DNA of 64,000 nucleotides from Closterium sp. NIES-65 (taxonomy: Eukaryota > Streptophyta > Zygnematophyceae > Desmidiales > Closteriaceae). Of the stretch, positions 1 through 64,000 are shown piece after piece. The notes under the pieces are model-generated. The model worked only from the letters and a program-made list of their open reading frames with translations. It did no database searches and was not told the origin of the DNA. Both the position numbers and the translations under genes were made by a program. Every line of letters begins with the position of its first letter. The first letter of the stretch is position 1. Location: NCBI GenBank assembly GCA_948144175.1, contig CANXME010002068.1, forward strand, positions 6,068,501 to 6,132,500, given 5' to 3'.

Positions 1-3000
1 TGCTGCGTCGAGGGGCGGCAGCGCATCGCTCCCCACTCCTCCGCGTTTCCTCCAACCACTACCCGTCCCCCGTCGGTAGAACGGACCAGAAGCGCTACTT
101 CTTGCTGGTTGTTGACGACTACACTCGCTACACCACTGTCTTCCCCTTGCGGCGCAAGGCGGACGTCAGCGTTGTTTTGATCCCCTAGATCCGTGCTACT
201 CGTCGCCAGCTGCGCGAGCGGTTTCGTCGGGACTTGCCAGTCCTGCGTCTGCACTCTGACAGGGGCGGTGAGTTCTCTTCTGGCCTCCTTGAGGAAATCT
301 GTCGAGGCGAGGGCATCCGCCAGACGTTCACGCTTTCGGCCTCTCCACAGCAGAATGGGATTGCTCAGCGTCGCATTGGCTTGATCATGGAGGCTGCTCG
401 TACCTCCATGATCCATGCGGCTGCTCCCCATTTTCTGTTGCCGTTTGCGGTCCGATACGCTGCGCATCAGCTCAACCTCTGGCCCCGTGTCTCTGAGCCA
501 GAGACCTCGCCCACACTCCGATGGACGGGGAAGGTTGGCGATGCGTCGGTGTTTCGGGTCTGGGGCAAGCTCTTTTCTCGCACACTCCACTGCATCTTCC
601 TTGGCTTCCCCACCGACGCCCTGCCGTGGCAGTTTTACCACCCGCGCTCGCGTCGAGTCTTCTCCTCCCAGGATGTCACCTTTGACGAGTCTGTCTGTTT
701 CTATAGGCTACACCCGCACGCGTCCCACTCGGTCCCCCTAGCGCCTCTTTTCTTGGTACCAGTCCCCCCCCCGGTAGACCCCCTCCCCCAACAGGGTCCT
801 GCTCCCTCAGGTGTGTCTCAGGTAAACCCACCCCCCTTAGTCGAGCCTTTGGAGATCTCTTTTGACTCCTCTAGCTCAGCTGAGGGGGGTGACCCCGCCA
901 CTGACGACACGGCGGCCACTCGCCGCTCTCCACGCTTGGAGACCCCCCTTGGTTTCCCGCCTCGACCGACTTTGCCGCCTCCGCAGCTTGCTGCTATGGA
1001 CTCTGGAGCTGAGACTACTGGTGCTGAGCCTGGGGGTGCTGAGACAGAGGGTGAGGGTTCTGGGGGTGCTGCGACTGGGGGTGCTGGTTCTGGGGGTGCT
1101 GCGACTGGGGGTGCTGACTCTGGGGGTGCTGCGAGTCCTAGTGGCGGTGGAGCTGTGGGTGACCCTGCTGGAGGTCCTGGAGCTGGACAGCCACCACAGC
1201 TTGATCTACTTGAGACCCTCTCGCCGCAGACGATTCGTGCATGGATCGTTCGGCGAGGCAGTCCTGGTGGTGGAGGGTACGGTCCTGCTGGTGCTGGAGC
1301 TATTAGTCCTGGGATACTGCTGGTGCTGGAGGTGGTGGAGGTACTGCTGGAGGTGCTAGAGGTGCTGCTGGTGCTGGAGGTACTAGAGGTGCTGCTGGTG
1401 CTGGAGGTGCTGGAGCTACTAGTCCTGTAGGTGCTACTGGTGCTGGAGGTGCTAGTCCTGAAGGTCCAGCTGGTGCTGGAGGTGCTTGAGCTACTGGCAC
1501 TGAAGGTGTTGGTGCCGCTGGTGTTGGAGGTGCTGGAGGTGCTGCCGGTGCTGGAGGTGCTGGAGCTGGAGATACTAGAGGTACTGGAGCTGCTAGTCCT
1601 GGAGGTGCTCGTACTTGAGCTGCTAGTCCTGGTGGTGCTCGTACTGGAGGTGCTGGAGCTGCCGGAGCTGGTGGTGTTGCTGGTGCTGGAGGTGTTGGAG
1701 GTGCTGCTTGGGGTACTGGAGCTGCTGGCACTGGAAGTGCTGGTGCTACTAGTGCTGGAGCTGCGGGAGCTGCTGGTCCTGGAGGTGCTCGTACTAGAGG
1801 TACTGGAGCTGCCAGAGTTGGTGGTGCTGCTGGCACTAGAGGTGCAGGTGCTGCTGGTGCTGGAGGTGCTAGAGGTGCTGCTGGTACTGGAGGCGCTAGA
1901 GCTAGAGGTACTGGAGGTATTGGAGCTGCTGACGGTACGGGTATTGCGCCGTGCCGACCGTTTTTCTACCCGCAGCCGCAGTCGTCCCTTCCACCGCCTG
2001 ACTTAGCCTTTCGCCAGGTTCTTAGTCTCCCGTCTTCCACTGGCCTCACTCCACCTCTCTTGTGTCCACCGACAGACCAGTCTCAGCCACAGCTACTGCC
2101 TGGCTCCCTGCTGCCTGCTCCTACTCCTCACACTCAGGTGACAGAGTCCCTGACTGAGCGTCGTGAGCCTGAGACTCGTGCTTCCACACATGTTCGTGCT
2201 TGTCGTGTAGCCTGTCCTCGTCCTCTTGCTGTCCCAGGCACTCACGGTATGGCACTTCGTCCTTCCTCTGTTCCACAGCGTGTTGTCCTGCCTGAGCCTC
2301 CCGTGTCCTCTCTTCCGCACATTCCTAACCCTGAGTCCGACCTTGTTCGTGCTTCCAGTCCTACTGTCACTCGTCTCCTCGCTACTATCGTCACTGACCC
2401 TTACTTTGAGTCTACTGCTGCGTTTGCCCTAGTCACAGAGCTAGTCGACTTTGCAGCTAGGAGCCGTCTCGACTACGTCGCGAGTCTTGTTACTGAGTCT
2501 GAGTCCGTCTGTCCTCCGTCCGTCGGGGGTGAGCCTGCCCTTAGCAATGACGTCCTTGAGGACAGGCAGTTTGAGCTTGAGTGCCTTGCGGCCGCTTTAC
2601 CTTGTTTTGCATCCATGTTGCTTTGCCCTGAGGGAGACCCGGATGCACTAGACATCCCTACCCACGCTGAGGCGATCACGGGTGAGTACTCCTCTCAATG
2701 GCAGACAGCCATGGACGCAGAGATGGCTTCCTGGAAGTCCACGGGCACCTATGTCGACGAGGTTCGTCCTCCTTGGGTGAACATAGTCGATGGCATGTGG
2801 ATTTTTAAAGTGAAGCGACCGCCGCGTTCTCTGCCTGCCTTCAAGGAGCGTTACGTTCCTCGAGGCTTCAGTCAGCGACAGGGGGTCGACTTCTTCCAGA
2901 CCTTCTCCCCCACCCCGAAGATGACTACTCTTTGGGTTTTGCTGCACGTTGTAGCACAGCGTGACTAGGAGCTGCAGTCCCTCGACTTCTCCACAGCTTT

Positions 3001-4225
3001 CTTGCAGGGCAGCCTTCACGAGGAGATTTGGCTGCGCCGCCCACCTGGCTTCACTAGGTCGTTTCCTGCATGTACCCAGTGGAGCCTTCGGCGGCCAGTC
3101 TATGGTCTCCGCCAGGCGCCTCGCGAGTGGCACAACACACTGAGGACGACACTTGCGGCTCTTGGGCTTGCTCCTTCCTCTGCTGACCCGTCGTTGTTTC
3201 CACGCATCGACACTAACCTGCCACTGTTCTACGTTCTCATGTACGTCGACGACTTGATTTTTGCTACTGCTGATATGGAGGCGCTAGCCCTAGTGAAGGT
3301 GGAGCTGCAGGAGAGACACACCTGCACTGACATGTGTGAGTTGCGGAGCTATCTTGGCTTGCAGATCACCCGGGACAGAGCACGACGCACCATCACCCTG
3401 ATTCAGTCACACATGGTGCACCAGGTCCTTCAGCACTTCAGCTTCCAGTTCTCCTCGCCACAGCCCACTCCTCTGGCTACCGGCCACTCGCTCTCAGCTC
3501 CACCTTCAGACGAGTCCATAGAGCCGAGTGGTCCATACCTAGAGCTTGTGGGTTGCCTCATGTACCGGATGACGTGCACACGACCTAACCTCGCGTACCC
3601 TCTCGGCCTCTTCGCTTGCTACGTGGCTTCCGGTAGACACTGAAAGGTGCACTGGGATGCTGCGAGGAGGGTACTGCGTTACTTGTGCAGTACATTGGGC
3701 ATGGGGCTCGTGCTTGGAGGACGGGGTTCAGTGGTACTCACAGGACACTCCGACGCTTCTTGGGCCGACGACTAGGCGACTCAGCATTCGGCACAGGGTT
3801 ACACCTTCAGTCTTGGCTCTAGTTCTGTCTCGTGGAGGTCCAATCGTTCTTCTTCTGTGCTTGGTTCCAGCTGTGAGGCCGAGATCTACGCTGGGGCCAT
3901 GGCTGCACAGGAGCTACACTGGCTGACCTACCTGCTGACCGACTTGTGGGAGCGGCCTCGTTCTCCTCCAGTTCTGTACGTCGACAACAAGGCAATGCTT
4001 GCCTTGTGTCGCGAGCAGAGACTGGAGCACAGAACGAAGCACATTGCTCTTCACTACTTCTTTGCACGTGAGCTGCAGCAACATCGTCAGCTCCACCTTT
4101 CCTACGTGGCCTCACCGGCCAACACTGCTGATTTGTTGACAAAGGCCCTTGGGTCTAGTGATCATCAGCGTTTCTGTACTGCTCTTGGGCTTGTGCCCAC
4201 TCTGCCTCACCTTCCGGTTGCTTGA
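1..4225 (+). pseudogene. Copia-1: decayed Ty1/Copia pol (integrase, linker, reverse transcriptase, RNase H), 5' end outside window
   Basis: This is the 3' three quarters of a Copia polyprotein. The integrase core starts at the window edge, with LHSDRGGEFSS and PQQNGIAQRR carrying the second Asp and the Glu of the DDE triad. It is followed by a Gly/Ala-rich linker at about 1000-1940, then reverse transcriptase (from about 2660, YVDD at about 3243) and RNase H ending HLPVA at 4225. In-frame stops lie at 187-189 (TAG where relatives have Trp), 1487-1489, 2966-2968 (Tyr position), 3641-3643 and 3772-3774 (Gln position). A frameshift near 1312 moves the frame inside the linker. It is therefore non-functional. 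Domain order integrase before reverse transcriptase is diagnostic of Copia. Gag and protease would lie to the left of the window. Confidence 0.93.
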
Positions 4226-4551
4226 CTTGCTCTTGTTGTACACTGATGTATGTCTTCATACCTGCTTGTTTACTCTTGCTAGGTTATGTTCAGTGTCATG
4301 CCTTGCTATTATAACTCTGCATGTGAACTGGCCTTGTGGTCGCTTGCTTATGCTCAGATTGTGTGGTGTCCTTGAGATCCACCATGAGCTTTGCTTTGCT
4401 TATTCTCTTGCTTGACTAGTCTTGTGCCCGTCTTTTGTGTTTGTTCTCTTCCACTTAGCCTATGGGGGTGTGTCATGTCAAAGTAGGCTCATAACTCACA
4501 CCTTAGTGACCTAGGGTTTAGCTAGGAAGGGTAAGTATTGAGAGAGTTGTT
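4226..4551 (+). other. 3' non-coding tail of Copia-1 and possible start of its 3' LTR
   Basis: The sequence after the RNase H stop resembles the 3' untranslated region of the other Copia copies, including a stretch ending in cctatgggggtgtgtca near 4458-4475, where other copies have the polypurine tract and the LTR start TGTCA. The following bases no longer match the other LTRs well, so I cannot fix an LTR end. No gene seen. Confidence 0.5.
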
Positions 4552-4695
4552 TGTCAAGCAAAAGAGGGTTTCACTATAGAAAACAAGGAACATATAGGTG
4601 AGAGAACAAGAACAAGAGGTGCACCACCAACAATGAAGCAATAACTACACTACACCTTGAAACGATTATATAAAATATGCCAACATATTTTGACA
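4552..4695 (-). repeat. LTR-like segment with TGTCA...TGACA ends
   Basis: A 144-bp AT-rich segment reads TGTCAAAATATG... to ...GCTTGACA on the minus strand, with TG and CA termini as in the 126-133-bp Copia LTRs of this window. A purine stretch (tatggaggcg on the minus strand) lies just outside the TG end, where a polypurine tract would be. No flanking duplication is visible, so it may be a lone or 3' LTR of a minus-strand element. Orientation is inferred. Confidence 0.35.
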
Positions 4696-4835
4696 CGCCT
4701 CCATAATTGTTTGGAGGAGATAGTGTAGAACGCCCCCTGAAGGGATACACCAAGAGTGCAGCGGAAGTAGCAAAGGGCAATTTGAGGAGAGACCAGTCAA
4801 GCGGCTGATGCTGCAGTTAGACTCAAACCATCCCT

Positions 4836-5352
4836 TCAACCCCCCCCCCCAACAGGAGTAGCAGCGGCACTGAGGAGAGAGAGGAGGCGTGGCAGCAGTT
4901 GCTGCAGTTGGGTCACGCCCTCAATCCCCCCCCAACTGCTGCATGTGTAGCAAGGAGAGGGAGGAGGCTGGCGTTGTAGGTGAAGCCTCCCCTTCACACC
5001 CTCCACCCCCCCCACCCCCCCCAAACTGTTGCACGAGCAGCAGGGAGAGGGGGGGGGGAAATGGTGGGGCGGAATAGGGGCTGCTCCGCGGCTGCAGATG
5101 CTGCGCAGTGGGGAGCAGCCGGGCGCGCACTGCAGCAGGGCGCACGGGGCGCGCGGCTGACAGAAACCGACACGCGCCCAGGGCGCGCATCGGGCAGGAA
5201 CCGACGCGCAGCCGGAGCGCGCATCGGGCAGGAACCGACGCACAGGCGAGGCGCGCATCAGGCAGGAACCGACGCGCAGCCGGGGCGCGCATCGGGCAGG
5301 AACTGACGCGCAGCTGGGGCGCGCATCGGGCAGGAACCGACGCGCGCCCGGA
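4836..5352. repeat. GC-rich low-complexity block with a tandem repeat of about 33 bp
   Basis: From about 5145 to 5352 a unit of about 33 bp, built on gcgcgcatcgggcaggaac, recurs roughly six times. Before it (4836-5100) are C-runs and G-runs. The block abuts a Copia RNase H tail and resembles the GC-rich leader arrays found next to LTRs elsewhere in the window. Open frames across it are low-complexity and are not taken as genes. Confidence 0.6.
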
Positions 5353-5551
5353 GCACAGAACGAAGCACATAGCTCTGCGCTACTTCCTTGCTCGAGAGTT
5401 ACAGCAGCGTGGTCAGCTTCGTCTCGTTTACGTGGCCTCTCAAGCCAACACTGCTAATATCTTCACCAAGGCAATTCTGCCTTGTGATCATCAGCGTTTT
5501 TGTACTGTTTTAGGCCTTGTGCCTACTTGGCCTCACTTGCTCACTTCTTGA
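5353..5551 (+). pseudogene. Copia RNase H C-terminal fragment
   Basis: The 66 codons from EHRTKHIALRYF to the terminal WPHLLTS and stop match the last part of RNase H in the complete Copia copies at 30695-32830 and 51387-54407. Everything upstream (gag to most of RNase H) is missing and replaced by the tandem repeat. It is followed by a normal Copia 3' untranslated region (5552-5782) and an LTR. Confidence 0.85.
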
Positions 5552-5782
5552 CTTTGCTTGTACTGTGATCTGTATACTTATTCCTGCATGCTTACTCTTG
5601 CTAGGTTGTGATCACTGTACTACTTGTTCTCCTTTATATATAACTCTGCATGTGAGCTGGCCTTGTGGCCATTTGCTTGTGCTCAGAATGTGTGGTGACT
5701 TCGTGATCCACCTTGAGCTTGCTTTGCCTTTCTTGACTGGTCTTGTGACCTCTTGTTCTCCCCCACTTTGCCTATGGGTGTG

Positions 5783-5913
5783 TGTCAAACACATATGCTG
5801 CTTATTGTGTAGGCTGTAGTGGGGTAGCCCATATGTGGTACAACCCAAATTAGGGTTTCCTACTTGTACCCATCCTGCTGCTAGTTCATTCATTCCTGTT
5901 TGTTATTCTGACA
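5783..5913 (+). repeat. Copia LTR (3' LTR of the RNase H fragment)
   Basis: Starts TGTCAAACACATATGC just after a purine run (cctatgggtg) and ends ttattctgaca, 131 bp. Core words such as gtaggctgtagtggggtag and the run ctagttcattcattcct are shared with the LTRs at 47190, 54605 and 62398. It is directly followed by a second, different LTR. Confidence 0.75.
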
Positions 5914-6043
5914 TGTCAAACTATATGTTTCTGTTCTCTCTAGGCTATAGTGGGTTAGCCAACAAGGGGTATAAAACTTTAGGGTTAGTACTTGTACCCA
6001 ACTCATTCATAGTTCATTCAATCCTGCACAATTGAGTCTGACA
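5914..6043 (+). repeat. Second Copia LTR, abutting the first
   Basis: A further 130-bp segment starting TGTCAAACTATATG and ending gagtctgaca, with the shared LTR words ggctatagtgggttag and agttcattcaatcctg. It differs clearly from the LTR at 5783-5913, so it is not a simple duplicate. It precedes a GC-rich leader, so it is best read as the 5' LTR of the Copia element that continues at 7405-10270. The usual primer site TGGTATNAGAGC is not recognisable after it. Confidence 0.6.
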
Positions 6044-6560
6044 GGAGGTGCCTCTTCGCTGCCCGTCGCACGCCCATAGGGCGCGTCGTTTTTCTGCCCA
6101 GATTGCGCACCTATCGAGCGCCTCGTTCCCTGCCCCACGCGCGCCCCGTGCTCTGCCCGAATCACACCCCGTACGTTGCCTAGCGCGCGCACCATTCCCT
6201 GCCCCGCGCGTGCCCTGTCTGCTGCCACGGGCGTGCCCTGTTACTGGCCCGTGCGCGCCCCGTTCGCTGCCCCATGCGCACACCATCTGCTGCCCTGCGC
6301 GCGCCCTGTTAGCTGCCCCGCGGACGCCCCGTCTGCTGCCCTGCCAGCGCGCCATGCGCCCTGCCCTGCCAGCGCGCCACACGCCCTGCACTACCTGCGC
6401 CATGCGCCCTGCCCTGCCAGCGCGCCACGCGCCCTGCCCTCCCTGCGCCATGCGCCCTGCCCTGCCATTGTGCCACGCACCCTGCCCTGCCTGCGCCACG
6501 TGCCCTGTCTGCCAGCGTGCCACGCACCCTACGCTGCCTGCGCCACGTGCCATTGCATTC
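6044..6560 (+). repeat. GC-rich Copia leader, first part
   Basis: Imperfect tandem copies of words such as ccctgccagcgcgcca and cgccatgcgccctgcc fill about 500 bp. Comparable arrays lie between primer site and gag in the other Copia copies (47340-48370, 36775-37640, 44150-45130, 62630-63770). No coding gene; the Pro/Ala/Cys-rich frames are a by-product. Confidence 0.65.
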
Positions 6561-7404
6561 AAAGTAGTTGAATGTTTGTCCCTGGGTGCTTCAGAGTTAT
6601 TGTTTTAGGGGCCCTAATTTCATGCAATGGTCCTCAGAGTAGAGTTTTTCCGGAGCCTGTTACTACATATTATCGATTATGTGGCCCCTGAGTGCGAGTC
6701 TATTGAAACAAAGTTTCCAGGAAACTTCCTCTCGATATACAGACCTCCGAGGGGGGAGTAGCGTTCCAGCACATGAGCAAAGTGCGCTGCGCCACTGGGA
6801 ACACCCGAATACACTCAGTCGTCGGGGATATCACGCAAATATCGGTGAAGCGTACAAAACAACTAAGCTGAAAAGAGATTTGTTAGCCGATCGCTCGACA
6901 AATGGGTGATTAGAAAAGCGAATCTGTAGGAGAGTAAATCTTGCCAGATGAAAAGTATCGCACTGTTTGGTGCTTCTAGTATTAATGCGGGGATTTATCA
7001 TTAGCGCACAAATAGTGTACGCAGGTTAGAGAATGCATGTTGATTCGTAGGCTGAAAAAAAAAATGCTGCCAAACAATTGTGGCACTGCTAGGTTCTCCA
7101 AACCATAACCAAGCAACAGATTTGCCTGCTGCCAGCTCACGCGTGGCACCACGTCGCACTTGCAAGGTCGCGCCACTTGCATTTGCCTCTTGCATTTTGC
7201 AACATTCCTTCTTGCCAACAAAAAGAAAAAAGAAAACAATAACGCGACACTGATTTCATTTCCCCAACACTGAAACCCAGAGTTGTGTATTTTTCACCCC
7301 TGATTTTGTGTAACATACTCAAACTAACCGTTTTGTGGCCGAAGTGCCATTTTTGTAAAAAAAAAAAATGTGGGTCAAGATCAGGGTGGCGTTTTTTGAA
7401 ATGT
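6561..7404. other. Unassigned stretch between two leader blocks
   Basis: This stretch is AT-richer than its neighbours and contains no credible gene, terminal repeats or known motif. It sits between two blocks of similar GC-rich leader repeat, so it may be an insertion into the leader of the 5914-10270 element; that is inference from position only. Confidence 0.4.
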
Positions 7405-7800
7405 CAGCCCAGTGCAATGCTCTGTCTTGCACGCCAGCGTGCTGCCCTGCCCTGCAAGCCTGCGCGCTGCCCTGCCCAGCGCCCCGCTACGCTGCCCTAC
7501 CCCGCACGTCAGCGCGCTGCCTTGCCCCCCCTGCCTCACGCTGCCCTGCCCAGCACACCGTGAGCGCCCTGCTGCCAAACGTGCCCTGCATGCCCTCCTG
7601 CCCTACGTGCTCACGCTGCCTGCGCGCTCCTGCCCTACCCCGCGTGTACCGCCAACTGCCGCTATCGCCTGCGCACGCTCCTACAGGTGCTACCGCTACT
7701 GCTCCTACCACTGCCGCCACTACACCTACCGTTCCAGCTACCGCCACTGCAGTCACTACTTTAAACATTGCGCCACTGCTGCTAACTGCCACTGCCTACA
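7405..7800 (+). repeat. GC-rich Copia leader, second part
   Basis: Tandem gctgccctgccc-type units, followed by a stretch rich in ctaccgc words, run directly into an ATG at 7801 that matches the Gag start MATI of the copy at 44128. It is the continuation of the leader type seen at 6044-6560. Confidence 0.6.
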
Positions 7801-10270
7801 ATGGCCACGATCACTGTCATACGTCAGAAGCAGCCGAGTGTGCAGGAGTCTCTCTCGCCCAGCAGCTTTGCTAGTGGGCTATCTGGTGGGGCAGCCCTGG
7901 TGGCGGAGCTAGCCGTGCTCGTCGGCAGAAGCCGCTTTCGCCACAGCAGCGTCGTGAGTGGGCTGTCCGGTGGGGTGCTACCACTGGAGGTACGTGTGAG
8001 TCTACTCTTGCTGGTAGTGCCGCTAGTAGACGCGGAGGTTCTGGGGGTGGACAGCATCAGCAGCAGCGTCTGCTGGAAACTCTCTCCCCGCAGCAGCTTT
8101 GTGAGTGGACTGTCCGGTGGGGCAGCCCCGGTGGTGGAGGATTTCGGGGTACTCGTACTGAGGGTGTAGAGGCACCTGATGGCGTAGAGGCTACTAGTCT
8201 TGGTGCGTGTGACTCAGCTAGCGCAGGGGCAGAGCCTGAGGAGGCCTTGCACACTTTTACACTAGAATCAGGTGCGTCTCGCTGCTTCTTCCGCGACGGC
8301 ACCATAGTCACACCGCTCACAGCCCCTGTCCCTGTCACAATGGCCGACCCCTCCAGGGGCCCGGTAGTCGCGCGTGGTGCTACTGTTCTCCCCTGTCCGG
8401 CGGCCCCTTCTGGCCTCCTCACAGGTCTCCACCTCCCCTCGTTCGCTACGAACTTGGTGGCTACCTCTTTCCTTCAGGACCAGTGGGTCACTGTCACCCA
8501 GCATGGAGGCAAGCTCGTGGCGATCTGTACGGACTCGCGCACTGGTGAGCACCTCGCCACGTTCACTCGGAGGCCTGGGTCTGGCCTGTACACACTGACC
8601 ACTGAATCTGCACTGGTAGTTGATTCAGGTCAGGTAGCTGTGTCAGTTGAGGTCGCTGCGTCTTGCTCGTGTCGTCTCCCCACGCACCAGACTCTCCTCT
8701 AGCACCACCGTCTTGACCATCCCTCCTTGTCTCTGGGCTTACCAGGTCCTTGCCCCTGCTCCTCAGGTCGCTTGCATCACCGTGCCTTCCCTGCGTCGAG
8801 GGGCGGCAGCGCGCCACTCCTCACTCCTCCTCATTTCCTCCGACCACAGCTCCTCTGCAGACCCTCCACATGGACGTGCGCGGTCCAGCCCGAGTCCCTG
8901 GACAGGGCGAAGAGCTCTACTTCTTACTAGTTGTAGACGACTACACGCGCTACATCACGGTCTTCCCCTTGCAGAGCAAGGCAAAGGTCCGCAGTGTCCT
9001 GATCCGCTAGATCCGTGCTGTCCATCGCCAGCTTAGTGCTTGGTTTCAGCACGACCTCCTGGTCCTGCAACTGCACTCTGATCGAGGTGGTGAATTTTCC
9101 TCCGGCCTCCTCAAGGAATTCTGTGGTGTTGAGAGCATCCGCCAGACGTTCACGCTTTCGGCCTCTCTAAAGTAGAATGGAGCGCCGCATTGGCTTGGTG
9201 ATGGAGGTTGCTCGCACCTCCATCGTCCATGTGGCTGCTCCCCATTTCCTGTGGCCGTTTGCGGTCCGATACGCTGCTGAGCAACTCAACCTCTGGCCTC
9301 GTGTCTCCCACCCGGAGACCTCTCCCACTTTGCGGTGGACGGGCGAGGTTGGTGATGCATCGCCATTTCGGGTCTAAGGTGCCCTTTCGCTTGTTCGCGA
9401 CCCCCCCGCGGGGAAGCTCTCTCCCCGCACTTTGCTGCGTCTTCCTTGGCTTCCCTACCGACGCCCCCCGCTGGAACTTTTACCACCGGGTTCTCGTCAT
9501 GTCCTCTCCTCCTAGGATGTCACTTTTGATGAGTCTGTCTGCTACTACGTCTCCACCCCCACCGCAGTTCCTCAGTGCCCCTCCTGCCTCTCGCACCAGT
9601 CTCTGACCCCCCCCCTCCGTAGCCCCACTCCCCCCGCAGGGTCCTGCTCCCTCAGGTGTGTCTCAAGTTGACCTGTCCCCCTTGGTTGAGCCAGTCGAGG
9701 TCTCCTTCGACACCTTTGGCCCAACTGAGGGGGGTGACCCGATTCCTGCTGTCACCGTGACCCCTCGCCGCTCCGCGCTCTTGGCGGTCCCTCCTGGGTT
9801 TCCGCCTCGACCGTCTTCAGCGCCATTGCAGCCTGTCGTTGTGGACTCTGGTACTGCAGGTGGTGGTGCCACTAGGGGTGGGGACACTAGGAGTGCTGGT
9901 TCAGGGGGTGCTGAGTGTCCTGTGGGTACAGGAGGTACTGGAGGTGCTGGTGCTGGTGGTCTTGGTACGAGTTGGCAGGAGGCTCTCTCGCCGGAGAGGC
10001 TTTGCGAGTGGGCTGTCCAGTTGGGCAGCCCTGGTGGTGGAGCTAGCCGTCTTCGAGTGGAAGGTACTGGGACTGCTGGAGCTAGAGGTGCTGGGACTGC
10101 TGGAGCTGGAGGTTCTGCTACTGGTGGTACTAGGGTTGCTAGTGCTGGTGGCATTGGTGCACGTCGGCAAAATACTCTCTCCCTGGAGTAGCTTCGCGAG
10201 TGAGCTGTACAGTGGGGCAGCCCTAATGGTGGAGCTAGCCGTGCTCGTATAGCTAGAGCTGGAGGTGCTG
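7801..10270 (+). pseudogene. Copia-B: gag-deleted, decayed Copia polyprotein
   Basis: It begins MATITV, like a Copia Gag start, but jumps at once to copies of the Gag C-terminal motif ESLSPQQL, so the capsid domain is missing. Protease follows at 8247 with ESGAS in place of DSGAS, losing the catalytic Asp. The zinc-finger and integrase core lie at 8700-9380 in several frames, with stops at 8701-8703 and 9008-9010 and more near 9170 and 9376. The Gly/Ala linker (9658-10200) also contains the ESLSP-like motif. Reverse transcriptase and RNase H are absent: the linker is cut at about 10270 by a non-coding repeat (family X). Clearly dead. Confidence 0.88.
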
Positions 10271-10274
10271 GGAA

Positions 10275-11061
10275 CCAACGCTGCAACAAGTTGGCTGCAC
10301 ATCATTGCACCCGCAGGACAACGGTGCACCTGCTTCGTAGGTGCGTGCAGCTAGTTGGTGCACCACTCCTCGTCACGTACATAGCGCAGACGCATAGGTC
10401 GAATCCACACCAGCGTCTGCGCCCACTAGCCACGTCGACCTCGGGATACCACTTCCGAGGTCGGCCTCGCAGAAACCACCCCGGCGACCTTCACACACGT
10501 CGCACGGGTATCCCGCTCGACCGGGCAACCACGCCTAGTCGACCAGCCCTGTCGGTTGCCGGCTGCACAAGCCCGGCGTGACTAGTCCGGCATCCATGCG
10601 CCCGGGACGCCGTCCAAACGCCCACGTCAGCGTTCAGGCGCCCAGGAAGCCGTGCGGACGCCCAGGTCGACGTCCAGGCGCCCAGGAAGCCGTGCGGATG
10701 CCCAGGTCAGCGCCCAGGCGCCCAGGAAGCTGTGCGGACGCCCAGGTCGACGTCCAGGCTCCTAGGACATCGTGCGGACACCCATGTCAGCGTCCAGGCT
10801 CCCAGGACGCCGTGCGGACGCCCAGGTTGGCGTCCTGGTTCCCAATACGCCGACCAGGCGTCCATGATGCTGGCTAGGCGCCCAGGATGGCGTTCTCTTG
10901 CTCGGCGCCTTCTAGCCAGGCGCCCTTCAGCTCGGTGCATTTGCAGTGGCCCCGTGCCCACTGCTCCAGGTCAGCTGTATCCCCCCCGCACACCCGACCA
11001 CGAGGTCGGCTACGCCCAAGCAAGGACGGGGCCAAACACAACTCCCGTTGTCAGATAGGTG
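10275..11061 (-). mobile_element. Non-coding repeat family X, copy 1
   Basis: On the minus strand it begins near 11061 with an ACAACGGGAGTTGTG-type end and a GGCCCCGTCCTTGCTTGGGC block, passes through a GC-rich tandem array, and ends near 10275 after blocks matching tggtatcccgaggtcg and gcaggtgcaccgttgtcctg. The same blocks in the same order occur on the plus strand at 22246-23100. It interrupts the linker of Copia-B. No coding potential is seen, so it is probably a non-autonomous element; its class is unknown. Confidence 0.6.
10594..10890. repeat. 40-bp tandem array inside family X copy 1
   Basis: A unit of about 40 bp built on cgcccaggaagccgtgcgga followed by cgcccaggtcgacgtccagg recurs about seven times with drift. 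The corresponding part of the other family X copy (22330-22860) is also GTCGAC-rich but with a different unit, so the centre of this repeat evolves quickly. Confidence 0.75.
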
Positions 11062-11376
11062 GCAGCAACTACTGCAGCAGCAGCTGTCCAAGTCACCACG
11101 GTCCCCCATGAAGAGAGTGACTTGGAAGAAAAAGCTGCTAAGTTTGGAGCAGGGGGAGGCATCACTGTTATGTGATGCTATCATTTGCATTCACGTCTGT
11201 CTGCCTCCCATCATGTGTTCGTGCGTTGCATGCGTGGTGTGAGCCTGTGCAAGAAATTGTGTTTTGTGTGGTTTGAATTTTCTGAATGTGTGTGAATGTT
11301 ATTTGGCTTGAGCAGATATCTGAAGTGACTCCTCTGCTCAAGAGCTTTCCGTCAAACCAAGTATCGCTTCAATCGG
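11062..11376. other. Unique-looking spacer before the Gypsy-1 element
   Basis: No gene, repeat or terminal motif recognised. The last four bases, TCGG (11373-11376), are repeated at 19503-19506 and look like the target-site duplication of the following element. Confidence 0.5.
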
Positions 11377-11787
11377 TGTCACCAAATACAGTGGTAAAGA
11401 ACAATATATTTGGTTGTACGCTATAGTTGGTGTAGTGAGGTGTAGGATTGGGGTTATGCAACTTTACAGAGGGGTTGTTGAGCTTCAAGGGAATGACGCG
11501 AAGTTGGTAGCATGGGGAACTGGGACATTGGGAAGAGCTACAAGCGCCTCGAGGAGCAGGGAATCTGCAGCAACCAGTAAGGCACATGGCGACTCGAACC
11601 CAACCCAAGGCCATGGAAATGGTCGTGACTCTGGGTAGGGAATAAAGCAGCCTAGCCTAGACACTAGAACCTGCTCTCTCGTTTTGTTTGCCTACTATAG
11701 TGGATTCAATTCACCGTTCTAAGGCTACGGCAGCTAGGTGATACGCCACTGAGGGCAGCCAGCTTGTGGGAGTAGGAATCTCTCACA
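11377..11787 (+). repeat. Gypsy-1 5' LTR (segment A1)
   Basis: 411 bp, starting TGTCACCAAATAC and ending atctctcaca. It matches 18968-19377 with a single substitution (c/t at about 11521). A primer-site-like TGGCGAC lies 21 bp further on, just before the Gag ATG at 11813, but the PBS is not certain. Promoter elements were not identified. Confidence 0.92.
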
Positions 11788-11812
11788 AAACGAGAGAGAG
11801 CTTACTGGCGAC

Positions 11813-13836
11813 ATGGATTGCCACGATCAACATGTGCAGCGTACGTACTCACGGCGGGAACGATCTCCGTCGCGGAGGAGACGCTCGAGGGAGCGCGGGA
11901 GATCGCCGACGCGCTCGCCACGTCGGGCGGCGTACCGCGCGGATCCGGTGACGCCGACGGACGTGCGAAGGGAAGAAAGCGGGGAGGACCTGCGCGTCAG
12001 GTCAGAGCCGTGGAGGCGGCCGACGATCAGCAACCCGTGGAACCTGGCAGAAGGCCAACGCGGGACGGGTGGAAGGCGTGACAACGCCGACGACAACGGA
12101 TTGCCCACTGCGCGGGGCGGCGGAAGGCGCGAAAACGCCGACGACGACGGATCGCCCACTGCGCGGGGCGGCGGAAGGCGTGAAAACGCCGACGACGACG
12201 GATCGCCCACTGCGCGGGGCGGCGGAAGGCGTGAAAACGCCGACGACGACGGATCGCCCACTGTGCGGGGCGGCGGAAGGCGTGAAAACGCCGACGACGA
12301 CGGATCGCCCACTGCGCGGGGCGGCGGAAGGCGTGAAAACGCCGACGACGACGGATCGCCCACTGCGCGGGCCGGCGGAAGGTGTGAAAACGCCGACGAC
12401 GACGGATCGCCCACTGCGCGGGGCGGCGGAAGGTGTGAAAACGCCGACGACGACGGATCGCCCACTGCGCGGGCCGGCGGAAGGCGTGAAAACGCCGACG
12501 ACGACGGATCGCCCACTGCGGGGGCGGCGGAAGGCGTGACGCAGCCGACGAGGAGGAGTTCCCCACTACGCGGGGCGGCGGAAAGCGCGACATCGCCAAC
12601 GATGAGCAGGCTTTCCCTGTTGCGCGGGAAGGAGGAGGGCAAAGGTACAAGAGGAGGGATGAAAGGGAGCGAGCCCGACACGGAAAGGTGCGGGGGGAGG
12701 ACGAGGAGCACGGGAACGAGGAGTACTCACCTGCGGGACGGCAGGGAGAGGGAAAGAGAGCGTCAGCGGGTGTCTACCGCTCGCCTGAGCCGAGACCAGG
12801 ATATGACCGCCGACGGCGCATGGCGATGGGTGAAGGTCGGTGGGCCGAGCGGGAACAGCGGGAGGAGAGGTTGGACCATGAGGAGCGACGTCAGCAGAGC
12901 CCGCCTGAGTGGGAGCGGGTGTGCAACAGAGAAGGACGAGAAAGGGGAAGGCGATCACCGCACGGCTTCAGAGCAGAAGGAGGAGGTCGGCAGCGGAGGG
13001 AGCAAGAGTGGCATCGCCAGGAACGTTCACCTGTGCGGGGAAATGGACGTTGGGAGGATCAGGAAAGGTGCAGGAGACAGAGCGAAGACGACCAGAGGAA
13101 AGGTCGGAGTCCAAGTGGCACTAGGAGGCTATGGCAGCATGGAGAAGGATCTAGTGGGGCCAGGGCAGCTCGTGAGGGACTGGAGCGAGCACTGTACGGG
13201 ACAAGCGCAAGAAGCAGAGGAGACAAAGGAAAGCAGCGAGGGGCTGCTCTGTCAGATCGGGGAGGCTCGGGGAGTTGGGATTGGGGGAGATGGGGCGCAA
13301 CGGCAGCACCACGGGTGGAGGTGCCGGTGCGCTTCACAGGGAACGAGAACACAGGACCAAGCCTCAAGAACTACCTGATGCAGATCAGCAATGTGAAGTA
13401 TCGGTGCGATCGAAGCGGGATGGACCCCATAGACTTCTTCTTGAGCCTGCCAAACACACTCGGGGGGGAAGCGGAAACCCTGTATCGCATGAAGATGGGA
13501 GAGTGGTTGAGGAGGGCCGATGAAGATGAGGAGGACCCGACGGTGCTATTTCTGGACCGGCTGAGAAAGCAGTTTCCAGGGCACACAGCGGCGCGCATCA
13601 AAGAGTTTCAAGAGTTCAAGAGGAGGGACGAGGAATCTTTGCTAACGTACTACGGCCGGCTGATGAATCTAGCGGAGGACGTGGTGTGCACAGACAGCAG
13701 TATGGTCATTAGTAAATTCCTAAATGGGCTGGACAAGGGACTAGCAGGGGGACTGAGAATGCGGGTCTACGAGCTGGGAGCAGACGCGACACCTGAAGAG
13801 GTGTTTGAGCTAGCAGAGAGAGTGGAGCTGGCATAG
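11813..13836 (+). CDS. Gypsy-1 Gag: SR-like repeat domain plus capsid, one frameshift
   Basis: The ATG at 11813 opens a frame rich in Arg/Ser (RRERSPSRRRRSRERGRSP), reminiscent of SR proteins, followed by about nine tandem copies of a 17-residue unit (ENADDDGSPTARGGGRR). One base is missing at about 12519-12524 relative to the other repeat copies. Reading then continues in the next frame through an Arg/Glu-rich stretch into a capsid-like region (about 13320-13830), ending VELA and TAG at 13834-13836. The Gag role is structural: it would package element RNA. The deletion could be a true mutation or a sequencing error in a G run. The frame continues after the TAG into the zinc knuckles. Confidence 0.8.
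12070..12525 (+). repeat. 51-bp tandem repeat in gag (about nine units)
   Basis: The 51-bp unit contains gaaaacgccgacgacgacgg and encodes the 17-residue Gag repeat. Units differ by a few substitutions (Ala/Val, Arg/Cys, Gly/Ala), and the last unit has lost one base. The period is a multiple of three, so unit gain or loss keeps the frame. Confidence 0.92.
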
Positions 13837-15183
13837 AGAAAGTATGAGGTGTACCTGCCGCGGCCAACAGAGAGGAAGAATCCTGCTTGGGCTGCAGCAA
13901 TGATACCTGAGACGGGAGGAAGAGAAGAGAGCCGACAGGAAAGAGGAGCTGAGACACGCACCTGCCACCGATGCAAGCAGCCAGGGCATCTGATGAGAAA
14001 TTGCAGGAATTGCGACACCTGTGGGAAGCCAGGACACCGCCGAAGGGACTGCCCGGATGCACCCAGCTGCGAGGTGTGTGGGAAGCGGGGGCATAAGGGG
14101 AAGGACTGCTACCAACGCACAGGAGGGCCAAGGAGGACGCCAGAGGAGATAGAAGGGCAGATAGGGAGATTGCAAACGCAGCTGCAGGCACTGGGAGGGA
14201 AGAAGGAGAAAGAGGCAGGATTGTATGCAAGGGAAGAGGATGACGAAGCAGAGGTGATAGATGAGCCAGCGCTTGAGTACAATTTCATGGTGTTGCGCAG
14301 CCGAGAGGAGTTGGGCCTGCGCAGCGGGGGCAGGGATGGAAGAAAAGAGCAAGTGGTGAGGGAGAGGAGCAGGCCAAAGAGAGCTCCAGAGGAGAAGGGT
14401 AGAGGGGAAGAAGAGCCAGCCAGGCATCCCAAGGAACGGCTAGCCAGTCAAGCGACGGTGCTGGTGGCAGGAGCGGGAACAGTGGCAGTGGGAGGGGAAG
14501 TGGCAAGAACTGCGATCATAGATACGGGGGCACAGAGTGTGATGTTGGGGAGGCGGTTAGCAGAGAAGCTGGGGCTGAACGGGCTGGGACAGCACATAAA
14601 ACGAGGAATGCTAGTAATGACAGCAGAGGGAGGTGAGCCTAAGTCCCTGCCGTGCACCAAGACTCCAGTGGAGATAGTCCTGATGCCGGAGAAGGAGGAG
14701 CAGACTAGTATAAGGCTGCAGTGTGGGATTTCAGACTCAGAAGATTTTGATGTACTGCTAGGCACAGACCTGATTTGGGGAGTAGGGATGACCATCTGCA
14801 CGTGGAAAGAAAAGGTAAAGTTTCGGAAGCAGTATTGGGAGCGGGGGAGCAAGACGGGAGAGCTGCCTGTGTCATTCACTAAGCAGGAGCCAAAGAGGGC
14901 GTACACGGGCGAGCAGATGGGGACCAGGGAGAGAGGGAGAGCAGGGATCGTGGGAAAAGCAGCAGCAGTCAACGCATGGCAAGAGCCGATAAAGCTGGTC
15001 GAGCTGTTCGGGGGAATAGGAGCAGGGCTGGCAGCAGTGCTCAAGGCAGGAGTGGCCGTGAGGGAATGGGTATACGTGGAAAATAACGAACAGGTGAGGA
15101 AGATGGCAGAGCACCATACGAGAAAGCTGCAGCAAGAGTACCCCGAGCTACTAGAAGAAGCAGTGATAGTGAAGGCAATGTGA
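13837..15183 (+). CDS. Gypsy-1 Pol part 1: zinc knuckles, aspartic protease, N-terminal half of methyltransferase
   Basis: This segment continues in the same frame after the TAG at 13834. It carries three CCHC knuckles (CHRCKQPGHLMRNC, CDTCGKPGHRRRDC, CEVCGKRGHKGKDC; about 13963-14110), a Lys/Glu-rich spacer, and a retroviral-type aspartic protease with catalytic IIDTGAQS (Asp codon at 14521) and the flap-side FDVLLGTDLI. From 14992 it enters the methyltransferase fold with LVELFGGIGAG, the S-adenosylmethionine-binding motif I, followed by an acidic motif II (YVENNEQ). It stops at a TGA (15181-15183) in the middle of that domain; the downstream half follows at once in the same frame. Without read-through or correction the methyltransferase is split. 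Confidence 0.88.
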   Translation, partial: RKYEVYLPRPTERKNPAWAAAMIPETGGREESRQERGAETRTCHRCKQPGHLMRNCRNCDTCGKPGHRRRDCPDAPSCEVCGKRGHKGKDCYQRTGGPRRTPEEIEGQIGRLQTQLQALGGKKEKEAGLYAREEDDEAEVIDEPALEYNFMVLRSREELGLRSGGRDGRKEQVVRERSRPKRAPEEKGRGEEEPARHPKERLASQATVLVAGAGTVAVGGEVARTAIIDTGAQSVMLGRRLAEKLGLNGLGQHIKRGMLVMTAEGGEPKSLPCTKTPVEIVLMPEKEEQTSIRLQCGISDSEDFDVLLGTDLIWGVGMTICTWKEKVKFRKQYWERGSKTGELPVSFTKQEPKRAYTGEQMGTRERGRAGIVGKAAAVNAWQEPIKLVELFGGIGAGLAAVLKAGVAVREWVYVENNEQVRKMAEHHTRKLQQEYPELLEEAVIVKAM

Positions 15184-15957
15184 GGGACAGTGACTGATGT
15201 AAGAAGCATCACGCGGGAGGTGGTGAGGAGCTGGGGGCATGTGGACCTGCTGGTGGCCGGATGGGAGTGTCAGGCTGTGTCAAGGGCAGGGAAAGGAAAG
15301 GGATTAGGAGATCCAAGAGGGGCGCTGCTGGTGAACTTGCTGTGCATCATAGACTGGATTAAGGAAGGACAAGAGAAGGTGGTATACCTGCTGGAGCACC
15401 TGGATCTGGAAGGGGACTGCAGGGAGCCTGTCAAGAAAGTGCGGGAGTTAGTGACAAGGAAGCTGGGGAAGGGGGTAAGATGTGATGCGGCCAGGCTGGG
15501 GGCACGAGCTCATCGTGTCCGGCGATACTGGCAGAACGTGGTCACAGATGAGCAACTGCAGCAGGAGCTGGATGGAATACGCAGAGACTGGAGCAGGACC
15601 GTGCGAGAGATTTTAGAGCCCGGTAGGACAGCGGCACCTGTTAGGAAAGGCAGGCATGAGACACAATGCCCATGCAACAAAGTGGGGGCAGAGCGCAGGG
15701 CGTGGCCGACATTAGTGGGGTATGAAGGGGCAGCTGGGTTCAGAGAGGAAGACGGGCTGCCAGGAGAAGGCATGGTGTATGACTGCCGTTCGAAGAGATG
15801 GGAGGAGCCAAGTGCGTTAGAAAGGGAATTAGCAATGGGGTATGGAGAGGAGGCCACCAAGGCAGCAGGGGTGACAGAAAAGGAGAGAAGAAGAGCATTA
15901 GGACAGGCCATGGACGGAGAAGTTATGCAGTGGTTACTGAGGCGGATGTGGAGAGGG
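14992..15957 (+). other. C5 cytosine DNA methyltransferase domain within Gypsy-1 pol
   Basis: Motifs appear in canonical order. Motif I is LVELFGGIGAG (14995 on). A TDVRSITREVVRSWG segment is followed by motif IV as DLLVAGWECQAVSRAGKG, in which the nucleophilic Cys (codon 15268-15270) is kept although the usual Pro before it is Glu. Motif VI is VVYLLEHLD with the conserved Glu, motif VIII ARAHRVRRYWQNV with the conserved Arg, and the motif X region is ALERELAMGYG with ALGQAMDGEVMQWLL. The DVRS/EWG-like stretch and AHR.R(Y/F)W are most like DNMT3/DRM enzymes. The expected activity is methyl transfer from S-adenosylmethionine to C5 of cytosine. Activity of this copy is doubtful because of the internal TGA. 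Confidence 0.9.
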
Positions 15958-18852
15958 CTGGTGCTGGAAGAGGAAGGAGGAGAAGAGAGTGTGGGGACAA
16001 GGGTGAAAAAGGTGGGGGCATGGGTATGCATGGCAGCCAAGGAAGAGCCCGCATGGGTCGTGGGGAATGCAATGAGTGAGAAAGGAAAAGAGGCAATGCA
16101 GGAGGTGCTGGCGAGGTATAGGCACGCCTTCGCGTTTACCATGCAGGAGCTGGGGAAGTGCACTGTGAAGGAGATGGAGCTGAAGCTGGTGACGGATGAG
16201 CCGGTATTCCAGAGGAAGCGGAGGATGACCCCTGGAGATGAGGATGTCTGCAAGGAGAAATGTAAGGAGCTGATGGAAGCAGGGTTGATACAGAGGTCAG
16301 AATCAGAGTATGCAACACCGACGGTAGTAGCTGCCCGAAAGGACCTGCTGGGGGAGGTGCTGAGCAGACGCATGTGTGGGGATTATCGGGCACTGAACAA
16401 GGTGACAGTGCCTGACCGCTACCCAATGCCCACAGCTGAAGATATCTTTGACCGGCTGGGGGCAGGTGAGGTCTTTAGCACGCTAGACTTAAGACAGGGG
16501 TTCAACCAGATTAGGATAAGGAAAGAGGACGTGCGGAAGACAGCGTTCCATGGAGCAGATGGCCTATACGAGTGGCTGTTCATGCCATTCGGGCTGCGAA
16601 ACGCGTCTGCCATCTTTCAGAGAGTAATGGACAGCGTGCTGAGGGGGCTGGAGTGCGCGGCGTGTTACATAGATGATGTAGTAATTTTCAGCCGGACGGA
16701 AGAAGAGCATGTGAGAGACGTGGAGCAGACACTGAAGGCGTTGGCAGCAGCTGGGCTGACATGCCATCCGAAGAAGTGTAGGTGGGGAGAGGCGACAGTG
16801 CAGTACCTGGGCTATGAGGTTAGGGGCGGGCAGCTAGGGATCCAGCAGGCGAAGATTGAGGTGCTGAGCAGGCTGCAGCAGCCAAAGGACCGAAGCGGAC
16901 TAAGGGCGGTACTGGGATTTCTGAGCTATTACCGCAGGTTCGTCCCGAATTTCAGCAAGCGGGTTGCACCACTGAACGGGCTGCTGAAGGAGGACAGGAA
17001 GTGGGAATGGGGGATGGAGAAGGAAGCAGCATTGAAAGATCTGATGGAAGCGGTGCAGACAGCAACAATTCTGCAGCTACCCAAGACTGACAAGCCCTTT
17101 TGCCTATACACCGACTGGAGCAGCCAAGGCATGGGGGCAATCCTGTGCCAGGAGTTAGATGGGGAGGAGAGGGTTGTGGCATATGCAAGCAGGAGCTGCA
17201 GCCCAGCGGAAGCCAAGTACAGCTCTTACCACGGAGAGGGGCTGGCAGCCGTGTGGGCTGTAAAACACTTCAGGGTATACCTGCAGGGAAGGAAGTTCAC
17301 ACTGATCACAGACCATCAACCCCTGCAATGGCTGATGACCCACCAAGGGCTGACAGGGAGGAACGCGCGTTGGGCCGTGACGCTGCAAGAATATGACTTC
17401 AAGATACGTCACAGGCCGGGAAAGACTCTGCAGCACGTGGACGGGCTCTCAAGGAACCCGCCGGCAGCAGAGCCAGTACACACGCTGATGTTGCTGGCAA
17501 GGCAAGGGGAAGAGGCAGCAGCAGGGAAGCAAAAGGGGCCAAAGGATATTTGGGAAGATCCAGCAGCACTGCGATGGATTCAGGGAGAAACTGATGAGGA
17601 GGAGCAGGTCTCTGACAGGGTCAGGGCAAGGGGGCACCATTACCGATGGTACCAGGGACAGCTGCAGTTACAGACGGCGGATGGATGGAAGCTGGTACCT
17701 GCACCACAAGACAGGGAGGGAGTGATTAAGGAGGTGCACAGGAAGCTGGGGCACTTCGGGCACGAGCGCACGACGGAACTGTTGAAGACCGGCTGGTGGT
17801 GGGAGGGTATGAGAAGGCAGGTCAGGGAATGGGTCAGCGGATGCGAAGGTTGTCAGAGGAGCAAGGCCAGCCTAGCACAGGCGAAGCAGGAGCTGCAGTC
17901 GCTGCCAATAAGAGGGTTAGGGTTCAGGTGGTCTCTCGACATAGCTGGTGAACTGCCGCTGAGTAGGGGAGGCAAGCGGTATATACTGCTAATGGTGGAA
18001 CACGCGAGCAAGTGGGTAGAGGTGTGTGCATTGCCGAGCAAAGATTCCAGGCACGTGGCAAAGGCATTCAAGGGACAGGTCCTGTGCAGGTTTGGGGCAC
18101 CAGGGGAAGTGCTCACAGATCAGGGGACGGAATTTAGAGGGGAATTTCAGGCACTGCTGGACGAGGCAAGGGTGACACACAGGCTGACATCTAGGTACCA
18201 CCCACAGAGCGATGGGTTGACTGAGCGCCTGGTGCAAACCCTGAAACGGAACCTGAGGGCATATGGAGAGAAGCGCAAGAGAGACTGGGATGAGGAGTTG
18301 GACTGGATTGCGGCGGGGTACCGGTTTGGGAAGCAGGCCTCCCTGAAAGACTATTCCCCGTATAGCATGCTGTTTGGGAAGGAGCCAATCCTGCCAGTGG
18401 GAGCACCGAGGGTGCTGACAGATGTGGTGCAAGTCACAGGAGCAGAGCAGTGGGTGGCACTAGCGGAGGCACGGGCACGATACATGCGGGAGATGCTCCC
18501 TGCGGCCCTGGAAAACCTGCACACGGCGCAGTTGAGGGACGCACACAGGTATGAGCAGCGGCAGCAGCAGGGTGGCAGGAAGGCCAGACCAGCGGTGATG
18601 GAAGGACAAGAGGTGTACCTGCGCAGGGCAAAGAGGGATACGCTGGACGTGGGGCTAGGAACGCAGAGATGGAAGGTGAAGGAGGTGAGAGGGTCTGGAG
18701 TGCTGGTGCTGGAGAACGACAAGGGGGAAAAGATGGTGGATCATCAGACCAATGCTGCGGCGGTGAATGGACAAGGGCCTCAGCGAGAGGGTCCTGTGAC
18801 CCGCGCACGGGCAGCCCGAGACCGGGCACAGGAGGGGGCAGGTAGTGGCTGA
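15184..18852 (+). CDS. Gypsy-1 Pol part 2: C-terminal methyltransferase, reverse transcriptase, RNase H, integrase
   Basis: This runs 1,222 codons in frame with the upstream segment. After the methyltransferase C-terminal half (to about 15957) comes reverse transcriptase (about 16190-16830; LDLRQGFNQIRI and the catalytic YIDD at about 16666). RNase H (about 17095-17460) has the FCLYTDWS and ITDHQPL motifs. The integrase has an HHCC zinc domain (about 17740-17870) and a DDE core (SLDIAGEL, LTDQGTEF, DGLTERL). The C-terminus ends GAGSG at 18852 with a GPY/F-like region but no chromodomain. These enzymes copy element RNA into DNA and insert it. Only the missing start (preceding TGA) speaks against function. 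Confidence 0.93.
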   Translation, partial: GTVTDVRSITREVVRSWGHVDLLVAGWECQAVSRAGKGKGLGDPRGALLVNLLCIIDWIKEGQEKVVYLLEHLDLEGDCREPVKKVRELVTRKLGKGVRCDAARLGARAHRVRRYWQNVVTDEQLQQELDGIRRDWSRTVREILEPGRTAAPVRKGRHETQCPCNKVGAERRAWPTLVGYEGAAGFREEDGLPGEGMVYDCRSKRWEEPSALERELAMGYGEEATKAAGVTEKERRRALGQAMDGEVMQWLLRRMWRGLVLEEEGGEESVGTRVKKVGAWVCMAAKEEPAWVVGNAMSEKGKEAMQEVLARYRHAFAFTMQELGKCTVKEMELKLVTDEPVFQRKRRMTPGDEDVCKEKCKELMEAGLIQRSESEYATPTVVAARKDLLGEVLSRRMCGDYRALNKVTVPDRYPMPTAEDIFDRLGAGEVFSTLDLRQGFNQIRIRKEDVRKTAFHGADGLYEWLFMPFGLRNASAIFQRVMDSVLRGLECAACYIDDVVIFSRTEEEHVRDVEQTLKALAAAGLTCHPKKCRWGEATVQYLGYEVRGGQLGIQQAKIEVLSRLQQPKDRSGLRAVLGFLSYYRRFVPNFSKRVAPLNGLLKEDRKWEWGMEKEAALKDLMEAVQTATILQLPKTDKPFCLYTDWSSQGMGAILCQELDGEERVVAYASRSCSPAEAKYSSYHGEGLAAVWAVKHFRVYLQGRKFTLITDHQPLQWLMTHQGLTGRNARWAVTLQEYDFKIRHRPGKTLQHVDGLSRNPPAAEPVHTLMLLARQGEEAAAGKQKGPKDIWEDPAALRWIQGETDEEEQVSDRVRARGHHYRWYQGQLQLQTADGWKLVPAPQDREGVIKEVHRKLGHFGHERTTELLKTGWWWEGMRRQVREWVSGCEGCQRSKASLAQAKQELQSLPIRGLGFRWSLDIAGELPLSRGGKRYILLMVEHASKWVEVCALPSKDSRHVAKAFKGQVLCRFGAPGEVLTDQGTEFRGEFQALLDEARVTHRLTSRYHPQSDGLTERLVQTLKRNLRAYGEKRKRDWDEELDWIAAGYRFGKQASLKDYSPYSMLFGKEPILPVGAPRVLTDVVQVTGAEQWVALAEARARYMREMLPAALENLHTAQLRDAHRYEQRQQQGGRKARPAVMEGQEVYLRRAKRDTLDVGLGTQRWKVKEVRGSGVLVLENDKGEKMVDHQTNAAAVNGQGPQREGPVTRARAARDRAQEGAGSG

Positions 18853-18965
18853 GGCCGAGGCACGCAAAGTCTGCAGGCAGGCAGGAAAGTGTAGAAAGAA
18901 GAAGGGTAAGAGGACAAGGGAGGAAGCAGCCAAGGGGTGAGGTGAGAAAGAGGAGATCTCCGACA
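18841..18965 (+). repeat. Gypsy-1 segment B1 with polypurine tract
   Basis: 125 bp beginning ggtagtggctgaggcc, overlapping the last pol codons, and containing the purine run ggggtgaggtgagaaagagg expected before a 3' LTR. It is repeated with two substitutions at 19378-19502, on the far side of the LTR copy. Confidence 0.88.
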
Positions 18966-18967
18966 GC

Positions 18968-19377
18968 TGTCACCAAATACAGTGGTAAAGAACAATATAT
19001 TTGGTTGTACGCTATAGTTGGTGTAGTGAGGTGTAGGATTGGGGTTATGCAACTTTACAGAGGGGTTGTTGAGCTTCAAGGGAATGACGCGAAGTTGGTA
19101 GCATGGGGAATTGGGACATTGGGAAGAGCTACAAGCGCCTCGAGGAGCAGGGAATCTGCAGCAACCAGTAAGGCACATGGCGACTCGAACCCAACCCAAG
19201 GCCATGGAAATGGTCGTGACTCTGGGTAGGGAATAAAGCAGCCTAGCCTAGACACTAGAACCTGCTCTCTCGTTTTGTTTGCCTACTATAGTGGATTCAA
19301 TTCACCGTTCTAAGGCTACGGCAGCTAGGTGATACGCCACTGAGGGCAGCCAGCTTGTGGGAGTAGGAATCTCTCAC
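18968..19377 (+). repeat. Gypsy-1 3' LTR copy (segment A2)
   Basis: 410 bp nearly identical to A1 (11377-11787): one substitution, plus absence of the terminal A. Unlike a normal 3' LTR it is not followed by the flanking target site but by a second copy of segment B. Confidence 0.9.
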
Positions 19378-19502
19378 GGTAGTGGCTGAGGCCGAGGCAC
19401 GCAAAGTCTGCAGGCAGGCAGGGAAGTGCAGAAAGAAGAAGGGTAAGAGGACAAGGGAGGAAGCAGCCAAGGGGTGAGGTGAGAAAGAGGAGATCTCCGA
19501 CA
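19378..19502 (+). repeat. Gypsy-1 segment B2, true right end of the element
   Basis: Second copy of segment B, ending CTCCGACA and followed by TCGG (19503-19506), which equals the four bases before the left end (the shared word is ATCGG if one base is ambiguous). TG...CA ends plus this duplication argue that the integrated molecule ended here. Confidence 0.75.
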
Positions 19503-19506
19503 TCGG

Positions 19507-20203
19507 AGCACGAACAAGAAAGTTAGGAACGTTGGAGTTCGTATGCTTTTCATATTTGATTGTGGCAACTGTGGGAAGTTGTGGGGTTGACTCCATAAGG
19601 GGTACAGACTTTTGGGGGTTGGGAAATTCGTCAACATCACTGTAGATGCTGCCAAATGGTTGGGTGAAACCAAACCAGGTTGGCAAGTGTGGCCAAGTTG
19701 GGTTGAGGTGGATTGTGGAGGTTGGGATAGTGACAAAGGTCAAAGTTGGGTTGCCTATGGGGAAGGGAATTGTGTGGCATGGGGTTTCCTTGGTTGGGGA
19801 CTCTCTTGGAACCTTCCCTCTCATCCTACTCATCCCTTCCATCTGGTTTAGTGCTACTCTAACTCTCTTGTGTAGTAATTGTGAACTTGTGTGAGACTAT
19901 TGTGATTGAGTTAAGATTCCTTTGGCAGCATACCCCCCCAGTGCGCCGAAATCGATAACTCGAGATTTACTTCACCTCTTAATACGATTCAAATCAGGAA
20001 ATGTAGCTACGATCTAGGGCTACAACATATCTGAAATTGGTGAAGTTTTAACAGTGCGTTTTTCGTTGACGACATTTCTTGTGAGCGCGACTCTTCTGTC
20101 CAGAATTCTAAGCCAACGATTTTGGGAAATTTAGGCACCTAATCTTCGTAGACTCCGTCCTTAGTCTCTAACAATCACCACACGCATCTCCTGGCCATCT
20201 GAA
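19507..20203. other. Spacer without recognised features
   Basis: About 700 bp with moderate GC. A 79-codon open frame at 19612-19851 is Trp/Gly-rich and matches nothing I know. I see no terminal repeats or conserved coding pattern. Confidence 0.4.
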
Positions 20204-21967
20204 AGGTTCACACAAAGTGCACAATATGCTTGCATGCATGATTTGGAGGAGTGCATGCTTGTGGATGCTGATGGGGGTGAGCATGGACTTGATTTTTGTC
20301 TTATGGGTCAGGTGCATGAGCCTAAGTCAGTCAAGGAGGCCTCGTCCCGTCCTGAGTGGGTCAAGTCCATGCGTGAGAAGCTTGAGTCCTATAAGGTGAA
20401 CAAGTTCTTTGAGCTAGTTGATCCAGCTTGTGTGCCACATGGTGTGGAGGTCTTGAGGTGTCAATAGGTGTGGAAGTACAAGCACAAGGCTGATGGTAGC
20501 ATTGAGAGGCCTAAGTCCAGGTTGGTGGCCATGGGGCACACTTAAACACGGGGTGTTCACTATGACCAGGTGTTTAGTCCGGTGGGTAAGCCTACTACCC
20601 AGAGAGGCTCCCTTGGGATGGCAGCTTCCTTGGGGTTTCACGTCCATCACATGGATGTGACCATTGCCTATCTCCATGGGGTCTTGAAGGAGGAGCTTTG
20701 CATGAGGCAGCCCCCAGGTTTTGGTGATGGATCCAGCAGAGTTTGACAACTCAGGAAATCAATCTACGGGCTGAAGCAAGCTCCCAGGAAGTGGTACCTC
20801 AAGTTTGATGAGGCCCTGATGGACTTTGGCTTTGAGAGGTCAGAGTGTGACCCTGCCTTGTACCACTTAGTGAGGGATGAGGGTAGGTTGTCCCTTTACC
20901 TCTATGTGGATGACATTCTCCTCTTGTCTTCAAGCATGGTCCTGATGGACGAGGTCAAGGGTCTCTTGTCCTCTTGTTTCCGCATGAAGGACTTGGGGGA
21001 GGCTAAGTACTATTTGGGGGTGCAGATTGAGCGAGATGAGAGTGGCATCTTGATTCATCAGGAGAGGTACTTTCTCAATATGCTTGAGTCATTTGGTCTT
21101 TCTGAGGCTAACCCCGTGCGTACCCCTCTCCCTACAGGGTGCGATGCGCATGCACACGCTGAGGAGCCCTTGCTGAGAGATGAGCTAGTTCAACTCTGTC
21201 AAAGCATTGTGGGGTCACTCATGTATGCAAGCACGACCATACAGCCCCAGATTGCTTATGCAGTGTCACATCTGTCCAAGGTGGTGTCCTGTCCCAAGGC
21301 ATTCCACCTACATGCTGCGAAGAGAGTGTTGAAGTACCTGAAAGGTTGTGTGAAGCCATGTATCTTCTTCCCCAAACGCAGTAAGCCTCAGGTTGAGTTG
21401 GTGGGCTTTAGTGGTGCTGATTATGCTAGAGATTCAACTAATCGCTTGAGTCACACCAGCTATGTCTATTGCCTCAATGGTGCAGCCATCTCTTGGCAAA
21501 GCAAGAAGCAGCCCGTGGTTGCATTGTCCACCACTGAAAGTATGTACATCAGTCTGTGTTAGTGCATTCAAGAAGGTGTGTGGCTGAAGCATTTGTTTGG
21601 AGAGTTTGGGCATGAGCTTGCTAGTTGTGTGCCTGTGTTTGTGGACAACCAATCTGCCATTGCACTTGCACAGAATGCATGCTTGCATGGCCGCACCAAG
21701 CACATGCAGGTTCGGTGGCATTTCATCCGGGAGATGGTGGCGGGTGGCGAGGTGATCCTCCGGTGGTGTCCGACCAACCGCCAAGCAGCAGATATAATCA
21801 CCAAACCCCTTCCCTTTGAGCGACATGGTGTGTGCATATCCTTGTTGGGGATGCAGCCCCATGTTGGCATGGTGCCTAAGCAGGATGTGGGAGGGCTGGT
21901 GCTTCTCTGCCTTGACGACCTCATGCTGTGGATGGCGCCCCTCCCTGGGCAAGGGGGAGTGGAGTGA
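20204..21967 (+). pseudogene. Copia-7 relic: reverse transcriptase and RNase H of a different Copia clade
   Basis: This is one continuous frame interrupted only by stops: TAG 20465-20467, TAA 20543-20545, TGA 20744-20746 and TAG 21560-21562. It starts in the pre-reverse-transcriptase linker (KSVKEASSRPEWVKSMREKL) and has IYGLKQAPRKWY, the catalytic YVDD (about 20908), the SIVGSLMYA block and an RNase H C-terminus (GRTKHMQVRWHFIREMV), ending LPGQGGVE at 21967. The sequence lacks the Gly/Ala linker and differs from the other Copia copies, so it is a separate clade. Gag, protease and integrase are missing (5' truncated). Confidence 0.9.
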
Positions 21968-22005
21968 AGGATTTAGCCCGGTGGTGTTCAGCCACCTCCA
22001 GCACT

Positions 22006-22245
22006 AGCAAGGGGGAGTGTTGATTGTGTAGGTGGTTGTGGTATTTTGCTCTAGCTGGTTGTGGGCCTAGGGTTTGGGCAAAATGTAGTTGCTAGACTTG
22101 TTGCGGGCTGGAATTAAACTCGCACTCAATAAGCACCAACAAAGATTCGCTATTCACTTTATCATCTTTGGTGTTGCTAGTTTGGCACTTCGGGTTTTTG
22201 GGGATTATTGTAGGGCGAGGGTTGGGCTGGTTTAGGGTTTGACTG
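22006..22245 (+). repeat. Polypurine tract and partial 3' LTR of Copia-7
   Basis: The purine run agcaagggggagtg (about 22006-22017) is followed by TGTTGATTGTG at 22018, the usual start of a Copia 3' LTR. The LTR appears to run into, or be cut by, family X at about 22246; no CA end or partner LTR is in the window. Confidence 0.65.
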
Positions 22246-23180
22246 TCAACGGGAGTTGTGTGTTGGCCCCGTCCTCGCTTGGGCGGAGCCGACATCGTGG
22301 TCGGGTGTTAGGGGAGCAGCCAACTTGCAGCAGTGGGCGAGCAGGTTGACGAGGAGGTCGACCTGCACGGGGACCACTGCACGGGCGCCGACTTCAGGGT
22401 GGCGCCAACTTCGGGGAGGTCGACTTAGGAGTCGACCTGCGGAGGACGTCAACTTGGTGACGTCAACTTGGGGAAGCTGACTTCGGTGGTCGGCTGATGG
22501 ATTGCTGGTCGACCTGCGGGTGGTCGACTGGACCTGGTGGTCGATGAAGGAGGGGCCGACGTCGACCTCGACTCAGGACGCCGAGCAGTTGGGCGTCGAG
22601 TAGCGGGGCGTCAACTTCGTGACGCCGACTTTGGGTGGCCGACGTGGGTGGTCGGCCGACAACTGCGCTGGCCGACTTAGTGCTGGTCGACGTGGAGCTG
22701 GTCGACCAGAAGGGACGTCGACCTGGAGGAGGTCGACCGAGGGGCGTGGTCGTCCTGGTGAGGTCGACATGGAGGTGGTCGTCGACTTGGGAGGTCGACG
22801 GGCACGTACGGGAGCTGCTGGTCGACGTGGTTGCCTGGTCGACCAGGTTACCTGGGTGACGAAGTGTTGCGGAGGAGTGCGACGGTCGCCCAGGCGAAGT
22901 TGGCGAGACCGACCTCGGTGGTGGTATCCCGAGGTCGTCGTGGCGGATCAGAGGCAGTCGTCAGCTCGAGGTTGACGTGGTGTGTGCGCTGTGCAGGTGA
23001 CGAGACTCTGCACGCCAATCATCTGCGCGCACCTGCGAAGCGGGTGCACTGCTGTCCTGCGTGAGCAATGCTGGCACGCCGTCAACCTGAGACGTTAGCA
23101 CGCCGTCGACCTTGCCTTGCTGTAGTGCGGTCGACCAAGTCGTGCTGGAACGCGGTCGACCAAGCTGCGCTGGCAGTTGG
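22246..23180 (+). mobile_element. Non-coding repeat family X, copy 2
   Basis: Starts TGTCAACGGGAGTTGTG, continues with ggccccgtcctcgcttgggcgg and cgacatcgtggtcgggtgt, then a long GTCGAC-rich GC block (about 22330-22860), then gagaccgacctcggtggtgg and gaagcgggtgcactgctgtcctgcg. All of these correspond in order to the reverse complement of 10275-11061. The right boundary is approximate. No gene is seen. The GC-rich centre differs in unit and length from copy 1. Confidence 0.6.
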
Positions 23181-23464
23181 CCGACCTGAATGCTAGCTCT
23201 GATGTAGTCTTGCATTGCCAACTTCATTGTATTATTGATGTCATGTTTTCCTAGTGAAACTCTTGCCAATTCTCCCCGTGAACTAGCAAGAAGCGTAAAC
23301 ACAAGGAAATGACTAAGTGAACGAACGCAGAGATCACACGAGCACACGTGCCTAGCCCGTAGTCTAGCTCCCGTTGCAGCAGTTATCTCCGCATTGACCA
23401 ACTCGTCACTTTGCAGATCTGAATTCATGCTAAAGCTACTTCCTTGATCTAATCCATTGCTGCC
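23181..23464. other. Spacer between family X and the LINE tail
   Basis: No recognisable gene or repeat. It ends at the T run that marks the LINE poly(A) end. Confidence 0.4.
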
Positions 23465-25535
23465 TTTTTTTTTTTTTTTTTTTGCTTAATGAATCATACA
23501 CTAGAGTGAACAAGTGTACAACGCATATCAGTCGTAACTGTGCAAAGGAGACGAGAGGACTCGCTCCAGGAATATCTGATCCTCAGACATGGATCCGGGG
23601 CCTGCGAGGTTTGCCCCAAAGTGCCGCAAAACTGTTGGACCATTTCCATCCTTTGCCATCCACCACCCTGATCCGATCCAGAAGAGTACGTTCCTGTTTA
23701 GTCATTTTCTACCACCTGACGAGCTGCCCTTTTCCTCGCTGCTGCATCCTCGTGGCCGAGGCACGTATGTAGACATTCACATGCATGCGGAGCGCTGACT
23801 CAATCTTCCGCAGAACCCTCCGCGTGCGGAATTTGCAGCCCCTGAAGGCACCTTCACATCTCTCCACCCACAGCTGATGGAGGGCAATCGCTATCAACAA
23901 CGCCTCCGGGAATGCTGACATGGAACCCGCTTCACCGAATAACCAATCACCGAGCGAGTCCTTTTTCCTGGCAGGGTTGATCATCCTCAAGGCCTTTTTT
24001 ACCGCTGAAACCACCCCCTGAGTCCTTGGACACTCTAGAAGGCAGTGCTCTAACGTCTCAAACCCTCCACAGTGAGGGCAAACCGGTTTGCTGCTGAGGA
24101 ACTCCAGCCTCTCCCCGACCTGAAGATTAAGGCAGTGGATACGTAGCAAGACATCCCTCGACCGGCTGGGGGTGACCAGCGACTCGCGAATTTGGACTGC
24201 CCGTTTCCAATCGATGCTACCCCCCCAACGGCTTGCCCATCTCTCCCGTCTAGTTTTTCCATTGTCCCCAAGCCTCCAGTGCTTCCTGAGTGTCTTTAGT
24301 GGAACTGCCCCCCCTTCCGCTAGCAGCTTCATCCGGAGCTGTGAAGGTCCCCCTCTCCCCAGCTCATACTCCTCCGTGAACCCCACGTTCGGAAGCACGT
24401 CAGAGAGGAGTTGACTCCTCCATGACGCCGGTGCTGCAGCAAAATCTTTGAGCGCGAGGTTTGCAGAATCCTTCCCTCTCAGCTCCCTCGTTAGGGTTTC
24501 ACAGCTTTTCAGCACTCCTCGCCCTGCCGCATCTCTCCCAAGAAGGTCACCCAACCTGATATTGTGAAGCTGCTTCGCCGCCTTCTGTCCTCCCACCGGT
24601 GTGGAGCCGTTCAAGAGGATGTGTCTGTTAAAAGTGATTCTCTCCAGCAACAGCTCCTTCAAATCCCGTTGTTCAGTAGAATCCGCCAGCGGAGAGCGCA
24701 TGAAGTTCGCGCATGCCAACATCCACCTCTGGCTTTTCCCCTCCCATGTTTTTAGTAGCTTCACATGTGCCGCGAAAGTCTCCAGCCCCCGTGGTAGGTC
24801 AGCCGCTTGCCGCATCAATGCTCTCTTCAGCTGATCTGTTTCCGTGAGCGTCAACGCTATCCTCCGAGCCGTCAGACAGGTAAGCATCGCTTCTGGGTTC
24901 ATCGCCCCCACACCTCCTTCCAGAACCGGCGTAAATAGCAGTTCCTTGCTCCAGAGACGGAAACAGTTCTCCGATGAAGCTTTGTTGGATGACATGAAGT
25001 TGTGAGTCATCTTAGTAATGACCCCCCAGGTTTGCGCCGGAGGAGGATAGACCTGCGCCTGCGACCATGCGATCGGCAGTATGTAGCCGTCCATCACCGC
25101 CGTCCGAGCCTTAATCGGGAGATATTGCGGCTGCCATAACGACATCTTCGCAACCATCTTCTGCAGCGCCTTATCCCATGTCGGCTGGCAGCTTCCGCTC
25201 GGCGTAATCCAAACCCCCAGGAGCCTTTCCGCTTCATCTTTCTCCGCCCAGCGAAAACCATCCGAGCGCCAAGACTTTTTCCCCAGGTTAGCCCCTAAGG
25301 GCATCACCACTGACTTGTCCACGTTCATCTCCAGGCCGGAAATATTCTTAAACTTCTCCAACTCCTCTTCCGCCCTGCCAATTTGTTGCTTCCCTTGCAG
25401 AAGGAGAGTTGTATCGTCAGCATAACCGACATATGACAGCTTCTGCCCGACGCAGCTGGTGAGGGAGATACCCAGCTTCCATTGCTGCCTATTGATTCCT
25501 CCAGAATACCCCGTCGCACTTAAATCGCAATAGCG
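23465..25535 (-). mobile_element. 5'-truncated LINE (non-LTR retrotransposon)
   Basis: On the minus strand the element ends in a 19-nt poly(A) tail (T run at 23465-23483). It has about 225 bp of 3' untranslated region and the C-terminal half of the reverse transcriptase ORF. The left part of the ORF is missing from about 25535, as is usual for LINEs copied incompletely by target-primed reverse transcription. I could not find an unambiguous target-site duplication. Confidence 0.88.
23709..25521 (-). pseudogene. LINE ORF2 C-terminal half: reverse transcriptase, thumb, zinc-binding C-terminus
   Basis: The open frame extends upstream of the first Met at 25361. It includes the catalytic YVGYADDTTLLLQG (about 25390-25430) and then FKNISGLEMNVDKS and LLGVWIT, the conserved block after the catalytic site in plant-type LINEs. 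Near the end, VCPHCGGFETLEHCLLEC is the CCHC zinc motif typical of LINE C-termini (zf-RVT). About 600 codons are uninterrupted, so the truncated copy is fairly young. The endonuclease and the N-terminal half of the reverse transcriptase are lost, so it cannot mobilise itself. Confidence 0.9.
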
Positions 25536-25715
25536 ATCAGCCTAGATCTTGGTCGAAGGCATGCGTTACCATTCTGGAAAGTCGAGATGGCCTTTGCAAC
25601 GCGTACATGCTCATGGTTTAAGGTTTCGTGAGCTGTACGCAATTTTCCGTCGAAGTCGGCGGACTCAATCTCTTGTTACGCTCTCCATATTCGCACGTTT
25701 TCCGTCACACCCGAC
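25536..25715. other. Short unassigned segment between the LINE and the truncated end of Copia-4
   Basis: About 180 bp with no recognised feature. It replaces the expected RNase H end and 3' LTR of Copia-4. Confidence 0.4.
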
Positions 25716-26278
25716 ACAAGGCAATCATGGCCTTGTTGTCGACGTACAGAACTGGAGGAGAACGAGGCCGCTCACCCAAGTCCGACAGCAAGTAAGTCAG
25801 CCAGCGTAACTCCTTTGCCAACATGGCCCCTGCATAGATCTCAGCCTCACAATTGGAGCTGAGTACAGAAAACGAGCGGGTTGACCTCCGGGAGATGGAA
25901 ACAGAGCCGAGGCTGAAAGTGTAACCCTGTGACAACCGTTGAGTCTCCTGGTCATCAGCCCATGAAGCGTTTAAGTGTCCAGTGAGCACAACTGGACCCC
26001 GTCCACGAAGCACAAGCCCCATGCCTAATGTACTGCACAAGTAACACAGAACCCTCTACGCAACTGTCCAGTGCTCCTTCCGATGTCTCCAAGGCGCAAC
26101 GAAGCGAGCAAAGATACTGGGAGGGTACGCGAGGTCAGGTCGAGTGCAAGTCATTAGGTGCATGAGACAACCCACAAGCTCTAGATACAGACCACTCGGC
26201 TCTACGGGCTCGTCCGAAGGTGGAGCTAAGAATGAATGGTTCGTAGGCAGAGGAGTGGGCTGTGGCGAGGAGAACCGA
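25716..26278 (-). pseudogene. Copia-4 reverse transcriptase end and partial RNase H
   Basis: Minus-strand translation gives FSSPQPTPLPTN, then ELVGCLMHLMTCTRPDLAYP and RNase H with SNCEAEIYAGAM and VLYVDNKAMIALCR. A stop interrupts the segment at 26056. The segment ends abruptly in RNase H at 25716. It continues the protein that breaks at 39925 beyond Gypsy-2. Confidence 0.88.
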
Positions 26279-26671
26279 TGTGAGGATCTAGGATCGAGTT
26301 CAGAAAAGAGAATGAGAATTGAGTCGAATTGAATTGAATTGAATCGAATGTCCACCTGGGTACAACACGAGGCTATATATAGGCTCGACACAAGGCCCCG
26401 TAACCAGGTGTTACGCGAAGCTTCCGCGGGTCGCGAAGCGTCCCGAACAGATCCTTACCGAATTCGGTAGAAGGCAATTCGGTGGCAACCGAAAAGCCAG
26501 AATTCGGTGCACGCAACCTAGCTCGGTGCTATAACTATAATAAAATATAGGAAAGCACCTAGCCTAGGAAATCAAGCAATTCATGCATCCATATGATTAT
26601 CCTATGCTAGAAATAGCATGATAAAGTAGAGGCAAGCAAGCATAGCTGGCATAAGCCGTCGTACTCTCACA
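26279..26671 (-). repeat. Gypsy-2 3' LTR
   Basis: 393 bp with TGTGAGAG...CCTCACA ends on the minus strand. Two substitutions distinguish it from the 5' LTR. It contains short gaattgaattgaattgaa repeats and a tatatata word that could be a TATA element in the LTR promoter. Confidence 0.95.
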
Positions 26672-26681
26672 CGTCCCCCCC

Positions 26682-28043
26682 TCAAAGCTGGGTGGCGTGA
26701 GATACACCCTGCTTGACAAGATAGTCCTTGAGAGCACGGCGTGCGTTGCCCATATCAGCTTCTGCAACCCAACTGTCCTCAGTGGGGTCGTATCCCTTCC
26801 AACGTATCAGGAACTCGAGAGTCTTGCCACCGCGGCGCCGATGAGAGAGAACGCGCTCGATCTCGTACTCGGGTTCATCCTGTATGAGAACAGGTGGTGG
26901 TGGCGGTAGTTGCCGTCCCTGGAACTGTTGGTTGGGGTCCTTGTAGGGCTTCAGTAGCTGGACATGGAAAGCGTTGTGAAGCTTCCATGTATCTGGTATG
27001 CGCAAGCGGAATGTAACTGGTGTCACCTGTGCCTCAATGAGAAAAGGACCACAGAAGCAAGGCCGGAGTTTGGATGGGAGGTGAGACAGGTTCAAGTTGC
27101 GCGTGTCAAGAAGCACCTGATCTCCGACTGCTATTGAGTGATCACGTCGCTGACGATCGGCATACTGCTTCTGGGAGTTTTGCATCGTTGTGAGACGTCA
27201 CTGAGTCTTCTCCCATAGCTGCTGCATGGTGGTGACGAAGTCATGTGCGGCTTGGACGTATGCCGGTGTAGTTGGCTGCTGTGGTGTGAGTGGTTCCCGT
27301 CCGTAACACAGGAAGAAAGGAGTTTTCCCTGTGGCCGCATGTGATGCGTTGTTGTAAGCGAACTCTAGGGTTGGTAACTGTGTGTCCCAGTGGCTAACGT
27401 CGTCCTTGCAAGCTGTGCGCAGTAACTGTTCAACCACTTGATTGAGTCGCTCTGTCTGTCCGTCAGTCTGGGGGTGGTATGCTGAAGACATTGCAAGCTT
27501 TGTCCCCAACAGTCCCATGAGCTCCTTCCAGAACTTACTCGTGAATTTGGGGTCTCTGTCTGAGATGAGTGTAGCGGGGATGCCGTGGATGGTGATGATG
27601 CGGTCGAAGAAGAGTCGAGCAGTTGCTTCAGCTGTAGCTGTGGCGTTGGTCGGTATGAAGTGACCCATTTTGGAGAACTTATCGATCACCACGAGGATGG
27701 AATCATGTCCCCGTGAGGTCGAAGGAAGCCCTGTGATGAAGTCGAGGCTAACGACCTGCCATGGCTGCTCCGGTACGGGTAGAGGCTGAAGTAACCCTGC
27801 TTTTTTCTGCTTGCTGCTCTTCATCGGCTGGCACGTGTCGCAAGAGGTGACGAACTGCTGCACGTCTGCTGCCATCCCGGGCCAGTAGTAATACTTCGCT
27901 ATCCCTGCTAACGTCTTGTTGCTCCCGAAATGTCCCGCGTAAGGTACGTCGTGAAACTCCTCCAATAGGATCTGCCGTAGCGGGGCGTAATTCGGTACCC
28001 AAATCTTTCCTGAACCCTTCCTTACAGCTAAGTCTTTCTCCCA
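26682..28043 (-). CDS. Gypsy-2 integrase and chromodomain, with in-frame TGA
   Basis: Reading continues in frame after the TAG at 28044-28046. The integrase has an HHCC zinc domain (GHFGSNKTL ... CDTCQPMK) and a DDE core with SLDFITGLP, SDRDPKFTSKFW and HPQTDGQTERLNQ. A TGA at 27198-27200 interrupts between the core and the C-terminal part. The C-terminus then has the GPF-type block (RPCFCGPFLIEA) and a chromodomain (YEIERVLSHRRRGG ... FLIRWKGYDPTEDSWV; about 26700-26875), which in chromoviruses is thought to direct integration to particular chromatin. The frame stays open apart from the stop. Confidence 0.9.
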
Positions 28044-30027
28044 CTATAATAGCTTCTTGGTCTGTGCTGTAGCAATCTCTGCGTCCACAGAGTACCCATG
28101 TTGGAATAGACCCTTGAGCAGAGGGTTCATCCCGTCGAGCTGGATGCCTGCTACATGTCCGGGGCGGCTCAACGCGTCTGCCTTGTTGTGTAGCCCGGGC
28201 TTGTAGACGATGTCGTAGTGGAAGTGAGTTTCCAGGAAGTCCACCCACCGTACCTGTCGTCGTGAGAGTGTCGGCTGTGACTTCAGGTATTTGAGACTGC
28301 AGTGGTCAGTATAGACTGTAGTCTTGGCTCCCTCTAGGTAACACCTCCACGCTTTGAAGGCTATGACTATCGCTAAGGCTTCCTTGTTGTGAATGGGGTA
28401 GTTTAGTTCTGCTCCGTGTAGCTTCTTACTGAGGTAGGCGATGGGCTGCAAACCGCGTCCGTGATCCTGCATTAGTACTGCTCCGACTGCTTGGTCACTA
28501 GCGTCTGCTTCCACCACGTAGTCCTTGTCTGGATCCGGCAAGATGAGTACTGGCGCTATAGTCAGTGCTGTCTGTAGCTGCTCCATGGCTTGCTGATGAA
28601 GGGTATCCCATTTGTAGGGCGTATCCTTTTTCAGTAGGTTGGTCAGTGGCGCTGCTATCTTAGCGTACTGCAGCACGAACCTGTTGTAGTAGTTGGCGAA
28701 GCCTAGGAACTGCTGTAACTCCTTCACGTTCTCTGGTACTTTCCACTTCTCGACGGCTTCGATCTTCCGTGGGTCCACGTGTACGCCCTCGGCACTCACC
28801 ATGTGCCCGAGAAACTGCACCTTCTTCAGGGCGAAGTCGCTCTTTGACAGCTTCATGTAGAACTTGTTTTTCCGCAGGATCTCGAACACCTTCCGCAGAT
28901 GCTCCACGTGCTCCTTCATGTTCTTGGAGTAGATGAGAATGTCGTCCAGGTACACCACCACGCACTCGTCCTGCAGGGGTCGTAAGATGTGATTCATCTC
29001 CGCCTGAAACGTTGCTGGTGCGTTGCAGAGTCCGAACGGCATCACCAAGTATTCGTAGGAGCCGTATCTGGTACGGAACGCTGTCTTGTGGACGGAGTTG
29101 TCTGCCATCTTGATCTGCCAGTAGCTCGATCGTAGGTCCAACTTCGAAAATACTGTTGCTCCACGCAGTTGATCGAGTAGGTCGTCTATGTGCGGTATAG
29201 GATATTTGTTTTTGACTGTCTGTTTGTTCAGTGCGCGGTAGTCGATGCACATCCGTAGACTGCCGTCTGGTTTTGGAGTGAAGAGAACTGGTGCGCCGTA
29301 GGGAGAGGTGGATGGGCGGATCAGTTGTCTGTCCAGTAGATACTCTATTTGTTTTTTCATGACTGTCAGTTCAGTCGGACTCAGTCGGTATGGTGCACGT
29401 GAGACGGGTTTCGCACCTGGTTCCTCCACGATCTCGTGCTCGTGGGTGCGTGCTAGAGGTACGCCTGCAGGTAGGTCGTCAGGCATTATATCTTTGTACT
29501 GCTCCAAGACCTCTTTCACTGCTGCAGGTAGCTCGGAACTCGGCTTCTCCTCCTCTGCTGCTGCCATAACCAGTGCTAGGTAACCCGTGTTACTCTTGTT
29601 CACCGTCTGTTCGAACCGTGCCAGTGTTGTTTCAGGTACGTCCCCTGTATCCGTCCAGCTTCGCAGTGCTATCCCCTTCCCATTGTTGTAGATGCACACC
29701 TTGCTGTTGACCCAATCGATCTCGGGGTTGAACTGCTTCAGGAAATCTCGCCCCAAGATAAAATCTAATCCTTTGATGTTGGTGACTGGTAGCTTCGGCT
29801 TCCACCTCAACGCACCTATATGCAGTTGCAGTGATGCTTCGCCGTGGATAGGAAGCTTCGTACCGTCCACCATGGTTGCTGAAAACTGGGTCTCTTCCGC
29901 CTTCTCTCCAATTTTCTCCAATGCTCCGCGGTCACACACCGAGTGAGATGCACCGCTGTCCACCAGTGCCTGGAGGCGTCGCCCATTGCATAACACCTCG
30001 AGGAGTAGTGGTTTCTGCTGTGCTGAC
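28044..30027 (-). CDS. Gypsy-2 protease, reverse transcriptase, RNase H
   Basis: The minus-strand frame opens after a TAG at 30028-30030. Protease has [12 protein letters not shown] with the catalytic Asp; the LILGRDFL-type motif reads [11 protein letters not shown]. Reverse transcriptase shows [30 protein letters not shown] and catalytic [11 protein letters not shown]. RNase H starts near [16 protein letters not shown] and includes [11 protein letters not shown]. It ends KKLL and TAG at 28044-28046, with the integrase following in the same frame. Expected functions are polyprotein cleavage and cDNA synthesis. Domain order (reverse transcriptase before integrase) is that of Gypsy. Confidence 0.93.
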
Positions 30028-30348
30028 TAGCCAAAGAGGGTCTCGTTACCAGGATCATAGGGTACATCAAACTTAATACCTTCCCTTTTTCCTATACCTG
30101 ACTCAGCACTTTCCAACTTCACCTGGGGGGGAAGGAGGATTTTTCCGAGGCTTGTGTAATTTTTCCTGAGCCTGGATGTCTCCTCTAAGCCTTGGCAGCT
30201 GTGTAGGCTTCACCTGTGGGTGACAGGGAGCCTTAACACTGTGCTGCGGGGAGAGAATATTAACTCCACGGAACGCACGACCCTTCTCTACGCTCCGTAG
30301 TATTTTGCCCAACTTCTCAGGTACCTGAATAATTTCTAAAGGCTTATT
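30028..30348 (-). pseudogene. Gypsy-2 pol N-terminal region, right of the Copia-2 insertion
   Basis: A low-complexity Lys/Pro-rich stretch links the Gag end to the protease. The frame entering from the insertion point (KPLEIIQVPEKLGKILRSVE) shifts at a C run near 30120-30128, after which the protease frame meets TAG at 30028-30030. The equivalent upstream part lies at 37799-38064. Confidence 0.65.
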
Positions 30349-30481
30349 TGTGAGAATAGAAACGTGAATGAGTTGACTACGAACGAGGTGAGTACAAAAT
30401 AGGAAACCCTAATTGGGTTGTACCCCCTATGGGATACCCCACTATAGCCTACACAAACAAGTAAGCTATAATGTTCTGACA
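30349..30481 (-). repeat. Copia-2 3' LTR
   Basis: 133 bp, TGTCAGAACATTATAGC...ATTCTCACA on the minus strand, identical to the 5' LTR at 37666-37798. It is preceded on the minus strand by the polypurine stretch of the 3' untranslated region (30482-30694). Confidence 0.95.
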
Positions 30482-30694
30482 CACCCCCATAGGCAAAGTG
30501 GGGGAGAACAAGGGGTCACAAGACCAGTCAAGCAAAGCAAAGCAAAGCTCAGGGTGGATCACAAAGTCACCACACATTCCGAGCACAAGGTCAAGGGCCA
30601 CAAGGCCAGTTCGCATGCAAGATTATATATAGAGATATACAAGAGGCTAAGCAAGCAAGAGCAAGAGTATATATAGGTCAAGGTACAAGCAAGG

Positions 30695-33080
30695 TCAAGA
30701 AGTGAGCAAGTGAGACAAGACAGGCACAAGACCCAGCTGCGTGCAGCAACGCTGATGATCACAAGGCGCAAGTGCCTTGGTGAAGACATCAGCAGTGTTG
30801 GCCTCAGAGGCCACGTACGCAAGTCGCAACTGTCCACGCTGCTGCAGCTCACGAGCAAGAAAGTAGCGGAGAGCAATGTGCTTTGTCCTGTGCTCCAGTC
30901 GCTGCTCTCGACACAAGGCCAGCATGGCCTTGTTGTCTACGTACAGGACTGGAGGAGAACGAGGCGGCTCTCCAAGGTCGGTCAGCAGGTAGGTGAGCCA
31001 GCGAAGCTCCTGAGCAGCCATAGCCCCGGCGTAGATCTCAGCCTCACAACTGGAGCCGAGAACAGAAGACGAGCGAGTAGCCCGCCACGAGACAGAGCCG
31101 GAACCAAGGCTGAAGGTGTAACCCTGTGACGACCGCTGTGTAGCCTGGTCGTCAGCCCAAGAAGCGTCCGCGTGCCCAGTGAGGACCACTGGACTGCGCC
31201 CTCCAAGCACTAGCCCCATGCCCGACGTACTGCACAAGTAGCGCAACACCCTCTTCGCTGCAGCCATGTGCTCTGGTCGGTGTCTCCCAGGAGCAACATA
31301 GCGTGCGAGAATGCTGAGAGGGTATGCAAGGTCAGGTCGTGTGCAGGTCATCAGGTACATGAGGCAGCCAACAAGCTCTGCATACGGGCCACTCGACTCT
31401 ACGGACTCATCCGAAGGCAGAGCTGAGAGCGAGTGGCGAGTAGGCAGAGGAGTGGCCTGAGGCGAGGAGTACGTGAAGCCGAAGCGCTGAAGGACCTGCT
31501 GCACCATGTGTGACTGAGTCAGGGTAATGGTGCGGCGTGCTCTGTCCCGGGTGATCTGCAAGCCAAGGTAGCTGCGCAGCTCACCCAGGTCAGTGCACGT
31601 GTGTCTCTTCTGCAGCTCGGACTTCACGTAAGCGAGTCCAGCAGTGTCCGCTGTGGCAAAGACCAAGTCGTCGACGTACACGAGGATGTAGAACGGCGGC
31701 AGAGAGGTGTCGGTGCGCAGAAACAGCGACGGGTCGGCAGTAGAAGGAGCAAACCCAAGTGCCGCAAGCGTAGTCCTCAGTGTGTCGTGCCACTCACGTG
31801 GCGCCTGGCGGAGACCGTAGACTGGACGCCGGAGATTCCACTGGGTACCAGGAGGGAAAGACCCAGTGAAGCCAGGTGGGCGACGCAGCCAGATCTCCTC
31901 GTGCAGGCTGCCCTGCAAGAAAGCTGTGCTGAAGTCGAGAGAGTGCAGCTCGTAGTCACGGTGAGCAGCAACGTGCAGCAGTACCCGAAGAGTGGTCATC
32001 TTCGGGGTGGGGGAGAAGGTCTGAAAGTAGTCAACCCCCTGCCGCTGACTGAAGCCACGAGCCACGTAACGCGCCTTGAAGACAGGCGGAGAACCCGGCG
32101 GCCGCTTCACCCTGAAAATCCACATGCCACTGACGATGTTCGCCCCAGGAGGGGGAACCGCGTTGACGTAGGTGCCTGTGGACTTCCAGGAAGCCATCTC
32201 TGCATCCATAGCTGCCTGCCACTGAGAGGAGTAGGGACCCTCTATCGCCTCCGCGTAAGAGCGCGGAGTCGGGATGTCTAGTGCATCCGGGTCTCCCTCA
32301 GGGGCTAGCAGTACAGACGCGAGATGAGGTGAAGCGGCGGCCAGACACTGGAACTCCTCCTGCCTGTCCTCAAGGACGTCCGTGCCAAGGGCACACTCAC
32401 CCCCGACGGACGGAGGACAGGCAGACTCAGACTCAGCAACAAGACTAGCAGCGTAGTCTAGGCGACAGCGCGTAGCAAAGTCGACGAGCTCAGTGACAAG
32501 GGCAGACGCAGCAGAAGACTCGAAAGAAGGGTCAGTGACAGCTGTAGCAAGGAGACGCGTGACAGTAGGACTGACAGCACGAAGAGAGTCCGACTCCGGG
32601 TCGGCAAGAGCAGGAAGAGAGGAAGCAGGAGGAGAAGGCAAAGGGGCACGCAGAGGAGCAGTGGACGGACGCAGAGACATCCGGTGCGTGCCAGGGACAG
32701 GAGGAGGACGCTGACGCGAACCGCGACCACTAGCGCGCGCAGTACGAACAGGCGACGCAAGACGAGACGCAGGCTCACGACGCTCAGTAAGACCTCCAGT
32801 CGGACCAGCGTCGGGAGAAGGAGCAGGCAAAGGGGAGGCAGGCTGTAGCTGTGACTGTGACGAGAAAGGCTGTGGACCCTCTAAGGGAGGAGGAGGAGGA
32901 CCAGGAGAAGGTGTAAGACCAAGAGCCTGCTGCAGGAGCGGAACGAAGTACGGCCGGGGCCGCGCGGCGACGCCACAAACAGCAGGGACAGCACCAGTAC
33001 CCCCAGCAGGAGTACCCGCTCCAGCAGCACCTCCAGTAGCTCCCGAACCTCCAGCAGCACCAGCAGGAGCACCGCCAGTC
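30695..33080 (-). CDS. Copia-2 reverse transcriptase and RNase H
   Basis: The intact frame runs from the frameshift near 33080 in the linker to the stop at 30695 (terminal SHLLTS). It contains the N-terminal block SYAEAIEGPYSSQWQAAMDA, RVKRPPGSPPVFKARYVARG, the catalytic VYVDDLVFAT, YLGLQITRDRARRTITLTQ and ELVGCLMYLMTCTRPDLAY. RNase H has SSSVLGSSCEAEIYAGAMA and VDNKAMLALCREQRLEHRTK. It makes the cDNA and removes the RNA strand. This is the best preserved reverse transcriptase of the Gly/Ala-linker Copia family in the window. Confidence 0.95.
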
Positions 33081-35296
33081 GGACCTCAGCGGCAGTCTCA
33101 GCGTCAACACCCTCAGCAGCACCAGCTCCAGGAGAACCCTCAGACCCAGCAGCTCCAGCACCCACAGTACGAGCACCGCCGGGACGCTCGGCAGTAGTAC
33201 CCTCTGCAGCCGAAGAACCGCCAGCACCAGCAGCACGCCTCCAGCGTCTGGCAAACCACTCACGTAGCTCCTGAGGGGAGAGTGGCTCACGGCGAGACGA
33301 AGCACCTCCAGGCGGAGCACCCCCAGTCTCAGCACCCCCAGGCTCAGCACCCCCAGGCTCAGCACCCCCAGGCTCAGTACCCCCACGCACAGTACCCACA
33401 GGCTCAGCACCTCCAGGCACAGCACCCCCAGGCTCAGCACCCCCAGGCTCAGCACCCCCAGGCTCAGCACCCCCAGGCACAGCACCCCCAGGCTCAGCAC
33501 CTCCAGACTCCGCACCCCCAGGCTCAGCTCCCACAGGCGTAGCACCTCCAGTCTCAGCACCCCCAGGCTCAGCTCCTGCAGCCGCACCAGAGTCACCAGT
33601 GACCTCGACAGGCTCGACCGCGTCTACCTGGGACACACCTGAAGGGGCAGGACCCTGAGAGGGGAGGGGGTCTACCGGGGGGGGACCTGGTACCAAGAAG
33701 AGCGGGGGAGGGGGGAGGGACGGAGTGCGGTAGGGGAAGAGGCGGTAGTAGGGTACCGACTCGTCGAACGTGACGTCCTGAGAGGACAGAACACGTCGAG
33801 AGGTGGGGTGGTAGAACTGCCACCCGGGGGCGTCGGGGGGGAACCCCAGGAAGACGCAGGGAGCAGCGCGAGGGGACAGCTTGTCCGCAGACAAGTCGCG
33901 GACAAACGCCCGAGATCCCCAGACCCGGAACGCCGACGCATCGCCAACCTTCCCCGTCCACAGCAGCGCTGGGGAGGTCTCCGGCCTGGAGACCCTGGGG
34001 TGGAGGTTGATCTGATGCGCTGCGTACCTGACCGCAAACGGCCACAGAAAATGGGGGGCAGCCGCATGCATCATGGACGTACGAGCGACGTCCATGACCA
34101 TGCCAATGCGGCGCTCTGCAATCCCATTCTGCTGCGGGGAGTCCGGAAGCGTGAAGGTCTGGCGGATGCCTCGCGCACGACAGTAGGCACGCAGAAGGCC
34201 AGAGGAGAACTCTCCGCCTCTGTCCGAGTGCAGACGCAACACAGGAAAGTCCGAGCCAAAGCTCTGCCTGAGCTGGAGACGAGCTGCGCGGATCCAGTCG
34301 ATCAGCACCTCAGTGACATCACCCTTGCTGCGCAAGGGGAAGACTGTGGTGTAACGCGAGTAGTCGTCAACCACCAGCAGGAAGTAGCGCTCGTGACCGA
34401 GTCCACGGACGCGGGCAGGGCCCCACACGTCCATGTGAAGCGTCTGCAACGGAGCCTCTGTCGGAGGAAACTGGGAGGAGTGAGGGGCAGCACGCTGGCG
34501 CCCCTCGACACAGGGGACACAGGCAGGGCCAGGGCCCTGAGGAAGGGGAGGTAGAGACCGGGGGAGACCAGACACAAGAAGACGGGAGGCCATGCCTCTG
34601 AGCCTAAGCAGAGAGGGGTGGCCAAGACGGTGGTGCCAGAGGAGGGTCTCGTGAGACAGACGGCGACACGAACAGGGGGCAGACTCAGGACCAGACCTGG
34701 ACGCTGCAGCAAACACCTGACCAGACGAAGGCACGCTACCAGACTCAGCACCTGGAGGAGAAGCAGTGGTCAGTGTGTACAGGCTCGACCCTGGCTGACG
34801 TGTAAACGTAGCCAGGTGACGACCCGTGCTAGCCTCCGTGCAGTGCGTCACTCGCTGACTAGCAGGGGTGAACTGGTGAACTCCCCCATCCTGTAGGTCA
34901 GCACCACTCACCAAGTTCGTAGAGAACGAGGGGAGGTAGAGACCAGACAGGGTGCCAGAGGGAGCCGCCGGACACGGGAGGACCGTGGAGAAGCGAGCCA
35001 GGACAGGACCCCTAGAGGGGTCAGCCAGGGAAACCGCAACTGGCCGACTAAGTGGCGTAAGTGTGGTGCGGTCCCGAAAGAAAGAGCGAGACGCTCCAGA
35101 GTCAAGAGTGAAGGTGTGGGAGGCCGAAGCCGACGCAGTACCTGAGAGCGCAGACGCACTAGTACCTGAGAGAGCAGTCTCACGAGTACCTGGGAGTACA
35201 GACGCACTGGCACCTAGAGCAGAAGCCTCACCGGTACCTGGAGCAGCAGTACCAATGCCCGGGTCGGGCGAGAAACACCGGTAACAGTCACCCTCC
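32881..35296 (-). CDS. Copia-2 protease, zinc finger and integrase plus linker start
   Basis: The frame is open from the shift near 35297. It carries a protease motif TLDSGASRSFFRD, the pre-integrase zinc domain (HHRLGHPSL ... CVPCVEGRQ) and the integrase core with HMDVWGP, LHSDRGGEFSS and PQQNGIAERRIG (D, D, E). The LSSQDVTFDESVPYY block marks the integrase C-terminus. A proline-rich hinge leads to the Gly/Ala/Glu repeat linker, where the frame is lost near 33080. The remaining 200 bases to 32881 are read in the wrong frame. Confidence 0.92.
33090..33600 (-). repeat. Copia-2 linker: 15-bp tandem repeat encoding GAEPG-type pentapeptides
   Basis: About 20 copies of a 15-bp unit (cctgggggtgctgag on the minus strand) encode runs of Gly-Ala-Glu-Pro-Gly and variants between integrase and reverse transcriptase. 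The antisense frame reads as His-Pro-Gln-Ala-Gln repeats, which I regard as a shadow. Confidence 0.9.
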
Positions 35297-35592
35297 TAGT
35301 GGTCACAGCATACATGGCAACAAGGATAGCATCAAAATCAAGATCAAAGATAGCTACACCAGCCCTAGACAGCTCTCCCCAGCGGGGGATCTCCGCGGCC
35401 TCCGGGAACTGCTGACGCCAAGCGTCTGTCAGGCGGCCAAAGCAGCGCTGAGCGGGGTGGGCACCCCCACACTGCTCTCCAGTGCGGTCGCCAGTGCGGA
35501 GAACGTAGGTGCAGGGACCAAAACCCCCACCGCGCTGACGCTGCGTGTACCACTCACGGAGCTGCTGGGGGGTGAGGACGTCGCGAGAACGG

Positions 35593-35624
<32 letters not shown>

Positions 35625-36710
35625 GCGCTGACCGCCACCAGTGCCGCTCCGCTGCGAAGCCCCACTCCGACCACCTCCACCTCCGCCACCCCCGCCTCCG
35701 CCTCCACCGCCCCCGCCCCCACCTCCACCGCCGCCACCTCCGCCACCTCCGCTACCACCGCCACCGCCGCCGCCACTCCCGCCGCCACCGCTGCCACTAG
35801 CACCCCCACCCCCACTACCACCTCCACCGCCACCCCCACTCCCTCCGCCGCCTCCACCCCCACCGCCACCGCCCCCACTGGCCCCACCCGCTCCCTTGCC
35901 CCCCTTGCCCTTGCCAGAGCGGCGTCTCCCGCTAGGGGCAGACGCCGCACCAACCGACTCAAGACCAACGAGGTCGGCCGCAGCGGCAGAGGCAACAGAG
36001 GGCAGGAGAGGGGAAGGAGAACACCCCTCAAAGATGGGGGCGCGGGGGTCACCTCGAGAGGCTCCTACAGCAACTATGCTCTTCTCTGCTGCAAGAAGGG
36101 CCTTCTCGAGGCTGTCGACGGTGAGGGTGGTGGGACAGATCGCAAGGAAGTGGTCCCGGACTACACGAAGGGAGTCAGGGAGGCGAGTGACTAGGAAGTA
36201 GAGAGTGATGTACATGGGGGGGGGGTTCTTGGCGCAGAAGTCAGCAGGAAGTGCAGCGCGGTAGCGAGTGTCACTAGTGCGGAGGTGCGTGATGAGATCA
36301 GCGACAGTGGGAAAGGCGGCAAGGTCAGGGAAGAGGAAGGGGAGCATGAGGCGGCTCAGTGCAGCAGTGGCGGGGGAGGAGTAGCGTGCAACTACAACGT
36401 CGTACAAGGTCTGAGCACTCTTGTACTGACTAAAGTGCGCGCGCTCAGCGGTAGGCAGGTGGCGACGCACAGCAAGACGTGCAGCAGCATCGCGCGTGGC
36501 CCACTGAGAGCGAACAGTGGCGTCAGCATCAGCAGCAGGGGCAGGGACAGCGCCAGAGGTGAGGTCAAAGAGAGACAGACTGTCGGCCCTGTCGCACTGT
36601 AAAAACAGCTGCAGGTCGTCGAGCCAGACCTCAAAGTCAATGGCTCGACCCTCAGCGTCAAAAGTGAGGACAGTGGGTGTAGCCATGACGATGACAGTGG
36701 CGCAGTGCAA
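35214..36710 (-). CDS. Copia-2 Gag
   Basis: Starts with ATG near 36685 (MATPTVLTFDAEGRAIDFEVW); the open frame extends slightly upstream to 36710. The N-terminal half is a Copia Gag (capsid-like) fold with LQLFLQCDRADSLSLFDL and HLRTSDTRYRAALP. A poly-Gly tract follows (about 35640-35890), then Gln repeats, LTPQQLREWYTQRQRGG, and a Cys/His motif CTYVLRTGDRTGEQCGGAH (to the Cys at 35442-35444) of unusual spacing. Near 35297 a 4-nt deletion relative to the copy at 48378 shifts the frame, so the last residues to 35214 are aberrant. Confidence 0.9.
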
Positions 36711-36774
36711 GCAGTAGGGGAAGGGTACGCAGTGACAGCAGTGCAGTGCTCACCGGGTAGGGCAGGTCGGGCGG

Positions 36775-37640
36775 CTCAGGAGGAAGGTCGCCAGACGACA
36801 CGGCCGCTAGGCTGCTGGGCGGCTCGGCTCCCGGGCGGCTCGGCTGCTCCTGGGCGGCTCGGCTGCTGTTGGGCGGCTCGGCTGCTGCTGGGCGGCTTGG
36901 CTGCTCCTGGGCGGCTCGGCTGCTGCTGGGCGGCTCGGCTGCTCCTGGGCGGCTCGGCTGCTGCTGGGCGGCTCGGCTGCTGCTGGGCGGCTCGGCTGCT
37001 GCTCGGCGGCTCGGCGGCTCGTCTGCTGCTGGGCGGCTTGGCTGCCGCTGGGCCGCGTAGGTAGGGCGGCCGGGCCGCGAAGGTAGGGCGGCGGGTGGGC
37101 CGCAGGTAGGGCGGCGGGTGGGCCGCAGGTAAGGCGGCGGGTGGGCCGCAGGTAGGGCGGCGGGACGGCCGCAGGTAGGGCGGCAGACGGCCGCAGGTAG
37201 GGCGGCGGGTAGGCCGCAGGTAGGGCGGCGGGACGGCCGCAGGTAGGGCGGCGGGACGGCCGCAGGTAGGGCGGCAGGTAGGTCGCAGGTAGGGCGACGG
37301 GACGGCCGCAGGTAGGGCGGCGGGTAGGCTGCAGGTAGGGCGGCGAGTGGGCCGCAGGTAGGGCGGCGGGACGGCCGCAGGCAGGGCGGCGGACGGCCGC
37401 AGGCAGGGCGGCGGGACGGCCGCAGGTAGGGAAGCGGCGGGGCCGCGTCGAGGAGGCGGCGGGGCCGCGTCGAGGAGGCGGCGGGGCCGCGTCGAGAAGG
37501 CGGCAGGGCCGCGTCGACGAGGCGGCGGGGCCGCGTCGAGGAGGCGGCGGGGCCGCGAGGGGAAGGGCGACACGGAGGGTCGCGAGAAAAAAGAACGCGC
37601 GCCTCGGGGCGCGCTTCGGTGGGCCCTAGAGAACAGTCCC
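36775..37640 (-). repeat. Copia-2 GC-rich leader array
   Basis: Three blocks of tandem repeats between primer site and gag: cggctgctgctgggcggctc type (36800-37060), ccgcaggtagggcggcggg type (37070-37440) and ggccgcgtcgaggaggcggc type (37440-37560). Plus-strand words are quoted. It has no plausible coding function. The same class of leader is present in every Gly/Ala-linker Copia copy here, with different units. Confidence 0.85.
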
Positions 37641-37650
37641 TAGGATGGGA

Positions 37651-37665
37651 CCTGCTCTGATTCCA
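37651..37665 (-). other. Copia-2 primer-binding site
   Basis: Directly inside the 5' LTR, the minus strand reads TGGAATCAGAGCAGG, one substitution from TGGTATCAGAGC, the site complementary to the 3' end of plant initiator tRNA-Met and commonly used by plant Copia elements. Confidence 0.8.
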
Positions 37666-37798
37666 TGTGAGAATAGAAACGTGAATGAGTTGACTACGAA
37701 CGAGGTGAGTACAAAATAGGAAACCCTAATTGGGTTGTACCCCCTATGGGATACCCCACTATAGCCTACACAAACAAGTAAGCTATAATGTTCTGACA
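37666..37798 (-). repeat. Copia-2 5' LTR
   Basis: 133 bp identical to 30349-30481, with TG and CA ends. Identity over the whole LTR implies very recent insertion. Confidence 0.95.
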
Positions 37799-38141
37799 TT
37801 TTTCTTGGCCTCTAGACCTCCCCTAAATTCTTTGAAGGCTTGTAAACCACGAGAAGCAATATTCTTCGTTAGAGCATCTTTATAGGATACTTTTAACGAA
37901 TTCTTACTTTCGTGGGTGTTCGGCTGGAGTTTCCCGGTCGGTGCAGAGTCTTTTTTCGCGGAGCCTCCATTCGCCTCGGCGATTTCCCCTGATGCCGGCC
38001 GGTCGTGACGTTTTAAATTCGCGCCATCATTTTCTCCTTTTTTCACCCGCTCCGAAGTCGCCACGTCGTCGCCTTTTCCTGCTTTTCGGATCTTTACGCG
38101 ATCGCCAGGTCGATCCGCGGCTACTGGCGATTCCCGTTTTT
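37799..38141 (-). pseudogene. Gypsy-2 gag-pol junction region, left of the Copia-2 insertion
   Basis: After the Gag stop, a Lys-rich frame (from MATSERVKKGENDG at 38064) runs to the Copia-2 insertion point at 37798 and continues on the far side at 30348. It probably encodes the spacer before the protease. The final few residues in this frame are LTR sequence and not part of the protein. Confidence 0.6.
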
Positions 38142-38921
38142 TTACTTTGGGGGTGCTTCACTGTTTCCGTCCCGGAGTGCCGCACGTGCTTTCTTCATTT
38201 TGTAGCACGACAAAAATTGATGTCCTGCTGCGTCGCAAAATTCGCATTTTGTCGGCTGCTGCTTCGCGTCGTATTTGTCGATATCCATCGGTTCGGAGAA
38301 CGTGGGGGGTGCCGATCGCTCCGTGCCGAATGTACGGTTCGACGTGAAGCGTCGTGTTTCGGGTTGACTTCGAGTCAGCGCGTCGTATCGCTCGGCAGCA
38401 CGCACGATGTCTCTGTAGCTGTTGTAATTCGCCGCAATCACCTGCCGCCGAATCTCCATTTTTAATCCTTCGGTGTACGCCTGGATTTTTTCGCCTTCGG
38501 TCAGGTCGGTGATGCGGTTGAACAGTAACTCCATCTGCTGCGTGTACTGTGTTACACTACTGTATTGCTTGTGTCGGTGTATCTGCTGCCGCGCCATGTA
38601 GGTTGTATTAATTGGTTCGAAACGCTCGATTAAATCTGCCCGAAACTGCTGCCACATTTTCTCCCCGCGGGCTACGTCGGTGTAGTAAATCCATTCGAGA
38701 GCCGGTCCACGTAACAGTGTCGCTGCGAGCCGAATCCTTGTTGCGTCGTGTTGCGGGGTCGAACAGCCAATGGCCTCGAAGTAAATTTCGAGGGTGGCCA
38801 CGAATCGCCGCACGTCGGATCCCTTCGCGCTTGGATCGAACGCCTCCGGGAGCCTCGGTCGTGCTGCTTCGAGGTTTGGCGACAGTGGTGCCATTGGTCC
38901 GTGAAATGTCAGTGTCGCCAC
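38142..38921 (-). CDS. Gypsy-2 Gag
   Basis: 259 codons, start MATLTFHGPMAPLSPN, stop TAA at 38142-38144. The middle matches the retrotransposon Gag family: FDPSAKGSDVRRFVATLEIYF, then GPALEWIYYTDVARGEKMW, then LIERFEPIN and the later RQQIHRHKQYSSVTQYTQQM block. Near the end is one zinc knuckle, CEFCDAAGHQFLSC (CX2CX4HX4C). It would form the particle that encloses element RNA. The frame is intact. Confidence 0.92.
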   Translation of the reverse strand: MATLTFHGPMAPLSPNLEAARPRLPEAFDPSAKGSDVRRFVATLEIYFEAIGCSTPQHDATRIRLAATLLRGPALEWIYYTDVARGEKMWQQFRADLIERFEPINTTYMARQQIHRHKQYSSVTQYTQQMELLFNRITDLTEGEKIQAYTEGLKMEIRRQVIAANYNSYRDIVRAAERYDALTRSQPETRRFTSNRTFGTERSAPPTFSEPMDIDKYDAKQQPTKCEFCDAAGHQFLSCYKMKKARAALRDGNSEAPPK

Positions 38922-39531
38922 TACTGCTGGAGTTGTCGGTGCTACAGTGTCGCTGTGGTCGCTGCTGCTGCGGTGACGAACCCTGGTTGGCTTGTCAGAA
39001 AAGCCTCGAGTCGACGAAGCATCGCCTGCATCTGCTCCATGTCGGTGCGGAGGCTCGCGATGTCGCTCGTAGTCGCGTAGTTGTCGCCTTGGCCCTCAAT
39101 TTGGTGTTTTACAGGAAGATGCGCGACGAAAATAATCGAATTCTAGGTGCTGGTCGACTTACTGCAAGTAAAATTGACTGTAGAATCGACGAGCGCGAAT
39201 TCTGTAGGTTGCGTAAATCTCCCTTAGGCAAAATTCGCGTCCGATCTTGGCCGTTGAGGAGAAAATCGATCCGACGCTCCAAATTCCAACTTTTTTGGGC
39301 GAAATTCTCTGGGCCGTTGAGATGAAACTCGATCGAACGGTCGAAACTCCAACCTTTCCACCAGTAAATCTGAGGGGTGTTCGAAAACCGAATCGAGGGG
39401 GACTTAGAAAAATTGCGCGGAACTGGTTTTACATACCCGTATCGGCGCTTTCTTCGTCGCCCCCGCGGTTTTTTAAAGGCCGGAACTAAGCGGTTGAAGA
39501 CCTCGCGTGTAAACCCGCTCTGATTACCAAG
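38922..39531 (-). other. Gypsy-2 5' untranslated leader with primer-binding site
   Basis: About 600 bp between 5' LTR and gag. The minus strand begins next to the LTR with CT and TGGTAATCAGAGCGGG (about 39514-39529), an initiator-tRNA-Met-like primer site with one extra A. The rest contains no convincing gene. Confidence 0.7.
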
Positions 39532-39924
39532 TGTGAGGATCTAGGATCGAGTTCAGAAAAGAGAATGAGAATTGAGTCGAATTGAATTGAATTGAATCGA
39601 ATGTCCACCTGGGTACAACACGAGGCTATATATAGGCTCGACACAAGGCCCCGTAACCAGGTGTTACGCGAAGCTTCCGCGGGTCGCGAAGCGTCCCGAA
39701 CAGATCCTTACCGAATTCGGTAGAAGGCAATTCGGTGGCAACCGAAAAGCCAGAATTCGGTGCACGCAACCTAGCTCGGTGCTATAACTATAATAAAATA
39801 TAGGAAAGCACCTAGCCTAGGAATTCAAGCAATTCATGCATGCATATGATTATCCTATGCTAGAAATAGCATGATAAAGTAGAGGCAAGCAAGCATAGCT
39901 GGCATAAGCCGTCGTACTCTCACA
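39532..39924 (-). repeat. Gypsy-2 5' LTR
   Basis: 393 bp, two substitutions relative to 26279-26671, TG...CA ends, followed on the plus strand by accga (39925-39929), the duplicate of 26274-26278. Confidence 0.95.
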
Positions 39925-40978
39925 ACCGAAAGCCAAAGCGCTGAAGGACCTGCTGCACCATGTGTGACTGAGTCAGAGTGATGGTGCGCCTTACTCTATC
40001 CCTGGTGATTTGCAAGCCAAGATAGTTGCGCAACTCACCCAGATCAGTGCAAGTGTGTCTCTTCTGTAGCTCCGCCTTCACAAGGGCCAGTGCCTCAGTG
40101 TCAGTAGTAGCAAAGACCAAGTCGTCAACGTATACGAGGATGTAGAATGGCGGCAGAGAAGGGTCGGTGCGCAGAAAGAGTGACGGGTTAGTAGTCGAAT
40201 GAGTAAAACCAAGAGCCGCATGTGTAGTCCTCAGTGTGTCGTGCCACTCGCGGGGCGCCTTGCGAAGACCATAGACTGGCCGATGGAGGCTCCACTGGTT
40301 ACCCTCAGGAAATGACCCAGTGAAGCTAGGTGGGCAGCGCAGCCAGATCTCCTCGTGAAGGCTGTTTTGCAAAAAAGTTGTGCTAAAATCAAGCAAGTGG
40401 AACTCGTAGTCACGCTGTGCTGCAACGTGCAGTAACACCCAAAGAATGGTCATCTTTGGGGTGGGAGAGAAGGTCTGGAAGAAGTCGACCCCCTGTCTCT
40501 TACTGAAGCCTCGTGCAACGTAACGCGCCTTGAAAGTAGGTCGTTTCACCCTAAAAATCCACATGCCATCAACTATGTTCGCCCCACGAGGGGGAACTGC
40601 GTCAAAGTAGGTGCCTGTGGACTTCTAGGGAGCCATCTCTACATCCATGGCTGACTGCCATTGGGAGGAGTACTGACCCGAGATTGCATCTGCGTAAGAG
40701 CGCGGGGTCGAGATGTCAAGTGCATCCGGGTCTCCCTCATGGCAAAGCAGCATGGAAACGAGATGAGGTACAGCAGCTACGAGGCACTCGAGCTCAAACT
40801 GTTTGTCCTCAAGGACGTCACTGCCAAGGACAAGCTCACCTCTGACGAACGGAGGAAAATCAGACTCATACTCAATAACCAGCCTCGCGAAGTAGTCAAG
40901 ACGATAGGCAGCAGCAAAGTCAATGAGCTCGGTGACTAGGGCAGACACAGCAATAGACTCAAAGGAAGGTTCGGTCAC
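39925..40978 (-). pseudogene. Copia-4 reverse transcriptase, N-terminal and central part
   Basis: Minus-strand blocks: PRSYADAISGQYSSQWQSAMD, a TAG stop at 40625, then MWIFRVKRPTFKARYVARG, FQTFSPTPKMT, VYGLRKAPREWHDTL and the catalytic VYVDDLVFAT. It breaks at 39925 inside QQVLQRFGF by insertion of Gypsy-2 and resumes at 26278. A small deletion (four residues relative to Copia-2) lies after RVKRP. Confidence 0.9.
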
Positions 40979-41232
40979 AAGTGTGGCCAGGACACGCGTG
41001 ATAGTAGGACTAGCAGCATGAGCAAGGTCAGGCTCAGGGTCAGGAACGTCAGGAAGAGAGGATGCAAGAAGAGACGGCAGGAAAGGACGCTATGCAACAG
41101 AGGAAGGACAGAGTGCCATGGTGTGCGTGCCAATGACAGGAGGAGGGCGAACACAGGGAGCACGAGAAGCACGAGCACGAACAGGCGAGGTAGCAGGAGA
41201 GGAAGTATGAGACGCAAGCTCCCGACACTCAG

Positions 41233-42070
41233 TCAGGGACTCTGGCAACGGGGAGTAACAAGAAGGAGAAGGTAGAGGGGAGTCAGTAGGCAATGGCGCA
41301 TGAGACGGGTCAGGCGGTGGAAACAGCAAAGGAGGAGTAGTACCAGTGATAGGGAACTCAGTAGGAGCTGGTGGAAGACTGAGAAGGAGGCGAACTGAGG
41401 ACGGTTGCTGCTGAGTAGCCACACCCCCAGAGCCTCAACAGGTCCGGAAGGACCTCCAGATCTAGCACCAGAACCTCCAGCTCCTCCAAAACCACCAGTA
41501 GGAGAACTCGCAGCCTCACCGCTACGAGAACGCTCAACGCCTCCAACTCCTCCAACAGGACTAGCACCTCCAACTCCAGCATCTCTAGCTTCGCCGCCGG
41601 AGCTGCCCCACCAAACAGCCCACTCGCAAAGCTGCTGCGACGAGAGGGTCTCCTGCCGACGTGCACTGGATCCTTCAGCACCAGCACCACCAACATAAGA
41701 ACCTCCAGCACTAGCACCTCCATCACCAGCACCTCCAGCTTTGGCACCTCCAGCACCAGCACCTGCAACACCTCTAGAATTAGCACCCTTGACTCCACCT
41801 CTACGAGGACGCACAGTACCCCCAGCATCAACACCTTCAGCACCAACACCGCCAAAACCTCCAGCAACGGACACAGGAAGTGGCAGCGACGACTGCTGCC
41901 GCTCCTAGAACAAGTCAACAAGCCGCGGCAGAGGCAGGAGCGCAACAGTACGAACTCCAGCATGAGCTCTATCAACTCCACCACCACTAGGACGCTCAAC
42001 ATCCCTAGAGTCAGCACCCCTAGGCTCAGCACCCGCAGAGCCCACACCTCCAGCGGCGCCACCCCTAGCA
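41233..42070 (-). pseudogene. Copia-4 Gly/Ala linker, frameshifted
   Basis: The linker between integrase and reverse transcriptase is rich in Gly-Ala and includes one copy of the ETLSSQQLCEWAVWWGSSGG motif that also occurs in Gag. The frame is lost more than once, including a stop near 41910. It ends in the NRPQFASFSVFHQ region, where the normal reverse transcriptase N-terminal extension would follow. Confidence 0.75.
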
Positions 42071-42086
42071 GCACCGGAGTCTACAG

Positions 42087-42989
42087 CTACTGGCCGCAGA
42101 ACGGGAAAATTGTTGTGAGAGAAGAGATGGTAGAAGATAACCGACTCGTCAAAGGTGACGTCCTGAGAAGACAGGAGGCGACGCGAGGTTGGGTGGTAAA
42201 ACTGTCAGCCAGGCATGTCGGTGGGAAAGCCAAGGAAGACGCAGCAAGCGGTGCGAGAAGAGAGCTCGGTGGTATCGCGGACAAGTGAGAGCGAGCCCCA
42301 GACCCTAAACGCCGACGCATCGCCAACCTCCCCCGTCCAACGCAGTGTAGGCGATGTCTCTGGCACGGAGACACGGGACCAGAGGTTGAGCTGATGCGTG
42401 GCGTATCAGACTGCAAAAGGGCACATAAAATGGGGAGCAGCCGCATGGATCATGGAGGTGCGAGCAACCTCCATGATCAAGCCATGCGATGCTCGGCAAT
42501 CCCATTCTGCTGTGGAGAGGCCGGAAGCGTGAACGACTGGGCAATGCCCTCCGCACGACAAATTTTCTCAAGGAGGCTGGAGGAAAACTCACCACCTCGG
42601 TCAGAGTGCAGTCGCAGGACCTGGAGGTCCTGCTGGAACCGTGCGCTCAGTTGGCGACGTACAGTGTGGACCCAAGGGGTCAAAACATTGCGGACATCTG
42701 CCTTGCGCTGCAAGGGGAAGACCGTGGTGTAGCAAGTGTAGTCCTCAACAATTGGCAAAAAGTAGCGCTCTCGGTCTAGTCCACTGACGCGGGCGGGGCC
42801 CCACACGTCTATGTGGAGAGTCTGCAGAGGAGCAGAGATTGGAGGAAACGAGGAGGAGTGAGGAGCGGCGCACTGCCGCCCCTCGACGCAGGAAAGGCAC
42901 GGCGGTGCAGGCGAGCGCGGGAGTGGGGGCAGGGACCTGGGAAGGCCAGAGACAAGGAGATGGGAGTGCATGTTACGCAGACGCGGCAA
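42087..42989 (-). pseudogene. Copia-4 integrase
   Basis: Recognisable blocks are CLSCVEGRQCAAPHSS, HIDVWGPARVSG, LHSDRGGEFSSSLLEKIC and PQQNGIAEHRM. The frame then stops at 42477 and continues in a neighbouring frame with VARTSMIHAAAPHFMCPFAV, a further stop, and LSSQDVTFDESVIF near 42150. Several disruptions, so not functional. Confidence 0.88.
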
Positions 42990-43117
42990 AGGGGGGTGAC
43001 CCAGACGGTGGTGCTAGATGAGAGACGGGTGCGTGAGTAACCGACACGAGCAAGACGCAGCTACCTGGCCAGACGCGGCTACCTGGCTAGACGCAGCTAC
43101 TTGTGCAGACTTAGTGG

Positions 43118-43468
43118 TCAGTGTGTACAGGCCAGGCCCGGGTCTCCAAGTGAACATGGCGAGGTGAGCGCCAGACCTGAGTCCGTACAAATTACCACAA
43201 GCTCATCCCCAGGAGTAGTGACAGTGACAAACTGATCCTGGAGGACAGCGTTACTCACCAAGTTCGTAGCGAACGAGGGGAGGTGGAGACCTGTGAGGGA
43301 GCCGGAAGAGGCTGCCGGATACGGGAGAAGGGTGGAGGCATGTGCAACGACTGGGCCACCAGAGGCGACAGCCAGGGTGACAGGGACAGGTGCAGTGAGC
43401 GGTGTGACTATAGTGCAGTCGCGGAAGAAGCAGCGAGACGCGCCTAAGTCAAGTGTGAAGGTGTGCAA
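43118..43468 (-). pseudogene. Copia-4 protease region
   Basis: MHTFTLDLGASRCFFRD corresponds to the Copia protease active site (DSGAS in Copia-2; here DLGAS). VTPLTAPVPVTLA and GLHLPSFATNLV follow. The frame is lost before the zinc finger. Confidence 0.82.
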
Positions 43469-43795
43469 AGCCTCCGTAGGAGTTGCACCTATGCTGGCAG
43501 GCTCACAGACACCTAGACTAGTAGCCTCTATACCACAAGGGACGTGTCGCTGGGAAACGCACTTTCGAGGCTGCTACGGCGAAAGGGTCCCCGGCTGACG
43601 CTTTTGCCTCTGCTGCCGTTGCTATGCACCCCCAGAAACTCCACCTTTACCAGCAGCAACACCTGTATGAGCAGACGCACTAGTACCTACACTCGCCTCC
43701 TCGACCAGCTCCTGCACCTCCTCTAACAACAAAAGTTGTTGTCCTAGTGGTTGGGTGGTAGGAGAAAGGGAGGAGTAGTGGCTAACCGCAGCGTC

Positions 43796-44128
43796 CTAGA
43801 AAGTCTTAGCCGACATCACCTGACAAAAGTGGGCCCTCTGGTCGACCGGTAGGTGAGAGTGGACAGCAAGCTGGGCGAAAGCGTCTCGCTCCGTCCACCA
43901 TGTGCAAGCAACACGGGCCGCTCGATACCGCCTCTGCACGTGCTCGTCAGTGTCAACAGCAAGCTCAGTGGGAGTCGTGGGGGCCTGGAGGGACCCCGAC
44001 GTGTGCTTGAACAATGAGGCACCATCTCTAATGAAACGCCGGAGATACCGGCGCAGGCCGGCGAGCCATAACTCTAGCGCGAAAGGCCGCCCGTCCGCGT
44101 CAATAGCTAGGATACTGATAGTGGCCAT
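43796..44128 (-). pseudogene. Copia-4 Gag N-terminal fragment
   Basis: Starts MATISILAIDADGRPFALELW, homologous to the Gag start of Copia-2 and Copia-3. It includes DAFAQLAVHSHLPVDQRAHF, then a stop at 43796; a little more homology follows (HYSS block). Most of the capsid and the Cys/His region (about 43480-43790) is deleted or unrecognisable. Confidence 0.82.
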
Positions 44129-44149
44129 GATAGGCGGCGACAGTCAGCA

Positions 44150-45130
44150 GTAGCAGCGCAAGGGCTGAAGTAGCGACTGCAGCGGCGGTAGCTAGAACGG
44201 AAGGTGCAGCGGCAGGAGTAGGAGCAGCAGCTACTATAGCAGCGTGCAAAGACACCAAGGGCGGCAGCCGCTGGCGGCAACACCTAGGGCAGCTGCAGGC
44301 GGCAGCAGTTGGCAGCAGCAGCAGCAGCGGTGTGCGCAGGGAAGTAGGGGCAGCGCGCGTGGGCAGGGCAAGGCAGGGGCGCGTTTGGCAGCAGAGCACG
44401 CACGGCGCGCTGGGCAGGGTGGCGCGCCGGGCAGGGCGGCGCGTTGGCGTGCGGGGCAGGGCGGCGCGGTGGCACGCTGGGCAGGGCAGCGTGCTGGCGC
44501 GCGGGGCAGGGCAGCGCGTAGGCGCATGTAGGCACGCGGGGCAGGGCGACGCGATGGCACGCTGGGCAGAATAGCGCGTAGGCGAGCGGGGCAGGGCAGC
44601 AAACAGGCGTTTGGGGCAGGGCGGCGTGCTGGGCAGGGCGGCGCGGCAGCGCGCTGGGCAGGGCACCGTGGTGGCGCGCTGGTCAGGGCAGCTTGTAGGC
44701 GCTCGGGGCAGGGAGGCGTGGTGGCGTGCTGGGCAGGGTAGCGTGGGGGCTCGCTGGGCAGGGCAGCGCGCTGGCGCGCAGGGCCAAGCAGCGCGTAGGT
44801 GCGCAAAGCTGGGCAGCGCAGTGGCAAGCTGGGCTGGGCAGCGCGTAGGCGCACGGGGCAGGGCAGCGCGCAAGCACACGGGGCAGGGCGGTGCGTAAGC
44901 GTGCGGGGAAGGCAGCGCGGCGGTGCGCTGGGCAGGGCAGCGCGACGACGTGCGGGCAGAGCAGCGTGACGTGCAGGGCAGGGCTTCGCCATGACGTGCG
45001 GGCAAAGCAGCGCGACGTTCGGGGCAGGGCAGCGCGACGACATGCGGGCAGAGCAACGCGATGTGTGGGGCAGGGCAACGCGGGCCGCGCAGGCAGCAGG
45101 GCAGTGACGCTCGAGGCGCGAGACAGTGGG
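44150..45130 (-). repeat. Copia-4 GC-rich leader array
   Basis: About 1 kb of drifting tandem repeats with words such as gcgctgggcagggcagcgcg (plus strand). Minus-strand frames are Cys/Pro/Ala-rich without conserved content. Its position between primer site and gag matches the other Copia leaders. Confidence 0.82.
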
Positions 45131-45186
45131 GCAAACCTAACCTAGTCGTAGGTTCGTTAGTAAGTTTGGCAGTCTGACCTAACCTG

Positions 45187-45326
45187 GCGTATGATACCAT
45201 GACATAATGAGAACAGTGGAATGATGTGACTAGGAAGGATTGAGGTACAAGTACTAACCCTAGAATGTGTTCTACCCCATATGTAGTGCCCCACTATAGC
45301 CTAACAAGCACAATAGCAATTTGACA
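45187..45326 (-). repeat. Copia-4 5' LTR (45200-45326) and primer site (45187-45199)
   Basis: 127-bp LTR, TGTCAAATTGC...ATTATGTCA on the minus strand, followed by TGGTATCATACGC, a mutated version of the initiator-tRNA-Met site TGGTATCAGAGC. LTR words ggctatagtggggca and agtacttgtacc are shared with other Copia LTRs here. Confidence 0.85.
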
Positions 45327-45384
45327 ATCTTTGCCCTCATGAGTCGTCACACGTATGAGTGCACCCTTCTTGCCATCACCGCAG

Positions 45385-46925
45385 CAAGGTGCCTACTGCT
45401 TCGATAGATCGATGTGAAGAATGTGCTCCTTTACGCATTAGTAGACGCCGTGATATACGTGGAGCAGCCACACACTTATGGCGAAGGGGATTCCAAGGTT
45501 TGCGAGATGAAGAAGGCGGTGTATGGGACCAAGAAGGCACCGTCACTATGGCAACAGCATCTGCACAATTCCTGTTAAAATTTGGTTTTACTCAGCTGCC
45601 TCACAATCTGGGGAAGTGCCGCCTTCACTTTTGTGACGACTTCATCCTCCGTATAGTTTATGTCAACGGCCTGTTGTACACAAGGACGAGCAACACGCTG
45701 CTCGATCAGTTCAAGAAGAACCTAGGTCAGTGCGTCAACATCACCACCAACCACAATGTGACGCTGTTCCTATGACTTAATATCTCCTACGCCCATTCAT
45801 CTCTCAGCTTCGAAGTACGCTGAAACACTGGGGGGGAACTTTAACATCTCTCCCGCACCACTCTTAACTTTCTACCACGCGCCTGGACCGAACTACAAAC
45901 CGAACAACAAACCCATGTCTTTTGCCGATCTGCAGACTTACCAGCACCAACTGGGTTGCCTGCTCTTTGCCTCCGTCACCTGCATACCCAACCTCTCCTA
46001 CATCGTGAGCCAACTGGCTCAATACTCTCGCAATCCAGTGGCTCATAATCTTTTGGACCTTCAGCGTGTCAGAGGTCTACTGGTGATCCCCGATTGATCC
46101 TATGGAAGGGTTACAGGCTCGCTGGCCTAGGGGGTTATGTGCGCACTGACCCGCTACTTAACAAGCCCTTTTATCCCAATGGTCTAGTGACTCTCATGAT
46201 ATTAGAGCGAAGGTCTTGGGTTCGAATCCCGGTGTGTGCACTTCGGGCATCTCGGTGCGGGGGGGTGTCAGGTCCACTGCTAATCCTAATGATCCTAGGG
46301 AAGGGCTACAGGCTCGCTGGCCTAGGGGGTTATGGGCGCACTAACCTGCTACTTAACAAGCCCTTTTATCCCAGTGGTTTAGTGACTGGGATTCTGACAG
46401 AGAGCGCTCTACACTATTTCATCTCAACACCCAACCTCGGGCTCTCCTAATCAATACTCACGACCTCGTCATTCGACCTCGTCGACTGCGTGGACACCAA
46501 TCACACCGCTGATCCCAACAATCGACGGTCGAGAACTGGCTTCCTCTTCCGATTCGAACCGGCGGGACCCATCTCCTAGAATTCGGAAGAAGAAACTAGT
46601 TACTTTGTTATTGGCGGAACCTGAATTCATCGCCGCACTGCAGGAGCGCAACATCGCCAACCTTCCGTCTCCATTACGACAACCAAAGCGCAAACAGGAT
46701 CGCGAACAATCCTGGTTTTGTCAATCGCACCAAGCACATCGCTGCAATACTTTTTTTCGTCGAGAAAGAAATCGACAAGGGAAATGTTGACTTGTCTTAC
46801 TACCCCACCGGTGACATGGCAGCTAACTTCTTCACGAAATAACTGCTACTTCAGTAGTATCAGCATTGTGCCAACCTCAGTAGAATGGTGAACCGAGTCA
46901 GAACCTGCTACGCCCAGGAATGAAC
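45385..46925 (+). pseudogene. Copia-5 relic: another Copia clade, reverse transcriptase and RNase H fragments
   Basis: Degenerate but readable: IDVKNVLLYALVDAVIYVEQ, then KAVYGTKKAPSLWQQ, and QHQLGCLLFASVTCIPNLSY (about 45945-46010) are reverse transcriptase blocks. RTKHIAAILFFVEKEIDKG and YYPTGDMAANFFTK (about 46700-46840) are the RNase H C-terminus. Several frameshifts and stops, and a SINE-like insertion at 46096-46396, separate the pieces. It lacks the Gly/Ala linker type and resembles neither Copia-2 nor Copia-7, so it is a third clade. Confidence 0.82.
46096..46396 (+). repeat. SINE-like repeat with tRNA-type internal promoter boxes, partly duplicated
   Basis: Two direct copies of about 105 bp (46096-46200 and 46291-46396) begin gatcctatggaagggttaca and gatcctagggaagggctaca. 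Between and overlapping them are an A-box-like TGGTCTAGTGA (46180-46190) and a perfect B-box word GGTTCGAATCC (46219-46229), spaced as in RNA polymerase III promoters. No full tRNA cloverleaf can be drawn, so it is read as a tRNA-derived SINE or pseudo-tRNA repeat. Confidence 0.55.
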
Positions 46926-46930
46926 GGAGG

Positions 46931-47189
46931 TGTTACGATAAGGGAATTCCGTTAGCATTCCAGTACGTAACAGGGTCAATGTAAAATCTACGATGAAGAC
47001 GAAGAGCGGAAATTATTCGATGAGGTGGAAATGGTTGGAGGAATGGGACCGTCTCAAACATATGCATCAGTAAAGGAAAAGTGGGAAGCGGTTTGAAACG
47101 GATTCTATGCGACACAGATCATTTCTGTCATTTTACATTCACTCTTACAAGAGTCATCATTGACTTCCGCTACAAAACTACCTGCGAAC
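46931..47189 (+). repeat. Partial 3' LTR of Copia-5, interrupted by Copia-3
   Basis: A purine-rich gaacggagg precedes TGTTACGATAAGG at 46931, as expected for an LTR start. The sequence is cut at 47189 by Copia-3 and resumes at 54736 beyond it; the LTR end was not located. Confidence 0.55.
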
Positions 47190-47326
47190 TGTCAAACTTA
47201 TATGCTATAGTCTATGTAGGATGTAGTGGGGTAGACTATATGGGGTACAACATTTCTAGGTTTTCCTACTTATACCCACCTCTTTCCTAGTTCATTCATT
47301 CCTCATTCTTTCACATGGTATAGAGC
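47190..47326 (+). repeat. Copia-3 5' LTR (47190-47315) and primer site (47316-47326)
   Basis: The LTR begins TGTCAAACTTATATGC and ends ttctttcaca. It is followed directly by TGGTATAGAGC, the initiator-tRNA-Met primer site with one base deleted relative to TGGTATCAGAGC. Confidence 0.93.
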
Positions 47327-47339
47327 AGGTTCCCTAGTG

Positions 47340-48370
47340 GGAACGCTTCCTTGGGCCCACCACGCTTCCTTCCTCGCTACTGCCCGAGGCGCCCCTTGTG
47401 GGCCGCCCTTCCGTCGAGACCCCTTAGAGGCCCCTCCCACGGCCCCCCGTGCCGCCCCTCGCGGCCCCTAGCGGCCCCGTCGCCGCCCCTACGCAACCCC
47501 ATAGCCGCCCCTAGCGGCCCCGTCGCAGCCCCTACGCGGCCCCCTCGCCGCCCCTAGCGGCCCCGTCGCCGCCCCTAGCGGCCCCGTAGCCGCCTCTCCA
47601 CCTACGCGGCCCCGTCGCCGCCCCTAAGCGGCCCCATCGCCGCCCCTACGCGGCCCCGTCGCCGCCCCTAGCGGCCTCGCCGCCGCCTCCCTACCTACGC
47701 GGCCCCGTCGCCGCCCCTACACGGCCCCGTCGCCGCCCCTACGCGGCCTCATCGCCACCTCTAGCGGCCCAGTCGCCGCCCCTAGCGGCCCCGTCGCCGC
47801 CTCCCTACCTACGCGGCCCCATCGCCGCCCCTAGCGGCCCCGTCGCCGCCCCTAGCGGCCCCGTCGCCGCCCCTACGCGGCCCCATCGCCGCCCCTAGCG
47901 GCCCCGTCGCCGCCCCTACGCGGCCCCGTCGCCGCCCCTAGCGGCCCCGTCGCCGCCTCCCTACCTACGCGGCCCCCTCGCCGCCCCTTGAAGCCCCGTC
48001 GCCGCTCCCCTCCCTACGCGGCCTCGCCGCCGCCCCTAGCGGCCCCTTCACCCGCCGAGCCCCCCAGCAGCTGAGCCGCCCAACAGCCGAGCCGCCGAGC
48101 CGCCCAGCAACCGAGCCGCCGAGCAGCCGAGCCGCCCAGCCACCGAGCCGCCGAGCCGCGCGACACCCGAGCCGCCGAGCAGCCGAGCCGCCGAGCCGCC
48201 CAGCAGCCGAGCCGCCGAGCCGCCCAGCAGCCAAGCCGCCGAGCAGCCGAGCCGCCCAGCAGCCGAGCACCGAGCCGCCCAGCAGCCGAGCCGTCAAGCC
48301 CCTACTACTTCTACCGGCGCCCCCCGGCCCTACTTCCTCGGACTGGTGAGATCACTCCCTGCTAGGCCAC
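47340..48370 (+). repeat. Copia-3 GC-rich leader array
   Basis: First block: cggccccgtcgccgcccctag units of about 21-24 bp (47380-48040). Second block: gccgagccgcccagcagccga units (48055-48300). The second block type is also found next to gag in Copia-2 and Copia-6. A ctggtgag splice-donor-like word follows at 48343-48350. Confidence 0.85.
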
Positions 48371-48377
48371 TGCAGTC

Positions 48378-51368
48378 ATGGCTACCCCCAGTGTCCTTAC
48401 CTTTGATGCTGAGGGTTGTGCTGTTGACTTTGAGGTCTGGGTCGATGACCTCCAGCTGTTCCTTCAGTGCGATAGGGTAGACGGGCTCTCTCTGTTCGAT
48501 CTCACCTCCGGTGTCTCTCCTGCCCCGCCTGCTACTGCTGACAACACTGTTCGCTCGCAGTGGGCCACACGCGATGCTGCTGCCCGCCTTGCTCTGCGTC
48601 GCCACTTACCGACCACTGAGCGTGCGCACTTTAGCCAATACAAGAGTGCTAAGACCTTGTATGACGCTGTAGTTGCACGCTACTCCTCCCCTGCCACTGC
48701 TGCCCTTAGCCGCCTTATGCTGCCGTACCTGTTCCCTGACCTTGCTATCTTTCCCACAGTCGCTGACCTCATTACGCACCTTCGCACTAGTGACACTCGC
48801 TACCGCGCTGCGCTTCCTGCTGAGTTCTGTGCCAAGAACCCCCCCCCCATGTACATCACACTCTACTACATAGTCACCCGGCTTCCTGACTCCCTTCGCT
48901 TAGTCAGGGACCAATTCCTCTCAGTTTGCCCCACCACACTCACCGTTGACCTCCTCGAGGAGCGCCTCCTAGCAGCAGAGAAGAGCATAGTCGCTGTAGG
49001 AGCCTCTCGTGGTGACCCTCGCACCCGCGTCTTTGAGGGGTGTTCCCCCTCCCCCCTCATGCCCTCTGTTGCTTCTGCTGCTGCGGCCGACCTCGTTGGT
49101 TTCGAGTCGGTCGGCGCTGCGTCTGCCCCTAGCCGGAGACGCCGCACCGGCAAGGGCAAGGAGGGCAAGGACGCTGGAGGGGCTGGCGGGGGCAGTGGAG
49201 GTGGTGGTGGAGGCAGTGGGGGGGGTGGGGGTGGTGGTGGGGGTGGTGGCGGGGGTGGAGGTGTCGGTGGCAGCAGTGGAGGCGGTGGAGGCGGCAGCGG
49301 TGGCGGAGGGAGCAGAGGCGGCGGAGGTGGCGCAAGCGGCGGAGGTGGCGGAGGCGGCGGAGGTGGCGGAGGCGGCGGCGGCAGCGGTGGAGCTGGTCGC
49401 GGCTTTGCGCAGAGGAGTGGGTCCGGTGGTGGTCCGCGCCAGCAGCAGGAGCGCAATCGTGAGACCCTGTCCCCTCAGCAGCTCCGTGAGTGGTACGCTG
49501 CGCGTCAGCGCGGTGGGGGTAGTGGTCCCTGCACCTACGTCCTCCGTACCGGCGACCGCGCTGGTGAGCAGTGCGGGGGCCCGCACTCCACCCAGCGCTG
49601 CTTCGGCCGCCTGACGGACGCGTGGCGTCACCAGTTCCCTGAGGCCTCTGAGATCCCTCGCTGGGACGTTCTGTCTAGGGCGGGGGTTGCTATCTTTGAT
49701 CTTGACTATGATGCTATTCTTGCTGCCATGTATGCTGTGTCTCCTAGTGATGAGGGTGACTGTTACGTGTGTGTTCCGCCTGACCCGCGCATTGAGGCTG
49801 CTGCTCTAGGTGCTGGTGAGGCTGCTGCTCTAGGTGCTAGTGCATCTGCTGCCCCAGGTACTGGTGAGTCTGCTCTCTCAGGTACCACGTCGGCTCAGGC
49901 CTTACACACCTTTACCCTTGACTCGAGTGCTTCCCGCTCCTTCTTTCGAGACCGCACCACGCTTACGCCGCTTAGTCGGCCGGTTGCAGTTTCCCTGGCG
50001 GACCCCTCTGGGGGTCCTCTCCTTGCTAGCTTCTCCACTATCTTACCGTGCCCGGCAGCCCCCTCTGGCACCCTGTCCGGTCTCTACCTCCCCTCGTTCT
50101 CTACGAGCTTGGTGAGTGGAGCTGACCTACAGGATAGGGGGGTTGACCAGTTCACTCCTTCGAGTCAGCGGGTGACCCACTGCACGTGTGCTCGGACAGG
50201 CCGACACTTGGCCACGTTCACCAGTCGGGCAGGGTCGAGCCTGTACACACTTACTACTGAGTCTCCTCCGGTTGCTGAGTCTGGTCAGGTAGCTGCGTCG
50301 AGTGAGGTGTTTGCTGCAGCGTCCAGGTCTGGTCCTGAGTCTGCTCCCTGCTCGTGTCGTCTCCTGTCCCACCAGACTCTCCTTTGGCACCACCGCCTTG
50401 GTCACCCCTCCCTGCCTCGTCTCCAAGGCATGGCCTCCCGTGTCCTTGTCTATGGTCTCCCCCGGTCTCTCCCTCCCCTACCTCCAGGGCCTGCCCCTAC
50501 CTGCGTCCCCAGCGTCGAGGGGCGTCAGCGCGCCGCCCCTCACTCCTCCGAGTTTCCTCCAACAGAGGCTCCCCTGCAGACTCTTCACATGGACGTGTGG
50601 GGCCCCACCCGCGTCCGTGGCCAGGGTCACGAGCGTTACTTCCTGTTGGTGGTTGACGACTACTCGCGTTACACCACAGTCTTCCCCTTGCGCAGCAAGG
50701 GCGACGTCACTGAGGTGTTGATCGACTGGATCCGCGCAGCTTGTCTCCAGCTCAGAGAGAGTTTCGGCTCGGACTTTACTGTTCCGCGTCTGCACTCTGA
50801 CAGAGGCGGGGAGCTTTCCTCTGCCCGTCTGGGGGCCTTCCGTCGAGCACAGGGCATCCGCCAGACCTTCACGCTTCCAGCCTCTCCACAGCAAAATGGG
50901 ATTGCTGAGCGCCGCATTGGCATGGTCATGGACGTCGCTCGTACGTCCATGATCCATGCGGCTGCCCCCCATTTTCTGTGGCCATTTGCGGTTCAGTACG
51001 CAGCGCATCAGCTCAACCTTCACCCCAGGGTCTCGATGCCGGAAACCTCCCGAGCTTTGCTGTGGACGGGGAAGGTTGGCGATGCGTCTGCGTTTCGGGT
51101 CTGGGGATCTCGGGCGTTTGTTCGCGACTTGTCTGCGGACAAGCTGTCCCCCCGTGCTGTTCCTTGCGTCTTCCTTGGCTTCCCCCTTGACGCGCCTGGG
51201 TGGCTGTTTTACCACCCCACCTCACGCCGCGTTCTGTCCTCTCAGGACGTCACCTTTGACGAGTCGGTGCCTTACTGCCGTCTCTTCCCCTACCGCACTG
51301 CGCCCCTCCCCCCGCCGCCGCTCTTCCTTACGCCAGGTCCTCCCCCGGTAGACCCTCTCCCTCCTTAG
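48378..51368 (+). CDS. Copia-3 Gag, protease and integrase
   Basis: 996 codons from ATG 48378 to TAG 51366-51368. Gag (MATPSVLTFDAEGCAVDFEVW) is followed by a poly-Gly tract (49170-49400), LSPQQLREWYAARQRGG and the Cys/His motif CTYVLRTGDRAGEQCGGPH (49530-49601). Protease motif is TLDSSASRSFF, where the sister Copia-2 has DSGAS. The zinc domain is HHRLGHPSL ... CVPSVEG, where Copia-2 has CVPCVEG. The integrase core has LHSDRGGELSS and PQQNGIAERRIG. The TAG replaces a CAG found in related copies (PLPQQGPAPSG), directly after the integrase; the frame continues beyond it. Confidence 0.93.
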   Translation: MATPSVLTFDAEGCAVDFEVWVDDLQLFLQCDRVDGLSLFDLTSGVSPAPPATADNTVRSQWATRDAAARLALRRHLPTTERAHFSQYKSAKTLYDAVVARYSSPATAALSRLMLPYLFPDLAIFPTVADLITHLRTSDTRYRAALPAEFCAKNPPPMYITLYYIVTRLPDSLRLVRDQFLSVCPTTLTVDLLEERLLAAEKSIVAVGASRGDPRTRVFEGCSPSPLMPSVASAAAADLVGFESVGAASAPSRRRRTGKGKEGKDAGGAGGGSGGGGGGSGGGGGGGGGGGGGGGVGGSSGGGGGGSGGGGSRGGGGGASGGGGGGGGGGGGGGGSGGAGRGFAQRSGSGGGPRQQQERNRETLSPQQLREWYAARQRGGGSGPCTYVLRTGDRAGEQCGGPHSTQRCFGRLTDAWRHQFPEASEIPRWDVLSRAGVAIFDLDYDAILAAMYAVSPSDEGDCYVCVPPDPRIEAAALGAGEAAALGASASAAPGTGESALSGTTSAQALHTFTLDSSASRSFFRDRTTLTPLSRPVAVSLADPSGGPLLASFSTILPCPAAPSGTLSGLYLPSFSTSLVSGADLQDRGVDQFTPSSQRVTHCTCARTGRHLATFTSRAGSSLYTLTTESPPVAESGQVAASSEVFAAASRSGPESAPCSCRLLSHQTLLWHHRLGHPSLPRLQGMASRVLVYGLPRSLPPLPPGPAPTCVPSVEGRQRAAPHSSEFPPTEAPLQTLHMDVWGPTRVRGQGHERYFLLVVDDYSRYTTVFPLRSKGDVTEVLIDWIRAACLQLRESFGSDFTVPRLHSDRGGELSSARLGAFRRAQGIRQTFTLPASPQQNGIAERRIGMVMDVARTSMIHAAAPHFLWPFAVQYAAHQLNLHPRVSMPETSRALLWTGKVGDASAFRVWGSRAFVRDLSADKLSPRAVPCVFLGFPLDAPGWLFYHPTSRRVLSSQDVTFDESVPYCRLFPYRTAPLPPPPLFLTPGPPPVDPLPP

Positions 51369-54300
51369 GCTCCTGCCTCGTCAGGTGTGTCCCAGGTAGA
51401 CGCAGTCGAGCCTGTCGAGGTAGCTGTTGAATCTGGTGCTGCTAGAGGTGCTGTGCCTGCGGGTGCCGGGTCTGAGGGTGAGGACCCTGGGGGTGTTGAG
51501 TCCAGGGGTGCGGAGCCTAGGGGTGCTGAACCTGGAGGTGCTGAGTCTCGGGGTGCTGAGCCTGAAGGTGCTGAGTCTGGGGGTTCTGAGCCTGGGGGTG
51601 CGGGGCCTGGGGGTGCTGGGTCTGCTCGTGTGGCCTCTCGTGGTGCTTCGTCGAGGCGGGAGCCACTCTCTTTGCAGAAGCTGCGCGAGTGGTTTGCTCG
51701 GCACTGGAGCCGTGCTGCTAGAGCTAGAGGTACTACAGTCGCTGCTGGTCCCGGAGGTGCTCGTACTGGCGGTATTGGAGCTGCTGGGGCTGGGGGTGCT
51801 GCTGGAGGTACTGCTGGAGCTGCTGGCGGTGCTAGAGCTGCCGATCCTACTGGAGTTGGTGCTGCTGGAGCTACAGGTGCTGGAGCTGCTTGGGGTGTCG
51901 GCGCTGGTGGTTCTGCTGGCACTGGTGGTTTTGCTGGCGCTGGTGGTTTTGCTGGCGCTGGTGCGTCTAAGGGTGCTGGAGTTGGCGCTATTGGAGCTGG
52001 AGGTACTGCTGGCGCTTGTGCTGCCTCTGGGAGTGCTGGTGATGTACTTGCTGGTGCAACTACTGGAGCTGGAGCTGCTGGAGCTGGAGCTGCGGGTGTT
52101 GGCGCTGGAGGTACTGCTGGCGCTGGTGCTTCTGGGGGTGCTGGAGTTGGCGCTGTTGAAGCTGGAGGTGCTACTACTGCTGGTGCTGCCGCTGGGGGTA
52201 CTGGTGCTGTCCCTGCTGGCTCAGAAGGGGCTGCGCGGCCGCGGCCGTACTTCGTTCCGCTCCTTGAGCAGGTTCTTGGTCTCCCGCCCTCTACTGGTCC
52301 TACTGGAGGTGTTGCTGAGCGCCGTGAGCCTGCGTCTCGTCTTGCGTTGCCTGTTCGTGCTGCTCGCACTAGTGGTCGTACTGCGTGTCCGCGTCCTCCT
52401 GCGGTCCCAGGCACACACCAGATGGCACTGCGTCCTTCCATTGCTCCTCTGCGTGTCCCGTTGCCGTCTCCTCCAGAGTCCTCTCTTCCTACTCTTGCTG
52501 ACCCGGAGTCTGACTCTCTTCCTGTTGCCAATCCTTCTGTCACGCGTCTCCTGGCTACTGTTGTCACTGACCCTTCCTTTGAGTCCACTGCTGCGTCTTC
52601 CCTAGTTGCTGAGCTTGTCGACTTCGCTGCTCGCTGTCGTCTAGACTACGCTGCTAGTCTTGTTGCTGAGTCTGAGTCTGTCTGTCCTCCGTCCGTCGGG
52701 GGTGAGTGTGCTCTTAGCACGGACGTCCTTGAGGACATGCAGGAGGAGTTCCAGTGTTTTGCTGGTGCTTTGCCTCATCTCGTGTCCACGCTCATTGCTC
52801 CCGAGGGAGACCCGGATGCACCAGACATCCCGACTCCTCGATCGTACGCTGAGGGGATCGAGGGTCCCTACTCCTCTCAGTGGCAGTCAGCCATGGACGC
52901 AGAGATGGCTTCCTGGAAGTCCACAAGCACCTACGTCGACGAGGTTCCCCCACCTGGGGCGAACATCGTCAGTGGCATGTGGATTTTCAGGGTGAAGCGG
53001 CCGCCGGGTTCTCCGCCTGTCTTCAAGGCGCGTTACATGGCTCGAGGCTTCAGTCAGCGGCACGGAGTTGACTACTTTCAGACCTTCTCTCCCACCCCAA
53101 AGATGACCACTCTTCGGGTGCTGCTGCACATAGCCGCTCAGCGCGACTACGAGCTCCACTCTCTTGACTTCAGCACAGCTTTCCTGCAGGGCAGCCTGCA
53201 CGAGGAGATCTGGCTGCGCCGCCCACCTGGCTTCACTGGGTCGTTTCCTCCTGGTACCCAGTGGAGCCTCCGACGGCCAGTCTACGGTCTCTGCCAGGCG
53301 CCCCGTGAGTGGCACGACACACTGAGGACTACACTTGCGGCTCTTGGGTTTTCTCCTTCTACTGCTGACCCGTCGCTGTTTCTGCGCACCGACACCTCTT
53401 TGCCGCCATTCTACATCCTCGTGTACGTCGACGACTTGGTCTTTGCCACTGCTGAGACTGCTGGACTCGCCCACGTGAAGTCCAAGCTGCAGAAGAGACA
53501 CACGTGCACAGACCTGGGTGAACTGCGCAGCTACCTTAGCTTGCAGATCACCCGGGACAGAGCACAGCGCACCATTACCCTGACTCAGTCACACATGGTG
53601 CAGCAGGTCCTTCAGCGCTTCGACTTCACGTACTCCTCGCCTCAGGCCACTCCTCTGTCTACTCGCCACTCGCTCTCAGCTCTGCCTTCGGATGAGTCCG
53701 TAGAGCCGAGTGGCCCGTACCAAGAGCTTGTTGGCTGCCTCATGTACCTGATGACCTGCACACGACCTAACCTTGCATACCCTCTTAGCATCTTGGCACG
53801 CTATGTTGCTCCTGGGAGACACCGACCAGAGCACATGGCTGCAGCGAAGAGGGTGTTGCGCTACTTGTGCAGTACGTCGGGCATGGGGCTAGTGCTTGGA
53901 GGGCGACATCGAGTGGTCCTCACAGGTCACGCAGACGCTTCTTGGGCTGACGACCAGGCTACGCAGCAGTCGTTACAGGGTTACACCTTCAGTCTTGGCT
54001 CCGGCTCTGTCTCGTGGCGGTCTACCCGCTCGTCTTCTGTTCTTGGCTCCAGCTGTGAGGCTGAGATCTACGCGGGGGCCATGGCTGCACAGGAGCTACG
54101 CTGGCTCACCTACCTGCTGACTGACCTAGGAGAGCCGCCTCGTTCTCCTCCAGTGCTGTACGTAGACAACAAGGCCATGCTGGCCTTGTGTCGGGAGCAC
54201 AGACTGGAGCACAGAACGAAGCACATTGCTCTCCGCTACTTTCTTGCTCGTGCGCTGCAGCAGCGTGGTCAGGTGCGCCTTGCTTACGTGGCCTCTGAGG

Positions 54301-54407
54301 CCAACACTGCTGATATCTTTACCAAGGCACTTCCGCCTTGTGATCATCAGCGCTTATGTACGATGCTAGGTCTTGTGCCTACTTGGCCTCACTTGCTCAC
54401 TTCTTGA
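51369..54407 (+). CDS. Copia-3 Gly/Ala linker, reverse transcriptase and RNase H
   Basis: In frame with the upstream ORF. The linker (51400-52250) is built of GAEPGGAE- and GAGGTAGA-type repeats and contains SSRREPLSLQKLREWFARH. Reverse transcriptase has PRSYAEGIEGPYSSQWQSAM, RVKRPPGSPPVFKARYMARG, the catalytic VYVDDLVFAT, and ELVGCLMYLMTCTRPNLAY. RNase H has SSCEAEIYAGAMA and VDNKAMLALCREHRLEHRTK, ending HLLTS at 54407. If translated separately from 51387, no in-frame ATG is conserved near the start, so it depends on read-through of the TAG or is dead. Confidence 0.93.
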   Translation, partial: APASSGVSQVDAVEPVEVAVESGAARGAVPAGAGSEGEDPGGVESRGAEPRGAEPGGAESRGAEPEGAESGGSEPGGAGPGGAGSARVASRGASSRREPLSLQKLREWFARHWSRAARARGTTVAAGPGGARTGGIGAAGAGGAAGGTAGAAGGARAADPTGVGAAGATGAGAAWGVGAGGSAGTGGFAGAGGFAGAGASKGAGVGAIGAGGTAGACAASGSAGDVLAGATTGAGAAGAGAAGVGAGGTAGAGASGGAGVGAVEAGGATTAGAAAGGTGAVPAGSEGAARPRPYFVPLLEQVLGLPPSTGPTGGVAERREPASRLALPVRAARTSGRTACPRPPAVPGTHQMALRPSIAPLRVPLPSPPESSLPTLADPESDSLPVANPSVTRLLATVVTDPSFESTAASSLVAELVDFAARCRLDYAASLVAESESVCPPSVGGECALSTDVLEDMQEEFQCFAGALPHLVSTLIAPEGDPDAPDIPTPRSYAEGIEGPYSSQWQSAMDAEMASWKSTSTYVDEVPPPGANIVSGMWIFRVKRPPGSPPVFKARYMARGFSQRHGVDYFQTFSPTPKMTTLRVLLHIAAQRDYELHSLDFSTAFLQGSLHEEIWLRRPPGFTGSFPPGTQWSLRRPVYGLCQAPREWHDTLRTTLAALGFSPSTADPSLFLRTDTSLPPFYILVYVDDLVFATAETAGLAHVKSKLQKRHTCTDLGELRSYLSLQITRDRAQRTITLTQSHMVQQVLQRFDFTYSSPQATPLSTRHSLSALPSDESVEPSGPYQELVGCLMYLMTCTRPNLAYPLSILARYVAPGRHRPEHMAAAKRVLRYLCSTSGMGLVLGGRHRVVLTGHADASWADDQATQQSLQGYTFSLGSGSVSWRSTRSSSVLGSSCEAEIYAGAMAAQELRWLTYLLTDLGEPPRSPPVLYVDNKAMLALCREHRLEHRTKHIALRYFLARALQQRGQVRLAYVASEANTADIFTKALPPCDHQRLCTMLGLVPTWPHLLTS

Positions 54408-54604
54408 CCTCGTTTGTACTGTGATCTTTCTATACCTGCACTTGCCTGTTTACCTAAATATATGATCTTGCATGTGAATTGGCCTTTTGGCCTTGCTCTT
54501 GTCCTCGGATTGTCTGGTGACGTTGTGATCCACCCTGAGCTTGTTTTGCTTTGCTTGACTGGTCTTGTGACCTCTTGTTCTCCCCCACTTTGCCTATGGG
54601 GGTG

Positions 54605-54730
54605 TGTCAAACTTATATGCTATAATCTGTGTAGGCTGTAGTGGGGTAGACTATATGGGGTACAACATTTCTAGGTTTTCCTACTTGTACCCACCTCTTT
54701 CCTAGTTCATTCATTCCTCATTCTTTCACA
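54605..54730 (+). repeat. Copia-3 3' LTR
   Basis: 126 bp, TGTCAAACTTATATGC...TTCTTTCACA, four substitutions from the 5' LTR. It is preceded by the purine stretch tgcctatgggggtg, the likely polypurine tract, and followed by CGAAC. Confidence 0.95.
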
Positions 54731-54735
54731 CGAAC

Positions 54736-55522
54736 AACCCTGAGGCAGATCCTGGCTAAGTCCCCTGTGGAGTTGTGACTCGAGATTTAAATCTGCACAC
54801 CTGAGGACGCGGCACCTCTAGCAATTTTGCACGATCGATCTCAGGATCGCTGGTTCCACCGCGCTGGAAACCTGCTAAAAGAATATACATCTTTCAGCAC
54901 CATTTCGAACTCCTCACATTTTCGATCCTGCGGAGGATGGTGGTAGAGGTGCCGCGTCCTGAGCTTATCTCGGGGGATGACTCGACCGTATTGCCTCGAC
55001 TTCAAGAATTGTCGTTTAGTCTTCGTTATTCGTTTTGTCCATGCACACTTCTGTGCCTTTTAGAACGAACATCTCGATATCGCAACCCTCGACTTCGTGT
55101 CGTCCTTCTCGGGACGGGGGAACGATTCTCCCATCTGTCTGAGGCCGCGACAAAACTCCCACACAAACCGCTGTTCTTTACAGTGCATGTTATATCGTTC
55201 ACCCACCAGCACAGTGGTGAGGTTGTTGAATCAAGCGAGTCTAGACCCATCAGACGAGTCGCAGGGTAATCTCAGGTGTTCGCCAACAACGACGAGTGAG
55301 AAGCCAGCACACGTCTCCCACCCTTGAATTTCCTTTCCCCCCAGCCCCAACTCAACAACAGTTTTAGTCTTCACTCCAACACCTACAATTCCAGATCGAT
55401 CGAACTTCATCATCCAGGCAGTCGAGCAGCAGTTGAAATTCGCCCTTCTCTTAGTGATTCAACTCCATTCGCCTAGCACATTACAGGTCCTGGTTACTCC
55501 GAAGTCATTCAAGCGTCTCACT
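54736..55522 (+). other. Region upstream of the root-cap-family gene
   Basis: The first part continues the sequence interrupted by Copia-3 (Copia-5 LTR or old flank). The rest is the presumed promoter and 5' untranslated region of the gene at 55523. I could not identify a convincing TATA box or other regulatory element. No other gene seen. Confidence 0.5.
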
Positions 55523-57779
55523 ATGGGTCCCAGGCTTCTCTTGGTGTCTTTGTTGATCTTACTTGTTAGTGCCGGGGCCCTTGGCAAAACTAACAGGATT
55601 AAAACGACGTCTACCGTCGCTCCTACAAACGCTGATGTTCAGGCTCTGAAGCAGAAGTCCCTTGCAATGCAGCAGCAGGCATCCCAGAAGACTCAGGAGC
55701 GGATTAACGCTGAGCTGGCGGTTGGTGAGGCCCAGAAAGCTTACGACGACGCCGCGGCAGCTGTTGCCGCTGCTAGGACGGGAGTGACAAACGCACAGAC
55801 GGCTAAGAATGTTGCCTCGACGATCGTCGGTAACGCCGCGAAGAACCTCGCTAAGGTCCAGTCTAATTACGACAAGGCAGTCGCCAACGTGGCGGCCAAG
55901 AAGAAGTCGCTCGACACAGCCCAGGCTAAGTACGACGCTGAGGTGAAGAAGGGCGCTGGCCTCACGGGTTCGGCTAAGACGAGGCAGGACGGTGTCATCA
56001 AGACTGCCCTGGCGGCCCTGACCAAGGCGCAAACTGACTACAACAAAGCTGTGTCTGACGCTAAGGCTCCTACCGACGCGTACAACCCCGTGAAGGCGGC
56101 TAAGGACGCCGCCGACGCAGCGCTGAAGGCGAAGGACAACGATCTTACGGCCGCCCAGCAGAAGCAGGTGGAACTGGAGCTGAAGCTGTCGGATGCGGAT
56201 ACTGCTTTGGCGGCTGCCAAGAAGAAGGCTGACGACGCTAAGGTCGCGGAGACCCAGGCGTACACGTGGGCCTCCAAGGCCAACGATGACTACACGACTG
56301 CTTACAAGGCGTATACGACTGCGCAGTCGGCCACTTCTACCACTACTACTACGACGACCACTACCTCCCCAAGCACTACCTCCTCTAAAAGTACGTGTGG
56401 TACTGCTGTGTTGGACATTTGTTGCTCTTCCCGTGATTTGAGGTTTGAATGTCTATCATACATCTCACGCTGCTTTGTTTTGATTGTTTCCAACAGTTCT
56501 GTGGAACGACGGCAAGTACCCTACTACAGGCGTGACGACGTGCACGGCTCCTCTGGACATCCCCTGCACGGACAACTGTACCGACAACAGCGGTTTGAAC
56601 GGACGCTACGTGATTCCCAATGGCGGGCGCTGCGGCACTGGCTTGACTCCCCGGTGCTTCGGCAACGCTGTTCTGCGCCGGCAGTGCTGCGCGGCGTGCA
56701 CCAATTCGACTGCGTGCTCCTTCTGGCAGCACTACATCCCGTCGTCGCTCGCGTGCTCCAACTGCGGTATCTGCTACCTGTACAAGCCCACGGACGCGCA
56801 GCCCACTTGCGAGACGCGCACGGTGGTTGTCGGCGGCGTGACGCGCACGTATGTGAATGCGTCGACTCTGGGCCGCCCCTGCCCGTACACGAAGCACGAC
56901 CCGCACTTCCGCGGCGCGCACGGCACGCGGTTCGAGTTCAACGGCGCGCCGGAGAAGTCGTACTGCCTGCTGACGGACTCGAGCCTGCACGTGAACATGA
57001 AGATGCGCGGGTACTACGACACGCGCACCATCGGCGCGTCTCTGCTGCGCAACGGGTTGGCGGTGCGCACGTGGATCCGCGAGTTGGGCTTCGTGTGGAG
57101 CGTTGACGGCGTGGAGCACTCTTTCCGCCTGGCGGCGCGCAACGGCAAGTCGGACAAGCGCGACAACGGCTTCCTCTCGCTCATCGAGTTCGACGGCCGC
57201 GTCCTGCCCTCGCTCGAGGTCAGCCCACCCACTCTTACCCACTTGCTCACTTGCCCTTATCGAGGGGTGCTCGTATTTCCTCTTTCGTTTCTGAATACCG
57301 CTTAAACTAGCCCTTGGTGTGTTTCATCTCATCCCTACCTGTGGTTTCAGCCCGGGGAGTCGTACAACCTGGACGGCGGGCTGGCGTTTGTGTTCAAGGG
57401 GTACGAGCAGGAGGGCGGCGGATTCTTCGACGTGGACGCGTACTCGCTGCGCATCGGCGACAAGCTGGCCATGGACATCAAGCTGAGGCCCGCGCACCCG
57501 TTGCTGCAAACGCCCGACGACGCGCAGGTGCACTTGAACGTCAACTTCAAGCACGTGTCGCGCTCCCCGTCGGTGCACGGCATCATGGGGCAGACGTACC
57601 GTGAGGGCCGTGCCGAGCGTGCTATTGACTACGCCATGCTGTCGCGGCTGCTGCGCACTCCCTTCTCTGCCGACGGCGACAACGGCCAGGGCTTCCTGGA
57701 CGGCAAGGCCGCCGACTACGAGACGTCTGGAGTGCTCTCCACGGACTGTGGCTACTCCGCTTTCTCCAAGGCCATGTAG
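55523..57779 (+). CDS. Secreted root-cap/LEA-related family protein with coiled-coil and Cys-rich regions (three exons)
   Basis: Exons: 55523-56390, 56497-57218, 57351-57779; introns have GT...AG ends (GTACGT...CCAACAG and GTCAGC...TTTCAG), and the joined frame gives 672 residues. An N-terminal signal peptide (MGPRLLLVSLLILLVSAGALG) is followed by an Ala/Lys/Gln-rich, probably coiled-coil segment (about 45-270), a Thr-rich linker (about 272-289), a block with 14 Cys (about 305-418) and a C-terminal root-cap domain (from HDPHFRGAHGTRFEFNG, about 422). The last has LTDSSLHVNMKMRG, VHGIMGQTYR and ETSGVLSTDC, hallmarks of the plant root-cap/LEA-related family. The product is probably extracellular or cell-wall associated; molecular function is unknown. 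It converges with the fasciclin gene. Confidence 0.88.
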
Positions 57780-58517
57780 ACTCCTCGCATCCCCTGCTTG
57801 TGCATGAGTTGATCGGCCCATCGGCTCCTTGATACGACCAGTTTGCCAGATCATTCTATTTATGCGTTTTGTTATTTGTAGCGCCCATGTATTCTAAGCT
57901 TTGATTTTTTGGCAACTCTAAGCCAAACTCGAGAATGTCTAAAATTGCCCGCCTCCCTTTCTGTCGGGCGGTCATTGTCCCATAGTTTGACTTAGCGCTC
58001 ACCACTGAAAATGGTTTTTGCAAGACATGTTCTTCTCCCTGGATCACTCTTAGCTGGGGGAAACGAGATGTGCCTTCCTAATCTCCTCCTCTTGGTTCGT
58101 TTGCCGCTTTGGGGATACTTTTCTTCTATCTCATGCGGAGACGAGAATTGTCCTTCCCATTCAATTACCGTATGGGGGCGGTTGTCAGGGAACCACCCAT
58201 CCAACCCCATGAACACTTCACAATGGTCCTTAACATTATGCTTTTTGCAAGTTGTCAAGATTGTACATGTGTTCAGAAGTTATAATGTTATTCACAAAGT
58301 TACATTCCACGCACTTCACGTTTTGCGTCAGCTGAAAGTGAGGTGACACTGCCAGCTGCTGTAGCATTCAGTGTTAATGTTCTTTTTGTGGGACATACCA
58401 GCATTCCAGCAACTTTGGAAACAGGTACCAGTATCTTCTGCAATCTCATTTCCATATTACTTCCATATCCATGATGAGGTTTTAACCACATGGATAAGAG
58501 CGTGTTCCTACGGCCTC
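57780..58517. other. Intergenic region between convergent genes
   Basis: Presumed 3' untranslated sequence of the upstream gene, then unassigned DNA. An 88-codon minus-strand frame at 57992-58258 (see separate entry) is the only candidate coding segment. Confidence 0.4.
57992..58258 (-). CDS. Uncertain small ORF, unrecognised
   Basis: 88 codons starting MTTCKKHNVKDHCEVFMG, with DGWFPDNRPHTVIEWEGQF and a basic stretch GKRTKRRRLGRH. Composition is balanced and protein-like rather than low-complexity, but I do not recognise a family, see no conserved motif and no flanking exon with certainty. It could be an exon remnant or chance. Confidence 0.2.
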   Translation of the reverse strand: MTTCKKHNVKDHCEVFMGLDGWFPDNRPHTVIEWEGQFSSPHEIEEKYPQSGKRTKRRRLGRHISFPPAKSDPGRRTCLAKTIFSGER

Positions 58518-58631
58518 ATCAGGCAACCTCGTATCAGATTCGCGTCGAAACGCACTAAAACGCATCCAACCGCAGTTAAACACACTGAAACATTATTTAA
58601 CCACGCGAAGCTGATACGAGACGTGTCTGAT
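58518..58631. repeat. Foldback (MITE-like) inverted repeat
   Basis: The left arm 58518-58545 (atcaggcaacctcgtatcag...) and right arm 58603-58631 (reverse complement atcagacacgtctcgtatca...) pair over about 28 bp with few mismatches and one gap, enclosing a 57-bp AT-rich loop. It could be a tiny MITE or a transcript hairpin. No clear target duplication seen. Confidence 0.55.
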
Positions 58632-59017
58632 ATAGCCAGAAACTAGGTCCATAGAATCTTCCCAGATGCCATGCTGTACTCGGGCTTTAATCATTGGAGT
58701 CAATTTATTTCACCCAAATTCATTAACAGTCGGTTCAGAATTACCTACAAGAGCACCCTATTCCTGAATCCACTATGCTTCATTAAGTCATATGCCAACC
58801 ACACCCCGACCAAGAATGCATCCCCGGTCCTACACCCGTCTTGAACCCGTTGTAATGGGCTACCGGCGATGAAGAACTCGAGCGAACGGGCGACGATGCG
58901 ACTGACCAGGGTTGTTTCGGCTCCAGAAACTGCTCCTACTACCATGGTTGACAGCCTACTCCTGATCTTACTAAATTGTCCGCAAAGTGTCGAAAGGGCA
59001 TAGTAACTGCGAACCGA
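58632..59017. other. 3' flank of the fasciclin gene
   Basis: Presumed 3' untranslated region and spacer on the minus strand. No feature recognised. Open-frame sequence reading through 58939-59017 belongs to unspliced transcript, not to the mature coding region. Confidence 0.45.
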
Positions 59018-59877
59018 TTACAACACGAGAGAGAAAGCGGCGACGGCTGCGACAGACACGAACCACCGGAAGCCGGCGACGATCCCTGCAAAAGAAACAA
59101 GGAGAGCAATAAGTAACCAGGGACGGCTATCGCGAAGGCAGACAGAGCAATCATGAAGACGGTAGCAAAAAATACTGAGCGTGAAGGTAGAAACGTACTG
59201 GCTGAAGGCTTGGAATCAGTGGTAGCGGGAGGAGGGGCAGTGATTGCGGGAGGAGACGGCGAGACGGTCGGCTGAGAAGGAGGAGGCGGGGCAGAGGGAG
59301 AGGCTGCGGACTCGGGCGCGGCGAGGATACGGCGGCCATCATCCTCCTGCACGTCGACGGCGCCGAAGTCAATGGAGCCGAGAGCCTCCTCAAGCGAGGG
59401 CGGAATGAGCAGGCCGCGGATCGAGTGCACCACGGCGTCCTTGGAGATGATCGCGTTGTACTCCTTAACAGCCACGTTCGACACATAGAACGCTAGCGCG
59501 TCCATGCGGAGAACGGCGGGAGACCCCTCCAAGGTCGCATGGTCGCCGTCCCACTTGAAGGCGGAGATGCGCTCCGGAACGACGTGGAAGAGCAGCACCT
59601 TGCGGAGAATGTCCTTGTTTACGGGCGCCTTAAGATACGCGAGGAGTGCGGGAGACACCTTGTACATGAGCGAGTCATCGGAGGGAACGAAAAGGGTAGC
59701 TTCGCCCGAGTCCAGCTTCCCTTCAAGCTCCATCACCATATCGGCTTGCTCCAGTAGCTTGGCGAAACCCGAGCATCCCGCGGATCTCAGTTGGGAGGTA
59801 AGGGTATTCGGCCCGTCGTTCGCCGATGCGAAGGCGAGCGTGGCGAGGATGAGGATTGCGACGAATCGTGCAGCCAT
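59018..59877 (-). CDS. Fasciclin-like arabinogalactan protein, GPI-anchored (two exons)
   Basis: Exon 1 59877-59199, intron 59198-59086 (GTACGT...TTTTGCAG), exon 2 59085-59018, giving 248 residues. Signal peptide MAARFVAILILATLAFASA; one fasciclin domain (about 22-165) with the two conserved boxes ATLFVPSDDSLMYKV and LRKVLLFHVVPERIS; then a Pro/Ala/Ser/Thr-rich segment (SPSAPPPPSQPTVSPSPP) typical of arabinogalactan glycosylation. Exon 2 adds a hydrophobic tail (VAGFRWFVSVAAVAAFSLVL), a GPI-anchor signal. Expected at the outer plasma membrane and cell wall, in adhesion or wall organisation. If the intron were retained, a longer ORF to 58939 without this tail would result, so the spliced model is preferred. 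Confidence 0.9.
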
Positions 59878-60760
59878 TGCGACGGATGGAGAAGTGGCCA
59901 GTAAACTGGCGTGAGCGGAGGGAGTGGTGGTACTTCTGATGCAGACAGGAGAAATGAGGATGGTTGCTTGGGCTGGAGAAAAGCTGTGACGTAGAGAAGA
60001 CGAAGACTAAGTTGCTCAGGCTAGGCTTACCTGTGCCAAGCTTGGGTTGGAATGAGTTGTGAAAAGTGAGCGAGGGTACTTGTAAGGATTCCAATCCCGC
60101 GCTTGCTTCCTCGGTCGCGCAATGACGTGATTTTTGGTTTGCGGCGAAACGCACGGAGCGGAGCGAGGCGCGGAAACGTCCCTGGGCAGGGGAGATGGGG
60201 TCGCAGTGGCGAGGTGCCATGCCGCATGTCGCAGCTTTCGGAACTCCTTTCCGCCTTCGCCCTGATGTGATCGCTTACACGCAGAGCGCGTCAGAGTGGT
60301 GCCCGCTGTGGAGCCGAAGCGCTGAGCAATTGGGACTGGTGCGAGGGCGGAGTAACGAGCCGTGTTTCGTTTGGAAAATGGAAACGCGACTCGGTGTTTG
60401 GAGGCTACGGTTTCCCGAGCCTTTCACTGTGATGTGAAAGGAGGGACATGTGCTAGGCTCGGAAGGCCGTAAAAAACGCACAAACGAATAGTCTTGCTCT
60501 GTGAGCTGCCGAATCTAAACGTTTCGGTTTGGTCCTTGACGAAGCAGCGTCGAAACAGAGTCGTTGGGGGGAGCCTGTCTGTAGTGACAGGTTCGAGCAC
60601 GTTCGCGCCAATGCCGTTTGTTTCGCAACCAGGGGCCGTCGGGAGAAGGCTTGTCTTGACAGGTCATTGGTCTCCATCCATACCAAAGGGAGAGGGGAGG
60701 GAAGTTGTGAAACGTGATGGTGCACCACGGGCTGGGTCGCCGCAACTTTCCGACATCGCC
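59878..60760. other. Upstream region of the fasciclin gene
   Basis: Presumed 5' untranslated region and promoter on the minus strand, then spacer. No TATA box or other element could be assigned. Short open frames here show no conserved features. Confidence 0.45.
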
Positions 60761-61202
60761 AGAAACTGACACCACATAGGAAGATGTTTCGCGGGCAGCG
60801 CTTCAGAAAATTTGAATTTAGGGCAGTCCAAGGTAAAACGACATATCAACGGACAGCCATTCGTCGCTCCGCCGTTCACCTGACCTGATGACATCCGTTC
60901 AAAATGTCACCGCCAAGACAAAGTGTTATAAGTTGTATGAAAGAAGAGTGCGCAGAATGCAATATCGCGGAAGTGATTACAACTACTGAGCAAACAACGA
61001 GGCCTAGGCATAATATAGCACAGCTAGCTAAGCCGAGGTCGCGGAGTCGCGCGAAGGTTGGGTGTAGGTTTGGGGTTGGGAAACCCGAAGGCGACGCGGG
61101 AGACGTTCGGGAGGCGAGGTCGACGGACCGAGCCTGAATTCCGAAAGTTGGAATTGTACGCGTAAGAGGTGCCTCAGTAAGGAATTAGCGAAATTCCTTA
61201 CA
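60761..61202 (-). repeat. Probable 3' LTR of Gypsy-3 (right edge defined, left edge not)
   Basis: On the minus strand, a strong polypurine tract (ttgagggggaggggggtag, about 61203-61222) is followed by TGTAAGGAATTTCGC at 61202, as expected for a 3' LTR start. The LTR end could not be located because no partner copy is in the window; 60761 is only a guess. Confidence 0.5.
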
Positions 61203-61218
61203 CTACCCCCCCTCCCCC

Positions 61219-62397
61219 TCAAGAAAGGTGGTCAATATCAGGCACATGTCGGCGAGAAAGATACTGCCGAAGTACCGAGTGCCCTTGTAGTGAGCCAGCC
61301 GGGACCCACGTGTCATCGTCACTTGTGCGATCCACCCAGCGTAGTAGGAAGTCGACGTGGCGTCCAGCGGGGGTCGCACGAATGCGATGATTCAATATCT
61401 TCCAAGGTTGAAGCGTAGGATCCGCCACCGGTCGGACACTTGGCGCCTGGTGGGGTCGAGCGACGTCGGGTGACTGCGGTGCCACGTAAGGGCGAAGTAA
61501 ACTGGCGTGGGAAGCGTCGTGGATATGCCAGTCGTCCGGTAGTAGCAGTTTCGCAGTGACCGGTGGCAGCATCCGAATGATGCGGAAAGGTCCCACGTAG
61601 CGGGGACGCAGTTTTGCAGGTTGGGGCAGCTTGAAGTTTTTTGTGCCCAGGAGGACCATCTGCCCGTCACGAAAGGGTAAATTCCGTCGATGTTGGTCGG
61701 CGTAGCGGCTGGCGGCCGTATTCGCTTTCCTGATAAATTCCGTTGCTTTGTCGCGCGCTGCTTGTAGTTCCGAAACAAACTGCTGTGACCTTGGTACCGG
61801 GTTGTCGGGAGTCGTTGACGAGGGTACCACCGGATCTATCCTGTAATTCAGGTAGAATGGTGACTGCTTGGTCGTTGCAGATGGGGCGTTATTGTACGCA
61901 AACTCGAGCATAGGAAGGGAATCCTCCCACTTGGTGATGTCGGGGCAGTTCGTGCGAATCAGCTGCTCCATCGTCTGGTTTGTCCTCTCTGTCTGTCCAT
62001 CAGTTTGCGGGTGGTAGGACGACGAAAACTGCAGGCGGGTACCGTACTGTGCCCATGTCTCCTGCCAGAACTTCGGAGTGAATTTCGGATCTCGATCGCT
62101 GACGATCGCCGAAGGTAACCCGTGTAGGCGCACGACGGTCGAGATGAAGAGTTTCGCTGTTTCTTCGGCTGTGATCGTCGTACGGCATGGTGCGAAATGC
62201 GCCATTTTCGTTAAGCGATCAACAACGACGAGCACGGAGTCGTTGCCACTTGCGCCAGCTGGTAGGCCCGTAACGAAATCCATTGTCACCTGTTGCCACG
62301 GTTGTTCGGGTGGCTCGAGGGGCTGCAGTAATCCAGCTGGGCGTTGTCGTGATGATTTCATTGCCTGGCAGGTCGGGCAGGCGGACACGTAGTGCTG
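61219..62397 (-). pseudogene. Gypsy-3 integrase and chromodomain-like C-terminus, truncated by Copia-6
   Basis: The open frame of about 392 codons retains only the CPTCQAMK end of the zinc domain. A complete DDE core follows (MDFVTGLPAGASGN, SDRDPKFTPKFWQ, HPQTDGQTERTNQ), then the RPRYVGPFRII block and a chromodomain-like tail (PWKILNHRIRATPAGRHVDF, LRWVDRTSDDDTW). It ends HVPDIDHLS at 61219. It belongs to a chromovirus distinct from Gypsy-2. The 5' part (gag to reverse transcriptase) is removed at 62397, exactly where a Copia LTR begins. Confidence 0.9.
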
Positions 62398-62541
62398 TGT
62401 CAAACATTATATATGTTATGCTTGTGTAGGCTACAGTGGGTTAGCCTATAGGGGGTACACAATTCTAGGGTTTCCTACTTGTACTCATTTCACTGCTAGT
62501 TCATTCATTCCTGTTCGCTTATTCTCACATGGTATAGAGCG
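62398..62541 (+). repeat. Copia-6 5' LTR (62398-62529) and primer site (62530-62541)
   Basis: 132-bp LTR, TGTCAAACATTATATATG...TTATTCTCACA, followed by TGGTATAGAGCG, the same shortened initiator-tRNA-Met site as in Copia-3. The other end of this element lies beyond the window, so a target duplication (left flank tgctg) cannot be tested. Confidence 0.9.
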
Positions 62542-63903
62542 GGTCCTTCTACGGACCGTTTTTTTTGGGCCCACCGAAGCGCCCCCCCGAGGCGCGATCT
62601 TTTTTTTTTTAGCGACCCCTCGGGTCGCCATTTCCCCTGCGGCCCCGCCGCCTTCACTGACGCGGCCCCGCCGCCCTCTCTGTCGCGGCCCCGCCGCCTG
62701 CTCTCACGCGGCCCCGCCCCGGCTCCTTCGCGGCCCCGCCGCCTGCTCTCGCACGGCCCCGCCCCGGCTTCTACGCGGCCCCGCCCCGGCTTTCACGCGG
62801 CCCCGCCGACGGCTTTGTCGCGGCCCCGCCCAGGCCCTTACGCGGCTCCGCCGCCTGCTCTCACGCGGCCCCGCCCCGGCTCCTTCGCGGCCCCGCCGCC
62901 TGCTCTCGCGCGGCCCCGCCCCGGCTTCTACGCGGCCCCGCCCCGGCTTTCACCCGGCCCCGCCGACGGCTTTGTCGCGGCCCCGCCCAGGCCCTTACGC
63001 GGCTCCGCCGCCTGCTCTCACGCGGCCCCGCCCCGGCTCCTTCGCGGCCCCGCCGCCTGCTCTCGCGCGGCCCCGCCCCGGCTTCTACGCGGCCCCGCCC
63101 CGGCTTTCACCCGGCCCCGCCGACGGCTTTGTCGCGGCCCCGCCCAGGCCCTTACGCGGCTCCGCCGCCTGCTCTCACGCGGCCCCGCCCCGGCTCCTTC
63201 GCGGCCCCGCCGCCTGCTCTCGCGCGGCCCCGCCCCGGCTTCTACGCGGCCCCGCCCCGGCTTTCACGCGGCCCCGCCGACGGCTCAGTCGCGGCCCCGC
63301 CCAGGCCCTTACGCGGCCCCGCCGCCTGCCCCCGTCGCGGCCCGGTCACCTCCTGACGGCCCCGCCGTCCCTTCCTGACGGCCCCGCCGTCCCCTCCTGA
63401 CGGCTCCTGCCGTCCCCTTCTACCGGCCCCGCAACTGCACCTGCTGGCCCCGCCGCTGCACCTACCGGCCCCCCACCACCCACCCCCCCTTTTCCCGTCG
63501 CCCGTCGCGGCTCCTTCGGGGGCCGCAAGCGGCCCCCTCAGGTCGCCTCGACAGGCGACGGGAGAGGCCAGCAGAGGGGTGGCAGGTGTGTGGCCTCCCC
63601 TGCTTCTCCTCCTCCTTCATCTCCCCTGCAGCAGCCGAGCCGCCCCACAGCTGAGCCGCCCTGCCGCCGAGCCGCCGGGTCGCTGAGCTGCTGAGCTGCA
63701 GTTGCTGCCGAGCCGCCCGAGCCGCCGAGCCGCCGAGCTGCCGAGCCGCTGAGTCGCCGAACCTACTCTTCCCACCACTGGTGAGCTCTTGCCCTGCTAG
63801 CACGCTGCGCGTCGCCTGCTTGCCTGCCTGCCTGCCTTTTGGCTTGCCTGGCTGCCTGCCTCCCTGCTGCTAGTCCTGCTCCTGCTTCTACTTGCGGAGC
63901 CAA
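62542..63903 (+). repeat. Copia-6 GC-rich leader with 157-bp higher-order repeat
   Basis: A 157-bp unit, itself made of cgcggccccgcc sub-units, recurs about four times between 62660 and 63330 (the same open-frame start recurs at 62815, 62972 and 63129). Then come ccgccgtccc-type units (63340-63430) and a gccgagccgccgagccgc block (63630-63760). A ctggtgag word follows at 63778-63785, then ctgcctgc-rich DNA. No gene. Confidence 0.85.
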
Positions 63904-64000
63904 ATGCAGCCCCAGCGACGCCGGCGTGAGTCCCTCACGCCGCAGCAGCTGCGTGAGTGGTACGCTGGTTGGGGCTGTAGGGGTGGCGACGCTACTCCTA
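63904..64000 (+). pseudogene. Copia-6 Gag C-terminal fragment, cut by window end
   Basis: MQPQRRRRESLTPQQLREWY matches the Gag segment just before the Cys/His motif in Copia-2 and Copia-3, but the whole capsid part that should precede it is missing. This is an internally deleted copy. The rest lies outside the window. Confidence 0.7.

What the first reader, a model, noticed from the sequence alone, without database searches (positions are those of the whole stretch)
14992..15957. A Ty3/Gypsy retrotransposon encodes a cytosine-5 DNA methyltransferase between protease and reverse transcriptase
Seen directly: in a single frame between the protease (DTGAQS, 14521) and reverse transcriptase (YIDD, about 16666) lie C5-methyltransferase motifs I, IV (with the nucleophilic Cys), VI, VIII and X in order. 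From family knowledge: the TDVRSI...SWG and AHR-type motif VIII are closest to DNMT3/DRM enzymes. Inference: an element bringing its own de novo methyltransferase could methylate itself or host copies, for example to escape counter-selection or to regulate its expression. Comparable captures have, as I recall, been described in a charophyte and in dinoflagellates; whether this is the same lineage or an independent capture is open. The Pro-to-Glu change before the catalytic Cys is unusual.
Basis: partly seen in the sequence, partly recalled or inferred. Interest (0 to 1): 0.95.

Follow-up and report, generated by a model that had tools for sequence, protein, structure and literature searches.

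The report
Jumping gene carrying a DNA methyltransferase
A jumping gene found in more than a hundred places in the genome of a green alga, likely a Closterium, carries a DNA-methyltransferase domain in the middle of its copying machinery, and it would probably use this enzyme to put methyl marks on its own new DNA copies.

Summary
Window 14980-15960 encodes a DNMT3-type C5 cytosine methyltransferase (MTase) in frame between protease and reverse transcriptase of a Ty3/Gypsy element. One in-frame stop (15181-15183) breaks this copy. It is no one-off: the same genome gave 148 scored MTase matches, 38 of them in open frames of 2,000 aa or more, and the MTase is under purifying selection (dN/dS 0.07). 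The host is very likely a Closterium. Relatives in Closterium strains, a liverwort gene model and environmental records form one MTase clade; the RTs available form one RT clade. Two features go beyond the finding. (1) The termini are not classic LTRs but split direct repeats, A1-ORF-B1-A2-B2, with TGTC...GACA ends and 4-bp target duplications. (2) The Pro before the catalytic Cys is Glu in 50 of 64 retroelement MTases, while the bacterial and phage relatives examined keep Pro. A precedent exists: KnitGypsy-Dnmt3 of Klebsormidium (2018), with the same domain idea and 'DIRS-like' repeats; so this is a new variant of a known kind. Self-methylation of cDNA is the likeliest role but is inferred. 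MTase-free sister elements and host DNMT genes could not be searched, because the genome server did not answer.

The parts
11373..11376 (.). 4-bp target-site duplication TCGG, left copy
11377..11786 (+). terminal repeat A1 (begins TGTC)
   Evidence: 409 of 410 identical to A2
11966..12628 (+). 51-nt (17-aa) tandem array in the N-terminal gag region
13963..14109 (+). three CCHC zinc knuckles (nucleocapsid)
   Evidence: Pfam PF00098 1.2e-10, three stretches; coordinates from the translation
14482..14769 (+). aspartic protease, DTGAQS at 14521
   Evidence: Pfam PF13650 6.4e-7
14980..15960 (+). DNMT3-type C5 cytosine methyltransferase domain: motif I 14995, Glu-Cys of motif IV 15265-15270, Glu of motif VI 15394, Arg of motif VIII 15514, motif X 15901
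15181..15183 (+). in-frame stop that splits the methyltransferase in this copy
   Evidence: (ORF end) and the '*'
16216..16845 (+). reverse transcriptase, YIDD at 16666
17089..17394 (+). RNase H
   Evidence: PF17917 9.1e-36
17707..18204 (+). integrase: H2C2 zinc-binding domain and DDE core
   Evidence: PF17921 3.6e-17, PF00665 4.2e-14
18841..18965 (+). internal repeat B1, ends GACA, followed by GC
   Evidence: 98.4% to B2
18968..19377 (+). repeat A2
19378..19502 (+). terminal repeat B2 (ends GACA), the right end of the element
19503..19506 (.). 4-bp target-site duplication TCGG, right copy

Best explanation
This is a broken copy of a high-copy Ty3/Gypsy-type retrotransposon of a green alga, likely a Closterium, whose polyprotein carries a DNMT3-type cytosine methyltransferase domain between protease and reverse transcriptase; the enzyme is predicted to be packaged with reverse transcriptase and would most likely methylate the element's own newly made DNA. 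Shown: domain order, many open copies, purifying selection on the methyltransferase, conserved catalytic Cys, DNMT3 fold in a model, split direct repeats A1-ORF-B1-A2-B2 with TGTC...GACA ends and 4-bp target duplications. Inferred: because the methyltransferase is made in the same polyprotein as RT and integrase, it sits in the particle where cDNA is made and can mark that DNA before or at integration. The daughter copy would then be born methylated, so that it resembles host chromatin and is expressed at a tolerable level. Also inferred: the internal B1-GC-A2 junction, which holds copies of both element ends, would let reverse transcription restore the ends without classic LTRs.
Against: No activity has been measured here. 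In PMC5890265 the nearest published relative, KnitGypsy-Dnmt3, gave no methylation in yeast (called inconclusive there). Glu in place of the usual Pro beside the catalytic Cys may change or abolish DNA methylation. The CG signature is equally expected from host methylation; no MTase-free control family could be fetched; over all codon positions, transversions at CG are also about twice those at CHH (26 of 3890 against 55 of 16100), so part of the excess is not special to C/T. CpG observed/expected of this element (0.72) is close to that of a Copia element (0.69) and a chromovirus (0.81) in the window. In L036 the Pfam MTase score is below the curated cut-off (20.4 against 22 bits). The window copy itself is disrupted.
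Confidence: 0.55

Rival explanations
1. The methyltransferase acts in trans on sister copies or on competing elements, as copy-number control or superinfection exclusion, and not on its own cDNA.
For: High copy number and a CG-biased mutation pattern over copies; an antiviral role for accessory domains of retrotransposons has been proposed in print (PMC6338049, passages read).
Against: The domain sits inside Pol in a single frame, which ties it to the particle and to cDNA; nothing here shows nuclear action.
Confidence: 0.2
2. The Glu-Cys enzymes have changed chemistry or substrate (for example RNA, RNA-DNA hybrid, or binding without catalysis) and do not make ordinary 5mC in double-stranded DNA.
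For: The residue before Cys is Glu in 50, Asp in 1, Ser in 1 and Pro in 12 of 64 retroelement rows, while 5 of 5 outgroup rows and 39 of 39 viral-contig relatives have Pro; the fewest P/non-P changes are 4 on the whole tree, and 3 if only retroelement rows are counted.
Against: Cys, Glu of motif VI and Arg of motif VIII are kept and the modelled fold is DNMT3; related elements with canonical Pro-Cys also persist in environmental data.
Confidence: 0.2
3. The methyltransferase is a useless passenger.
For: The window copy is interrupted by a stop.
Against: dN/dS 0.071 over 41 of 45 pairs, Cys kept in 64 of 64 rows, and a deep clade with a largely congruent RT tree.
Confidence: 0.03
4. The Closterium elements captured their methyltransferase independently of the Klebsormidium element.
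For: No hit named Klebsormidium came back from three database searches.
Against: Shared DNMT3 type, shared place in the Pol ORF of a Gypsy element and a DIRS-like repeat structure in both (passages and figure legend).
Confidence: 0.3

Closest known systems
KnitGypsy-Dnmt3 (Klebsormidium nitens; de Mendoza et al. 2018, PMC5890265; abstract, sections 10 and 11, and passages of other sections seen)
   Same: Gypsy-type Pol with an intronless DNMT3-related domain in the polyprotein, purifying selection, repeat structure described as that of a DIRS element
   Different: Host lineage and copy number (the paper says K. nitens has fewer copies than Symbiodinium; here 148 scored matches); motif IV of the published element and its exact repeat map were not seen by me; no sequence was available to compare
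SymbioDIRS-Dnmt3 (dinoflagellates, same paper)
   Same: DNMT3-type domain beside RT in Pol; de novo CG activity shown in yeast by the authors
   Different: Tyrosine recombinase instead of DDE integrase; another retrotransposon class
PAT/Ngaro/DIRS elements with split direct repeats (recalled; only the search listing seen)
   Same: A1-ORF-B1-A2-B2 layout (recalled)
   Different: Here a DDE integrase, TGTC...GACA ends and 4-bp target duplications; DIRS elements use a tyrosine recombinase (passage) and lack target duplications (recalled)
Vertebrate DNMT3A/3B catalytic domain
   Different: About 20% identity; Pro-Cys replaced by Glu-Cys in the window; no ADD or PWWP domain among Pfam matches of three polyproteins

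Membership tests
C5 cytosine DNA methyltransferases (PF00145) | Significant profile match and catalytic Cys in motif IV | tested here: met
   some relatives score below the Pfam cut-off (L036, P0024)
C5 cytosine DNA methyltransferases (PF00145) | Pro-Cys dipeptide in motif IV | tested here: not met
   Glu-Cys in the window and in 50 of 64 retroelement rows; Pro in 12 of 64. That this Pro is near-invariant in the family is recalled, and borne out in 39 of 39 viral relatives
DNMT3 type | Best sequence and fold match among solved structures is DNMT3, motif order not rearranged | tested here: met
DRM type | Circularly rearranged motif order (recalled) | tested here: not met
   order I, IV, VI, VIII, X in the window
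Ty3/Gypsy retrotransposons | PR-RT-RH-INT order with Gypsy-type RT, RNase H and DDE integrase | tested here: met
Ty3/Gypsy retrotransposons | Identical LTRs as the two ends of the element | tested here: not met
   split direct repeats A1...B1-A2-B2 in 8 of 13 copies examined; 5 of 13 gave no full map
DNMT-bearing Gypsy of the KnitGypsy-Dnmt3 kind | DNMT3-type domain in the Pol ORF of a Gypsy element, Ka/Ks under 0.2 | tested here: met
   definition from passages of PMC5890265
DNMT-bearing Gypsy of the KnitGypsy-Dnmt3 kind | Common ancestry with the K. nitens element | not tested
   no hit named Klebsormidium
DIRS-type elements | Tyrosine recombinase instead of DDE integrase | tested here: not met
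   PF00665 integrase core present and no recombinase family among the Pfam matches
Active DNA methyltransferases | Makes 5mC | not testable with these tools
   needs an assay or 5mC sequencing

The most novel reading that the evidence does not exclude
One ancient lineage of Gypsy elements, spread over streptophyte algae, a liverwort and unnamed environmental eukaryotes, captured a DNMT3 once, replaced LTRs by split direct repeats, moved the enzyme once within Pol (PR-MT-RT to RH-MT-INT, some with PHD or G-patch), and rebuilt the usual Pro-Cys active site into Glu-Cys to methylate an unusual substrate such as nascent cDNA or RNA-DNA hybrid.
Probability: 0.3. Interest if true: 0.85.

Novelty: new variant of a known kind. 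Interest (0 to 1): 0.68.

Why it matters
Retrotransposons are usually the targets of DNA methylation, and one that carries its own methyltransferase in Pol turns this round. The family in this genome is large, with many open copies and some insertions whose repeats are identical or nearly so, so the open question what such enzymes do for an element becomes testable in an algal relative of land plants. The Glu-Cys active site, set beside natural Pro-Cys homologues in the same clade, is a ready-made experiment on C5-methyltransferase chemistry. The split direct repeats together with a DDE integrase raise a separate question about how such an element restores its ends.

Tried and rejected
Phage or bacterial origin of the domain: PHROGs families and 297 phage records match, but the family profile fits DNMT3A far better than bacterial enzymes of known structure (2e-22 against 5e-10 for HhaI), and 39 of 39 viral-contig relatives are distant (23-50% in the best segment) and have Pro-Cys; rejected as the nearest source.

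Classic LTRs: the first repeat searches suggested LTRs of 300-410 nt; no target duplication was seen at those ends, and it appeared only when the B repeats were included.

Five of 13 copies gave no full split-repeat map: C532 partial A only, C1666 and C1672 nothing, C287 and C741 only tandem repeats. Of the 8 positive ones, C332 has only a partial A match, C73 and C1923:136602 share flanks, and so do C2251 and C1639; so they are about 6 insertions. Target duplications: TCGG (window), AGAG (C2400), AAAT (C73/C1923); C1305 has the same 12-mer on both sides, so its CCAT is not informative; C2251/C1639 show none that I can call; C332 could not be judged.

Rows left out: one search used 74 rows (at least 200 model positions and a span of at most 480 aa, or one of 5 outgroup rows) of 128 sequences with the domain; one search also left out P0027 and P0070 (long branches) and P0004, P0006, P0019, P0020, P0069 (no motif IV). 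P0049 and P0066 have no Pfam MTase match; their MTase was found by profile only.

Not answered: host rRNA (RF01960), MTase-free Gypsy relatives and host PF00145 genes in the window's genome; so the host name rests on protein matches (13 of 14 hits are named Closterium; P0001 of NIES-53 is nearly identical to L037). The REM1 paper is not held. Literature: ten searches; 'Closterium' with 'DNA methyltransferase' and 'retrotransposon' gave 0 papers in that library. Passages of PMC10952607, PMC13419823, PMC11096116, PMC10407611 and PMC2774666 were looked at; none of the passages shown speaks of such elements in Closterium.

Full report
OBSERVATION. The window lies in contig C1770 of an 874-Mb eukaryotic assembly. 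In one frame of the + strand, zinc knuckles, aspartic protease (DTGAQS at 14521), a C5 methyltransferase domain (14980-15960), reverse transcriptase (YIDD at 16666), RNase H and integrase follow one another. The methyltransferase match is significant in independent libraries for the part after the stop: Pfam PF00145 1.4e-5, a PHROGs DNA-methyltransferase family 3e-12, DNMT3A/3B among solved structures 3e-5. Motifs I, IV, VI, VIII and X stand in that order (motif names recalled). One in-frame stop at 15181-15183 splits the domain in this copy, and the gag part lies in two frames, so this copy cannot make the intact polyprotein; intact frames exist elsewhere.

THE GENOME FAMILY. A search of the whole genome with the 257-aa downstream part gave 148 scored matches out of 1,310 candidates, at 60-100% identity in several sub-families. 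By my count of that table, 38 of 148 lie in open frames of at least 2,000 aa with no stop inside the match; some are duplicates of the assembly. Three members of different sub-families (L036, L037, L038; MTase 62, 78 and 89% identical to L003) have one uninterrupted frame of 2,491, 2,321 and 2,375 aa with knuckles, PR, MTase, RT, RNase H and INT (in L036 the MTase and PR scores are below Pfam's cut-offs). Among 10 representative copies, dN/dS is 0.071 for the MTase, 0.108 for PR, 0.083 for the linker and 0.029 for RT (41, 35, 41 and 41 of 45 pairs, those with dS above 0.05). The MTase is therefore kept by selection. In 13 disjoint pairs of close copies, synonymous C/T differences occur at 48 of 1389 CG, 35 of 2331 CHG and 52 of 5707 CHH sites (CG against CHH odds ratio 3.9, p 1e-10; CHG against CHH 1.7, p 0.02). 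This is what deamination of 5mC at CG would leave, but host methylation explains it as well as self-methylation, transversions at CG are also raised about twofold over all codon positions, and no MTase-free control could be fetched.

TERMINI. The ends are not classic LTRs. In the window the order is A1 (11377-11786), coding region, B1 (18841-18965), GC, A2 (18968-19377), B2 (19378-19502); A1 and A2 differ at 1 of 410 positions, B1 and B2 are 98.4% alike. The element begins TGTC and ends GACA, and TCGG stands on both sides (11373-11376 and 19503-19506). Of 13 copies examined, 8 gave the A1-B1-A2-B2 map (one, C332, with only a partial A match), about 6 independent insertions; 5 gave no full map; 4-bp target duplications TCGG, AGAG and AAAT are clear in three insertions. 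Such split direct repeats are known to me (recall) from PAT, Ngaro and DIRS-group elements, which use a tyrosine recombinase; here a DDE integrase is present. The 2018 paper says of the K. nitens element that its repeats are like those of a DIRS element while its domains are Gypsy's (legend of its Fig. 4), so this may be a mark of the whole lineage. L036 sits in a tandem of 7,911-bp units.

RELATIVES. Three protein searches found relatives in Closterium sp. NIES-53, NIES-54, NIES-65, NIES-67 and Naga37s-1, in one gene model of the liverwort Calypogeia fissa (P0068: protease plus MTase, GWECQ), and in unnamed environmental records. The 62 retroelement MTase rows used form one clade apart from human DNMT3A (one row), phage (four) and bacterial (five) enzymes (support 100/99), and 31 Closterium rows form one clade. 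RT sequences of 15 MTase-bearing elements form one clade against Ty3 and an MTase-free chromovirus of this window (100/99); with only two MTase-free rows, a single capture is favoured but not proven. Two architectures exist: PR-MTase-RT (Closterium and P0021-P0023; P0026, P0027 and P0068 show PR-MTase, with no RT seen) and RNase H-MTase-INT (P0024 and P0025 in full, with a PHD finger; RNase H-MTase in P0049, which has a G-patch, and P0066; MTase-INT in P0051). The five of the second kind fall in one starred MTase sub-clade of 20 rows.

MECHANISM. Shown: the enzyme is encoded in the same frame as RT and integrase and is under purifying selection. Inferred: it is packaged in the particle, acts on the cDNA during or after reverse transcription, and gives the new insertion methylated cytosines, which could make it look like resident chromatin or hold its expression at a tolerable level. 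A similar idea was put forward for DNMT-bearing DIRS elements, whose enzymes methylate CG in yeast, while KnitGypsy-Dnmt3 showed no activity in a test that its authors call inconclusive (PMC5890265, sections 10 and 11 read).

NOVELTY. The kind is known (dinoflagellates and Klebsormidium, 2018; mentioned again in PMC12344493, passages read). A search for Closterium together with DNA methyltransferase and retrotransposon in the held library gave no paper. New here, as far as these calls show: the large Closterium family, the liverwort and environmental relatives, the explicit split-repeat map with a DDE integrase and 4-bp target duplications, the second architecture, and the Glu-Cys active site.

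Noticed in passing
window 11966-12628; L036 gag: A 51-nt (17-aa) tandem array in the gag N-terminus; another sub-family has a 51-nt array of different sequence in its gag.
   Followed up: partly
window 26682-29996 (-): An MTase-free Gypsy element with a chromodomain-like C-terminus (by eye), used as outgroup in the RT tree.
   Followed up: partly
window 30695-34914 (-): Copia-type pol ORFs (by eye) with GGAEPGGA-like repeats.
   Followed up: no
L036 361-2089 and 8272-10000: Exact tandem of 7,911-bp element units in the genome, as if from unit circles or recombination.
   Followed up: no
P0024, P0025, P0049 (protein records): Environmental relatives carry the methyltransferase after RNase H, with an added PHD finger or G-patch domain.
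   Followed up: partly
P0068: A liverwort (Calypogeia fissa) gene model on a 66.6-Mb contig has protease plus this methyltransferase type, which would extend such elements to land plants.
   Followed up: partly
P0039: A bacterial MAG (Obscuribacterales) holds a retroelement-type methyltransferase on a 2.4-kb contig; probably a mis-binned eukaryotic fragment.
   Followed up: no
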